NCBI GenBank assembly: GCA_017501525.1
Contig: JAFVWT010000019.1
Coordinates: 1 to 44,545 of the forward strand
From: Bacteroidales bacterium
GTDB lineage: Bacteria > Bacteroidota > Bacteroidia > Bacteroidales > UBA932
Length of the DNA stretch: 44,545 bases
Direction: 5' to 3'
Positions within the stretch are counted from its first letter, which is position 1. The number at the start of each line of letters is the position of its first letter. This document shows, piece by piece, positions 1 through 44,545 of this stretch. A program made the position numbers and the translations under genes. Under the pieces are notes generated by a model, which made no database searches, was not told the DNA's origin, and saw only the letters and a program-made list of their open reading frames with translations.

Positions 1-1
1 G

Positions 2-1483
2 GTAGAGGAGAATAACACTACTTCTGATGTGAACTTTGTAATGGTTCCTTTCGGATTCCAGAACGATACTACAATCGTGGTAACTGATAAGGAAATTCAA
101 GCATATTATAATGAGCATAAGGAGAATTACAAGCAGAAGGCATCCAGAGATGTTGAGTTTGTAGCATTTGAAATAGTTCCTTCAAAAGGAGATATAGATG
201 ATGCTCAGGCTCGTATCAACAGCCTATATGATGAATTTGCATCTGCAGAAAACTTGAAGAATTTTATCGCCCGTAATTCAGATCGAGCTTTTGATAAATA
301 TTATTATAAAGAAGGAGAATTTACAGAATTTGACGGTGTGGACGAATTCCTTTTCAGTAAAAATCCTACAACTCTTCCTGTGGCAAAGAAAGGAAATACA
401 TTCTATGCAGCAAGAGTTAATGATGTTAAGACTATGTCTGAGTCTGCAAAAGTAAGTCATATTCTTCTTCCAGCAGGTTCTGACAAACAAGCTGACAGTC
501 TTATCACAGTTTTGCGTAATGGAGGAGACTTTGCGCAGTTAGCTTCTGAATACTCATTGGATAGAAATCCTAACGCGGAGGTTCCGGGTCAGTTGGGTGA
601 GTTGACACAGAAGAACATGCTTCCTGGTTTTGAAGAGGTGTTGACAATGCCTGTTAACCAACTTAGAAAGATTAATACAAACTATGGTCTTCATATTGTG
701 AAGGTAACAGAGAGATCTACTCCTGTCAAGATGGTTCAACCTGCAATCCTTGTTGTTGAAGCAGTTGCAAGTAAGGACACTTATCAGGAATACTATGCTA
801 AGGCTAATAATCTTGCTTCTAAAGCAAATGGAAATATTGAGACATTCAATACTGTAGCACAGGAAGAAGGTCTCCGCGTGGTTCCTGCAAACAATATTGC
901 AGAGGGTGCAAACAAACTTTCAAAATACAACAATACAAAAGAAATTTCACGTTGGATTTATGATGCTAAAGAGGGTGATGTCTCACCTATCATCACTGTT
1001 GACAACGATATCTTTTTTGTAGTAGCCCTTAAAACCATTAAAGAAGAGGGATATACTCCTGTATCAAAAGTGGCAAACAATATCAGATTCCAACTTACTA
1101 ACCAGAAACGTCATGAAAAGATGACTGCTCAAGTGGCTGAAGACATCAATGGTTTGAGCGATTTGAATCAGATAGCTGAGAAGCTTGGTCAGACTGTAAG
1201 TACAAAAGAAGATATTGCATTCGGTTCTATGACCTCAGGTTCTACTGAGCCTGCATTCATTGGAGCTGTAGCAGGTGCACAACTTAATACCATCACCGGT
1301 CCTGTAGCAGGAAATATTGGGGTATATGTATTGGAGGTGACTGCTCGTGAAACAGGAGCTTTCTATACAGAAGATGAGGCTAAAATTCGCCAAAGTCAAA
1401 TCACCAACTATCAGCTCAATAACCTATCATCAATTTTTGTAAACCAGGCAGAAGTTGTAGATAACAGAGCAAGATTCTTTTAG
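2..1483 (+). CDS. PpiD-like peptidylprolyl isomerase, 5'-truncated
   Basis: The reading frame is open from base 2, so the N-terminus lies left of the window; 493 residues remain. A parvulin (rotamase) domain spans roughly residues 147-242 of the fragment, starting at KVSHILLPAG and ending at the GLHIVKVTER strand, with the family's GQLGEL and MPGFEE-type segments. A second, degenerate parvulin-like stretch follows near residues 300-350 (SRWIYDAKEGDVSPI). Bacteroidota PpiD/SurA-type foldases are about 700 residues, with an N-terminal membrane anchor or SurA_N domain, and help outer-membrane protein folding in the periplasm. The truncation is only the window edge. A strong terminator follows 30 bp after the stop, so this is the last gene of its transcript. 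Confidence 0.88.
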   Translation, partial: VEENNTTSDVNFVMVPFGFQNDTTIVVTDKEIQAYYNEHKENYKQKASRDVEFVAFEIVPSKGDIDDAQARINSLYDEFASAENLKNFIARNSDRAFDKYYYKEGEFTEFDGVDEFLFSKNPTTLPVAKKGNTFYAARVNDVKTMSESAKVSHILLPAGSDKQADSLITVLRNGGDFAQLASEYSLDRNPNAEVPGQLGELTQKNMLPGFEEVLTMPVNQLRKINTNYGLHIVKVTERSTPVKMVQPAILVVEAVASKDTYQEYYAKANNLASKANGNIETFNTVAQEEGLRVVPANNIAEGANKLSKYNNTKEISRWIYDAKEGDVSPIITVDNDIFFVVALKTIKEEGYTPVSKVANNIRFQLTNQKRHEKMTAQVAEDINGLSDLNQIAEKLGQTVSTKEDIAFGSMTSGSTEPAFIGAVAGAQLNTITGPVAGNIGVYVLEVTARETGAFYTEDEAKIRQSQITNYQLNNLSSIFVNQAEVVDNRARFF

Positions 1484-1512
1484 TCGATAGACTTATATCA
1501 ATTATATAAAAA

Positions 1513-1541
1513 TGGGAATGCTAACGTGTTCCCATTTTTTT
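1513..1541 (+). terminator. Intrinsic terminator of the foldase gene
   Basis: A 6-bp stem TGGGAA/TTCCCA, extendable through flanking A/T pairs, encloses a 10-base loop and is followed by seven T residues. It lies 30 bp after the stop codon. Confidence 0.85.
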
Positions 1542-1590
1542 ATTGGAGGCTTTAATCGCGTATCTTTAAATCGACAAATCGGGATTTAAT

Positions 1591-1787
1591 GTTATCCCCG
1601 ACCTGACGAAGTCATCCCCGACTCCGATCGGGGATCTCATATATTTAAAGTTCAACAGTAAAAAACCATTTGCTTGAAACACTCAATCTAAAGTGGCAAG
1701 AATTGTCAGAATCTGTTATTGCTGATCCTGGTCAGTTATGGATACCCGGTCAAGCCGGGTATGACGGTCGGTCCAGTCGGCTATGAC
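1591..1787. repeat. Palindromic repeat cluster, copy A of a 170-bp dispersed repeat
   Basis: This fills most of the 450-bp spacer between 1484 and 1933, where no gene is seen. It opens with two GTTATCCCCGAC / GTCATCCCCGAC units 20 bp apart and the palindromic GATCGGGGATCTC. About 100 bp of unique A/T-rich sequence follows, then the hairpin GATACCCGG-tcaag-CCGGGTATGAC at 1741-1765 and a degenerate second copy. Positions 1606-1772 recur almost unchanged at 12436-12611, the second copy carrying an extra 8 bp. The palindromes resemble REP-type elements; no RAYT transposase is in the window. Confidence 0.8.
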
Positions 1788-1890
1788 GCAAATGGTGGGG
1801 TCACGTATAGCGTAAAATGGGCTAAATTCCATGATTCTCTTCAAAGTCTTTTATAACACCTTTTTGAGTTCAATCTTATTATTTATTTAA

Positions 1891-1898
1891 TATATTTG
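1891..1898 (+). promoter_or_regulatory. Bacteroidota -7 promoter box TATATTTG
   Basis: TATATTTG matches TAnnTTTG and lies 35 bp before the ATG of the first lipoprotein. A second match, TAAATTTG, is at 1902-1909. A TTTG at 1863-1866 is a possible -33 box, but the spacing of 24 is slightly long. Confidence 0.5.
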
Positions 1899-1933
1899 GT
1901 TTAAATTTGTATTAAACAATTTATTTGAAGTTT

Positions 1934-2374
1934 ATGAATAAAATCAAAGTATTTTCAATCCTCTTTTTTGTATCCATTCTTTTTTGTGGATGTGTCCGAT
2001 CAGATTATGGCGTCAGTATAGCTGCGCAGATTGTAAATAACTCTTATGAGTCTGTAACTGTTGTTTACCTTCAAAAGGTAGCTCAGAAGGAGAAGGAGGT
2101 GGTTTTAATGCCGGGAGATAAATTTATTATATCCCAAGTTGATTTTTGGTCAACTAAGGATATTGATTTTAGAGACAATCCTGATTCATTTGCATATTGG
2201 AGCGGAAAACTTGCTTATGAGATGCCCTCATTCGTAAAATTCATATTTGAGGATGGTAGGGTATACGAATATTTTTCTTATAGTCAGGCAGAATCTAATC
2301 CTACCCGTCTGTCATCTTATACTTTCAGTGAGGATTTGCGTAATTGTTATTATAATATTGTTGATACCCAATAA
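1934..2374 (+). CDS. Small lipoprotein of unknown function (tandem copy 1)
   Basis: 146 residues. I place the start at ATG 1934 because it begins a lipoprotein signal (MNKIKVFSILFF...LFCGC) with the lipid-accepting Cys at about residue 20; an upstream TTG at 1925 in the same frame is less likely. After cleavage the protein is about 125 residues, probably all-beta, with a conserved-looking VKFIFEDGRVYEYF strand near residue 105. It resembles its downstream neighbour in order of features: an opening IVNNSYESVTVVYL strand, the DG-x-x-YEYF motif, then an N-P-T segment. The two stops and starts are 10 bp apart, so they form one transcription unit that ends at the terminator at 2853. I do not recognise the family. 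Confidence 0.75.
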   Translation: MNKIKVFSILFFVSILFCGCVRSDYGVSIAAQIVNNSYESVTVVYLQKVAQKEKEVVLMPGDKFIISQVDFWSTKDIDFRDNPDSFAYWSGKLAYEMPSFVKFIFEDGRVYEYFSYSQAESNPTRLSSYTFSEDLRNCYYNIVDTQ

Positions 2375-2384
2375 ATTAGCGAAT

Positions 2385-2843
2385 ATGAAAATTTTACATA
2401 CTCTTTGTTCAATATTTATTTTAGTGGTTTGTATTTCATGTAGCAGAATTGATTCGGTGGATTTGCAAAGTCTTACTCAGTATGCTCTAATCAAGAATGT
2501 AACCGGAGAGGAGGTAATGCTGGTGTTGAGTCCGTATAAATATTCAGGTGCGGAATCATCCGTTACAGATACAGTGCTGTTGAAAAATGATGAGGTAGCT
2601 GTTGTTGCTGCAGTCGATCTGGTATATCATACTTCTATCCCGGATAATGAAAATTTAGAACCACTCCTTCAGAGTGTTCTACCCAAGTATGTATCGGTGG
2701 AATTCTTGGATGGAAGCAAAAATGAGTATTTTCAATCCAGTGCGATGTCTGAACAACCAAATCCGACCTATATACAATGGTATGAAGCAATATCTGAGAC
2801 TGAGTATTGTTTCTCTCTGATAAAAAATTTGCCGATGCAGTAA
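2385..2843 (+). CDS. Small lipoprotein of unknown function (tandem copy 2)
   Basis: 152 residues from ATG 2385, 10 bp after the previous stop. The signal MKILHTLCSIFILVVCISC is a standard lipoprotein signal with lipidated Cys near residue 19; this decides the start over longer upstream in-frame extensions that overlap the preceding gene. The mature part has VSVEFLDGSKNEYFQ followed by QPNPTYIQWYEA, aligning with VKFIFEDGRVYEYFS and SNPTRLSSYTF of the upstream protein. The pair is most simply an old tandem duplication that has diverged strongly. Sorting to the periplasm or outer membrane is inferred; no enzymatic motif is visible. Confidence 0.75.
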   Translation: MKILHTLCSIFILVVCISCSRIDSVDLQSLTQYALIKNVTGEEVMLVLSPYKYSGAESSVTDTVLLKNDEVAVVAAVDLVYHTSIPDNENLEPLLQSVLPKYVSVEFLDGSKNEYFQSSAMSEQPNPTYIQWYEAISETEYCFSLIKNLPMQ

Positions 2844-2852
2844 TTCTATAAA

Positions 2853-2894
2853 AAAAAATCTGCCCTACAAGTAGCTGTAGGGCAGATTTTTTTA
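2853..2894. terminator. Bidirectional intrinsic terminator
   Basis: A long perfect stem AATCTGCCCTACA/TGTAGGGCAGATT, with A residues on one side and T residues on the other, lies between the convergent lipoprotein pair (ends 2843) and ychF (ends 2907). It can serve both strands. Confidence 0.9.
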
Positions 2895-2906
2895 TATAGG
2901 TTTTGG

Positions 2907-4010
2907 TTATACATTGAAGAGGAAGTGCATGACATCTCCATCACCCACTACATAGTCTTTTCCTTCAATAGAGAGTTTGCCGGCAGCTCTGCATGCCGCT
3001 TCTGATCCGTATTGGACATAGTCTTCATATTTTATTACCTCGGCCCTGATGAATCCTTTTTCGAAGTCGGTATGTATTACTCCTGCAGCACGAGGGGCTT
3101 TGTCTCCCTTGTTGATAGTCCAGGCACGAACTTCAGGTTCTCCTGCTGTAAAATATGTTCTGAGGTTGAGCAAATCGTATGCAGCTTGAATAAGTCTTTC
3201 TACACCCGATTTTTGAAGTCCTATCTCTTCAAGGAACATTTGTCTCTCCTCAAAAGTATCGAGTTCTGCAATTTCAGATTCGATTTTTGCAGCTATAACA
3301 AGTATTTGGGCATTCTCCTCTTTAACAGCTTCCCTTACCCTCTCCACATACTCATTTCCTGTTGCTGCAGACCCTTCGTCCACATTACATACATACATTA
3401 CCGGTTTATATGTGAGCAAGCAGAATTCCCTGGCGATTTTTTCATCCTCAGCATTATCAAATACAACACTGCGGGCAGATTTTCCTGCCATAAGTGCATC
3501 TTTGAATTTGTTCAGGATATCGCAAGAGCGTTGAGCCACTTTGTCCCCACCACTTTTGGCTTGTTTGGAGAGTTTGTTGAGTCTGTTCTCAATGGTCTCC
3601 AAGTCTTTGAACTGCAGTTCCATATCGATAATTTCCTTGTCTCTTATCGGGTCTACACTTCCATCTACGTGAACTACATTCGGGTCATCAAAACATCTGA
3701 GGATATGTAGAATGGCATCGGTTTCACGAATATTTGCAAGAAATTGGTTTCCAAGTCCTTCTCCTTTACTTGCCCCTTTTACGAGTCCTGCAATATCGAC
3801 AATCTCGACGGTAGCAGGTACTACCCTTTTGGGATGCACCAGATTTTCCAATACATTAAGACGTTCATCCGGAACTGTTGTAGAACCGATATTCGGTTCA
3901 ATGGTGCAAAATGGGAAATTGGCAGCTTGTGCTTTACCTGAACTGATACAATTGAATAATGTTGATTTGCCTACATTGGGCAATCCTACTATACCGCATT
4001 TCAAAGACAT
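2907..4010 (-). CDS. ychF: Ribosome-binding ATPase YchF
   Basis: 367 residues, close to the usual 363. The G1 motif GLPNVGKST is at residues 8-16, the G3 region is DIAGLVKGASKGEGLG, and G4 is NVDE instead of NKxD, the change that makes this Obg-related family prefer ATP over GTP. A coiled-coil arm lies in the middle (about 130-200) and a TGS domain occupies the C-terminus (NKGDKAPRAAG to MHFLFNV). The family binds ribosomes and is linked to stress responses and translation quality. It is a single-gene unit: a TAnnTTTG promoter lies upstream and the terminator at 2853 downstream. Confidence 0.97.
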   Translation of the reverse strand: MSLKCGIVGLPNVGKSTLFNCISSGKAQAANFPFCTIEPNIGSTTVPDERLNVLENLVHPKRVVPATVEIVDIAGLVKGASKGEGLGNQFLANIRETDAILHILRCFDDPNVVHVDGSVDPIRDKEIIDMELQFKDLETIENRLNKLSKQAKSGGDKVAQRSCDILNKFKDALMAGKSARSVVFDNAEDEKIAREFCLLTYKPVMYVCNVDEGSAATGNEYVERVREAVKEENAQILVIAAKIESEIAELDTFEERQMFLEEIGLQKSGVERLIQAAYDLLNLRTYFTAGEPEVRAWTINKGDKAPRAAGVIHTDFEKGFIRAEVIKYEDYVQYGSEAACRAAGKLSIEGKDYVVGDGDVMHFLFNV

Positions 4011-4032
4011 AATGATTTACAATTTTTCGGCA

Positions 4033-4040
4033 CAAAGATA
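4033..4040 (-). promoter_or_regulatory. -7 promoter box TATCTTTG for ychF
   Basis: On the minus strand TATCTTTG ends 22 bp before the ychF start codon. No convincing -33 TTTG was seen. Confidence 0.6.
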
Positions 4041-4247
4041 AGTGAAGTTCTATAAAATCCACGTTTTAAATACTAAAATATTATAACTTGAACCTGATAG
4101 ATTACGGCAAAGTCTTTTAATGTATGTTTTATAAATCCTACGTTCTAAGGATTGAATTCTAAAACTTCTGCGGCCTTTATGTTTTTTCTCGGAATCTTTT
4201 TCTTTTTCTCTCATTCCCATATCCCCACTGCTATGCTTATTCAGGAA

Positions 4248-4278
4248 TTGGTGATAAGAACAATTTTGTTTAGCTTTG
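4248..4278 (+). promoter_or_regulatory. Promoter TTG-N20-TAGCTTTG
   Basis: TTG at 4248-4250 and TAGCTTTG at 4271-4278 are separated by 20 bp, near the Bacteroidota sigma-ABfr consensus. The box ends only 4 bp before the ATG at 4283, which implies a leaderless or nearly leaderless message. Confidence 0.6.
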
Positions 4279-4282
4279 TGAT

Positions 4283-5266
4283 ATGAAGGGAAGATTAGTG
4301 GAGAAATTTCTAATAGTTATTCTATTGTTGGTCGGTTTGAATTCCGACATATCTTTATTTGGGCAGAATCTGCAGGTGATGGCATTCTGGAATCTTGAGA
4401 ATTATTTTGACCCTTTTGATGATGAACTAACTGCTGATGAAGAGTTTACTCCTGATGGTGAGAGGCATTGGAGCTGGAAGAGATTTGTTGTCAAGAGAAA
4501 TCTTATATCAAAGGTTTTGATCTCAATGAAGGATTCTTTAGGCGATTTCCCTGTGATAGTGGGATTTGCAGAGGTGGAAAATCGTTTTGTCTTAGAGCAG
4601 TTGGTAAGGAATACTCCTTTAGTCAAATTAGGATATAAGGTGATTCATTATAACTCTGCTGACAGGAGGGGAATAGATGTGGCATTGATTTATAGGGAGG
4701 ATTTTTTTATCCCATTGGAACAAGAAAGTATAGGAGTTTCTTTTGCAGATTCTACTTCGACAAGAGATATTTTACGTGTAAAAGGGGTACTCAAAATGGA
4801 GAATTGCTTTTATAGAGATACTGTTGAATTGTATGTCGTACATTTTCCTTCCAAATGGGGTTCTGTTCAGCAGAGTTCCCAACGGAGAAATACCGCTGCA
4901 AAGGCTTTACTTGATGCGGTAGGGAGTTCTGATTCGGAAAATATAATCGTTATGGGAGACTTTAATGATACTCCTGATTCTAAGATATTTACTCTACTGG
5001 GAGAGAAGTTTTATATAGCGGGGAGTAGTGGCTGTTATACTCAGAAAGGGACGATAAAATATAAAGGTAGTTGGGAACTGATAGACAATTTTTTGATTAC
5101 TCCGCAGCTCGCTCAATTTTGGAAATTCAACATCTTTTCTTCTGAACTGCTTTTGGAAAGAGACAGTCAGTATTTAGGTCAGAAACCTAAGAGAACATAT
5201 ATTGGGCCGAGATACAATTCGGGTGTGAGTGATCATCTTCCTGTTTATATTGTAAGAAAATGGTGA
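4283..5266 (+). CDS. Secreted endonuclease/exonuclease/phosphatase-family protein
   Basis: 327 residues. An N-terminal signal segment (about residues 8-27) precedes MAFWNLENYFD, the first metal-binding motif of the EEP fold. Other family motifs follow in order: FAEVENR with the catalytic Glu, VVHFPSKWGS with the conserved His, GDFNDTPDS with the Asp/Asn pair, and SDHLPVYI at the end. The fold covers nucleases, phosphodiesterases and inositol-phosphate or sphingomyelin phosphatases. The export signal suggests action on extracellular nucleic acid or phosphoesters, but the substrate cannot be told from sequence. thyA follows after 42 bp and may be co-transcribed. Confidence 0.88.
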   Translation: MKGRLVEKFLIVILLLVGLNSDISLFGQNLQVMAFWNLENYFDPFDDELTADEEFTPDGERHWSWKRFVVKRNLISKVLISMKDSLGDFPVIVGFAEVENRFVLEQLVRNTPLVKLGYKVIHYNSADRRGIDVALIYREDFFIPLEQESIGVSFADSTSTRDILRVKGVLKMENCFYRDTVELYVVHFPSKWGSVQQSSQRRNTAAKALLDAVGSSDSENIIVMGDFNDTPDSKIFTLLGEKFYIAGSSGCYTQKGTIKYKGSWELIDNFLITPQLAQFWKFNIFSSELLLERDSQYLGQKPKRTYIGPRYNSGVSDHLPVYIVRKW

Positions 5267-5308
5267 AAATTCGAAAGATTTATTATTTTTACCAAAATTA
5301 CCATAAAT

Positions 5309-6103
5309 ATGAAGCAGTATCTTGCCCTTTTAAGAGAAATTAAAGAGAATGGAGTATTGAAGAATGACCGTACCGGAACAGGTACGAAATCTATTTTCGG
5401 ATACCAGATGAGATTCCCATTGGAGGAGGGTTTTCCTCTTTTGACTACAAAAAAACTCCATTTGCGTTCTATCATTTATGAAATGCTATGGTTTATTAAA
5501 GGAGATACCAACATAAAATATCTCCATGATAATAAGGTTACAATTTGGGATGAATGGGCAGATGAGAATGGTGATTTAGGCCCTGTTTATGGTCATCAAT
5601 GGCGTAGTTGGCCCGCTCCTGACGGAAGGAAAATCGATCAGCTTGCAGCAGTTATAGATTCTTTGAAGAACAACCCTGACTCCCGCAGGCATATAGTTTC
5701 GGCGTGGAATCCTGCTGAGGTGGATAAAATGGCACTTCCGCCATGTCACTCTCTTTTCCAGTTTTATGTGGCAAATGGGAAATTGTCATGTCAGCTATAC
5801 CAACGTAGTGCCGATGTTTTTCTCGGAGTCCCTTTCAACATAGCTTCTTATGCTCTTCTTACAATGATGATTGCGCAGGAGTGCGGATATACTCCGGGTG
5901 ATTTTGTCCATACATTGGGAGATGCTCATATCTATACAAACCATTTTGAACAGGTCGATCTTCAGTTGACACGCACTCCACGAACTCTTCCCAAAATGAT
6001 TCTCTCGCCGGATGTCAAGTCTGTCTTTGATTTTGATTATAGTGATTTCAAATTGGAAGGTTATGACCCATATCCTTCAATAAAGGGTGAGGTGTCTGTT
6101 TAA
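5309..6103 (+). CDS. thyA: Thymidylate synthase
   Basis: 264 residues, the same length as the E. coli enzyme, with the catalytic cysteine in [11 protein letters not shown] at residue 146. Other signatures are [12 protein letters not shown] at the N-terminus (phosphate-binding Arg), the [11 protein letters not shown] loop, [19 protein letters not shown] (dUMP pocket) and the C-terminal [14 protein letters not shown] tail. It converts dUMP and methylene-tetrahydrofolate to dTMP and dihydrofolate in the cytoplasm. folA follows after 32 bp, so the dihydrofolate formed here is recycled by the next gene product; this is a classic pair. No TAnnTTTG box was seen directly upstream. Confidence 0.98.
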
Positions 6104-6135
6104 AAAAAAACTATAATTTTCTTAAAAGAAGTGAA

Positions 6136-6624
6136 ATGTTATCAATAATAGTAGCAGTTGCATCTAATTGGGCAATAGGAAAGGAAAATAAACTTTTGTG
6201 GCATATCTCAGAGGATCTGAAATTCTTTAAAAGGACGACCTTGGGTGCTCCAATAATTATGGGGTATAATACTTTCCTCTCTTTGGGTTCCAGACCTCTT
6301 CCTAAAAGGAGGAATATTGTAATAAACCGTAATAATGGGGAAAATCCACCTGACGGGGTAGAATTTGTAAGAACATTACAGGATGCAATAGAACTTGTGA
6401 AGGATGTCCCTGAAGCATTTGTAATAGGTGGGGGCAGAATTTATGCAGCAGCATTGGATCTGGTGGACAAGTTGTATGTTACCCATGTAGATGTTGTTAT
6501 AGAAGATGCAGATACATTTTTCCCCGACCTGAGAGATACTCAGTGGAAGCAGTCTCAGACCACTTCCTGGGCAGAGGATCCTACTAATGGCCTGAAATAT
6601 AGGTTTGCTGTATATATAAAGTAA
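6136..6624 (+). CDS. folA: Dihydrofolate reductase
   Basis: 162 residues. The active-site residues fall at E. coli numbering: W22 and D27 in LLWHISEDLKFFKR. IIMGYNTFLSLGSRPLP carries the conserved G-R-P-L-P/NADPH-binding region, FVIGGGRIYAAAL the Gly-Gly cofactor loop, and YVTHVDV the third signature. The enzyme reduces dihydrofolate to tetrahydrofolate with NADPH, regenerating the cofactor used up by ThyA encoded immediately upstream. Start at ATG 6136 gives the standard N-terminus MLSIIVAVASNWAIG. A second, folA-like start is not needed. Confidence 0.97.
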   Translation: MLSIIVAVASNWAIGKENKLLWHISEDLKFFKRTTLGAPIIMGYNTFLSLGSRPLPKRRNIVINRNNGENPPDGVEFVRTLQDAIELVKDVPEAFVIGGGRIYAAALDLVDKLYVTHVDVVIEDADTFFPDLRDTQWKQSQTTSWAEDPTNGLKYRFAVYIK

Positions 6625-6697
6625 TGTTCTAAATTACAGCAAGTTCTAAAGGAAATTCCTTCAGAATAAAAGGGTGAATTACTAACAGAAAAAAATT

Positions 6698-8032
6698 ATG
6701 AAACGGGACAATTTTAGCGGAACATTCGGAGTATTGGTTGCCTTGGCGGGGTCAGCTATCGGATTAGGGAATTTATGGAGATTCCCATATCTTGTAGGGA
6801 CAAATGGAGGGGCCGCTTTCATTCTTATCTATCTTCTATTTGTGTTTGTATTGTGTCTTCCGATACTTATTTCAGAGTTTCTTGTGGGTAGAAGATCTCA
6901 GAGCAATGCGGTGAGGGCTTTTACAACACTTGCACCTAAAAGTAAGTGGGGTATTGTAGGAGTATTGGGAGTATTGGGTGCAATTGCAATACTTTCATTT
7001 TACAGTGTTGTGGGAGGTTGGACTCTTAATTATGCTGTGAAGGCCATATCTATGGATCTGTTGCATACCTCTGAACAAGTTACAGATACATTCAACTCTA
7101 TGGTTACAAGCCCTTTTGAGCCGGTGATATATATGTTTTTGTTCCTTTTGCTTACAGCAGGTGTGATTATAGGTGGAATTAAAAACGGAATCGAAAGATT
7201 TTCAAAGATAATGATGCCTATCCTCTTTGTGATGATTGTAATGATTGCTGTCAGGTCTGTTACATTACCCGGAGCAGGAGCCGGAATAGAATTTCTCTTT
7301 AAGCCGGACTTCTCAAAGGTTACATTTGAAACTTTACTTGTTGCATTGGGACAGGCTTTCTTCTCGTTGAGTATCGGATGCGGGGCTGTTTTAACATATG
7401 CTTCTTATGTGAAAAAGAGTGAGAATATAGTGAAGACATCTGCTTTGACCGCCTTTTCGGATGCGATATTTGCGATGATAGCCGGATTGGCGGTAATGCC
7501 TGCGGTTTTTGCTTTTGGGGTATCCCCAACAGAGGGCCCCGGTTTGGTTTTCATAATCTTGCCTGAAATTTTTGAGCAATTGCCTGCAGGCGGATTCATT
7601 GCCATCCTTTTCTTCTTTATCCTTTTGATTGCGGCAGTAACATCTTCCATTTCTTTAATGGAGGTAATTGTAACATATATAATTGAGGAATTCAGACTTT
7701 CCAGAAAAATTGCTATTCTTGTGACATTGTTTATAGCCACCATCTTAGGTACCTTATGCTCACTTTCCCAAGGAGTTCTATCGCAAATCAGAATATTCGG
7801 ATTGAATATCTTTGATTTCTTTGATTCCCTTTCTGCAAATGTTCTGATGACATTAGGAGGATTATTGCTTGTCTTGTTTGTAGGATGGAAACTTAAGAAG
7901 GAGGACTTTATGGATGAGATATCCAATTCAGGAACTCTGAACCATAAAATACTTTATGGGGCAATATACTTTTTAATTAGATACATTGCCCCGATTGTTA
8001 TATTGACTATAATGATATTTGGTCTTATTTAA
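6698..8032 (+). CDS. Neurotransmitter:sodium symporter (NSS/SNF) family transporter
   Basis: 444 residues with 11-12 membrane segments. The first helix has the family's unwound sodium/substrate-binding signature (GSAIGLGNLWRFPYLVGTNG at about residues 18-37), followed by GGAAFILIYLL. Further signatures are GQAFFSLSIGCGAVLTYASY in TM6 and TSSISLMEVIVTYIIEE in TM8. Bacterial members such as LeuT and MhsT import amino acids with sodium; the shorter 11-TM form is common in Bacteroidota. Substrate cannot be assigned. It stands alone after folA (73-bp gap), and its last 8 bases overlap the 3' end of the minus-strand Arc-like gene. Confidence 0.95.
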   Translation: MKRDNFSGTFGVLVALAGSAIGLGNLWRFPYLVGTNGGAAFILIYLLFVFVLCLPILISEFLVGRRSQSNAVRAFTTLAPKSKWGIVGVLGVLGAIAILSFYSVVGGWTLNYAVKAISMDLLHTSEQVTDTFNSMVTSPFEPVIYMFLFLLLTAGVIIGGIKNGIERFSKIMMPILFVMIVMIAVRSVTLPGAGAGIEFLFKPDFSKVTFETLLVALGQAFFSLSIGCGAVLTYASYVKKSENIVKTSALTAFSDAIFAMIAGLAVMPAVFAFGVSPTEGPGLVFIILPEIFEQLPAGGFIAILFFFILLIAAVTSSISLMEVIVTYIIEEFRLSRKIAILVTLFIATILGTLCSLSQGVLSQIRIFGLNIFDFFDSLSANVLMTLGGLLLVLFVGWKLKKEDFMDEISNSGTLNHKILYGAIYFLIRYIAPIVILTIMIFGLI

Positions 8033-8192
8033 CAGATCTGTTGTGCCTCTTTAGTGCATCGCTGATAATCCATTGGAGTTGGCCGTTGATACTGCGAAAT
8101 TCGTCAGCGGCCCATTTCTCCAGAGCTTTCATCGTGGCAGAATCCACCCGAAGTACAAAACTTTTTATATCATTACTTTTATTCTCAGCCAT
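8025..8192 (-). CDS. Arc-like ribbon-helix-helix DNA-binding protein
   Basis: 55 residues starting MAENKSNDIKSFVLRVDS. The layout is that of an Arc/MetJ ribbon-helix-helix domain: a short beta strand (SFVLRVDS, about 11-18), helix A (TMKALEKWAADEF), a turn (RSIN) and helix B (GQLQWIISDALKRH). Such proteins bind DNA as dimers. It begins 11 bp after the stop of the SPFH-domain gene on the same strand, so the two should be one transcript; this SPFH-Arc order is familiar to me from other Bacteroidota genomes. The 3' end overlaps the convergent symporter gene by 8 bp. The regulatory target is unknown; autoregulation of the operon is a guess. Confidence 0.85.
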   Translation of the reverse strand: MAENKSNDIKSFVLRVDSATMKALEKWAADEFRSINGQLQWIISDALKRHNRSVK

Positions 8193-8203
8193 GTATAGAC
8201 TTT

Positions 8204-9178
8204 TTAGTTATATAGAGTTCCTGTATTGACGACCGGTTGTGCTGACTCATCAGCGCAAAGGACTACAAGCATATTACTAACCATTGCAGCTTTCTTTTCG
8301 TTGTCAAGTTCTACTATATCTTCATCACCTAATTTTTCCAATGCCATTTTTACCATAGATACAGCTCCCTCTACGATCTTTTCTCTTGCAGAGATAATTG
8401 CGGATGCTTGTTGTCTTCTAAGCATTACAGCGGCAATTTCAGGGGCATATGCAAGATAATTTATCCTGGCCTCTATGACTTCAATACCCGCCATAGCCAA
8501 TCTATCATTGAGCGATTTCTCTAAAATTTCGTTGATCTCTTCACCTCCTGAGCGTAGTGTGATCTCTGTTTGGTCTCCCTCGTTGTTGTCGTAATTGTAT
8601 TGTGTGACAACCTGTCTTAGAGCAGCATCACTTTGAATTTTAACAAAGTTTTCAAATGCCTTCATCCTTGCTGATACGCTGATTACTCCGTTGGACTGGT
8701 CGGTAGTTGCCATAGTTTGCGAGTCTATTTCAAACATCGCCTTGTAGGTATCCTTGAGTTTCCATACAAGGACTAAACCTACCATAATGGGATTACCCAC
8801 TTTATCATTTACTTTTATCGGTTCTACATCCAGGTTTCTTGCTCTAAGGGAGAGTCTTTTTTTTGTATAAAAAGGATTGAACCAGTAGAAACCCGTATTT
8901 GTGAATGTTCCTTTATATTTCCCGAAGAAAATCATAACTCTTGCAGAGTTGGGTTCCAATGTAGCATATCCGCATAGTGTGATAAACCATAAAATAACAA
9001 GGAAACCAATACTGATACCATATAAAATGGCTTTGATCTCAGATATGCCAGTTTGTGATATTTGATAGATTAAATAAGCAATTGCTGCGGGGAGAATTAT
9101 CAAGTCGAGAAGCAGCATAATAAAACCGCTGATTCGGAAGCCTTTGAAAGGTTTTTCTGAGTTAATTTCTTTTGTCAT
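8204..9178 (-). CDS. SPFH/Band 7 (stomatin-prohibitin) membrane protein
   Basis: 324 residues from ATG 9178; an upstream in-frame TTG at 9205 is less plausible. Two hydrophobic segments (about 18-40 and 48-68) precede the SPFH core, which begins near YATLEPNSARVMIFFGKYKG and contains NLDVEPIKVNDKVGNPI, then a long helical region ending with LRRQQASAIISAREKIVEGA (the typical Band 7 flank). SPFH proteins oligomerise in membranes and scaffold other membrane proteins; no enzymatic role is implied. It is the first gene of an operon with the Arc-like protein and has a good TAnnTTTG promoter. Specific partners are not evident from neighbours. Confidence 0.93.
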   Translation of the reverse strand: MTKEINSEKPFKGFRISGFIMLLLDLIILPAAIAYLIYQISQTGISEIKAILYGISIGFLVILWFITLCGYATLEPNSARVMIFFGKYKGTFTNTGFYWFNPFYTKKRLSLRARNLDVEPIKVNDKVGNPIMVGLVLVWKLKDTYKAMFEIDSQTMATTDQSNGVISVSARMKAFENFVKIQSDAALRQVVTQYNYDNNEGDQTEITLRSGGEEINEILEKSLNDRLAMAGIEVIEARINYLAYAPEIAAVMLRRQQASAIISAREKIVEGAVSMVKMALEKLGDEDIVELDNEKKAAMVSNMLVVLCADESAQPVVNTGTLYN

Positions 9179-9215
9179 GATTGTTTTTTTTATTAGTGAT
9201 ATCAAAATGATATGA

Positions 9216-9245
9216 CAAAGATAGCAAAATAATTCTTAATGCAAA
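9216..9245 (-). promoter_or_regulatory. Promoter TTTG-N18-TATCTTTG for the SPFH operon
   Basis: On the minus strand TTTG (9245-9242) and TATCTTTG (9223-9216) are 18 bp apart, near the Bacteroidota consensus, leaving an untranslated leader of about 30 bases before ATG 9178. Confidence 0.65.
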
Positions 9246-9375
9246 TTTTTTTCTGCGATTTTAAAGAACGGTTCCATAAAGGACTTTGCTGAGAATTGTG
9301 GAATCTAAAGAACATCCCTAAAGATATTCCCTTGTGTACCACTATTTAGTGATTGTTTGATGTTTTTTTTTAACA

Positions 9376-9383
9376 TATATTTG
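9376..9383 (+). promoter_or_regulatory. -7 promoter box TATATTTG
   Basis: TATATTTG ends 9 bp before the ATG at 9393, placing transcription start within a few bases of the start codon. It is the only promoter seen for the His-rich protein and probably the TonB receptor after it. Confidence 0.55.
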
Positions 9384-9392
9384 CGCCCGATT

Positions 9393-9746
9393 ATGAAAAA
9401 GAATGTAGTAAGATACAGATTTATAGCGATTTTAATGCCTGTACTTTTTATTTGGTATTTGGTGTCGATTTCGTGTTTTTTTCATACTCACATTATAGCA
9501 GGAGAAAAAGTAAACCACTCTCATCCATTTTCCAATGAGCACCAACACTCAAAGAGTCAGGCAGATACAATTTCATTACTAGTCAATCTGTCTCTACTTG
9601 GGGATATTCATACACATCTACATTTTGGTTTACCATACTATCTTTTAGTGTTACTTCCGTTGGTATATTCAGTCTCTTTGTTGAGCAATCCATATTATCT
9701 TTATAGGAAATTTCGTGCGCCTCCGGTTTCGGCTCTCCTGTATTAG
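9393..9746 (+). CDS. Small His-rich membrane protein upstream of a TonB receptor
   Basis: 117 residues from ATG 9393 (an upstream ATG at 9360 would overlap the promoter box). A first hydrophobic segment lies at about residues 9-29 and a second at about 82-102. Between them is a His-dense region (FFHTHII, HSHPFSNEHQHSK, DIHTHLHFG), with about ten histidines in 60 residues. I recall similar short proteins beside TonB receptors in Bacteroidales but know of no assigned function. A metal-binding or metal-sensing role linked to the receptor's substrate is an inference from the histidines and the neighbourhood. The receptor starts 171 bp downstream with no promoter box seen between. Confidence 0.75.
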   Translation: MKKNVVRYRFIAILMPVLFIWYLVSISCFFHTHIIAGEKVNHSHPFSNEHQHSKSQADTISLLVNLSLLGDIHTHLHFGLPYYLLVLLPLVYSVSLLSNPYYLYRKFRAPPVSALLY

Positions 9747-9917
9747 AAATTAAAAGGAATTCCTTAAGAGAAGTTTCTTGCGACCCATCAAATCAAAGTA
9801 ACCCATAGTGATATTTAATCCTAAATTGGGAATGGACTTTTTAGAGAAGTCCTTGGGCGGCTACTGGAAAGTCGCTCTTGACATTTTATAACAACTTATC
9901 AACTTTATAATAAATTT
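9747..9917 (+). other. 171-bp spacer with small hairpins before the TonB receptor
   Basis: The spacer contains the perfect palindrome AAGGAATTCCTT (9754-9765), a GGACTT/AAGTCC hairpin at about 9835-9853, and an imperfect GCGGCT/AGTCGC hairpin just after. No known riboswitch signature was recognised. It may be an untranslated leader or an mRNA-processing region. Confidence 0.35.
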
Positions 9918-12245
9918 ATGCGCACAAAATTTATATTATATTGCATGGCATTGCTGTCTATGCTTACTATACAACTTAATGCCAAAGAGCAAAATCATGC
10001 TCCTCAAAAGCAGAAACAAGAACTTACTGATGCCCATATAGTTGGACATGTCCTGGATAAAAATACAAAAGAGCACCTGCCATTCATTGTTGTTGCCATT
10101 CAGGGAACAATGATAGGAACGACTACAGATGAAACAGGACACTATTTTTTTAAGAATCTTCCTGTAGGAAAGCATACTCTTGTAGTCTCAGCTATCGGCT
10201 ATGTGACAGAGTTTGTAGAGGTTACACTTTCTTCCGGAGAAACAAAAGAGATTGATGTCCTTATTGAGGAAGATATGATCAATCTTGAGGCTGTTGTAGT
10301 TTCTGCAAATAGAACGGAGACCACCCGCCGTCTTGCACCTACTCTGGTAAATGTTATGAGTGGAGCAGCTTTTGAGGCGACTACCTCGACTAGTGTTGCT
10401 GACGGATTGAATTTCCAACCGGGTGTGAGGGTGGAGAATAATTGCCAGAATTGTGGGTTCCAGCAGATTCGTATCAATGGACTTGATGGCCCCTATACTC
10501 AGATTCTTATCGATTCCCGTCCTATCTTCAATGCCCTTTCGGGAGTCTATGGAATTGAGCAGATTCCTGTAAATATGGTAGATAGAGTGGAAGTTATGCG
10601 TGGAGGTGGATCTGCCCTTTTCGGCTCTTCTGCTATAGCCGGCACTATTAATATTATCACTCGCGAACCCGCTACAAACTCAGCCTCGTTGTCCCATTCA
10701 ACCACATCTATAGGGGGAACAGGAGCATTGGACAATATCACAATGCTTAATGCATCTTTGGTTACTGATGACCATAAAATGGGAATTGCTGTCTTTGGAC
10801 AGAATCGTCAAAGAGATGGATATGATGCAAATGGGGATGGATTTACAGAACTTCCGACAATCAACAGTCAGAACATCGGTACCAGGATGTTTCTCAAAAC
10901 CGGTAATTATTCGAGAATTACGGGGGAATATCACCATTTGCAGGAGTATCGTCGTGGAGGGGATTCTTTGAGTATTCCACCTCACGAAGCAAATATTGCT
11001 GAGGAAGTTACCCATAGTATCAATACAGGAAGTCTGAAGTTTGACTATTTTGCCCCAAATGAGAAACACCGTTTGAGTGTTTTTGGATCTATACAACATA
11101 TCAACAGGGATAGTTATTATGGGGCAGGTCAGAATCCCAATGCCTATGGAGGAACTACCGATTTGACCTGGGTTGCAGGAGTACAATATAACTATAAATT
11201 TGACAAATGTCTCTTTATGCCTGCAGAACTTACTGCCGGAATGGAGTTTAACCAAGATATACTTCAAGATGTAATGCACGGATATAATAGGGTCTTGGAT
11301 CAGAACACAAATATTGCAAGTCTCTTTTTGCAAAATGAGTGGAAGAATGCCAGGTGGAGTTTCTTGATAGGGGGGAGATTGGATAAGCACAATCTTATCG
11401 ACCATCTGATTTTCAGCCCGAGAGTTACAATGAGATATAATCCTACTAAGGATATTAACCTTAGAGCAAGTTATTCATTCGGTTTCCGTGCCCCACAAGC
11501 CTTTGATGAAGATTTGCATATCGATAATGTAGGGGGCACAGTTTCAATGATCCGTTTGGCCGATAACCTTAAGGAGGAAAAATCCCAAAGTGTCAATGTC
11601 TCGGGAGATTTCTATTTTGGAGAGGGTAGCTGGAGAGGTAATCTATTGGTAGAGGGATTCTATACCTATCTTTATAATGTTTTTGCACTTCGTGAAGTGG
11701 GGATAGAGAATGGAGTTATTATCAAAGAAAGATACAATGAGTCGGGTGCAGAGGTGTTTGGAGGTACTCTTGAGGGAAAAGTTGTCTATAGGGATATGTG
11801 GCAGCTGCAAGCAGGATTTACCTATCAGCGTTCGATGTATAAAGATGCCCGCAGTTGGAGTGATGACCCTCGCGTAGCTCCGACACGAAAGATGTTCCGT
11901 TCTCCCGATACTTATGGTTATCTTACTACCACCTATAATCCCATAGCTCCATTAGGTATCTCTTTGACAGGTACCTATACAGGTAAAATGTTGGTGGAAC
12001 ACTACGCGGGGGATATTGAATTTGACAGAACCGAGACTACTCCTGTTTTCTTTGATATGAATGTTAAGGTCAATTATGACTTCAAATTATATAAGAAAAT
12101 AGTTCTCTCTGTATATGCCGGGGTGAAAAATATTTTCAACTCATATCAAAGTGATTTCGATATGGGCCCTGATCGCGATTCGGGATATATTTATGGTCCC
12201 GGTCTTCCCCGTTCATACTATGGAGGAATCAAGATAAGCTACTAA
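9918..12245 (+). CDS. TonB-dependent outer-membrane receptor
   Basis: 775 residues. A signal peptide (about 1-22) is followed by a carboxypeptidase-regulatory-like beta-sandwich (about 40-118, HIVGHVLDKNTKEHLPF... to ...KEIDVLIEED), then a TonB plug (about 125-245; GLNFQPGVRVENNCQNCGFQ, the DSRPI strand, VEVMRGGGSALFGSSAIAGTINI), and a 22-stranded barrel ending in aromatic YYGGIKISY. It would import a scarce ligand across the outer membrane using TonB/ExbBD energy encoded elsewhere. No SusD partner is present, so it is not a glycan Sus pair; the single-receptor form and the preceding His-rich protein fit metal, heme or cofactor uptake better. The plug carries a CxxC (CQNC). Confidence 0.94.
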   Translation: MRTKFILYCMALLSMLTIQLNAKEQNHAPQKQKQELTDAHIVGHVLDKNTKEHLPFIVVAIQGTMIGTTTDETGHYFFKNLPVGKHTLVVSAIGYVTEFVEVTLSSGETKEIDVLIEEDMINLEAVVVSANRTETTRRLAPTLVNVMSGAAFEATTSTSVADGLNFQPGVRVENNCQNCGFQQIRINGLDGPYTQILIDSRPIFNALSGVYGIEQIPVNMVDRVEVMRGGGSALFGSSAIAGTINIITREPATNSASLSHSTTSIGGTGALDNITMLNASLVTDDHKMGIAVFGQNRQRDGYDANGDGFTELPTINSQNIGTRMFLKTGNYSRITGEYHHLQEYRRGGDSLSIPPHEANIAEEVTHSINTGSLKFDYFAPNEKHRLSVFGSIQHINRDSYYGAGQNPNAYGGTTDLTWVAGVQYNYKFDKCLFMPAELTAGMEFNQDILQDVMHGYNRVLDQNTNIASLFLQNEWKNARWSFLIGGRLDKHNLIDHLIFSPRVTMRYNPTKDINLRASYSFGFRAPQAFDEDLHIDNVGGTVSMIRLADNLKEEKSQSVNVSGDFYFGEGSWRGNLLVEGFYTYLYNVFALREVGIENGVIIKERYNESGAEVFGGTLEGKVVYRDMWQLQAGFTYQRSMYKDARSWSDDPRVAPTRKMFRSPDTYGYLTTTYNPIAPLGISLTGTYTGKMLVEHYAGDIEFDRTETTPVFFDMNVKVNYDFKLYKKIVLSVYAGVKNIFNSYQSDFDMGPDRDSGYIYGPGLPRSYYGGIKISY

Positions 12246-12330
12246 TAGTACCTGCAACTGTCTGCTATTCAAGAACAAACGCAAGTGGAAAAATTTGGAT
12301 GAAGCGGTTGTTCGCGACATTGATAAATTT

Positions 12331-12780
12331 AGATACCCGGTCAAGCCGGGTATGACCTCAGAGGTAGTTGAGTTCTGGTCGAGCCGGGTATGACATAAGC
12401 GGTCACCTTGACTTGTCAAAGTCACCCACGACATAACGAAGTCATCCCCGACTCCGATCGGGGATCTCGGGGATCTCATATATTTAAAGTTCAACAGTAA
12501 AAAACCATTTGCTTGAAACACTCAATCTAAAGTGGCAAGATTTATCAGAATCTGTTATTGCTGATCCTGGTCAGTTATGGATACCCGGTCAAGCCGGGTA
12601 TGACGGTCGTTCGAGCCAGGTATGACGTAGGAGGTAGCGGGGTTCTGGTCGAGCCGGGTGCGACGTAAGTGATGACCTTAACTTATCATCGTCACCCCCT
12701 ACTTGACGAAGCCATCCCCGACATGACAAAGTCATCCCCGACTCGATCGGGGATCTCGGGGATCCGGGAACCCGGGAATC
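12331..12780. repeat. Palindromic repeat cluster with copy B of the 170-bp repeat
   Basis: This accounts for most of the 560-bp gene-free stretch 12246-12805. Two repeat types alternate. Type 2, GATACCCGG-tcaag-CCGGGTATGAC, is at 12332-12356 and 12579-12604, with half copies (cGAGCCGGGTATGAC) at 12379, 12611 and 12650. Type 1, GTCATCCCCGAC with GATCGGGGATCTCGGGGATC, is at 12421-12477 and 12691-12767. Positions 12436-12611 are a near-identical second copy of 1606-1772, carrying an extra 8 bp. The cluster ends in GGGAACCCGGG. It is noncoding; the open frames across it are by-products of repeat composition. Confidence 0.8.
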
Positions 12781-12805
12781 CGCTGATATAGGCCCCGTTG
12801 GTCTA

Positions 12806-13155
12806 TTAACGTCTTAAAGATATGTAGTAGAGAAAACCATCGAGTTTGAAAGCAACAACTGAATTTAGTTCGATCGGCTTTATTCGGTAGGCAATTGTGT
12901 TTATGTATATGATGTCGCCACTATTAAGACTTGGATACATTGAATTATCTGTCATGAATTTACAGTCGTAAAATGCAGTAATTAAGGCTCTGTCAATAGT
13001 GTCGCCTTTAAAAAGTTCTCCTCGACATACATACATTCCACCAGGAGTGTGGTATGTATTGTCTACTGCCACGTTCCCCCATCAAATACCTGTTGAGCAA
13101 AAAGATTATTAAAGGATAAAGAACACATCAGGATAACGATATGGAAATATTTCAT
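12806..13155 (-). pseudogene. Frameshifted small secreted protein
   Basis: Two frames must be joined to read a whole protein. From ATG 13155 a signal peptide is encoded (MKYFHIVILMCSLSFNNLFA) followed by QQVFDGG, but this frame stops at 13063-13065. The other frame, open from about 13081 to 12806, continues VAVDNTYHTPGGMYVCRGEL and ends LYYISLRR. Adding one G to the run of five G on the minus strand (five C at 13076-13080) would restore DGGNVAVDN and give about 116 residues. The C-terminal half contains NSMYPSLNSGDIIYI, reminiscent of the S24/S26 signal-peptidase Ser motif, but the rest of that fold is missing, so this is not a functional call. It may be a genuine pseudogene, phase variation or a sequencing error. 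Confidence 0.6.
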
Positions 13156-13185
13156 ACTGAATGATAATTTATGTTAATAAGATTA

Positions 13186-13284
13186 CTATAGGTGAGGATC
13201 ATCAGGGTTATTAATAGGTTTTTCAATAAGTTTAATTAAAACACCTTGCTGTATTACCAATTTGTCATCAATAAGATATGCCAT
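13186..13284 (-). CDS. Possible 32-residue protein
   Basis: An ATG-initiated frame encodes MAYLIDDKLVIQQGVLIKLI and ends in NNPDDPHL. It lies 30 bp upstream of, and on the same strand as, the frameshifted secreted protein, so the two could share a message. There is no homology I can name and the length alone is weak support. The remainder of the 13156-13471 spacer holds only the promoter region of the next gene. Confidence 0.25.
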   Translation of the reverse strand: MAYLIDDKLVIQQGVLIKLIEKPINNPDDPHL

Positions 13285-13399
13285 TCAAAACGTATCTTCA
13301 TCTTCCAAGCAAATAAAGGTAGAAAGATTTCGTGAAAAGCCATAAAGGGGGCAAAAGTTTTGGAATTTGAATTTTAGAATTAGCACGTGGAATTTATAG

Positions 13400-13434
13400 A
13401 AGTTACCTATATTTGTAGCGATAAGTTACCTATA
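13400..13434 (+). promoter_or_regulatory. Promoter region with 12-bp direct repeat
   Basis: AAGTTACCTATA occurs at 13400-13411 and again at 13423-13434, 23 bp apart. The first copy runs into TATATTTG (13408-13415), a -7 box match. The pair lies 38-72 bp before the metallopeptidase start and may be two promoter copies or operator half-sites. Confidence 0.45.
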
Positions 13435-13471
13435 GTTTGAACATATTTAACAGTATCATATTTATACGCCG

Positions 13472-15499
13472 ATGAAAAAAACTTTGTTATTAACATGTTT
13501 GTCTCTGTTTACTGTATTTGCTTGTAAGCAGAAAGATTCTATTGAAATGTCAAATATTTCTCAAGAGACTATTGCCAAGGCGATAGATGCAGTATCTGAT
13601 AGGGTGTATGATAATACCCTGGCCAATAAAGGAATATCTCAGGCGGCATCATTATGGAGAGTCGAAGATGGAACCCCTGAAGATTTTATTGAATTTGTCT
13701 CTGCCAATATTATGCCCGACGAGCAGAGTAGACGAATTCTGTTTAACAAACTTTCAACTGCATTTGAAGCGATATATGGAGCCTCTAATCAGTTGACCGT
13801 AGATTTGCTTTTGCCTGTACATCTTTCGGGTGGAGAATTGACCGATATAGATTATATCTTTAGCGGATATAGCCCTTCTGCCCATTTCAGTGATGATATG
13901 TATGCAAATAAGGTTGCGTTTATTACAGTGTTGAATTTTCCGTCGTATTCTCTTGCTCAGAAAAATGAATTGGGAAAAGAGTGGTCGCGTGAGGAATGGG
14001 CGTATGCACGTATGGGGGATATTTTTACCAATAGAGTTCCTGCCTGGGTAAATCAGCAGGTCAATAGTGCGTATAGCAGTGGTGAAAATTATATCGCCTC
14101 ATATAATATTATGATGGGACATCTTCTTACAGAGGAGGGTGAAAAACTTTTTCCCGAGGATATGGTTTTGCTTTCGCATTGGAATCTAAGGGATGAGATT
14201 AAATCCAATTATGCCGATGTTCCCAATGCTTTTGAGAAGCAACAGATGATATATAAAGTTATGGAGCATATTGCCTGCCAAAGTATTCCCAAGGAGGTAA
14301 TTAACAATACTGGATACGAGTGGGCTCCATACTCCAATAAGGTATATAAAGATGGAAAGGAGGTCTCTCTCCCTTCAGAAGGTGCCCGACGTTACCAAAT
14401 GATTCTGGATATATATAAAGCAGGTCTTAATCTTGATATGTTCAATACAGACTTGAATACAGGAATCAAACGTAACTTCGAAGGGGATGTAGAGATTTCT
14501 GACGCAGATGTGGAAGAGATGTTTATCAGTCTTATAACGAGTGAAGAGATTAAGCAGGTATCTCAAATTATAAAATCGAGACTTGGCAGGGAACTGCAAC
14601 CTTATGATATCTGGTATGATGGATTCAAGAGTAGATCAACCATCTCAGAGGATGAACTTACAGCAAAAACCAGAAAACTTTATCCTGATGCAGAAGCCTT
14701 TGAAAAGGGTCTTCCTTCAATGTTGAGGAGTTTGGGATTCAGTAGAGATGATGCTGATTATATAAGCAGTAAAATTGTAGTGGAAGGTGCCAGAGGTTCA
14801 GGTCATGCGTGGGGAGCTGTAGGAAGATGGGAACCCTCAAGACTTCGTACTCGTATCGGTGATAAAGGTATGGATTATAAAGGTTATAATATCGCAGTTC
14901 ACGAATTCGGACATAATGTGGAGCAAACATTGAGTTTGTATAATGTTGACCATTATATGCTTAGAGGTGTACCAAACACAGCCTTTACAGAAGCTCTTGC
15001 GTTCATTTTTCAGAAACGGGATTTGAAATTGCTTGGTTATCCCCAACAAGTGGATGAGAATACCACATTGGATATTTTCTGGGGAGCATACGAAATAATG
15101 GGTGTTTCATTAGTTGATATGTATGCATGGAGATGGTTGTATGATAATCCTGATGCGACAGCCGAGGATCTTTGTGATGCTGTGATTTCCATCGCAAAGG
15201 ATGTATGGAACAAATATTATGAACCTATTTTGGGTACGCACGATTCGCCTATTCTGGCTATATACTCCCATATGGTAAACAGCCCTATGTACCTTCCCAA
15301 CTATCCTATCGGTCATATTATTGAATTCCAATTGGAAGAACACCTTGCCGGCTTAAGCGATAAGGAGTTTGCTCAAGAAATAAAACGGATCTTTACTATT
15401 GGTACTTTAACCCCTCATATATGGATGGAAGAGGCAGTGGGCTCAAAGGTAAGCACCGAACCTCTTATTAAAGCGGTAAGCAGAATTATCAACAAATAG
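13472..15499 (+). CDS. Zinc metallopeptidase lipoprotein (HEFGH type)
   Basis: 675 residues. The lipoprotein signal MKKTLLLTCLSLFTVFAC puts the lipidated Cys at residue 18. The zinc-binding HExxH motif is HEFGH at residues 477-481, preceded by YNIAVHEFGHNVEQT. A downstream Glu in FTEALAF (E507) is 26 residues after the second His and could be the third ligand, a gluzincin arrangement. The upstream 450 residues are mostly helical with no other domain recognised. It probably acts on peptides at the cell surface or in the periplasm. It is a single gene ended by the hairpin at 15528. I cannot name the exact peptidase family. Confidence 0.8.
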   Translation: MKKTLLLTCLSLFTVFACKQKDSIEMSNISQETIAKAIDAVSDRVYDNTLANKGISQAASLWRVEDGTPEDFIEFVSANIMPDEQSRRILFNKLSTAFEAIYGASNQLTVDLLLPVHLSGGELTDIDYIFSGYSPSAHFSDDMYANKVAFITVLNFPSYSLAQKNELGKEWSREEWAYARMGDIFTNRVPAWVNQQVNSAYSSGENYIASYNIMMGHLLTEEGEKLFPEDMVLLSHWNLRDEIKSNYADVPNAFEKQQMIYKVMEHIACQSIPKEVINNTGYEWAPYSNKVYKDGKEVSLPSEGARRYQMILDIYKAGLNLDMFNTDLNTGIKRNFEGDVEISDADVEEMFISLITSEEIKQVSQIIKSRLGRELQPYDIWYDGFKSRSTISEDELTAKTRKLYPDAEAFEKGLPSMLRSLGFSRDDADYISSKIVVEGARGSGHAWGAVGRWEPSRLRTRIGDKGMDYKGYNIAVHEFGHNVEQTLSLYNVDHYMLRGVPNTAFTEALAFIFQKRDLKLLGYPQQVDENTTLDIFWGAYEIMGVSLVDMYAWRWLYDNPDATAEDLCDAVISIAKDVWNKYYEPILGTHDSPILAIYSHMVNSPMYLPNYPIGHIIEFQLEEHLAGLSDKEFAQEIKRIFTIGTLTPHIWMEEAVGSKVSTEPLIKAVSRIINK

Positions 15500-15522
15500 A
15501 TATTTATTCTCTTATCAGTAAA

Positions 15523-15565
15523 ACAATCCCCGAGAGTCATGATTGTTGGTTCTCGGGGTTTAGTT
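15523..15565. repeat. Left 43-bp direct repeat flanking the ATPase unit
   Basis: Matches 16869-16911 at 40 of 43 positions in the same orientation; the last 26 bases (GATTGTTGGTTCTCGG... to TTTAGTT) are identical. Read on the minus strand it still encodes the final NPENQQS and stop of the TPR gene that lies beyond the ATPase. It therefore looks like a displaced 3' end of that gene. Confidence 0.85.
15528..15561. terminator. Bidirectional terminator hairpin inside the left repeat
   Basis: An 8-bp perfect stem CCCCGAGA/TCTCGGGG with a 15-base loop follows the metallopeptidase stop by 28 bp and is trailed by TTTAGTTT. On the minus strand it would end the ATPase transcript. In the right repeat two of the three mismatches break this stem. 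Confidence 0.75.
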
Positions 15566-15568
15566 TGC

Positions 15569-16780
15569 TTAATAGAGGAATCCAAATGCCCAGAGAGGAA
15601 TTCTCTTTCCTACAGCCACATCTATGTTGTCTACAGCCAAAGCAGCTTTATCCATATCCTCTTCGTTTATTTGCGAAAACCCTTTACTTGCACCACCAAT
15701 CTCTATTACGATCTCTCCATCAATTCTGTAGTCGCCTGTTTTTAATCCACCATATTCGACTTTATGTCCGGCGGATGAAAGTTGATTGCAGAAAAAACAT
15801 TCCCTGATTGTTCCTGTCTCAGGTTCCTTGCTGCAGAGACTATAAATTTGATTAGGGTTGTCCAGCATAAGTTTATCGGGTTTTTGAAAATCGGTGATTG
15901 TATCTTGCTTTGTATATATATTTCTTGTGAGTTTTGCCTCTGCAAGATACTTCATATATTTTAGGAGAGTTACTCTATCTAAACTTATGCTCTTTGATAA
16001 TTTTGCTATATCCACTTGATAGGGTAAAATGCCGGATACTACTTGCAGAAATGCTTTAATCTTTCTGGTGTTTTCAATACTGACATTCCTGTATTTTGTC
16101 AACTCAATGTCAATCGTATAGTTGATGACATTCTCTATGATATTCTTATATGTTTTTCTTTTCTCAAAAGAGAACGGGTAATATCCTGATTTCAAATAGT
16201 CGGAAAAAAATTCAAGAGGTCTGAGTTCCTTTTTGACTTTTGAACAGAATTCTGTCGGATGGTTCAGAAGTTTCTCAAGAGTTATGGGGGGAATCTCTTT
16301 ACCTGTCCTGAACCAGAGGTATTCTCTGAATGAGAGACCTGGCATATCATAGATGTCTTGCCGACGGGATAAGTCAGCTTCTCCATCGTTCAACTGTATT
16401 AGGGAGGACCCACTTAGAACTATTTTCAATGATTTGTAAAGATCATTAATCTCTTTGATTTCTTTACTCCATCCGTCGTATTTGTGTACTTCATCTATAA
16501 ATAAACGTTCTCCCCCTTGTCTGACAAAGGTCGCAGCGGTATCCACTAAAGTGTGAGTGGTGAAGTATCCTGTATCAGCAGAACAATATAGCGCATGTCT
16601 GTCAGAAATATCGTAGTTTTTCAGGATATATTGTTGCATAAGGGTAGATTTGCCAACACCCTTAGGCCCTCTTATTAGGATAAGTCTCGAATCCCAATCA
16701 ATGGTTCTGATTAGCTCCCGTTCAAAGGTCATTGGGACATCGGAAAGATATTCTATGTGTCTCTCAAATAAAACATTCAT
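15569..16780 (-). CDS. AAA-family ATPase with DUF4143-type C-terminus, in a repeat-bounded unit
   Basis: 403 residues from ATG 16780 (an in-frame TTG at 16804 is a weaker start). Walker A is RGPKGVGKST at about residues 37-46, Walker B is RLFIDEVH near 94-101, and a sensor strand reads VLSGSS. A winged-helix-like part (LPYQVDIAKLSKSISLDRVT) follows. The C-terminus has a restriction-endonuclease-like remnant, GGLKTGDYRIDGEIVIEIGG. This AAA_14/DUF4143 family is abundant and variable in Bacteroidales with unknown function. The gene ends 3 bp from one 43-bp direct repeat and its promoter region ends at the other, with two operator-like palindromes between. The unit carries no recombinase. Confidence 0.9.
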   Translation of the reverse strand: MNVLFERHIEYLSDVPMTFERELIRTIDWDSRLILIRGPKGVGKSTLMQQYILKNYDISDRHALYCSADTGYFTTHTLVDTAATFVRQGGERLFIDEVHKYDGWSKEIKEINDLYKSLKIVLSGSSLIQLNDGEADLSRRQDIYDMPGLSFREYLWFRTGKEIPPITLEKLLNHPTEFCSKVKKELRPLEFFSDYLKSGYYPFSFEKRKTYKNIIENVINYTIDIELTKYRNVSIENTRKIKAFLQVVSGILPYQVDIAKLSKSISLDRVTLLKYMKYLAEAKLTRNIYTKQDTITDFQKPDKLMLDNPNQIYSLCSKEPETGTIRECFFCNQLSSAGHKVEYGGLKTGDYRIDGEIVIEIGGASKGFSQINEEDMDKAALAVDNIDVAVGKRIPLWAFGFLY

Positions 16781-16813
16781 AAGCCAATTCTTTTGTTTAT
16801 GCAATACTACAAA

Positions 16814-16864
16814 TGTTTATTGTGATAAACAAATAAAATATAAAAATGTTTATCAGAATAAACA
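16814..16864 (-). promoter_or_regulatory. Two perfect 18-bp palindromes upstream of the ATPase
   Basis: TGTTTAT-tgtg-ATAAACA at 16814-16831 and TGTTTAT-caga-ATAAACA at 16847-16864 share identical 7-bp arms with different 4-bp centres. Their centres are 33 bp apart, close to three DNA turns. A weak -7 box (TTTATTTG, minus strand 16837-16830) lies between and overlaps the nearer palindrome. This is the layout of a cooperative repressor operator. Confidence 0.7.
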
Positions 16865-16868
16865 CATG

Positions 16869-16911
16869 ACAATCTCAGAGAGTCACGATTGTTGGTTCTC
16901 GGGGTTTAGTT
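16869..16911. repeat. Right 43-bp direct repeat, overlapping the TPR gene 3' end
   Basis: Direct-repeat partner of 15523-15565 (3 mismatches in 43). It contains the last codons and stop of the TPR gene (LNPENQQS), so the gene stays intact after the presumed insertion. Two mismatches weaken the terminator stem present in the left copy, which could let TPR transcription run into the ATPase. Confidence 0.85.
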
Positions 16912-18610
16912 GTATTACCAGTTGTGCCAAATGGCTCTCAAGAGTGCTCTCACCGGCCGGGATAGCTATTTTTCTGCGGATTTTGGTTCTTAAGGTGTAT
17001 ACGCTGTTTATATTGCGGTGATTCATCAGCAGACGAATGCTTTCTTGTGTGAATCCCAAACAAATCAAAGCGCAATAAGATAGTTCATATTTTGTCAAAT
17101 CGGGATATTCATTCTTTAAGTAGGTCATGATTCCGTTAGACAAAAGGTCCGTTAAGGAATTGAGGTCATCCATAAATTCAGTATCGGTATTTCTGCTGAC
17201 CTTAAGATGTTCTTTAAATTCGGAGTAGAATCTTGCAGGATTACTTTGATGAATATGCGCCAATTCGGTAAGATTCTGAAGATTTTTAATACGTCCATAT
17301 AATAATGAGATTAAATGCGAGGTCTTGTCGGAATTTACAGTTTTGATATTCATTTCCAACTCTCTACATCTATTCTCCAATTCATTCTTTTGTTCAATGG
17401 CGTCAGCTATATATTCTCGATACTCCTCCACCTCTATAGAACGTTTTTTGTTAATCTTTTTATATTTTCTGAAGATATAGAAAACTAATATGAAAGTAGC
17501 TATAAAAATAATAGAATACGCCACAATCATATAAATGTGACGCGAACGGATAAGTTTGTACGATTCCTGATAATGTTTTGCTAAATATTTTTCCTCAACC
17601 TCTTTAGCGACATTCGACAAATTAACTTTGTACAGAGAATCTTTGCAACGTCGATATTTTCTTTCGTACATAAGAGCAGAAGTTAAGTCTCCGGTCTTTT
17701 CATAAATTTCGCTTATTTCTCTAAAATCTTCTGCGGTATATATGGTATGTTGAGTAGTAGCTTCGATGCATTTTTTGAAGTACACGATAGCAGAGTCTAA
17801 TTGATTGGTTCTCTTATAGTAAACAGACATTGCATAGTTATACTTCATTAGGTCCTTCTCATTTTTGAACAGTTCATACCATTCCTCCATTATATATGTT
17901 TGATTAAATTTATAGTAACCTATATTTTCAAGAGTCATGGATAGGTTCAAATAGAGCTGATTTTGATTTAAATCAAGAGCCATCTGCTTTGCCTCCAACA
18001 GATAAGGAATGGCTTCCTCATACATTCCTATCGATCTGTACATCATCCCGACATTTTTGGTTGCCATTAGAATATTCGACTTGTTATCGGTTTGCAAATA
18101 CTCCTCCAATGCCCGTTTATGGTATTCCAAAGCTGAACGTCTGTCGTATTGGGTAAAGTAACTTCCCCCTATAGCATGATAAATAAGTCCTTTGGTATAG
18201 TGATCATCAGTTTTTTCAGCATAAATTTTTGCTTGAATAAAAAAATCAATAGCCTCAGTATATAGATTGGCGTTATATTTAGTGACCCCGTGATAATAAA
18301 AGGCCAAGGCCTTTTCCCTGTCAGAGCCATGCTCTTTATAATATTCCAAAGCCACAGCGGTCAGAGAATCCGAGCGGGAGTCGATATAATTCTTGTTCAT
18401 AGCCTGAGCATAGAGGAGCGAGAATTTAGCCCTTTGTTTACCCTCTGCCAATTTTATTCTTTCAATCTTATCCAACATCTTCAATGCGCTGTCGGGATGC
18501 TCCATTATTATAGATTCTGCAGTATTGATAATCTTGTCGATTTGTGAAGATTTACTACAGGCAGAGAGCAATGAAATTGTCAAAGCCAAAACCAAAATCA
18601 GAGTTTTCAT
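16883..18610 (-). CDS. TPR sensor-type lipoprotein with membrane helix and HTH-like C-terminus
   Basis: 575 residues. The lipoprotein-like signal (MKTLILVLALTISLLSAC) is followed by about seven tetratricopeptide-type helical repeats (residues 30-340), a membrane helix (about 362-386, YMIVAYSIIFIATFILVFYI), a coiled coil (390-440) and a cytoplasmic C-terminal region whose last 100 residues (TKYELSYCALICLGFTQESI, then RTKIRRKIAI) resemble a LuxR-like helix-turn-helix. Such TPR-TM-HTH proteins are common regulators in Bacteroidota. It is divergent from the DUF3244 gene across a 184-bp region with repeated motifs, so it may control that side. The stop lies inside the right 43-bp repeat. Confidence 0.85.
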   Translation of the reverse strand: MKTLILVLALTISLLSACSKSSQIDKIINTAESIIMEHPDSALKMLDKIERIKLAEGKQRAKFSLLYAQAMNKNYIDSRSDSLTAVALEYYKEHGSDREKALAFYYHGVTKYNANLYTEAIDFFIQAKIYAEKTDDHYTKGLIYHAIGGSYFTQYDRRSALEYHKRALEEYLQTDNKSNILMATKNVGMMYRSIGMYEEAIPYLLEAKQMALDLNQNQLYLNLSMTLENIGYYKFNQTYIMEEWYELFKNEKDLMKYNYAMSVYYKRTNQLDSAIVYFKKCIEATTQHTIYTAEDFREISEIYEKTGDLTSALMYERKYRRCKDSLYKVNLSNVAKEVEEKYLAKHYQESYKLIRSRHIYMIVAYSIIFIATFILVFYIFRKYKKINKKRSIEVEEYREYIADAIEQKNELENRCRELEMNIKTVNSDKTSHLISLLYGRIKNLQNLTELAHIHQSNPARFYSEFKEHLKVSRNTDTEFMDDLNSLTDLLSNGIMTYLKNEYPDLTKYELSYCALICLGFTQESIRLLMNHRNINSVYTLRTKIRRKIAIPAGESTLESHLAQLVIQLNPENQQS

Positions 18611-18625
18611 AAGGAGTTATTTTAG

Positions 18626-18651
18626 CTCTAAATTATAAAAATTTTAGAGCA
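18626..18651. promoter_or_regulatory. Inverted repeat GCTCTAAA/TTTAGAGC upstream of the TPR gene
   Basis: Perfect 8-bp arms with a 10-base A/T-rich centre, 16 bp upstream of the TPR start codon. It could be an operator or a leader hairpin. Confidence 0.4.
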
Positions 18652-18658
18652 AAAAAAC

Positions 18659-18746
18659 GTGTATGAGTGTAGTATTAGATTTTATTTTACTATATGCTTA
18701 ATACACAACATATTACAATTTGGTGTATGAGGCGTGTATGTGTAGG
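18659..18746. promoter_or_regulatory. Repeated GTGTATG motifs between divergent genes
   Basis: CGTGTATGAGTGTAG (18659-18673), GGTGTATGAGG (18722-18732) and CGTGTATGTGTAGG (18733-18746) share a GTGTATG core in one orientation. The position between the TPR sensor gene and the DUF3244 gene suggests regulator binding sites; this is inference. Confidence 0.4.
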
Positions 18747-18765
18747 ATTTTTAATCGTTAATTAA

Positions 18766-18773
18766 TAAATTTG
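18766..18773 (+). promoter_or_regulatory. -7 promoter box TAAATTTG for the DUF3244 gene
   Basis: TAAATTTG matches TAnnTTTG and ends 21 bp before ATG 18795. No clear -33 TTTG lies upstream, which fits a promoter needing an activator bound at the GTGTATG repeats. Confidence 0.5.
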
Positions 18774-18794
18774 CAATAATAAAAACTATCAAAA

Positions 18795-19202
18795 ATGAAA
18801 ACAAGACTAATTATCTTATCATTATTTGTACTGCTGCTTGGGGTGCAACAAATCTCGGCTCAGACAGTTGTTTCAGATGTTGATGTAATAATTGACAAAG
18901 AAGAGTCATCTGAATCTGGCTTAGGAAGAACTTTAACCCCAATAATTGAAGCCCAAATCAACACCCTCTCAAGATTGCTAAGCTTAACTTTTAATGAGCC
19001 GGTAGGTATAGTTGTTATAGCTGTAACAAACTCGATAGGTGAAACTGTTGCATCGGTACAATGTAATACCTCAGTGGAGCCATTCATGCAGTTGTCAGTG
19101 CCTGTTGACGATGATACATATTATATAGAAATAAATGGAAACAAAATATCCGCCTTTGCTACTTATACCATCTTAAATAGATTTATTAATACTAACCAAT
19201 AA
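18795..19202 (+). CDS. Secreted DUF3244-like protein
   Basis: 135 residues. A Sec signal peptide (about 1-22, ending QQISAQ) precedes a small beta-rich domain. The pattern TPIIEAQINTLSRLLSLTF, then NEPVGIVVIAVTNSIGETV, then a DDDTYYIEINGN strand is the Ig-like layout of DUF3244 proteins of Bacteroidales. I recall these occurring near C10 cysteine peptidases, and one lies 1.5 kb downstream here. A role as an exported inhibitor or partner of the peptidase is a hypothesis from neighbourhood only. The next lipoprotein starts 134 bp on with no clear promoter box between. Confidence 0.7.
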   Translation: MKTRLIILSLFVLLLGVQQISAQTVVSDVDVIIDKEESSESGLGRTLTPIIEAQINTLSRLLSLTFNEPVGIVVIAVTNSIGETVASVQCNTSVEPFMQLSVPVDDDTYYIEINGNKISAFATYTILNRFINTNQ

Positions 19203-19336
19203 ATTACTAAGGGTATCATCAAAAAATTAACACTGCTTGAACTATAGTATTTTAAATTAAAAATATTCATAAAATGTACAAGAACTTGTCAATTCTAAAC
19301 TTTATAATATTTATTAATCATTAAAAATCCCAAATT

Positions 19337-19786
19337 ATGAAACACATTTTTTATTTTGCAATCTTGTGCTTGATGATGTCTTGTAATAACAGTGGTAAGC
19401 AAGAGGTTAAAGCTGAAGATTTTAAGGTGAATGATGAGATGTTCCGCAGTGAACTTGTCACTCTTCCAATGGAGAGACAGAAAGAGATATATAGGACACT
19501 CTCTCCCGAAATGAAGCATAAATTATATGAGTATAAGTATACCATAGATTTGGCGTCTGATAGACTGACAGACAAGGAAAAGAAATATTTGACCCAATTT
19601 AAAAATGAGTTCTGTACTATCGAGACATTCTCTAATCCAGAAGGTATCTCAGAAGAGACACAGTCATACTGCATTCAGTCTTTCAAAGATAATTTGGGTT
19701 GGTCAGATGATAAGATTTACATATACTCTATGACCTTTATGACAGCTGATGAGATTGAGAAATATATTGAAGATCAGAGCAAATAA
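19337..19786 (+). CDS. Small lipoprotein, possibly fulvocin C-related
   Basis: 149 residues. The signal MKHIFYFAILCLMMSC gives a lipidated Cys at residue 16. The mature part is helical and charged, with MERQKEIYRTLSPEMKHKLY followed by SDRLTDKEKKYLTQ, and two further cysteines (FCTIETF and SYCIQSF). The 'LSPE.K..L...K' plus 'LT..EK' pattern recalls proteins labelled bacteriocin fulvocin C-related in Bacteroidota; the match is by eye and weak. Position after the DUF3244 gene suggests co-expression. No catalytic motif is visible. Confidence 0.65.
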   Translation: MKHIFYFAILCLMMSCNNSGKQEVKAEDFKVNDEMFRSELVTLPMERQKEIYRTLSPEMKHKLYEYKYTIDLASDRLTDKEKKYLTQFKNEFCTIETFSNPEGISEETQSYCIQSFKDNLGWSDDKIYIYSMTFMTADEIEKYIEDQSK

Positions 19787-19981
19787 GGAGTTTTATCAAC
19801 CATCTCAAGAGGATGATGTTACAAAATAAACGATGAGTTAGATCTGGAAAATAAGGGGAAGTCTGCCGATTGACTTAGATTGAAGAAATTAAATGACTAT
19901 TCCTATTTAGTTTAATCTTTAACCTGTCCCTAATTTTTATGGGATACTAATGAAACAATAGTTCGTTAATTTTTCCAAGTC

Positions 19982-20480
19982 CTAAGCGGCCCTAGCAGTA
20001 AATAAAACCAGTTCTTTGAGAAGTTTGTCAATAACTTGTGGGTTCGGTCGCAGACCGGACACGCAAATAAATTGATTGAGCATATAAGTGTTATGGATGA
20101 TCGACTTGCAGGATGATATTGAGAAAGGTATTCCCAGTTTCTTGTAAGCGACCTTAGCGAGGTTGATGCTTGCGAAAGAGGCGTTCCGATGGAACTCGAG
20201 TTTCCTGAGATCGGTTGACTGGCAGTCGTTAAGACCGGCATAGTGCTTCGCATCTCTGAAACAGAACTCCAACTGGAAACGGGTTCTATAGCAATCAATC
20301 ACATCCTTGGTACTCATGGATTCATCGGTGCTGAAGGAAATTGACCTTGCCTGGGATTGCCATGAATAGTTTAAGCGTATCCATAAACACTTTCTCAAAA
20401 GGTTTGCTTACCTTTGCTGCTGATTTGAGGGCCTCAAGGCACTCGGATTGGTATTGCATAAGTAGGTTTGATGAGCTCAT
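19982..20480 (-). pseudogene. IS4-family transposase with internal deletion
   Basis: The N-terminal 52 codons (ATG 20480; MSSSNLLMQYQSECLEALK to AIPGKVNFLQ) are followed by a stop at 20322-20324. In another frame from about 20345 down to 19982 the C-terminal domain continues (FSTDESMSTKDVI...). That part holds the IS4 signature Y-(2)-R-(3)-E-(6)-K exactly in CYRTRFQLEFCFRDAK. A full IS4 transposase is about 400 residues, so roughly 230 residues carrying the first catalytic Asp residues are deleted with a frame change. It cannot be active by itself. Element ends could not be assigned with confidence. Confidence 0.85.
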
Positions 20481-20500
20481 AACTTAAAGTAGTAGAATGC

Positions 20501-20564
20501 TCTAAAATGCTGATAATCAACGACTTATACAATGCTTTTATTGTCTGATTATCAATATTTTAGA
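20501..20564. repeat. 19-bp inverted repeat upstream of the transposase remnant
   Basis: TCTAAAATGCTGATAATCA at 20501-20519 pairs with TGATTATCAATATTTTAGA at 20546-20564 (two mismatches) across a 26-base loop. It lies 20 bp upstream of the transposase start and is probably a leader hairpin of the IS that protects it from outside transcription. Confidence 0.6.
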
Positions 20565-20688
20565 CATTTTTTCAGAGTCTTTTCCTGACCTTTCATCAGC
20601 TTGCTCAAGCGATAGTTATTGACAGTACTTCAATGAACTTTTATATAGCGGAACCGGTCATCCGGCTTCAAATGTTTAACTTTTAGTG

Positions 20689-20704
20689 CGGTAAATTTTT
20701 ACCG
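20689..20704. promoter_or_regulatory. Palindrome CGGTAAA-TT-TTTACCG upstream of the C10 peptidase gene
   Basis: Perfect 7-bp arms with a 2-bp centre, 27 bp before the chosen start codon at 20731. It may be an operator, or an end of the IS remnant on its left. No TAnnTTTG box was found for this gene. Confidence 0.45.
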
Positions 20705-20730
20705 AAGTATTGAATGAAATGTACTTAAAA

Positions 20731-22011
20731 ATGAGAAAATGTATTCTTTATATGTTATCTTTCCTATTAATTTCATGTGTGAAAGAAAACTCTAATCTTC
20801 CAAATTCTGTTGGTATAGTAGAAACTGATTATAAATTGGAGTCCGCTATTGCGGAATTGTATTCAATGATGGATGTAATAGCCTCCCATGATACGAAATC
20901 ATTGCACTCAAAAACTATTTCTAAGGTAACAACTTTAACATCTTCTGACTTCTATTTTTTGAATAATCAAACTAAATCTGTAAAGGAAGACTCTGATATA
21001 GTCTATATAGTTGATTTTAACGAGGGTGGTTGTGCTGTGTTAGGAGCTGATGATAGATTGAAACCCGTTATATTAATATTGGAAAATGGGACGATAGACC
21101 CTATGACAATTACCAGTATAATTCCAACTCCGATAGGAAACAGTTTATTTGATTATTATAATGAGGAAATGCAGGAATATTACATAGGGAATAAAGAGAA
21201 TATTCTAGGAAGTTCCAATATTATATCATTATATATCGAAAGAATGCTAACGCATCCATCCTCAGTCGATGATGAAAATTATACTTATCAATTATCAATT
21301 GATGCTGTACCTCCTATCCTTAATACTCGTTGGCATCAAGGCTCGCCATATAATAATAAGATGCCTTTATTAATAACAATGACAAGGAGGCCGATGGGAT
21401 GTACGACTCTGGCTCTCCTACAAATACTAGTGGCAAATAAGGATATTCCAATTAGTGCATTTGGCGTAACAGAGTCTACTTGGGAAGACTTAGATGTTGT
21501 AGGGATATATGATTCTGATGATTCTCCTGAGAATCTACAACTAATAGATGATGTTTCTACCATTGCTAGAAGATTAGCTGATGGAATAGATGTATTTTAT
21601 AACTTTTTATTTAGTGGTGGAACCTTTGCTACGCCAAAACAGGTGTGTAATTACATGAAAGAGATAGGATATGAATATGCTGATGTTGTTATGGGATTTT
21701 CCCTATCTTCGATTCTAAATATGCTACAACTAAATAAACCTGTCTTTATCGCTGCGCTTAATGGAGGATTTAATGGCCATGCATGGGTGATTGATGGATA
21801 TGTAAACAGAATAGCAACTCATAATGTTACAGGAGAAAGAACTGAACAATTATTATTGCACTGTAATTGGGGCTGGGCTGGCTTAGACGATGGATATTAT
21901 ATTCCGGAGTTATTCGATTCAGATGGATTTGTTATTCCCGATTACCCTACATATATAGGTGATGACCCCGGATTTAATGCCAGTTGGTGGTATCGTCAAA
22001 TCGTCTATTAA
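20731..22011 (+). CDS. C10-family (streptopain-like) cysteine peptidase lipoprotein
   Basis: 426 residues from ATG 20731, which starts a lipoprotein signal (MRKCILYMLSFLLISC); ATG 20719 is an alternative. A pro-region (about 20-185) contains the beta-rich IVDFNEGGCAVLGADDRLKP segment typical of streptopain propeptides. The mature domain opens with LNTRWHQGSPYNNKMP. The catalytic Cys is C224 in PMGCTTLALLQIL, the His H350 in FNGHAWVIDGY, and the oxyanion/orienting NWGW motif is at N379 (HCNWGWAGLDDGYY). All catalytic residues are present, although the region around Cys departs from the usual GCVATAxAQ. Related secreted peptidases include SpeB, B. fragilis Bfp and interpain. Its upstream region is interrupted by the IS remnant. 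Confidence 0.9.
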   Translation: MRKCILYMLSFLLISCVKENSNLPNSVGIVETDYKLESAIAELYSMMDVIASHDTKSLHSKTISKVTTLTSSDFYFLNNQTKSVKEDSDIVYIVDFNEGGCAVLGADDRLKPVILILENGTIDPMTITSIIPTPIGNSLFDYYNEEMQEYYIGNKENILGSSNIISLYIERMLTHPSSVDDENYTYQLSIDAVPPILNTRWHQGSPYNNKMPLLITMTRRPMGCTTLALLQILVANKDIPISAFGVTESTWEDLDVVGIYDSDDSPENLQLIDDVSTIARRLADGIDVFYNFLFSGGTFATPKQVCNYMKEIGYEYADVVMGFSLSSILNMLQLNKPVFIAALNGGFNGHAWVIDGYVNRIATHNVTGERTEQLLLHCNWGWAGLDDGYYIPELFDSDGFVIPDYPTYIGDDPGFNASWWYRQIVY

Positions 22012-22039
22012 TTATTAAATGAACTCAAACTATATTGTC

Positions 22040-22792
22040 ATGAAAAAGTTTTATTTATTTCCATTTATCCTATTACTGGTTTTCTTATATTCGTGTAATC
22101 GTACGGATAAAAGCAGTACTATGATTTCTTCATATATACGTTCATACGAGAAAATAGTAGGTTTTGATAGAGTCAATCAGTTGACTCCAAATGAGGATGA
22201 ACTGAGCTTCTCCAATTGTGCGGTCTCATTCTTTTTTGTACCGAGGGAGAATATAGAAAATTTAGCTTGTGTTCATTCTTTGCGTGAAAAGAAGGAGTAT
22301 GACTATGATATTTCTTGTAAAAGAGATACACCTGAGGTATTTGACAGTCTAAGAAATCATATTGGGGATATAAACTGTCCGAAACAGTATTGTCCGGATC
22401 TTTCCCAATATACAACTTGTTCACAACCGAGTGCAATAGTTGATAAAATTGTTTCGGTAGTAATAACATCGGATAAAGATTGGGATGAGACCCATCCTGC
22501 AGGATCTTCATTGAATGACATTGTCAAGGTGAGGTTTGCGTCACATTATCCATTTATTAGCAGTGGCTATGAGCCACAATACTGCATTTATGATGGGATG
22601 TATGAACCAACCAATACTCAAATTGTGGATGTCTCTGAGTTAGAATACAATGATTTATACTTATTGGATCCGAATGTAAGTCTTAAATTCTATTTCAATG
22701 TACCGGAACATATACATTCTTGTACCCTTTCTTTTAAATTCTTTACTGAGGAACAACAGGAGTTTGTAGGTTCTATATTGATAAATAATTAG
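22040..22792 (+). CDS. Lipoprotein of unknown function after the C10 peptidase
   Basis: 250 residues from ATG 22040, 28 bp after the peptidase stop; an in-frame ATG at 22019 would add seven residues before the signal. The signal MKKFYLFPFILLLVFLYSC has its lipidated Cys at about residue 19. The mature protein is beta-rich, with several cysteines (CPKQYCPDLSQYTTC) and a C-terminal SSLNDIVKVRFASHYPFISS segment. It is probably co-transcribed with the peptidase and could be a surface partner or inhibitor, but no family was recognised. Confidence 0.75.
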   Translation: MKKFYLFPFILLLVFLYSCNRTDKSSTMISSYIRSYEKIVGFDRVNQLTPNEDELSFSNCAVSFFFVPRENIENLACVHSLREKKEYDYDISCKRDTPEVFDSLRNHIGDINCPKQYCPDLSQYTTCSQPSAIVDKIVSVVITSDKDWDETHPAGSSLNDIVKVRFASHYPFISSGYEPQYCIYDGMYEPTNTQIVDVSELEYNDLYLLDPNVSLKFYFNVPEHIHSCTLSFKFFTEEQQEFVGSILINN

Positions 22793-22901
22793 GGAGAGCC
22801 GCGAGGTGGTCTGAAGATGTAAGTAAGCACCCGATTCAAAGAGTAGACACATTTCTCAAATTGCCGTAAGACAGCATTGTAGCGAAACAACGCAATAACG
22901 A
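22793..22901. other. Spacer, no gene recognised
   Basis: GC-richer than the genes on its left. Short open frames exist on the minus strand but none starts convincingly or matches a family I know. Confidence 0.3.
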
Positions 22902-22931
22902 GCCCCGATAGTCAATCAAGGCTATCGGGGC
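22902..22931. terminator. Strong hairpin between convergent genes
   Basis: A 10-bp perfect stem GCCCCGATAG/CTATCGGGGC with a 10-base loop lies between the lipoprotein (ends 22792) and the M49-like gene (ends 22958). T tracts are poor on both sides, so termination is likely but not certain. Confidence 0.6.
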
Positions 22932-22957
22932 GTTGTCGTTATGTTATGATACCAAAA

Positions 22958-24580
22958 TTATTTAAGCAATACTTCAGGGCCTTGTACGAAGCGGATGTCT
23001 TTAGGGATGCCTGCTCGGTTGATTTTGTCAAGATCGGCTTGAAGTGTAGGGGTGATACCTCCATTTTCTGAACGGAATTTTGTTGCAAATTCAATATCTC
23101 CGTTACCTTGTGTGGTGAGGATAATATCTGCCCACGAGTTCATTGCTGCAATAGCTTTTTCAAAGTCAATTGTGTATAGACCTTTTTCATTGCGGCTGAA
23201 TGCTCCTTGTTGTTCCATATAGTTGAAACACATCATATTTGCTTTACCATGAGAAGAGGCTGCACCGAAACGTACTGAACGGAGGATACCTGCGATGTAG
23301 GTGGTCATTGCATCTTCCATTGTGATGTCGGTAATTTCTCCCATTTCAATAAGTTTGCAAACCATAAACAAACCAAGGATGTCGGCTTTGGCTTCTTCCC
23401 AGGATGTTTTTTCGGTACCCATTGCTGCATCTACAGAACCTTTACCATTAATAGTCTCTTTAATACCAAGACCATGAGCTACTTCGTGGAATGTTACATT
23501 CCAGAAGAATGCATCAAAGTTAAGATATTTCTGGTATGAAGGCTCGAGGATCAGTTCTCCGATGGGGAGAAGAATTTTGTCAAATTTCGCTTTCATTGAG
23601 TTGCGAAGTTGTAGACGGCGGGTTCCTTTCATTGCATGAACTCTCTCGTCGTTGGGAAGATTGATTGCGATAGTTTTGCTGCCGGCATTGCAATCTCCTG
23701 CATAGAATACTGCATCATATACATTTAGATCGGAAGAAGTTCCGGGAACGAAAGTTTTGTATTGAGGCTGACAAGGGAGTTGTTTTTGAAGTTCAGGAAG
23801 CATTGATACGAATTTTGCGAGGTTTGCGCTGCGTGCTTCATCTTTCAAAAGGATAAATGATTCGTAAGAAGTTTTGGTTTCTCTGAATTTGTCGTCATAG
23901 CTTTCGATGGGTCCGATAACGAAGTCAAGTTTGCTCTCTTTCATATCCATCCAGGCGAGGTCACTTGCAAGATATTCATCTGTACGGAAAGCATCGATTC
24001 TCTTGAGAAGATAGTTTTTAAGGCCTGGATCTTCAGCAAGGTCAGCAGCTTTCTGAAGAAGTTCGCACATCTTTCCTACCTCTTCAGCGTACTCTTCGTG
24101 GTACCATTTTACAATGAGGTTTCCATTTTCATCTCTGCGAAGAACTGTGTACCAAGAATCTTTATTGGGGTCTTGAAGAGCTTCAAATTCTTCTGCTGTA
24201 ATGTCTTGAGGATAGTAGTGGCATGCTGCAGGTTTTGCCTGATATCCTGCAAGGAAGGGACGGTTGTCATCAAGACGGTCCCATGCACCATATTGCATAT
24301 AGGCAAATTGTTTAGCATAGGGATCTTCTATACCATCCAACAAAGATTTGTCACCAAAGGTCTGTTTCCAGAAAAGGTCATCAGCGATTTGGCCAATCTC
24401 AAAGAAAATTTTTACAATCTCTTTTTCGTTGTCGGTAAGTCCCGATACAAGTTCGGAAGAGAGTTCTACAGGGGCGTACTCCTCCACTTTTGCCTTAAGG
24501 GGAGACTCTTCTTTGCAGTTACACGATGTTGCTGATAGCATCATAGCACCACCAATTAGGGTTAATAAAATTTTTTTCAT
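22958..24580 (-). CDS. M49-like zinc peptidase lipoprotein
   Basis: 540 residues. The lipoprotein signal MKKILLTLIGGAMMLSATSC ends at Cys 20. The zinc site is FHEVAHGLG (H365, E366, H369), and SWEEAKAD (E395/E396) 26-30 residues on matches the second metal motif EExxA(E/D) of dipeptidyl peptidase III. Classical M49 enzymes have HExxGH; here the spacing is the ordinary HExxH. The length and flanks (NLPNDERVHAMKGTRRLQLR, then DAAMGTEKTSWEEAKADILG) fit the DPP III relatives of Bacteroidota. It probably trims peptides outside the inner membrane. The start overlaps the stop of the YfhO gene by 4 bp, so translation is coupled. Confidence 0.85.
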   Translation of the reverse strand: MKKILLTLIGGAMMLSATSCNCKEESPLKAKVEEYAPVELSSELVSGLTDNEKEIVKIFFEIGQIADDLFWKQTFGDKSLLDGIEDPYAKQFAYMQYGAWDRLDDNRPFLAGYQAKPAACHYYPQDITAEEFEALQDPNKDSWYTVLRRDENGNLIVKWYHEEYAEEVGKMCELLQKAADLAEDPGLKNYLLKRIDAFRTDEYLASDLAWMDMKESKLDFVIGPIESYDDKFRETKTSYESFILLKDEARSANLAKFVSMLPELQKQLPCQPQYKTFVPGTSSDLNVYDAVFYAGDCNAGSKTIAINLPNDERVHAMKGTRRLQLRNSMKAKFDKILLPIGELILEPSYQKYLNFDAFFWNVTFHEVAHGLGIKETINGKGSVDAAMGTEKTSWEEAKADILGLFMVCKLIEMGEITDITMEDAMTTYIAGILRSVRFGAASSHGKANMMCFNYMEQQGAFSRNEKGLYTIDFEKAIAAMNSWADIILTTQGNGDIEFATKFRSENGGITPTLQADLDKINRAGIPKDIRFVQGPEVLLK

Positions 24581-27069
24581 TGCTTATTTTTTTTGTTTGA
24601 TAATGTTTGTCTGAATGTTATGAAGATACCACATATTAGCGTCAGAATCAAGGTGATGGATGAGGCTAATGAGATATTCTTCCCATTTTTGAATGAGTCG
24701 GGCTCAAATCTGAATTCTATCGTATGTTCTCCTGGTATGAGCTCCAATCCTCTAAGAATATAATTGGCCCGTAGTATCTCCACCGGCTCGGAGTCAATAA
24801 ATGCCTGCCATCCTGCCGGGTAATAGACTTCACTAAAGATGGCAAGGCCTCCTTCCGGGGCATTGTATTTATATGTAAGTCTGTTTGGAGAATATGAGGT
24901 GAGTTCTATCTCTCCTTCTGTGGAGTACTCTTTGGTAGTGCCCATCTGTTGTTCTTGTGAGTAGATTACGGCTTGCTGTGCAGGGTCTATCAAGGAGAGT
25001 GCGGCCATCTCTTGATCTGCATTCTCTGCAGAAATGGAACTTCCTACAAGCCACGCGTTACCTAATCTGTTGTGATATTCCAAGGGGGCACTATTTGGGT
25101 CTATTACCACATATTTTGTGTTTAGCATTGCCAAAACAGGATAATATCCGAGGGCTTTATTAACTTCCGATATGCTTTGGGCAGAGGTAATAGAACTGTT
25201 GATATCTGCTATCATGCAGTTCATCTCCTTTGAGATATGAAAATCTATCATATCTTGATACCTTTGGAGTTTGGCAGGGCTATATCCTCCGATCGTTTTG
25301 TGGTGATAACTTACAATGGCATCATTGAAAGTGTTTACAGTCAGATCGAGTACTCTGTAGTTGGGGTCATTGTCCTCAAGGATAAATTTATCCACTTGTC
25401 TTGGAGTATATTGGCTGTTGAACTCTCTCTTTTTATAGAAATGGTCAGCATTAAGGTATCTTTTATCGACACTCCACATATTGACGAGGATTGCAGCCCC
25501 TATAATGGCTATAGTCATATTCTTCTTTAAGGTCCCTCTCAGATTGAAAAATATAACAACTGCAGCAATACATATAAATATTAGAGATGTGATGGCATCA
25601 TTCCTCAGAAGTGCTCGTCTGTCTGCGTGGAGTGCCTCTATCATCTCAGGGTCATTCTGGAATAGGTAATCGGATTGGGATGCAAAATCTCCTATAAGTC
25701 CCGGGAAAAGGGCAAAAATAAGAGATATGCCGGCGGTGATGCAAGTAGCGGCAATAACCCCTTTCTCTTTCGTTTTTCTCTCTTTTTCGTCAGATTCAAG
25801 GATGTTGTTCAGTGCAATTATCCCTAATAAGGGTAGGGTTATTTGCAATATTACCAGAATCATTGAGACAGTTCTGAATTTATTGTATAGGGGTGCATAT
25901 TTGAAAAAGAGTTCAGAAAACCACATAAAGTGTGAACCCCAGGAGAGCATCAGGGCTATTAGTGAGACAATGACTATCCACCACTTCATTCTCCCTTTTA
26001 TAACAAAAAGCCCAAGGACAAAGAGGAATATCGTTATTGCCCCCATATACATCGGACCGGCAGTAAATGGCTGTGGTCCCCAGTACAGAGGCATTTGTTT
26101 AATAATGGCATCGGGATTTCTGTAATATTGTTTGAGGTGCCGGTAGCTATGGGAGTCTTTGGAAAGTTCGCCTGAAGATGCCCCACCGTTAAGATTGGGA
26201 ATCAGCATATTAAAGGTCTCTTCTATTCCGTAGGACCATGCGGTGGCGTAATCTAATTTAAGCCCGCCATCTGTTTGGTTCTCTTCATCGTGACTGAGTT
26301 CCGATCCACCCCTCATCGTATATTGGGCATATTCGTAGGTGGGTAGGAGTTTATTGGCATTGGTCGCTATACCTAAAAGCCCTGCTATGAGGATAGCTAC
26401 CGAACTTTTTATCCACAAAGGCAATCTTTTTTCTTTAATGGCTCCGATAAGTTCGGCAATAGCGTATCCGGCAACGATAAATGCCAGATAGTAGGTAATC
26501 TGCGGGTGGTTTGCTTTTATCTGGAAACTTAGGGCAAGTCCAAAGAGTGTTGCTCCAAGGAGATATTTCTTACGATAAGTGTACACCAGTCCTGCCATAA
26601 CCCATGGCATAAATGCTATGGCTACCATTTTGGTATTGTGCCCTACTTGTATAATCTGCATATTGTAGGAGCAGAATGTTATTGCTATGGCCCCAACTGC
26701 AGCAAGATATGGGTTTATCCCAAAAGCCAAAAATAGAAGGAATCCTCCAAGAAGTGAAATTATCAGGTAGCTTGGTGGTCTTTCTCCCCAGAAGAGGGCA
26801 TTATAGATAGGGGTGGTTATATCCCCTTTGTAATCTACAGAAATTTGTGTGGCAGGCATTCCTGAAAACATTGAACCTGTCCAGAGTGCGGGGTCTTCCG
26901 GGTGTGCCTCATTATGGGTGATAATTTCATTTGCCATCCCTCTCCACGCCGATATATCCGATTGATTGACAATCTCTCCTTTCAATACATAAGGGGTATA
27001 GGCATAGGCGATAACTACAAAACTGATTACGATGATTATATATGGAATAAATCTTTTTAAACAATTCAT
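24577..27069 (-). CDS. YfhO-family polytopic membrane protein
   Basis: 830 residues with about 12 membrane segments in the first two thirds and a periplasmic C-terminal domain (about 560-790), then a last helix. The N-terminal loop after TM1 carries the family's SDISAWRGMANEI and WTGSMFSGMPATQ stretches. YfhO proteins are GT-C-like membrane proteins; in Firmicutes they glycosylate lipoteichoic acid, while the Bacteroidota substrate is unknown. The 4-bp overlap with the peptidase gene (ATGA) makes a two-gene operon, and the next gene on the same strand is a glycosyltransferase, which supports a cell-envelope glycan role. Confidence 0.9.
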   Translation of the reverse strand: MNCLKRFIPYIIIVISFVVIAYAYTPYVLKGEIVNQSDISAWRGMANEIITHNEAHPEDPALWTGSMFSGMPATQISVDYKGDITTPIYNALFWGERPPSYLIISLLGGFLLFLAFGINPYLAAVGAIAITFCSYNMQIIQVGHNTKMVAIAFMPWVMAGLVYTYRKKYLLGATLFGLALSFQIKANHPQITYYLAFIVAGYAIAELIGAIKEKRLPLWIKSSVAILIAGLLGIATNANKLLPTYEYAQYTMRGGSELSHDEENQTDGGLKLDYATAWSYGIEETFNMLIPNLNGGASSGELSKDSHSYRHLKQYYRNPDAIIKQMPLYWGPQPFTAGPMYMGAITIFLFVLGLFVIKGRMKWWIVIVSLIALMLSWGSHFMWFSELFFKYAPLYNKFRTVSMILVILQITLPLLGIIALNNILESDEKERKTKEKGVIAATCITAGISLIFALFPGLIGDFASQSDYLFQNDPEMIEALHADRRALLRNDAITSLIFICIAAVVIFFNLRGTLKKNMTIAIIGAAILVNMWSVDKRYLNADHFYKKREFNSQYTPRQVDKFILEDNDPNYRVLDLTVNTFNDAIVSYHHKTIGGYSPAKLQRYQDMIDFHISKEMNCMIADINSSITSAQSISEVNKALGYYPVLAMLNTKYVVIDPNSAPLEYHNRLGNAWLVGSSISAENADQEMAALSLIDPAQQAVIYSQEQQMGTTKEYSTEGEIELTSYSPNRLTYKYNAPEGGLAIFSEVYYPAGWQAFIDSEPVEILRANYILRGLELIPGEHTIEFRFEPDSFKNGKNISLASSITLILTLICGIFITFRQTLSNKKNKQ

Positions 27070-27095
27070 ATTACATAAGTATTTAATGTAAGCGA

Positions 27096-27103
27096 CAAAG
27101 ATA
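27096..27103 (-). promoter_or_regulatory. -7 promoter box TATCTTTG for the YfhO operon
   Basis: TATCTTTG on the minus strand ends 26 bp before the YfhO start codon. No good -33 match was seen. Confidence 0.55.
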
Positions 27104-27141
27104 CAATAAAGAAACGAAAGTGAGCATATATTGGGCTCTTC

Positions 27142-28518
27142 CTATTTTGGGAAAATTTTTGCGATTTTGGCAGTAAGAAGTCTTCTCGAAAATTTCTTTA
27201 CTTCCTCCACTGAGTAATCTTTTTTTACTACGGGGGTACAGCCGATTGTTTTACGGATAGAGTCAATGGCGTCTATTTCACTCTCCTTTGCTCCTCTCTC
27301 TTTAAGGAATTCCATATATTCCCTGAGGATATACTCCTTGAGTTCTGTCTCATTATCCCAGTCAAATATGACTCCGGCACCTGTTAGTGAAAGTGAATTA
27401 TTTAATGCACTCTCTTTTGGACCAAATGCTATAATGGGTCTTCCCGATGCGAGGTATTCAAAATATTTTCCTGTGAGGATGCCGGCGGCTTCAGGCTCTT
27501 TTCTTAGCGGTAGCAGGAGTATCCTTGCAGACATTTGTAGAGTATTGACCTCATTGTGAGGAAGATATCCGGGTGTTTGAAGGTTCTCCCGGGATAAGTT
27601 TTCCAAGACATTATCCAATACTTCTCTATCTACTTTTCCGATCAGTTTCACAAGAAGGTCTCTCTTGAATATAGGGATTTGTTGTGTCAGGTCTCCAAGT
27701 ACTTTCCATAGTGATTCGGGATTCCCTTCCTGGGCAAAAAGCCCTGTGTGGAGAAATGTAAACTGATGGTCCAAGGTTATTTCTTCTGTTGGGAAATCGC
27801 TCTCATCGTAGCCATTCTCAACGGTGTAGACGGGGGTTGTTCCACCAAAAGATTTTATCATCCTTTCAAATTCCTCCCTGATGGGGTCACTTACAGTGAC
27901 AATGGCGTCTGCCTCTAACAGGACTCTCTTTTCAAGGGTATTGTACCTCTTTCTGGCTATTTTGGTCAAAGGGAGGTGTTTGAAGTAGAAAATTTTTGTC
28001 CAGGGATCTCTAAAATCGGCAATCCATCTGATATTGAACTTTTTTGCGATTTTTTTTGCAATCAGATGCATTGAGTGAGGTGGTCCGGTGCTGATGATTA
28101 GATCTATTTCGTTCTCTTTTAAATATCTTGATAGGATTTTAACCGATGGTTTTATCCATAGGAATTTGGGGTCGGGAATGAATAGATTTGCACGAACCCA
28201 TAGTGAGAGCCTCATTTTAAGACTCTTGTCAGAGGTGTTGTTGATGGGGTTTACCCCTGATGTACCCTCCTTTTTTCCAACTATTTTCCGAAAAAGGGTG
28301 TATGGCTCTATAATCGGAGATTTCAGGATAGTGGTCTGTGGAGGGATATCCTTTTCCAAAGTGTTGTCAACCAATGTCATATCCGGATTTTTGGGGGTGT
28401 AAATGACCGGTTCCCATCCAAACGATGGGAGATATTTGGTGAACTTTACCCATCTTTGGACTCCGGACCCTCCACAAGGAGGCCAATAGTATGTTATGAT
28501 TAAAACTTTTTTTCCCAC
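27142..28518 (-). CDS. GT4-type glycosyltransferase
   Basis: 458 residues from GTG 28518, which begins VGKKVLIITYYWPPCGGSG, the usual start of this family; the longer frame to 28641 would read through the promoter and into mutS, so it is rejected. The N-terminal Rossmann domain has the glycine-rich PPCGGSGVQRW loop. The C-terminal nucleotide-sugar domain has FTFLHTGLFAQEGNPESLW and the E-x7-E motif region (PEAAGILTGKYFEYLASGRPI). It probably adds a sugar to an envelope or polysaccharide acceptor in the cytoplasm. A TATATTTG box ends 8 bp before the GTG. The gene is divergent from mutS. Confidence 0.88.
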   Translation of the reverse strand: MGKKVLIITYYWPPCGGSGVQRWVKFTKYLPSFGWEPVIYTPKNPDMTLVDNTLEKDIPPQTTILKSPIIEPYTLFRKIVGKKEGTSGVNPINNTSDKSLKMRLSLWVRANLFIPDPKFLWIKPSVKILSRYLKENEIDLIISTGPPHSMHLIAKKIAKKFNIRWIADFRDPWTKIFYFKHLPLTKIARKRYNTLEKRVLLEADAIVTVSDPIREEFERMIKSFGGTTPVYTVENGYDESDFPTEEITLDHQFTFLHTGLFAQEGNPESLWKVLGDLTQQIPIFKRDLLVKLIGKVDREVLDNVLENLSRENLQTPGYLPHNEVNTLQMSARILLLPLRKEPEAAGILTGKYFEYLASGRPIIAFGPKESALNNSLSLTGAGVIFDWDNETELKEYILREYMEFLKERGAKESEIDAIDSIRKTIGCTPVVKKDYSVEEVKKFSRRLLTAKIAKIFPK

Positions 28519-28525
28519 AACAGCG

Positions 28526-28533
28526 CAAATATA
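28526..28533 (-). promoter_or_regulatory. -7 promoter box TATATTTG for the glycosyltransferase
   Basis: The box ends 7 bp before the GTG start, so the message should begin at or within a base or two of the start codon. Confidence 0.6.
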
Positions 28534-28543
28534 GCATAAAAAC

Positions 28544-28577
28544 TTTGAGGAATTAATTGAACTAACATTTATCTTTG
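28544..28577 (+). promoter_or_regulatory. Promoter TTTG-N22-TATCTTTG for mutS
   Basis: TTTG at 28544-28547 and TATCTTTG at 28570-28577 match the Bacteroidota consensus. The box ends 4 bp before ATG 28582, implying a leaderless or nearly leaderless transcript. Confidence 0.7.
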
Positions 28578-28581
28578 CACT

Positions 28582-31254
28582 ATGGCTAAAAAAGAAGATA
28601 CACCACTGATTAAGCAGTATTATATGTTTAAAGCTGCTCATCCCGAGGCGTTGTTGCTGATGAGGGTGGGAGATTTTTATGAGACGTACGGAGATGATGC
28701 CGTGACCACAAGCAAGATTTTAGGGATTGTGCTTACTAAAAAAGCTAATGGAGACCAGGGATATATCCCTCTTGCAGGTTTTCCTCATCACTCAATAGAG
28801 AGCTATTTGCCCAAAATGGTAAGAGCAGGGTACAAGGTGGCAGTATGTGACCAGCTGGAAGATCCGAAGTTTGCTAAGAAACTGGTTAAACGTGGCGTCA
28901 CAGAGATAGTTACCCCGGGAGTGGCGTATAGTGATAGACTTCTTTCCCAAAAGGAGAATAATTATATTGCTTCCATATATTTTTATAAGGATAAGGGTGG
29001 AATCGCTTTTCTTGATATTTCTACAGGAACATTTAAGGTAGCGCAAGGAGATTTGAACTATATTGATTTACTTCTTGCCGATTTTTCCCCAAAGGAAATT
29101 CTGGTCCAGAAGGGTTTTGAAAAAGGTGTTCGCGAGAGGTTCTTTCCCTCTTCCGGCAGTGTTTACATCTCTACCATGGAGGAGTGGGCATTTGTATATG
29201 AGTCAGCATACAGAAAACTTATAAAGCATTTCAAGACAGATTCACTTAAGGGTTATGGGATAGAAAGTGCACCTTTGGGGATTACTGCTGCCGGTGCATT
29301 GTTGTTTTATCTGGAGTCTAACCGCCTTGAGGAAACGGAGTATTTTGCGCAAAGGGGACTTTCCCAGATTTGCTCTATTTCCCGTATTGATGAGAATAAC
29401 TTTGTCTGGCTTGATAGATTCACCATAAGGAATCTTGAGATATTGGGGTCCGCATCTTCAGATGGAACTTCGTTGCTTGATATTATTGACAAGACAAGTT
29501 CGGCAATGGGGGCAAGAATGTTGAGGAATTGGGTGGTAATGCCTTCAAAATCCCTTGTTGAAATAATACAACGTCATGATGCAGTGGAGTTTCTCCTTTC
29601 GGATGAGTCGCTTTCCTCAATATTGCATCAGAGAATTTCTGCAATGGGAGACCTTGAAAGAATCATTTCCAGGGTCGCTTCAGGAAGAGTTTCTCCGAGG
29701 GAACTTATGCAGTTATACAGAGGACTTGAGCAAATGTTGCCAATAAAGAGCATCTTGACCAAGAATGGAAAAAATGCACCATTATACAGAGAGGCCTCAA
29801 TGATTGATGAGTGTTCATCTTTGAAGGAACTCCTGGCAAAGAGTCTGGTGGAGGAGCCTGCAACTCAAATTGGCAAAGGTGATGTTATTGCCTCAGGAGT
29901 AGATAATGAACTCGATGAGTTGAGGAATATTGTTCACAATGGAAAAAGTATCATACAGGATATCCAGGTTCGCGAGATGCAAAGGACAGGTATCTCCTCG
30001 TTGAAGATAAGTTACAATAATGTATTTGGGTACTATCTGGAGGTGAGAAATACTCATAAGGATAAAGTGCCGGCTGATTGGATACGAAAACAAACTCTTG
30101 TCTCTGCTGAAAGATACATTACTCCGGAACTCAAGGAGTATGAAGAGAAGATTCTTGGAGCTGAAGAGAAAATTTACTCTATAGAATCGAGAATATTTGC
30201 AACATTAATAGGTGAAATTCAGAAATCGATACCACAGATACAGAAAAATTCTGAATTGGTGGCGAGAATTGATACATTACTTTCGTTTGCTTTGTGTGCT
30301 AAGGAGTATAATTATGCACGCCCATTGATGGACGATAGTAATATTTTAAGTATCAAACAAGGGCGTCATCCCGTTATTGAGAGGATGATGAAGGAGGGGG
30401 AAGAGTATGTTGCCAATGATTTGTATCTGGATAATAGCAGGCAGCAGATAATTATCTTGACAGGTCCCAATATGTCCGGTAAGTCTGCTCTGTTAAGGCA
30501 GACAGCCTTAATTGTCTTAATGGCTCAGATAGGTTCCTTTGTCCCTGCTGAGTCAGCTCATATTGGCTATTTTGACAAAATTTTCACAAGGGTAGGTGCT
30601 TCAGATAATATTTCAAGGGGAGAGTCTACTTTTATGGTGGAGATGTTGGAGACAGCTTCTATTTTGAATAATATAACTTCTCGTTCGTTAGTGCTTTTGG
30701 ATGAGATAGGTAGGGGTACCAGCACATTCGACGGAATGTCAATTGCATGGGCTATTGTAGAGTATATACATACCTACGGTGAAGGAGCCAGGACCTTGTT
30801 TGCAACTCATTATCACGAGCTGAACGAACTGGAAGAAAATTACAAAAAAGTAAAAAATTTCCATATCTCAGTGAAGGAATCTGACGGTAAAATATTATTT
30901 TTGAGGAAATTATGTGAAGGTGGAGTGGCCCATAGTTTCGGTATTCATGTTGCTCGTCTTGCCGGTGTTCCATCAGAAGTAATCGATTCGGCTCAGAAAA
31001 TTCTCAAAAAACTTGAGGCAGGTAGTCAGAACAAGAATTCTTCAATTAACGGCAGGATTAAATCTCTCAGGGAGAGGCGGCGCACTAAGGGGTATGAAGA
31101 TGATGGGGTTCAGTTGTCCATTTTTTCCATTGATGATCCTCTGCTCGAGAGTATAAGAGATACTCTAAAAACAGTGGATATGAATAATATGACACCGATG
31201 GATGCGTTCGATATGTTAAGAGAGCTCCAGCGTAAGGTAGGTCTTAACAATTAA
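28582..31254 (+). CDS. mutS: DNA mismatch repair protein MutS
   Basis: 890 residues. The mismatch-reading Phe-x-Glu is F32-Y-E34 in VGDFYETYG, identifying a MutS1 protein. The connector, lever and clamp regions follow (RTGISSLKISYNNVFGYYLE at about 470). The ABC ATPase has Walker A GPNMSGKSA at about 628-636, the signature DNISRGESTFMVEM, Walker B LVLLDEIGRGTSTFDG and the ATHYHEL His switch. A beta-clamp-binding-type QLSIF segment lies near 855. It recognises mispaired bases and recruits MutL. It is transcribed alone, divergent from the glycosyltransferase. Confidence 0.98.
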   Translation: MAKKEDTPLIKQYYMFKAAHPEALLLMRVGDFYETYGDDAVTTSKILGIVLTKKANGDQGYIPLAGFPHHSIESYLPKMVRAGYKVAVCDQLEDPKFAKKLVKRGVTEIVTPGVAYSDRLLSQKENNYIASIYFYKDKGGIAFLDISTGTFKVAQGDLNYIDLLLADFSPKEILVQKGFEKGVRERFFPSSGSVYISTMEEWAFVYESAYRKLIKHFKTDSLKGYGIESAPLGITAAGALLFYLESNRLEETEYFAQRGLSQICSISRIDENNFVWLDRFTIRNLEILGSASSDGTSLLDIIDKTSSAMGARMLRNWVVMPSKSLVEIIQRHDAVEFLLSDESLSSILHQRISAMGDLERIISRVASGRVSPRELMQLYRGLEQMLPIKSILTKNGKNAPLYREASMIDECSSLKELLAKSLVEEPATQIGKGDVIASGVDNELDELRNIVHNGKSIIQDIQVREMQRTGISSLKISYNNVFGYYLEVRNTHKDKVPADWIRKQTLVSAERYITPELKEYEEKILGAEEKIYSIESRIFATLIGEIQKSIPQIQKNSELVARIDTLLSFALCAKEYNYARPLMDDSNILSIKQGRHPVIERMMKEGEEYVANDLYLDNSRQQIIILTGPNMSGKSALLRQTALIVLMAQIGSFVPAESAHIGYFDKIFTRVGASDNISRGESTFMVEMLETASILNNITSRSLVLLDEIGRGTSTFDGMSIAWAIVEYIHTYGEGARTLFATHYHELNELEENYKKVKNFHISVKESDGKILFLRKLCEGGVAHSFGIHVARLAGVPSEVIDSAQKILKKLEAGSQNKNSSINGRIKSLRERRRTKGYEDDGVQLSIFSIDDPLLESIRDTLKTVDMNNMTPMDAFDMLRELQRKVGLNN

Positions 31255-31256
31255 GA

Positions 31257-31277
31257 GAAGTTCTATAAAAGACTTTG
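31257..31277 (-). repeat. Short dispersed intergenic repeat (AGTCTTTTATAGAAC family)
   Basis: On the minus strand this reads CAAAGTCTTTTATAGAACTT plus C. The same 20-base core recurs at 36942-36961, with variants at 36918, 1842, 4043 and 9266. It sits directly after the mutS stop. Confidence 0.6.
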
Positions 31278-31367
31278 TTTTAGACTTTTAGAATGTGTAA
31301 TTTATAAAACTTCCCTTAAATTATTTTTAATTGGGGATTTGTAGAAATCTCATAAAGGTGGGAGAAA

Positions 31368-32612
31368 ATGTTTTCATGTGGGGATGGATTTGTCAAAAGG
31401 GTGATTAAGGAAAACGGCTCTTTAAGGGGGTTATTGTCTGTGTTGGGTGTTGCTATCGGATTGTTTTCCATGGTAATGGTCAAATGTGCAGTGGATTCTT
31501 TGAGTCTGAATATACTTTCAGGATTGGGGACTTCCCGCGAGGATGTTCTCTATATTACCAAAATACCTTTTTCAACAGAGGAGGCGGAGTCTGACTATGA
31601 GTATGATTGGTGGGATTACCTCAGACGCCCTGATATTTCTTTTTCCGACTATCAGTCGCTTGATCGAGAGGGGGGCTCGGTTATGAATCTTTTGTATGTA
31701 AAGTCATTATCATCAGATATTTCAACCTCGCATAAAGGTATTGGCAAGACGAATATCTTACTGATGAGTTCGTCTATGATAGAACTGCTCAACCTCAAGA
31801 TAAAAAGTGGAAGACTTATGTCGTCAAGCGAGTTTGAACGGGGCAGCAATGTCTGTATGCTTCCCGAAAATGTTTCGCGACAATTATTCGGGGAAATTTC
31901 ACCTATCGGCAAGGAAGTCATAGTTAATGGTGTATCTCTTGATGTTGTGGCTATAACAGAAGAGACCTCTGCCGGTTTGGTCTCTTTACCGGGTTTGCAG
32001 AATGGGGTGGTTGTTCCGGTAAAATTGGCATATCGTATTTGTGGCAATATGGATGGAGGTATGATAATTTCTGTACCGCAAACCGGTATACCGAAAGAAT
32101 TTGTGGCGGACAGGATAAAGACAATATTACGTTCTGTCAGGGGTATTGCCCCTTCGGAGAAGGATAATTTTTCTGTCAATGAGATTTCATATTTGCGTAA
32201 GGCAATGGAATCTCTTTTCGCACGACTTGAGCTTATAGGAAATATGATAGGGGGTGTATCTTTAGTGATAGGTGCTTTTGGAATTATAAATATTATGTTT
32301 GTCTCAGTCTATCAGCGGAGGTTTGTGATTGGTGTAAAAAAAGCTATTGGTGCGAGAAAATGGGTGATTATTAGGGAGTTTATTCTTGAAAGTGTAGTCT
32401 TGAGTTTTATAGGAGGTGTATTGGCGGTGGCTACTGTAGCATTGGTGACGATATTAGTTAATTCGCTACAGGATTCTTTTCATCTTTATATTTTACTGAA
32501 TAATGTACTTTACGGATTTGGTATTTCCATTATGGTAGGAATAGCAGCAGGGTCGATTCCTGCATGGAAAGCTGCAAAAACCGACCCTGTTAAAGTGATG
32601 CGCCAGAATTGA
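31368..32612 (+). CDS. MacB/FtsX-type ABC transporter permease
   Basis: 414 residues. It has one N-terminal membrane helix (about 20-41), a large extracytoplasmic domain (about 45-280; MacB periplasmic core) and three C-terminal helices, including GASLVIGAFGIINIMFVSVYQR-like TM2 and a final GIAAGSIPAWKAAKTDPVK motif typical of FtsX-fold permeases. A good Shine-Dalgarno-like sequence, AAGGTGGGAG, precedes the ATG, unusual in this window. Partner ATPase and membrane-fusion genes are not adjacent, so it may work with subunits encoded elsewhere. It is convergent with the GH109-like gene, with 37 bp between. Confidence 0.88.
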   Translation: MFSCGDGFVKRVIKENGSLRGLLSVLGVAIGLFSMVMVKCAVDSLSLNILSGLGTSREDVLYITKIPFSTEEAESDYEYDWWDYLRRPDISFSDYQSLDREGGSVMNLLYVKSLSSDISTSHKGIGKTNILLMSSSMIELLNLKIKSGRLMSSSEFERGSNVCMLPENVSRQLFGEISPIGKEVIVNGVSLDVVAITEETSAGLVSLPGLQNGVVVPVKLAYRICGNMDGGMIISVPQTGIPKEFVADRIKTILRSVRGIAPSEKDNFSVNEISYLRKAMESLFARLELIGNMIGGVSLVIGAFGIINIMFVSVYQRRFVIGVKKAIGARKWVIIREFILESVVLSFIGGVLAVATVALVTILVNSLQDSFHLYILLNNVLYGFGISIMVGIAAGSIPAWKAAKTDPVKVMRQN

Positions 32613-32649
32613 TGAGTCTCTGCTTGGCTCCAAAGTGCCAAGATTCCAT

Positions 32650-34056
32650 TTATTCAGCTGTGGCAAATTTGAAGCCGTCAATTTTATTCCAGTCCCCACG
32701 AGTAAAATCCGGATAGACTACGGGCATACTGGAGTGAAACATTGATGCCGCTCCAAGTTCAGCCACGCAAGACCATTCTGCTGCATCATATACATCCATA
32801 TCTAGGGGGAGTCCGTTACGTAAGCAGTAAATCAATCTGTAATCCATCACAAAATCCATCCCACCGTGGCCTCCTACTTTCTTTGCAATCTCTCCAACTT
32901 CTTTATGGATGGGGTGCATATATTTTTGCATAAGTGCATCCCTCGCTTCAGTAGGGATGAAGCCATGGGCGTTGAGGTCTTCGTGATCAGGAACCTCGTC
33001 TTCCGATATGTTCTCAGGCAGGAATGTAAATCCCTGGATAGGATATTTGTTTGCAAATCCCTCTGTTCCTGTGAGTTGATATAGTCTGTTGTAAGGCCTT
33101 GGGGTCATTACATTGTGCTGAATCTCAATAAGTTTTCCTTGTTCTGTCCGGATAAGGGTTATGGTATGGTCCCCGTTTGCACATTCATCAAGTCCCATAC
33201 GCTCTTTTACCAGTTTTTTCCCGTTGACAGATTTGGTATCCATTGCAACAAGGTGGTTAAGTTTGTCTCCACGATGGATGTTTAGAACTTGGCAGACAGG
33301 ACCGAATCCATGAGTGGCATAAACGTCGCCTCGATGTTTCTGATTGAAATCTAGTCTCCAATTTCCTTGATATTCATCCCAAAATGGTTCAAGGTTGTGG
33401 ATATATGCCCCTTCTGCATGGATTATCTCTCCAAATAGTCCTTGCTGCGCCATGTTCAGTGCTGTCATTTCAAAAAAGTCGTAAACGCAATTTTCCAATA
33501 TTGTGCAATGTTTCTGAGTTCGTTCAGCAGTATTTACCAATGCCCAGCATTCAGCAAGGTTTGTCGCTGCAGGAACTTCCACTGCGGCGTGTTTACCATT
33601 TTCCATAGCAAAAACAGCCATTTCGACGTGATTTTGCCACGGGGTTACGATATATACCAAGTCAATATCATCTCTTTTACAAAGTTCCTTCCAACCATCT
33701 TCTCCCGAATATTCATAAGCAAGGGGAAGTCCTTTGTCTGTGAGTATTTTTTGAGATTGTGATACTCTCTCAGGATATAGATCGCATAGGGCTTTTATTT
33801 CCACTCCTTCTATATGGGTAAATCTTTCCACTGCTCCAGGACCTCTCATTCCCAAACCTATAAATCCAACTCTTACCACTTCCATCGGTTCAGTCCTGAG
33901 TCCAAGAACAGATTTTTGTCCTTCAAGCCTTTCAGGTGTTTCAAATATAATTTTACCATCAATAATCTCATAAGGCACAGATGTTTCCATTTTCTCCATC
34001 TGTGAGCATGAAATTGTGGCCAATGCAATGGCAATAGCAATAAATAATCTTTTCAT
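32650..34056 (-). CDS. GH109-like Gfo/Idh/MocA-family lipoprotein
   Basis: 468 residues. The signal MKRLFIAIAIALATISC places the lipidated Cys at 17. The NAD-binding Rossmann motif is VGFIGLGMRGPG at about 62-73; later parts (TPWQNHVEMAVFAMENGKH, NMAQQGLFGEIIHAEGAY, DVYATHGFGPVCQVLNIHRG) match glycoside hydrolase family 109, whose founder removes terminal N-acetylgalactosamine by an NAD-dependent mechanism with a His in the THGxGP motif. The substrate here is not proven; plain oxidoreductases share the fold. As a lipoprotein it would act in the periplasm or on the surface, unlike most Gfo/Idh enzymes. Its start overlaps the rsmA stop by 1 bp (TAATG). Confidence 0.88.
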   Translation of the reverse strand: MKRLFIAIAIALATISCSQMEKMETSVPYEIIDGKIIFETPERLEGQKSVLGLRTEPMEVVRVGFIGLGMRGPGAVERFTHIEGVEIKALCDLYPERVSQSQKILTDKGLPLAYEYSGEDGWKELCKRDDIDLVYIVTPWQNHVEMAVFAMENGKHAAVEVPAATNLAECWALVNTAERTQKHCTILENCVYDFFEMTALNMAQQGLFGEIIHAEGAYIHNLEPFWDEYQGNWRLDFNQKHRGDVYATHGFGPVCQVLNIHRGDKLNHLVAMDTKSVNGKKLVKERMGLDECANGDHTITLIRTEQGKLIEIQHNVMTPRPYNRLYQLTGTEGFANKYPIQGFTFLPENISEDEVPDHEDLNAHGFIPTEARDALMQKYMHPIHKEVGEIAKKVGGHGGMDFVMDYRLIYCLRNGLPLDMDVYDAAEWSCVAELGAASMFHSSMPVVYPDFTRGDWNKIDGFKFATAE

Positions 34057-34850
34057 TATATTTTCTTTTTTAATAGTGATACCAATTCTATAAACATCTC
34101 TACAGAAAGTTGTTCGGGGCGCATATTTAATAGAAGCGAGTCTGCTATATCGTAGTCGTTCATCAGTGGCTTTAGTGAGTTGCGGATTGTTTTCCGGCGC
34201 TGGTTGAAAGATGTTTTGACCACTTTTTTGAATAATTCTTCATCGCATCCCAGGGAGATTCTTCCATTTCTTTTGATTCTGATTACAGCTGAACGGACTT
34301 TGGGTGGAGGTGTGAAAACATGAGGCTCTACTGTAAACAAGTATTCTATATCATACCATGCTTGAAGCAGTACAGACAGAATTCCATAGGATTTGTTTCC
34401 ATGTGCTGAGGCAATTCTTTCTGCCACTTCTTTTTGCACCATGCCGACTGCGAAGGGAATGTTATCTTTGTAATCAAGAATTTTGAAGAAGATTTGTGAC
34501 GAGATATTGTACGGGAAGTTACCGATTATACAAAAATCTCCCTGAAAAAACTTTTCGAGTTTCATCTTCAAAAAGTCTTCTTCATACAATTTAGTTGATA
34601 GTACAGGATATTTTTGAAGCAAAAACCTGACTGATTCGCTGTCTATTTCTGCAATTTTAAAATCTATATCCTCATTCTTAATTAGATATTTGGTGAGAAC
34701 CCCTGTACCTGCTCCCACTTCCATAACTCCCATCGGGACATCTCCTTTTTCTTTGCAGATAATATCGAAAAGGGATTCAACTATTCTATAGGCAATGTCC
34801 TCATCATTGAGAAAATGTTGCCCCAATTGTTTTTTTGGTTTTACATACAT
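34056..34850 (-). CDS. rsmA: 16S rRNA dimethyladenosine transferase
   Basis: 264 residues. It opens with KPKKQLGQHFLNDEDIAYRI, the KsgA/RsmA signature. The SAM-binding motif I is EVGAGTGVLT and motif IV is GNFPYNISS (the N-x-PY catalytic loop). VFTPPPKVRSAVIRI and SFNQRRKTIRNSL near the C-terminus are also diagnostic. It dimethylates the two adjacent adenosines of helix 45 late in 30S assembly; loss usually gives kasugamycin resistance. The start codon lies 5 bp after a TATTTTTG box with a proper -33 element, so the mRNA is likely nearly leaderless. The GH109-like gene follows without a gap. Confidence 0.97.
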   Translation of the reverse strand: MYVKPKKQLGQHFLNDEDIAYRIVESLFDIICKEKGDVPMGVMEVGAGTGVLTKYLIKNEDIDFKIAEIDSESVRFLLQKYPVLSTKLYEEDFLKMKLEKFFQGDFCIIGNFPYNISSQIFFKILDYKDNIPFAVGMVQKEVAERIASAHGNKSYGILSVLLQAWYDIEYLFTVEPHVFTPPPKVRSAVIRIKRNGRISLGCDEELFKKVVKTSFNQRRKTIRNSLKPLMNDYDIADSLLLNMRPEQLSVEMFIELVSLLKKKI

Positions 34851-34855
34851 ATCGG

Positions 34856-34886
34856 CAAAAATAATAAGAAGGGATTGAAAAACAAA
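34856..34886 (-). promoter_or_regulatory. Promoter TTTG-N19-TATTTTTG for rsmA
   Basis: On the minus strand TTTG (34886-34883) and TATTTTTG (34863-34856) are separated by 19 bp, an excellent match to the Bacteroidota consensus. The -7 box ends 5 bp before the ATG. Confidence 0.75.
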
Positions 34887-34955
34887 TCCTTTGGTTTGAT
34901 TTTCTCAAGCAAAAGTTCTGGAATCTGGTGTTTAAAACGTGGATGTTATAGAAAT

Positions 34956-35624
34956 TCATTTATGTGATTCCACAATTTCCTCAATCTCCTTAGTGGTGTC
35001 AACAATCCATTTTGGGGAAAATTTTGCGAGTTCACTTCTGGGACGGCATCCCCAGGTTACACCGATGGCTTTTACTTTAGCATTGATAGCGGTCTGCATA
35101 TCAACACCGGAATCACCAATATAAAGAATCGAATCTCTATCTTCAGCAGATATCTTTGCTGCAAGGAGGATCTGTTCTACAATGGTGGCATCGGGTTTTG
35201 TGGCTATTCCATCTCTTTGTCCCAAAACTGCTACGAACTCTATTTCTGGGAAATAGTGCTCAATTAGAGTCGTTGTGGCTTGTTGGTATTTGTTTGATGC
35301 GACTGCAATTTTTATATTTCTCTCGGATAGGAATTGCAACAATTCCTTTATTCCGGGGAAAGGTCTTGTATAATCTCTTCCATGTTCATTGTAGTAGGGG
35401 ATAAATGCTTTTCTGATTTTCAGCACATTCTCCTCACTTTTCTCTCCATGTGGCAAAGCCCTCTCAAAGAGTTTGTTTATTCCGTTTCCGATGAATGTGG
35501 CGATAACACTTGAAGGATGGGTTGGATATCCGTAAAGTTTCAATGCATGATTTGTAGCAGCCGCTATATCCTCTACGGTGTAAAGTAATGTCCCGTCAAG
35601 GTCAAATATTACTAGCTTGATCAT
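34956..35624 (-). CDS. HAD-family phosphatase, phosphoglycolate phosphatase-like
   Basis: 222 residues. HAD motif I is FDLDGTLL (nucleophile Asp about residue 8), with a helical cap (about 18-80, including FIGNGINKLFERALP typical of Gph). Motif II is VASNKY, motif III the Lys in ATKPDATIV and motif IV YIGDSGVDMQTA. The family hydrolyses small phosphate esters; phosphoglycolate is the usual annotation, but specificity cannot be read from sequence. It starts inside the last 4 bp of the glycerate kinase gene, indicating translational coupling and perhaps joint handling of glycolate/glycerate-type metabolites. Confidence 0.88.
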   Translation of the reverse strand: MIKLVIFDLDGTLLYTVEDIAAATNHALKLYGYPTHPSSVIATFIGNGINKLFERALPHGEKSEENVLKIRKAFIPYYNEHGRDYTRPFPGIKELLQFLSERNIKIAVASNKYQQATTTLIEHYFPEIEFVAVLGQRDGIATKPDATIVEQILLAAKISAEDRDSILYIGDSGVDMQTAINAKVKAIGVTWGCRPRSELAKFSPKWIVDTTKEIEEIVESHK

Positions 35625-36814
35625 AGTATCTTTCTGTCTTTAAGCAGTTTGTAGACTTTATTCATGATTTTCTCATGCGTATGGGCAAACGCACTCCTTT
35701 CGGATATATTTTTATTTAATTCGACATAATCGGTAAAGCCTGCTGCATATATCTCTTCAGCGGGAAGTTCGGATGTTCCGGTTATCAGAAAGAGTGGTTT
35801 GTTATATTTTTTACAAATTTGTGCGATGCCTACAGGCAATTTCCCTGAGAGCGATTGTTTGTCGAATTTTCCCTCTCCTGTGAAAACATAATCGGCAGAG
35901 GCTATTGCCTTTTCCAGTCCCAAAATTCGGGAGAAGAGTTCCCATCCAGGTGAGAGAGAGGCCCCCAATACGCTATTAAGTATAAAGCCAATACCACCGG
36001 CAGACCCTGCTCCAGGTCTTTGAGCCAGCCCTTCCCCGTATTTTTCTTCAATGACTTTTGCCCAAATCCTCAAAGAATTTTCAATCCTCTGCAATTCTTC
36101 AGGAGTGCCCCCTTTTTGTGCCCCATATACCATTGTGGCTCCGGACTCTCCCAACAGTGGATTGTTTACATCACAGGCAACCCTGAATTTTGTATCTCTA
36201 AGGTGAGGGGTCACACCGGCTACAAATTTGTCTTCAATGGCTGTTATATTTTCCATGAATTCAGCGAAATCTCTGTTCTTGAAGACGCAGTTGTTGTGAT
36301 ATCTGAAACCCAATGCTGTCAATGCTCCAAAGCCTGCATCATTTGTCCCGCTACCCCCTATTGCAATGGTAATATCCCTTATCCCCATCTCCTCTATGAC
36401 ATACCTGAGGGTATCTCCAAATCCATAGGTGGTGCTCCTGAGCAGATTTCTTTTCTGCTTTGGAACCAATGACAATCCGCAGATCGATGCCATTTCTATA
36501 AAGGCACAGGTCGAATTGTTATATAGCAGGATGGGGATTGTAATTGGCTCTCCCAGATGGTTGACATTTTCTATATTTTCAATATGAGACTCTTTTCCAC
36601 AGAGTTGCAGTCCCCTCTCCATGACTTTCAATGACCCTTCTCCTCCATCTGCCATAGGGTAGATTAGAATATTTTCCTTAAGGGTATCAAGATTACACCT
36701 GCTGTCCATCCCCCTCATAAGGATTCCGTTTTTTATGGCATTTGCGGCCTCTTCAGTATTGAGTGTCCCTTTAAATTTATCTGTAGCAATAACTATTTTG
36801 GGAAGTGTATCCAT
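35621..36814 (-). CDS. Glycerate kinase
   Basis: 397 residues, slightly longer than the typical 380. The N-terminus KIVIATDKFKGTLNTEEAANAI and PMADGGEGSLKVM are signatures of the class II (GarK/GlxK) glycerate kinases; GIRDITIAIGGSGTNDAGFG, PGAGSAGGIGF and DYVFTGEGKFDKQSLSGK follow in order. It phosphorylates D-glycerate with ATP to phosphoglycerate in the cytoplasm. A TATTTTTG box lies upstream. It is the first gene of a pair with the HAD phosphatase, overlapping by 4 bp. Confidence 0.95.
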   Translation of the reverse strand: MDTLPKIVIATDKFKGTLNTEEAANAIKNGILMRGMDSRCNLDTLKENILIYPMADGGEGSLKVMERGLQLCGKESHIENIENVNHLGEPITIPILLYNNSTCAFIEMASICGLSLVPKQKRNLLRSTTYGFGDTLRYVIEEMGIRDITIAIGGSGTNDAGFGALTALGFRYHNNCVFKNRDFAEFMENITAIEDKFVAGVTPHLRDTKFRVACDVNNPLLGESGATMVYGAQKGGTPEELQRIENSLRIWAKVIEEKYGEGLAQRPGAGSAGGIGFILNSVLGASLSPGWELFSRILGLEKAIASADYVFTGEGKFDKQSLSGKLPVGIAQICKKYNKPLFLITGTSELPAEEIYAAGFTDYVELNKNISERSAFAHTHEKIMNKVYKLLKDRKIL

Positions 36815-36917
36815 AATCTGACTATTCCTGTTTTTTGCAAAAATACGAAGCAGTTTTGATTTTTGTAATAACCGGCTAGTAATATAATAAAATTAAGGGG
36901 AATTCCACAAACCATCG

Positions 36918-36961
36918 CAAAGTCTTTTATAGAACCTCCCTGAAGTCTTTTATAGAACTTC
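36918..36961 (+). repeat. Two tandem copies of the AGTCTTTTATAGAAC repeat
   Basis: CAAAGTCTTTTATAGAACCT (36918-36937) and GAAGTCTTTTATAGAACTTC (36942-36961) lie 24 bp apart. The second is an exact reverse complement of 20 bases after mutS. Related but degenerate copies lie in other intergenic regions of the window. Confidence 0.6.
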
Positions 36962-37037
36962 GCTAATATGACTTGTAAAAATGGATATTTCTTTATTTCT
37001 ATGTTGTTTTCGAGTATAAATGAATCATCATTTTCAT

Positions 37038-37045
37038 TATCTTTG
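37038..37045 (+). promoter_or_regulatory. -7 promoter box TATCTTTG for the S46 peptidase
   Basis: Matches TAnnTTTG and leaves a leader of about 65 bases before ATG 37116, the longest leader inferred in this window. Confidence 0.6.
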
Positions 37046-37115
37046 TATGATTTTATGAAATATAGAATTTGTTTTTATGTATTTCAAAATAGATTTTTAT
37101 TAAAATTAAATTTAT

Positions 37116-39260
37116 ATGAAGAAAACAACGATTTTATTGTCAATTATTTTATTGTCCCTTTTCCCTGTAAAGGCTGACGAGGGTATGTGGTTGTTGCCAC
37201 TTTTGGAAAAGATGAATAGTGGCAAAATGACCGAACTTGGTTTTGAGATAACACCTCAACAAATTTATGATATCAATAATACCTCACTGAAAGATGCGGT
37301 TGTGATATTTGGAGGAGGATGTACCGGGGAAATTGTCTCAGATAGGGGACTCCTTTTTACAAACCACCATTGTGGATATTCTAATATCCAGCAACTTAGT
37401 TCTGTGGAACACAATTATTTGAAGGATGGCTATTGGGCGATGTCATTGAAAGAGGAACTCCCTTGTGAGGGGTTGAGTGTACGTTCATTGGTAAGTTTTA
37501 CCGATGTTACTCGTCTCGTGGAGGAAGTCTCTAAAAAAGCAAAAACACCGGAACAGCAATCTGATAAGTTGGAGGCTTTAGAGCAGCAGCTTGCACAAGA
37601 AGCCGGTTGTGACGGAAGATTTATTGTCGGAACTCTGACTTCATTTTATGGCGGAAACACATATTATTTTATCGTGTATAAGGTATTTAGGGATGTCCGT
37701 TTTGTAGGTGCCCCCCCTTCATCAATAGGTAAATTCGGAGCAGATACCGATAACTGGATGTGGCCTCGTCATACAGGTGATTTCTCTGTTTTCCGTGTTT
37801 ATGCCGACAAGAACAACAATCCTGCTGATTACTCAGAGGAGAATGTCCCTTACACTCCTGAGAATTTCTTGAAAATCTCTTTGAAAGGTTATGAAAATGG
37901 TGACCCCGTAATGGTTATGGGTTATCCCGGCAGGACAAACCGTTTTATGACTTCATTTGAATTGGAAGAAACTACAAGAAACAACGAAATTGCAATAGAT
38001 ATGAGAACTATCCGTCAGGATGTTCTTATGAAAGATATGCGTTCTGATCCGCAGATTATGATTCAGTATGCTAATAAATATTCGAGTTCATCCAATGGTT
38101 GGAAAAAATGGATAGGGATGAACGAGACATTTGAGTCACTTAATGTTTACGAAAGACGTGCAGCTGAAGAGAAAGCCTTTGAGGAGTGGGTGAATGAAGG
38201 GGGAAAGAAGAGAATCAAAAGGTTTGGTAATGCTTTGAGTGATATTTCAGAGTCTGTCAACAACCGTCAGGATGCCTATTATATGATTACCTATCTGACC
38301 GAAACAATCGGCAGAATCGAATTGTCAACAATTTCTGCGAGAATCAGTCATTTGATTAGAAGGTTGACAAATCCCAAAACTCCTGAGGATAAGGAAAAAA
38401 CTGTTTCAGCAATAGAGACATCAATCGAGTCTTTCTACAAAGACTATTCGTTGGCAACAGATATTAAGGTAGCAAAAACAATGATTGCAACTTTGAAAAA
38501 CAGAATACCTGCTGAAAAATTGCCCGATTTCTATCAGACCATTGAGAAGGACTACGGTGGAGATATTGATGCTTTTGTAGAAAATATCTATGCCAATTCA
38601 CAATTTGTCTCTAAAGAGAAACTCTATGCTGCCATTGAGGCCGGTTATGATTTGTTTGACGACCCTGCTAAAACAATTCACGATTCGTATTCAGAAGCCA
38701 TATCTCCTTATTACCAAATATACAATGCTGAATCTGAAAGGTTTACACAAGGAAAGAAAGACTATATTGCCGGTACTTTGGAAATGAGAGAAGGTGAAGC
38801 CATTTACCCCGATGCAAACTTCACAATGCGTTTGACATATGGTACTGTCAAGCCATATTCACCTCGTGATGCGGTTTATTACGACTACTATACCACTTTG
38901 GACGGAGTTATGGAGAAAGAGGACCCCAATAATTGGGAATTTGAAGTTCCGGTACGTCTTAAGGAATTATGGGTTGCCAATGATTTTGGGGACTATGCAC
39001 TGGAAAATGGAAAACTTCCTGTAGCATTCCTCTCGAATCTCGATATTACCGGTGGAAATTCGGGCTCTCCCATTATGAATGGCAGAGGTGAACTTATCGG
39101 TTTGGCTTTTGACGGAAACTGGGAGGCAATGAGTGGAGATATTATCTTTGAGCCTAATTATCAGAGATGTATCAGTGTGGATATCCGCTATGTTTTGTTT
39201 ATTATTGACAAATTTGGTGGCGCAGGATATCTATTGGATGAAATGGAAATTATTAAATAA
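37116..39260 (+). CDS. S46-family dipeptidyl peptidase, DPP7-like
   Basis: 714 residues, the standard family length. A signal peptide (about 1-20, ending PVKA) leads to DEGMWLLPLL. The chymotrypsin-like triad is visible: His in FTNHHCGYSNI (about 88), Asp in DNWMWPRHTGDFSVFRVY and Ser649 in GGNSGSP. Residue 18 after the Ser, which sets specificity (Gly in P. gingivalis DPP7, Arg in DPP11), is Gly667 in AFDGNWEAM, favouring hydrophobic rather than acidic P1 residues. The enzyme releases N-terminal dipeptides in the periplasm for uptake, a key step in peptide-using Bacteroidota. mrp follows after 27 bp and may be read through. Confidence 0.95.
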   Translation: MKKTTILLSIILLSLFPVKADEGMWLLPLLEKMNSGKMTELGFEITPQQIYDINNTSLKDAVVIFGGGCTGEIVSDRGLLFTNHHCGYSNIQQLSSVEHNYLKDGYWAMSLKEELPCEGLSVRSLVSFTDVTRLVEEVSKKAKTPEQQSDKLEALEQQLAQEAGCDGRFIVGTLTSFYGGNTYYFIVYKVFRDVRFVGAPPSSIGKFGADTDNWMWPRHTGDFSVFRVYADKNNNPADYSEENVPYTPENFLKISLKGYENGDPVMVMGYPGRTNRFMTSFELEETTRNNEIAIDMRTIRQDVLMKDMRSDPQIMIQYANKYSSSSNGWKKWIGMNETFESLNVYERRAAEEKAFEEWVNEGGKKRIKRFGNALSDISESVNNRQDAYYMITYLTETIGRIELSTISARISHLIRRLTNPKTPEDKEKTVSAIETSIESFYKDYSLATDIKVAKTMIATLKNRIPAEKLPDFYQTIEKDYGGDIDAFVENIYANSQFVSKEKLYAAIEAGYDLFDDPAKTIHDSYSEAISPYYQIYNAESERFTQGKKDYIAGTLEMREGEAIYPDANFTMRLTYGTVKPYSPRDAVYYDYYTTLDGVMEKEDPNNWEFEVPVRLKELWVANDFGDYALENGKLPVAFLSNLDITGGNSGSPIMNGRGELIGLAFDGNWEAMSGDIIFEPNYQRCISVDIRYVLFIIDKFGGAGYLLDEMEIIK

Positions 39261-39287
39261 AGAAATTTCTCTAAGGAAAGTTTACAG

Positions 39288-40364
39288 ATGAGTAAAATTG
39301 TTGAAATACTCTCCTCAGTTATTCACCCGGTAAATGAGGTAGATATTGTATCGGGTGAGATAGCTCAGGATTTGGTGTTGCTTGACGCACAGGGAGAGCA
39401 GTTGGATGTAATGGAACCCGATGTTGAAGCGAAAGTGGATACTATTAAGTTTAAATTGGTGTTTCCATCCCCGGACCCTTTGTCGGGTTCTATTAAAAGG
39501 GAGTGTGAGCAAGTGCTCCTAAAGGCTTTTCCCTCTGTGAAAGTACAAATTATGGAGTTGGTCAGAGAGAGGAAGCAAACTAAAAAAACTGTCAATGACC
39601 TTACAGATGAGAACCTTAAGAAGGTAGGAAAAATCATCGCAGTGGCTTCCGGAAAAGGGGGTGTGGGTAAATCTACCGTTTCTGTCAATCTCGCTGCAGC
39701 TCTTGCCCGTAAAGGGTATAAGGTAGGACTTGTGGATGCCGATATTTATGGACCGTCTATCCCTAAGATGACGGGGACAGAGGATATGGTTCCTATGATG
39801 GATACTCAGAAGGACCTTATCGTTCCAATTGAAAAATGGGGTATCAAGTTTTTGTCAATTGGTCATCTTGTCGCACCGGAACAGGCGCTTATCTGGAGGG
39901 GTCCTATGGCTTGCAATGCCCTTAAACAGATAGTGTTGCAAGTAGATTGGGGAGAATTGGACTATTTGTTGATAGACCTCCCTCCCGGAACAGGGGATAT
40001 ACATATCTCCATGGTACACGATATCCCTTTGAGTGGAGCCATAATAGTGACAACCCCTTCGGGAGTGGCTATTGCTGATGTGGTGAAGAATATAAATATG
40101 TTTACCCACAAGGATATAAATATCCCTATTCTCGGACTTGTAGAGAATATGGCTTGGTTTACACCTGCAGAGTTGCCCCAAAACAGGTACTATATCTTCG
40201 GAAAGGATGGAGGAAAGGTTATGGCTGAACAATTGGGTATCAAACTTTTGGGAAGTGTTCCCATCTATATGTCAATAAACGAGGGTGGAGATACAGGAAT
40301 GCCGGTGGCTTTTACGGAAGGTCCTGAAGCGGAAGCCTTTAGTGAAATAGTGAATCAGATTTAG
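39288..40364 (+). CDS. Mrp/NBP35-family iron-sulfur carrier ATPase
   Basis: 358 residues. The N-terminal MIP18/DUF59 domain (about 1-85) is followed by the ParA-like ATPase: deviant Walker [21 protein letters not shown] at about 118-137, [14 protein letters not shown], Walker [13 protein letters not shown]. The family assembles and delivers Fe-S clusters to target proteins. The C-terminal CxxC that bridges the cluster between subunits in many Mrp proteins is absent: the region reads [19 protein letters not shown]. Bacteroidota members often look like this, so cluster binding may differ. It sits between the S46 peptidase and aspS, 17 bp before the latter. Confidence 0.94.
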
Positions 40365-40381
40365 AAAAAATAGATATAACA

Positions 40382-42160
40382 ATGTATAGAACAAATACTT
40401 GTGGCGAATTGCGCCTTTGTAATGCAGGTCAGCAAGTTACCCTTTCGGGCTGGGTGCAGAAAGCCAGGAAGATGGGTGGAATGACTTTCATTGACCTTCG
40501 TGACCGTTATGGTATAACTCAGTTAGTCGTGGATGGCGGAGCTTCATCTGAACTCGTGGAGTTGGCAAGTTCGGTAGGTCGTGAGTGGGTACTTCAAGTA
40601 GTCGGTACCGTTGTGGAACGTCAGAGCAAAAATCCCAAAATGGAGACCGGTGAGATAGAGATTTCGGTATCAGAGATTAAAGTTCTCAACAAAGCAAATA
40701 CACCTCCATTTACTATTGAGGATGAAAGTGATGGTGGAGAGGAGTTGAGGGCAAAGTACCGTTATCTCGATTTGAGAAGAAATCCATTGCAGAAGGCTTT
40801 GAAACTTCGTCATCAGATAGCGCACCAAGTGAGAAACTTCCTCAATGATCAGAACTTCCTGGAGATAGAGACCCCATACCTGATAAAATCTACCCCGGAG
40901 GGGGCAAGGGATTTTGTGGTCCCTTCAAGGATGAATCCTGGTCAGTTTTATGCTCTTCCTCAGTCTCCTCAGACTTTTAAACAACTTCTGATGGTTGCAG
41001 GTTATGACCGTTATTTCCAAATTGTAAGATGTTTCAGAGATGAGGACTTGCGTGCTGACCGTCAACCCGAATTTACACAAATAGACTGTGAAATGGCTTT
41101 TGTGGAGCAGGAAGATGTTTTGAATACCTTTGAGGATTTGATGAGAACTCTCTTTAAAAATGTACTCAATGTAGATATTCCTGCCTCGATACCTCGTATG
41201 AGTTGGTATGATGCAATGGATTATTACGGAAGTGACAAACCAGATATTCGTTTTGACATGAGAATCTGTGAGATTACCTCTTTGGTTCAGGGATTCGGAT
41301 TCTCTGTCTTTGATAGTGTTGAGTATGTGGGGGCAATTAATGTGACAGGTGGAGCATCATATACCAGAAAGCAGACCGATGAACTCACCGAATGGGTTAA
41401 GCGTCCTCAGGTAGGAGCAAAAGGATTGGTTTATATAAAATATAATGAAGATGGAAGCATAAAATCTTCTATAGACAAATTCTACACCCCTGAACAATTG
41501 CAAGTGGTCCTTTCTAAGGCGGGTGCGCAGAAAGGGGATATGTTGTTGGTACTTTGCGGTGCAAAGAGAAAGACGCAAAATATGTTGGGTGTCCTTCGTA
41601 TTGAGATGGGTAACAGACTAGGACTTAGGGATCCATTTAACTTTGCCCCACTTTGGGTTGTCGATTTCCCTTTAGTTGAGTGGGATGATGAGACTGGTCG
41701 TTTCTATGCTATGCACCACCCCTTTACAGCACCAAAACCTGAGCATCTGGAACTCTTCTATAGTGATAAGAAAGAGGATCTTGAGAGGGTGTGTGCAAAT
41801 GCTTATGACTTTGTACTTAACGGAACAGAACTTGGAGGTGGTTCTATCAGAATCCACGAAGCTGAAATGCAACAAAGGATGTTTGAGGTGTTAGGTATCT
41901 CTAAGGAGGATGCAGAATACAAGTTCGGTTTTATTATCAATGCATTCAAATTTGGGGCACCTCCTCATGGTGGATTGGCGTTTGGATTTGACCGAATCTG
42001 TGCATTGTTTGGTGGTCAGGAGACGATTCGCGATTATATTGCATTCCCTAAAAATAATCAGGGACGTGATGTTATGATTGACTCACCTTCGAAAATCGAT
42101 GATACTCAAATGGAGGAACTCTTTTTGGAGAGTACCTTTAATGAAAACCAATTAAAATAG
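40382..42160 (+). CDS. aspS: Aspartate--tRNA ligase
   Basis: 592 residues, the bacterial length. An N-terminal OB fold binds the anticodon ([20 protein letters not shown]). Class II motif 2 is [20 protein letters not shown], the GAD insertion domain lies about 290-420, and motif 3 is [14 protein letters not shown] near the C-terminus. The catalytic core also shows [15 protein letters not shown]. It charges tRNA-Asp in the cytoplasm. It follows mrp by 17 bp and precedes the YqeY gene by 6 bp, forming a compact three-gene unit. Whether it is discriminating or also charges tRNA-Asn depends on whether a GatCAB and AsnRS exist elsewhere. Confidence 0.98.
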
Positions 42161-42166
42161 ATTACA

Positions 42167-42622
42167 ATGGGAAAATTAGAGTTACAGATACAATCAGATA
42201 TTAAGGCTGCAATGATTGCTAAGGATAAGGTAGCCCTTGCAGCAACACGTGCCATTAAAGCTGCTATCCTTTTGGCAAAGACTGCTGAAGGTGCAGTCAA
42301 AGAGGAACTGGAAGATGAAGAGGTAATTAAAATTATCAGTAAACTTGTAAAACAACGTAATGAAAGTGCTGCCATCTATCAGCAGCAGTTACGGGATGAT
42401 TTGGCTGAAAATGAGTTGATGGAGGCCTCTGCGATGCAGAAATATCTCCCTAAGGCCCTTTCAGAAGAGGAAGTTGAGGCTGTTGTTAAAGAAGTTATAA
42501 CAGAAGTAGGAGCCGCTTCAATGGCAGATATGGGTAAAGTAATGGGACTTGCTACGAAAAAATTAGCGGGTCAGGCAGATGGACGACTTATCTCATCTAT
42601 TGTAAAGAAACTCCTTTCATAG
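42167..42622 (+). CDS. yqeY: GatB/YqeY domain protein
   Basis: 151 residues, full length for the family. LELQIQSDIKAAMIAKDKVA opens the helical N-terminal half and the C-terminal half carries ADMGKVMGLATKKLAGQADG, like the tail of GatB that contacts tRNA. The family is related to the tRNA-dependent amidotransferase subunit but has no proven enzymatic role. The 6-bp gap after aspS makes co-transcription near certain and fits a link to tRNA-Asp/Asn metabolism. The unit ends at the hairpin at 42656. Confidence 0.92.
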   Translation: MGKLELQIQSDIKAAMIAKDKVALAATRAIKAAILLAKTAEGAVKEELEDEEVIKIISKLVKQRNESAAIYQQQLRDDLAENELMEASAMQKYLPKALSEEEVEAVVKEVITEVGAASMADMGKVMGLATKKLAGQADGRLISSIVKKLLS

Positions 42623-42655
42623 TTAGAGTCTATTCAGAGTTGTCATTAATTAAAC

Positions 42656-42698
42656 AATTCCACCCCGCAGCCATATTGTGCTATGGGGTGGAATTTGT
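42656..42698. terminator. Terminator after the mrp-aspS-yqeY unit
   Basis: An 11-bp stem AATTCCACCCC/GGGGTGGAATT with an 18-base loop containing a smaller CCATA/TATGG pairing, followed by TTGTCTTT. It lies 34 bp after the YqeY stop. Confidence 0.75.
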
Positions 42699-42700
42699 CT

Positions 42701-43075
42701 TTATCCCCGACCTGATGGATGTCATCCCTGACTTGATCGAAGTCATCCCCGACTTGATCGGGGATCTCGGGGATCTCTGGAACATAAAAATCAAGGCAAA
42801 TGAGGTTAATGTTCCTTTGGGTATCTGGTTGGTGAAAGAGAGGTGGTTCTACCTTGTAGGTCGTGGTTGGAATGGAGGGTGGTGGTGTTTTGCTTTTCGA
42901 AGGGTCGCGGCTATATTGCCGCTTCCTTCTCTTTTACAACCCCCAGACCCCCTTTTTAAGGGGGCATTAGTCGCTGCGCTCCTACGCTCTTGTGTTTTGC
43001 TTTTGGGTTTGTCTGTAAATGGCCGCTAAATGTGACGAAGTCATCCCCGACCTGACGAAGTCATCCCCGACTCCG
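42701..43075. repeat. Second palindromic repeat cluster
   Basis: Part of the 587-bp gene-free stretch 42623-43209. Type 1 repeats occur at 42702-42778 (three GTCATCCCCGAC-like units spaced 20-21 bp, ending GATCGGGGATCTCGGGGATCTC) and at 43040-43071 (two units 20 bp apart). Between them lies a different palindromic motif, CCCCC-agaccccctttttaa-GGGGGC, near 42941-42965. Open frames through this stretch have compositions set by the repeats (repeated IPDL) and are not genes. From 43076 to 43209 nothing further is recognised except a 15-codon frame on the minus strand. Confidence 0.75.
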
Positions 43076-43209
43076 ATGATTAGTCCTAACATCTGTTGTC
43101 ATAGATAGGATTATTTCCTCATCTTTTTCAGGACTTTGGCTTTTAGAAGTTCAGCCATATGATTATATTTTTATAGTTGTAAATGACTATATTTGTATAC
43201 CTCAATGAT

Positions 43210-44493
43210 TTATTGTTTCAAACATCCTATCGGAACAATGTAAATACCATCTTCTGGGCGGCGATAAGCATGTTCGCCAGTTGCTGTTAATATCATCTTA
43301 AAAGCAGGTGCTTTCATGCGTGTTGTGTCAATCTGCTTGGCTAATGAAGTCAGTGTTTCTATACCTTCGTTTATCAAGGTCTCGCCTCCAAGTTTAACTT
43401 CAATAAGTCCATACTGTCCGTTTCGAAGATGTACAACTGCATCACATTCCAAACCGCTTTTATCTCGATAATGATATACTTTACCGTTTAATGCTTCTGC
43501 AAATACACGCAAGTCTCTTACGCACATTGCTTCAAAAAAGAACCCCATTGTCTTCAAGTCGTTCATTAAATCTGCAGGTCCCAAGCCTAATGCTGCCGTT
43601 GCGATAGATGGGTCAACAAAATAGCGTGTATCTGCTGTACGAATTGCGGTTTTTGAACGAAGATTCGGATTCCAAGCCGGCATATCTTCTACCACAAATA
43701 TTTTTCTCAAAGCTTCAAGGTAAGAACTTATTGTATCATCATCAAGTGTTGCAGTGTCATTATTCTTTAGGTCCTCTTTTAATGTTGCAATGGATGCTTG
43801 CGTTCCCTGATGTCGGGCATATGCCCTCATCAAGCGTTGCACCCGATCCGAAGCTCTTTTAACACCATCAACTTTGGTTATATCTTCCTTGGTTACTGCA
43901 TCGTAATAATCAAACGCCTGTTCCAATGCCGCCTCTTTGGGTAATCCAACAGCCATAGGCCAACCACCGCGACATATCAAGAAAGCTATATCTTGTAATT
44001 TAAGTTCATTCTTCTCCAATATCTTTTCTGGAGAAGTAAACAAATTGCCAAGACTTACCTTTCCGTTTGACTCGCCAGATTCAAACAAGGTCATAGGTCG
44101 CATAGTCAACCAAGCAAAGCGTCCTGTTCCGGAATGTTCTCTTTCCTCTTCTGCCTCCTTGTCTGGAACAGCAGAGCCTGTTAAAATGAATTGTCCCATT
44201 TTACGGCGATGGTCAACAGTATATCTTACAGCATCCCACAACTTGGGCACAGTTTGCCATTCGTCAATAAGCATTGGGGTATCTCCTGACAATGCTGCAT
44301 CAGTATCTATTTCTAATAGGCTCTTGAAGTTACTCTTCACATCAGTTCGAGCCAACAATATTTTGCTGGCTGCAACCTCCTCTGCTGTTGTGGTCTTTCC
44401 ACACCACTTTGGGCCTTCTATCAGTACGGCTCGCTTTGCCTGTAACTTCTTTTCAAGCAGGCTATCCATTATTCTATGTCTGTAACCATCCAT
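43210..44493 (-). CDS. AAA_14/DUF4143-type ATPase
   Basis: 427 residues, complete. Walker A is IEGPKWCGKTTT (about 25-36), Walker B is PMLIDEWQ (about 73-80), and the sensor strand is FILTGSA. The DUF4143 half follows (about 200-420), ending in a nuclease-like fold with SGLECDAVVHLRNGQYGLIEVKLGG, which keeps the D...(I)EVK pattern of PD-(D/E)xK enzymes. These ATPases are common and variable in gut Bacteroidales; some have been suggested to be toxin- or transfer-related, without proof. It belongs to a different subfamily from the ATPase at 15569 (low visible similarity beyond motifs). It is preceded by a TACCTTTG box and lies next to the repeat cluster. Confidence 0.9.
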   Translation of the reverse strand: MDGYRHRIMDSLLEKKLQAKRAVLIEGPKWCGKTTTAEEVAASKILLARTDVKSNFKSLLEIDTDAALSGDTPMLIDEWQTVPKLWDAVRYTVDHRRKMGQFILTGSAVPDKEAEEEREHSGTGRFAWLTMRPMTLFESGESNGKVSLGNLFTSPEKILEKNELKLQDIAFLICRGGWPMAVGLPKEAALEQAFDYYDAVTKEDITKVDGVKRASDRVQRLMRAYARHQGTQASIATLKEDLKNNDTATLDDDTISSYLEALRKIFVVEDMPAWNPNLRSKTAIRTADTRYFVDPSIATAALGLGPADLMNDLKTMGFFFEAMCVRDLRVFAEALNGKVYHYRDKSGLECDAVVHLRNGQYGLIEVKLGGETLINEGIETLTSLAKQIDTTRMKAPAFKMILTATGEHAYRRPEDGIYIVPIGCLKQ

Positions 44494-44514
44494 AAATTAA
44501 AGCATTTACTACTA

Positions 44515-44522
44515 CAAAGGTA
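44515..44522 (-). promoter_or_regulatory. -7 promoter box TACCTTTG for the right-edge ATPase
   Basis: Matches TAnnTTTG on the minus strand and ends 21 bp before ATG 44493. Only 23 bp of upstream sequence is available, so a -33 box cannot be judged. Confidence 0.5.
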
Positions 44523-44545
44523 ATTAATTAATTCTATATTCGGTA

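Follow-up and report, generated by a model that had tools for sequence, protein, structure and literature searches.

A Probable Single-Gene Mobile Cassette Encoding an AAA_14 ATPase at the 3' End of a TPR Protein Gene in a Bacteroidales Genome

The ATPase Gene and the Insert

The window, which is the whole stretch of 44,545 nucleotides analyzed in this study, contained an AAA_14 ATPase gene on the reverse strand (15569..16804). Read from a TTG codon, the gene encoded 411 amino acid residues, and the start kept in relatives was the ATG at residue 9 (about position 16780). The polypeptide possessed an AAA+ domain, a probable PD-(D/E)XK domain and the C-terminal sequence IPLWAFGFLY. Its AAA_14 domain scored 90.6 bits (E=1.1e-25), which was above the curated cut-off of 27, and its residues 27–356 matched the PDC-S01 profile of PADLOC (E=4.2e-22). 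The DUF4143 label that the initial annotation had given to this protein was not retained, as the match reached 16.5 bits against a cut-off of 28.1; the label suits the other ATPase of the window. Walker A comprises K52. Residues E335, D358, E368, K374, and Q378 of the C-terminal part were invariant in 40 of 40 sequences, D358, E368, and K374 being the probable nuclease residues, and the best E value of a Foldseek search with the C-terminal domain was no better than 0.1. The C-terminus of the window ATPase is probably a PD-(D/E)XK nuclease domain.

The gene lay in an insert of 1303 bp on the same strand (15566..16868), which was bounded by the two copies of a direct repeat and consisted of the promoter and operators, the ATPase ORF and 3 bp past its stop codon. 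The AAA_14 ORF was the one large ORF of the insert; two antisense ORFs, 80 and 123 amino acid residues long, overlapped it. No transposase was found by the domain search of this large ORF, no recombinase was present among the ORF and domain matches of the insert, and no inverted pairs of at least 20 nt were found at the insert ends. Two 18-bp palindromes were located inside the insert: the operator-like TGTTTATTGTGATAAACA (16814..16831) and, 33 bp from it, TGTTTATCAGAATAAACA (16847..16864). Their exact pattern occurred twice in the genome, both times here. The one large ORF and the two palindromes agree with the earlier description of the insert as the ATPase plus its own promoter region, without a recombinase. 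The palindrome pair at 33-bp spacing was kept in the four closest homologs (L071–L074), and in the wider family twin palindromes spaced by 31–33 bp, in which 13 or all of 14 pairs matched, were found in 22 of 160 upstream regions, where base shuffles expect 0.0.

The Direct Repeat and the Neighboring Genes

The two copies of the repeat, 15523..15565 and 16869..16911, were identical at 40 of 43 bases in the same orientation, with mismatches at repeat positions 7, 9, and 18, and were separated by exactly 1303 bp. The right copy, which lies upstream of the ATPase, was the native 3' end of a TPR protein gene on the reverse strand (16883..18610; BT3442-like, below cut-off) and translated as QLNPENQQS*. 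The left copy, on the downstream side, was the duplicated end of the TPR gene; beyond the ATPase and beside a convergent neighbor, it still translated as KLNPENQQS*. The match between the copies, the real gene end on the right and the codons and stop preserved on the left had all been proposed before and were reproduced here. The convergent neighbor on the forward strand (13472..15499), which had been called a metallopeptidase, had no Pfam or NCBIfam match.

Within the window, the 27-bp core of the repeat (at most 3 mismatches) matched these two places only, with a mean of 0.00 in 100 shuffles, and no third copy was found at the same stringency in the genome (1.53 Mb, 82.8% complete). Thus, the repeat is not a dispersed terminator, an alternative that the initial annotation had raised. 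The left copy formed a strong hairpin on both strands (z of -5.9 and -3.8), which makes the window repeat also terminator-like, and the right copy formed none on either strand (z of -0.7 and -0.4). No known RNA family was matched in an Rfam search over 12000–20000 with E up to 1.

No remnant of an ATPase or of operators was found behind the left repeat in the window. The TPR gene had no close ortholog in 99 relatives (the best was 33%), and the 170 bp past the gene called metallopeptidase bore no resemblance to the window junction in 20 relatives. Elsewhere, the window contained GC-rich intergenic repeats with the related units CCCCGACTTGA and GGTCAAGCCGG (1747–1788, 12332–12780, 42703–42760, and 43033–43071) and a gene of the Peptidase C10 family that also matched a Spi inhibitor weakly (20710–22011).

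Relatives of the ATPase and the Second ATPase of the Window

Matches to the window ATPase were identified in 193 of 299 genomes of the family, its own genome included. The best other matches, at 74% (two genomes) and 69% (two genomes), were all outside its own genus, in which the best other match was 45%.

A second ATPase of the same superfamily was encoded on the reverse strand at 43210..44493 and possessed both AAA_14 and DUF4143, the latter with 117.6 bits and thus above the cut-off of 28.1. It also matched PDC-S01 (E=5.7e-66). Copies of this protein with identities of 98, 96, 95, and 88% were found in three genera with unrelated flanks. In the closer copies, DNA similarity stopped 95–100 bp upstream, where the contig permitted, and -1 to 30 bp from the stop codon. 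No clear flanking repeats were found in this subfamily (best score 38, 29 loci). At one of its loci (L324), the downstream flank was kept across the genus and the upstream flank was not, so that no clean empty site was obtained. Partial copies of the second subfamily with internal stops occurred at G022:C9, G044:C122, G057:C6, and G145:C14, which suggests decaying cassettes. Decay was rejected for L073, L074, and L085, whose flagged stops precede the conserved ATG (seen for L073 and L085).

Flanking Repeats Across the Family

The survey set was drawn from 195 ATPase loci: 110 whole-genome loci (30 from the family search, the window included, and 80 among the matches listed), 80 named-genome loci (the best 80 of 477) and 5 loci from viral contigs. 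Flanks of at least 200 bp on both sides were available for 186 of the 195. With a score of at least 46 and low complexity left out, direct repeats were found at 22 of the 186 ATPase loci vs. 5 of 290 other ORFs, three of these 5 surrounding one same pair. When loci were merged by shared flanks, with the best-scoring locus kept, repeats were present at 22 of 161 sites vs. 2 of 1600 mismatched-flank controls, and at 16 of the 22 sites the downstream copy was at most 60 bp from the stop codon. The other 139 sites had no clear repeat, perhaps because these copies are old or moved in other ways.

Eight of the 22 were tight target duplications (L070, which is the window, L081, L084, L087, L153, L256, L266, and L281). 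At three (L083, L085, and L124) the ATPase's own operators were repeated behind the ATPase, and at four (L232, L248, L258, and L283) the upstream copy was 215–426 bp from the ORF. The remainder were six with a downstream copy more than 60 bp off and the AT-rich L277. The clear duplications were 31, 32, 33, 43, 54, 75, and 127 bp long, and the sister inserts that bear duplications (n = 6) were 1309–1368 bp.

Several of the duplicated stretches were coding. Besides the 43 bp of the TPR gene end in the window, they comprised a perfect 75-bp copy of the ispF end (L087), 32 bp of the end of a MacB/FtsX permease gene (L153), 54 bp at the end of a PAP2 gene, 25 of them coding (L256), and 127 bp at the start, i.e., the 5' end, of a gene, 122 of them coding (L281). 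A further one, 212 bp long and diverged, came from a convergent AAA_28 gene, whose 3' part it covered except for the present last 30 bp (L289); this repeat was removed by the low-complexity and minisatellite filter, yet it is coding and is probably real. ATPases flanked by copies of neighboring gene ends, for which a search had been suggested, were thus found elsewhere, with the ispF, MacB/FtsX, and PAP2 ends as examples among the 22 of 161 sites.

The insert ends were not conserved among loci. On the family tree, 14 repeat-bearing copies were not clustered (13 changes vs. a shuffled mean of 13.6, with 158 of 500 shuffles as low). Among plasmid copies (8 of 31 plasmid records), one repeat scored 47 on a palindrome and none was convincing. 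Low-complexity or minisatellite-like repeats were dropped at L163, L287, L222, and L221 by the filter and at L114 by eye. At L080, L083, L085, L124, and L159, the ATPase's own palindromes recurred right past its stop codon (97% over 66 bp at L083), and these repeats were rejected as target duplications because they are the ATPase's own operators.

Empty Sites and Near-Identical Copies

For three sister loci, relatives had an empty site in which the target occurred once. The junction that holds the ATPase at L153 in G002 was uninterrupted in G003 and G007, where a single 32-bp copy was present, and it was at the repeat that the left-flank alignment ended and the right-flank alignment began. None of the 10 loci homologous to this site (L181–L190) contained an ATPase. 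G003 and G007 alone among the ten share the whole upstream intergenic stretch of L153; L183, L187, and L190 share its upstream gene with other intergenic sequence, and five more differ in the upstream flank. At the target spot of L153, operator-like palindromes without an ATPase were also observed, one at L183 (G008), two at L187 (G005) and none at L190 (G013); those of L183 and L187 resemble the leftover promoter of an older, decayed cassette.

At L087, the gap between ispF and the tRNA-Gln gene was 1483 bp in the occupied genome (G282) and 25–274 bp in relatives, as measured in 13 of the 14 ispF-bearing loci among 19 examined; the fourteenth showed no tRNA. The third site, L084 in G183, has a repeat of 31–33 bp at a terminator, and in G234 the ATPase was absent from the same gene end, where the terminator stood once. 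The comparison is less clean here, since about 300 bp that follow the second copy of the repeat in G183 had no counterpart in G234 and the terminator repeat had a few other copies in its genus. At L094, 30 loci were kept from 76 matching genomes, one being G278 itself; the 29 relatives had no ATPase, but the intergenic repeat of L094 could not be aligned. The single repeat copies at the three empty sites support the earlier reading of an insertion that restores the 3' end of its target.

Among the ATPase loci, 48 pairs were 85% or more identical in DNA over the gene; many of these pairs represent one and the same site of sister species, or duplicated records. In several near-identical pairs at unrelated sites, the similarity was confined to the ORF with about 57–126 bp before it and no more than about 50 bp after it. 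Such pairs, with the shared lengths upstream and downstream, were L134/L137 (99.4%; +86 and +48 bp), L093/L100 (97.6%; +66 and -4), L325/L326 (96%; +100 and +30), L078/L082 (92.9%; +57 and +38), L266/L267 (90.8%; +85 and 0), and L116/L118 (90%; +63 and 0). For L266, the similarity to L267 broke off, to within a base, where its 33-bp repeats place the ends of the insert. In a separate group from sister species, L171, L173, and L175 had the same ATPase and downstream flank as L170 and L176 and carried about 0.7 kb extra up to the operators.

Insertion as a Single-Gene Cassette

The arrangement in the window suggests a mobile cassette of a single gene, the ATPase gene, which was probably inserted as one piece at the 3' end of the TPR gene, with a 43-bp target duplication. 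As shown by comparison of the sister loci, the target of 31–75 bp was doubled solely where the ATPase was present, the sites otherwise matching. These sister insertions lend support to the earlier idea that such ATPases travel as minimal cassettes.

The cassette would comprise the ORF, about 57–126 bp of promoter with paired operators before it, and at most about 50 bp past the stop codon. On entering the 3' end of the TPR gene in one piece, it would double 43 bp of the target, so that the TPR gene would keep its end and the far side an orphan copy and terminator. The target may be nicked twice, tens of bases apart, after which the cassette would be joined and the single strands filled in; distant staggered nicks with gap filling would yield long duplications of variable length. 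Insertions would survive mainly between genes or no farther from a gene end than the duplication is long, which leaves the gene restored. The likeliest agent, we infer, is the cassette's own protein, which would combine an AAA+ motor, a winged-helix domain and the probable PD-(D/E)XK nuclease domain. The winged-helix domain, presumably present as in structural relatives, could bind the paired palindromes at the left end of the cassette. We tentatively propose, while holding it to be far from certain, that the PDC-S01/AAA_14 ATPases might form a new class of autonomous mobile elements, in which one AAA+/wing/PD-(D/E)XK protein makes paired nicks tens to more than 100 bases apart and inserts its own gene.

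It is also conceivable, although we regard it as somewhat doubtful, that the insertions are real and the ATPase is cargo, retained because it is useful, e.g., in defense, and that host repair or an enzyme acting in trans joins DNA, either incoming or copied, into staggered breaks. Unconserved cassette ends fit repair-mediated joining and keep this reading in play, and the variable ends and duplication lengths suit repair better than a transposase; the family is moreover filed as a phage-defense candidate, PDC-S01 (PMC12988326). General repair is, however, harder to reconcile with the rarity of repeats at other ORFs (5 of 290, three around one pair, vs. 22 of 186), and the near-identical copies have in common this gene and its upstream region only. 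Had the TPR gene end and the ATPase instead been duplicated in tandem and the second ATPase then lost, the deleted copy would leave operators past the stop codon, as seen at the five loci with recurring palindromes. The window has no such remnant behind its left repeat, relatives at L153, L087, and L084 have one repeat and no ATPase, and the repeat boundaries of L266 are where its similarity to L267, located at an unrelated site, ends, which makes tandem duplication unlikely.

The initial annotation had likened the insertion to integrative elements at tRNA genes. The likeness holds in that gene 3' ends are restored, and an integrase-type mechanism would have the cassette carry the gene-end copy as its att site. 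Yet the duplications vary greatly in length, fall on 3' ends in most cases and on a 5' end in one (L281), and are thus unlike integrase att sites; related cassettes hit differing targets (TPR, ispF, MacB/FtsX, PAP2, and terminators), and the insert has no recombinase. We therefore consider an att site very improbable. Equally improbable is that no insertion took place and that the pattern is a terminator repeat or an assembly artifact. Some repeats are indeed terminator-like hairpins, and that of L084 recurs a few times elsewhere in its genus; the window repeat, however, is found at this locus only in its genome, several duplicated stretches are coding, and the pattern is seen again in genomes that come from different sources.

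Comparison with Known Systems

Both window ATPases belong to the same protein family as PDC-S01, the PADLOC phage-defense candidate of AAA_14/DUF4143 ATPases, which we take to be COG1373. In PMC12988326, PDC-S01 is described as a single-gene system with an ATPase fused to PD-(D/E)XK and multiple transfers between domains; it is the fourth most common defense candidate, with 29,494 bacterial and 9,986 archaeal detections, and validation is pending for most such candidates. COG1373 is among 19 genes near-identical between gut genera (PMC10782964 Table 2), so that horizontal transfer of this family is already known. The family is also the most frequent individual locus in rumen genomes according to PMC13356809. 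In the sections of PMC12988326 and PMC10782964 consulted, PDC-S01/COG1373 appears as a candidate defense or transferred gene, and bare-gene insertion with a long target duplication is absent. No account of such insertion in the AAA_14/COG1373 family was found in a search of open-access literature. The novelty would thus lie in the insertion pattern, with the ATPase protein as its candidate agent. If this is a one-gene mobile element, the abundance of the family has another explanation, censuses of defense genes need re-reading, and part of a very common "defense system" would be a selfish gene. It would also imply DNA movement with target duplications several times longer than those made by known insertion sequences.

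The match to the archaeal AAA+ ATPases Sso1545 (2fna) and PABY2304 (2qen) stops short of the C-terminal domain. Similar to insertion sequences (DDE, HUH, and serine), the cassette consists of one gene, occupies new sites and duplicates its target. Different from them, it has no transposase, no long terminal inverted repeats were found, its ends are not conserved, and its clear duplications of 31–127 bp are not near a fixed length. The usual target duplication of insertion sequences is 2–14 bp. With integrative elements at gene 3' ends it shares the restored end of the target gene, but it has no integrase and no shared att core, and a 5' end is also used. Homing endonuclease genes resemble it as single genes with, in its case, a probable nuclease domain and a gene-sparing insertion; the targets of the cassette, however, are mutually unrelated and each is duplicated, with no fixed cognate site. 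Thus, by the features that define them, the cassette is not an insertion sequence, an integrative element or a homing gene, even though its behavior is that of an insertion element with one gene.
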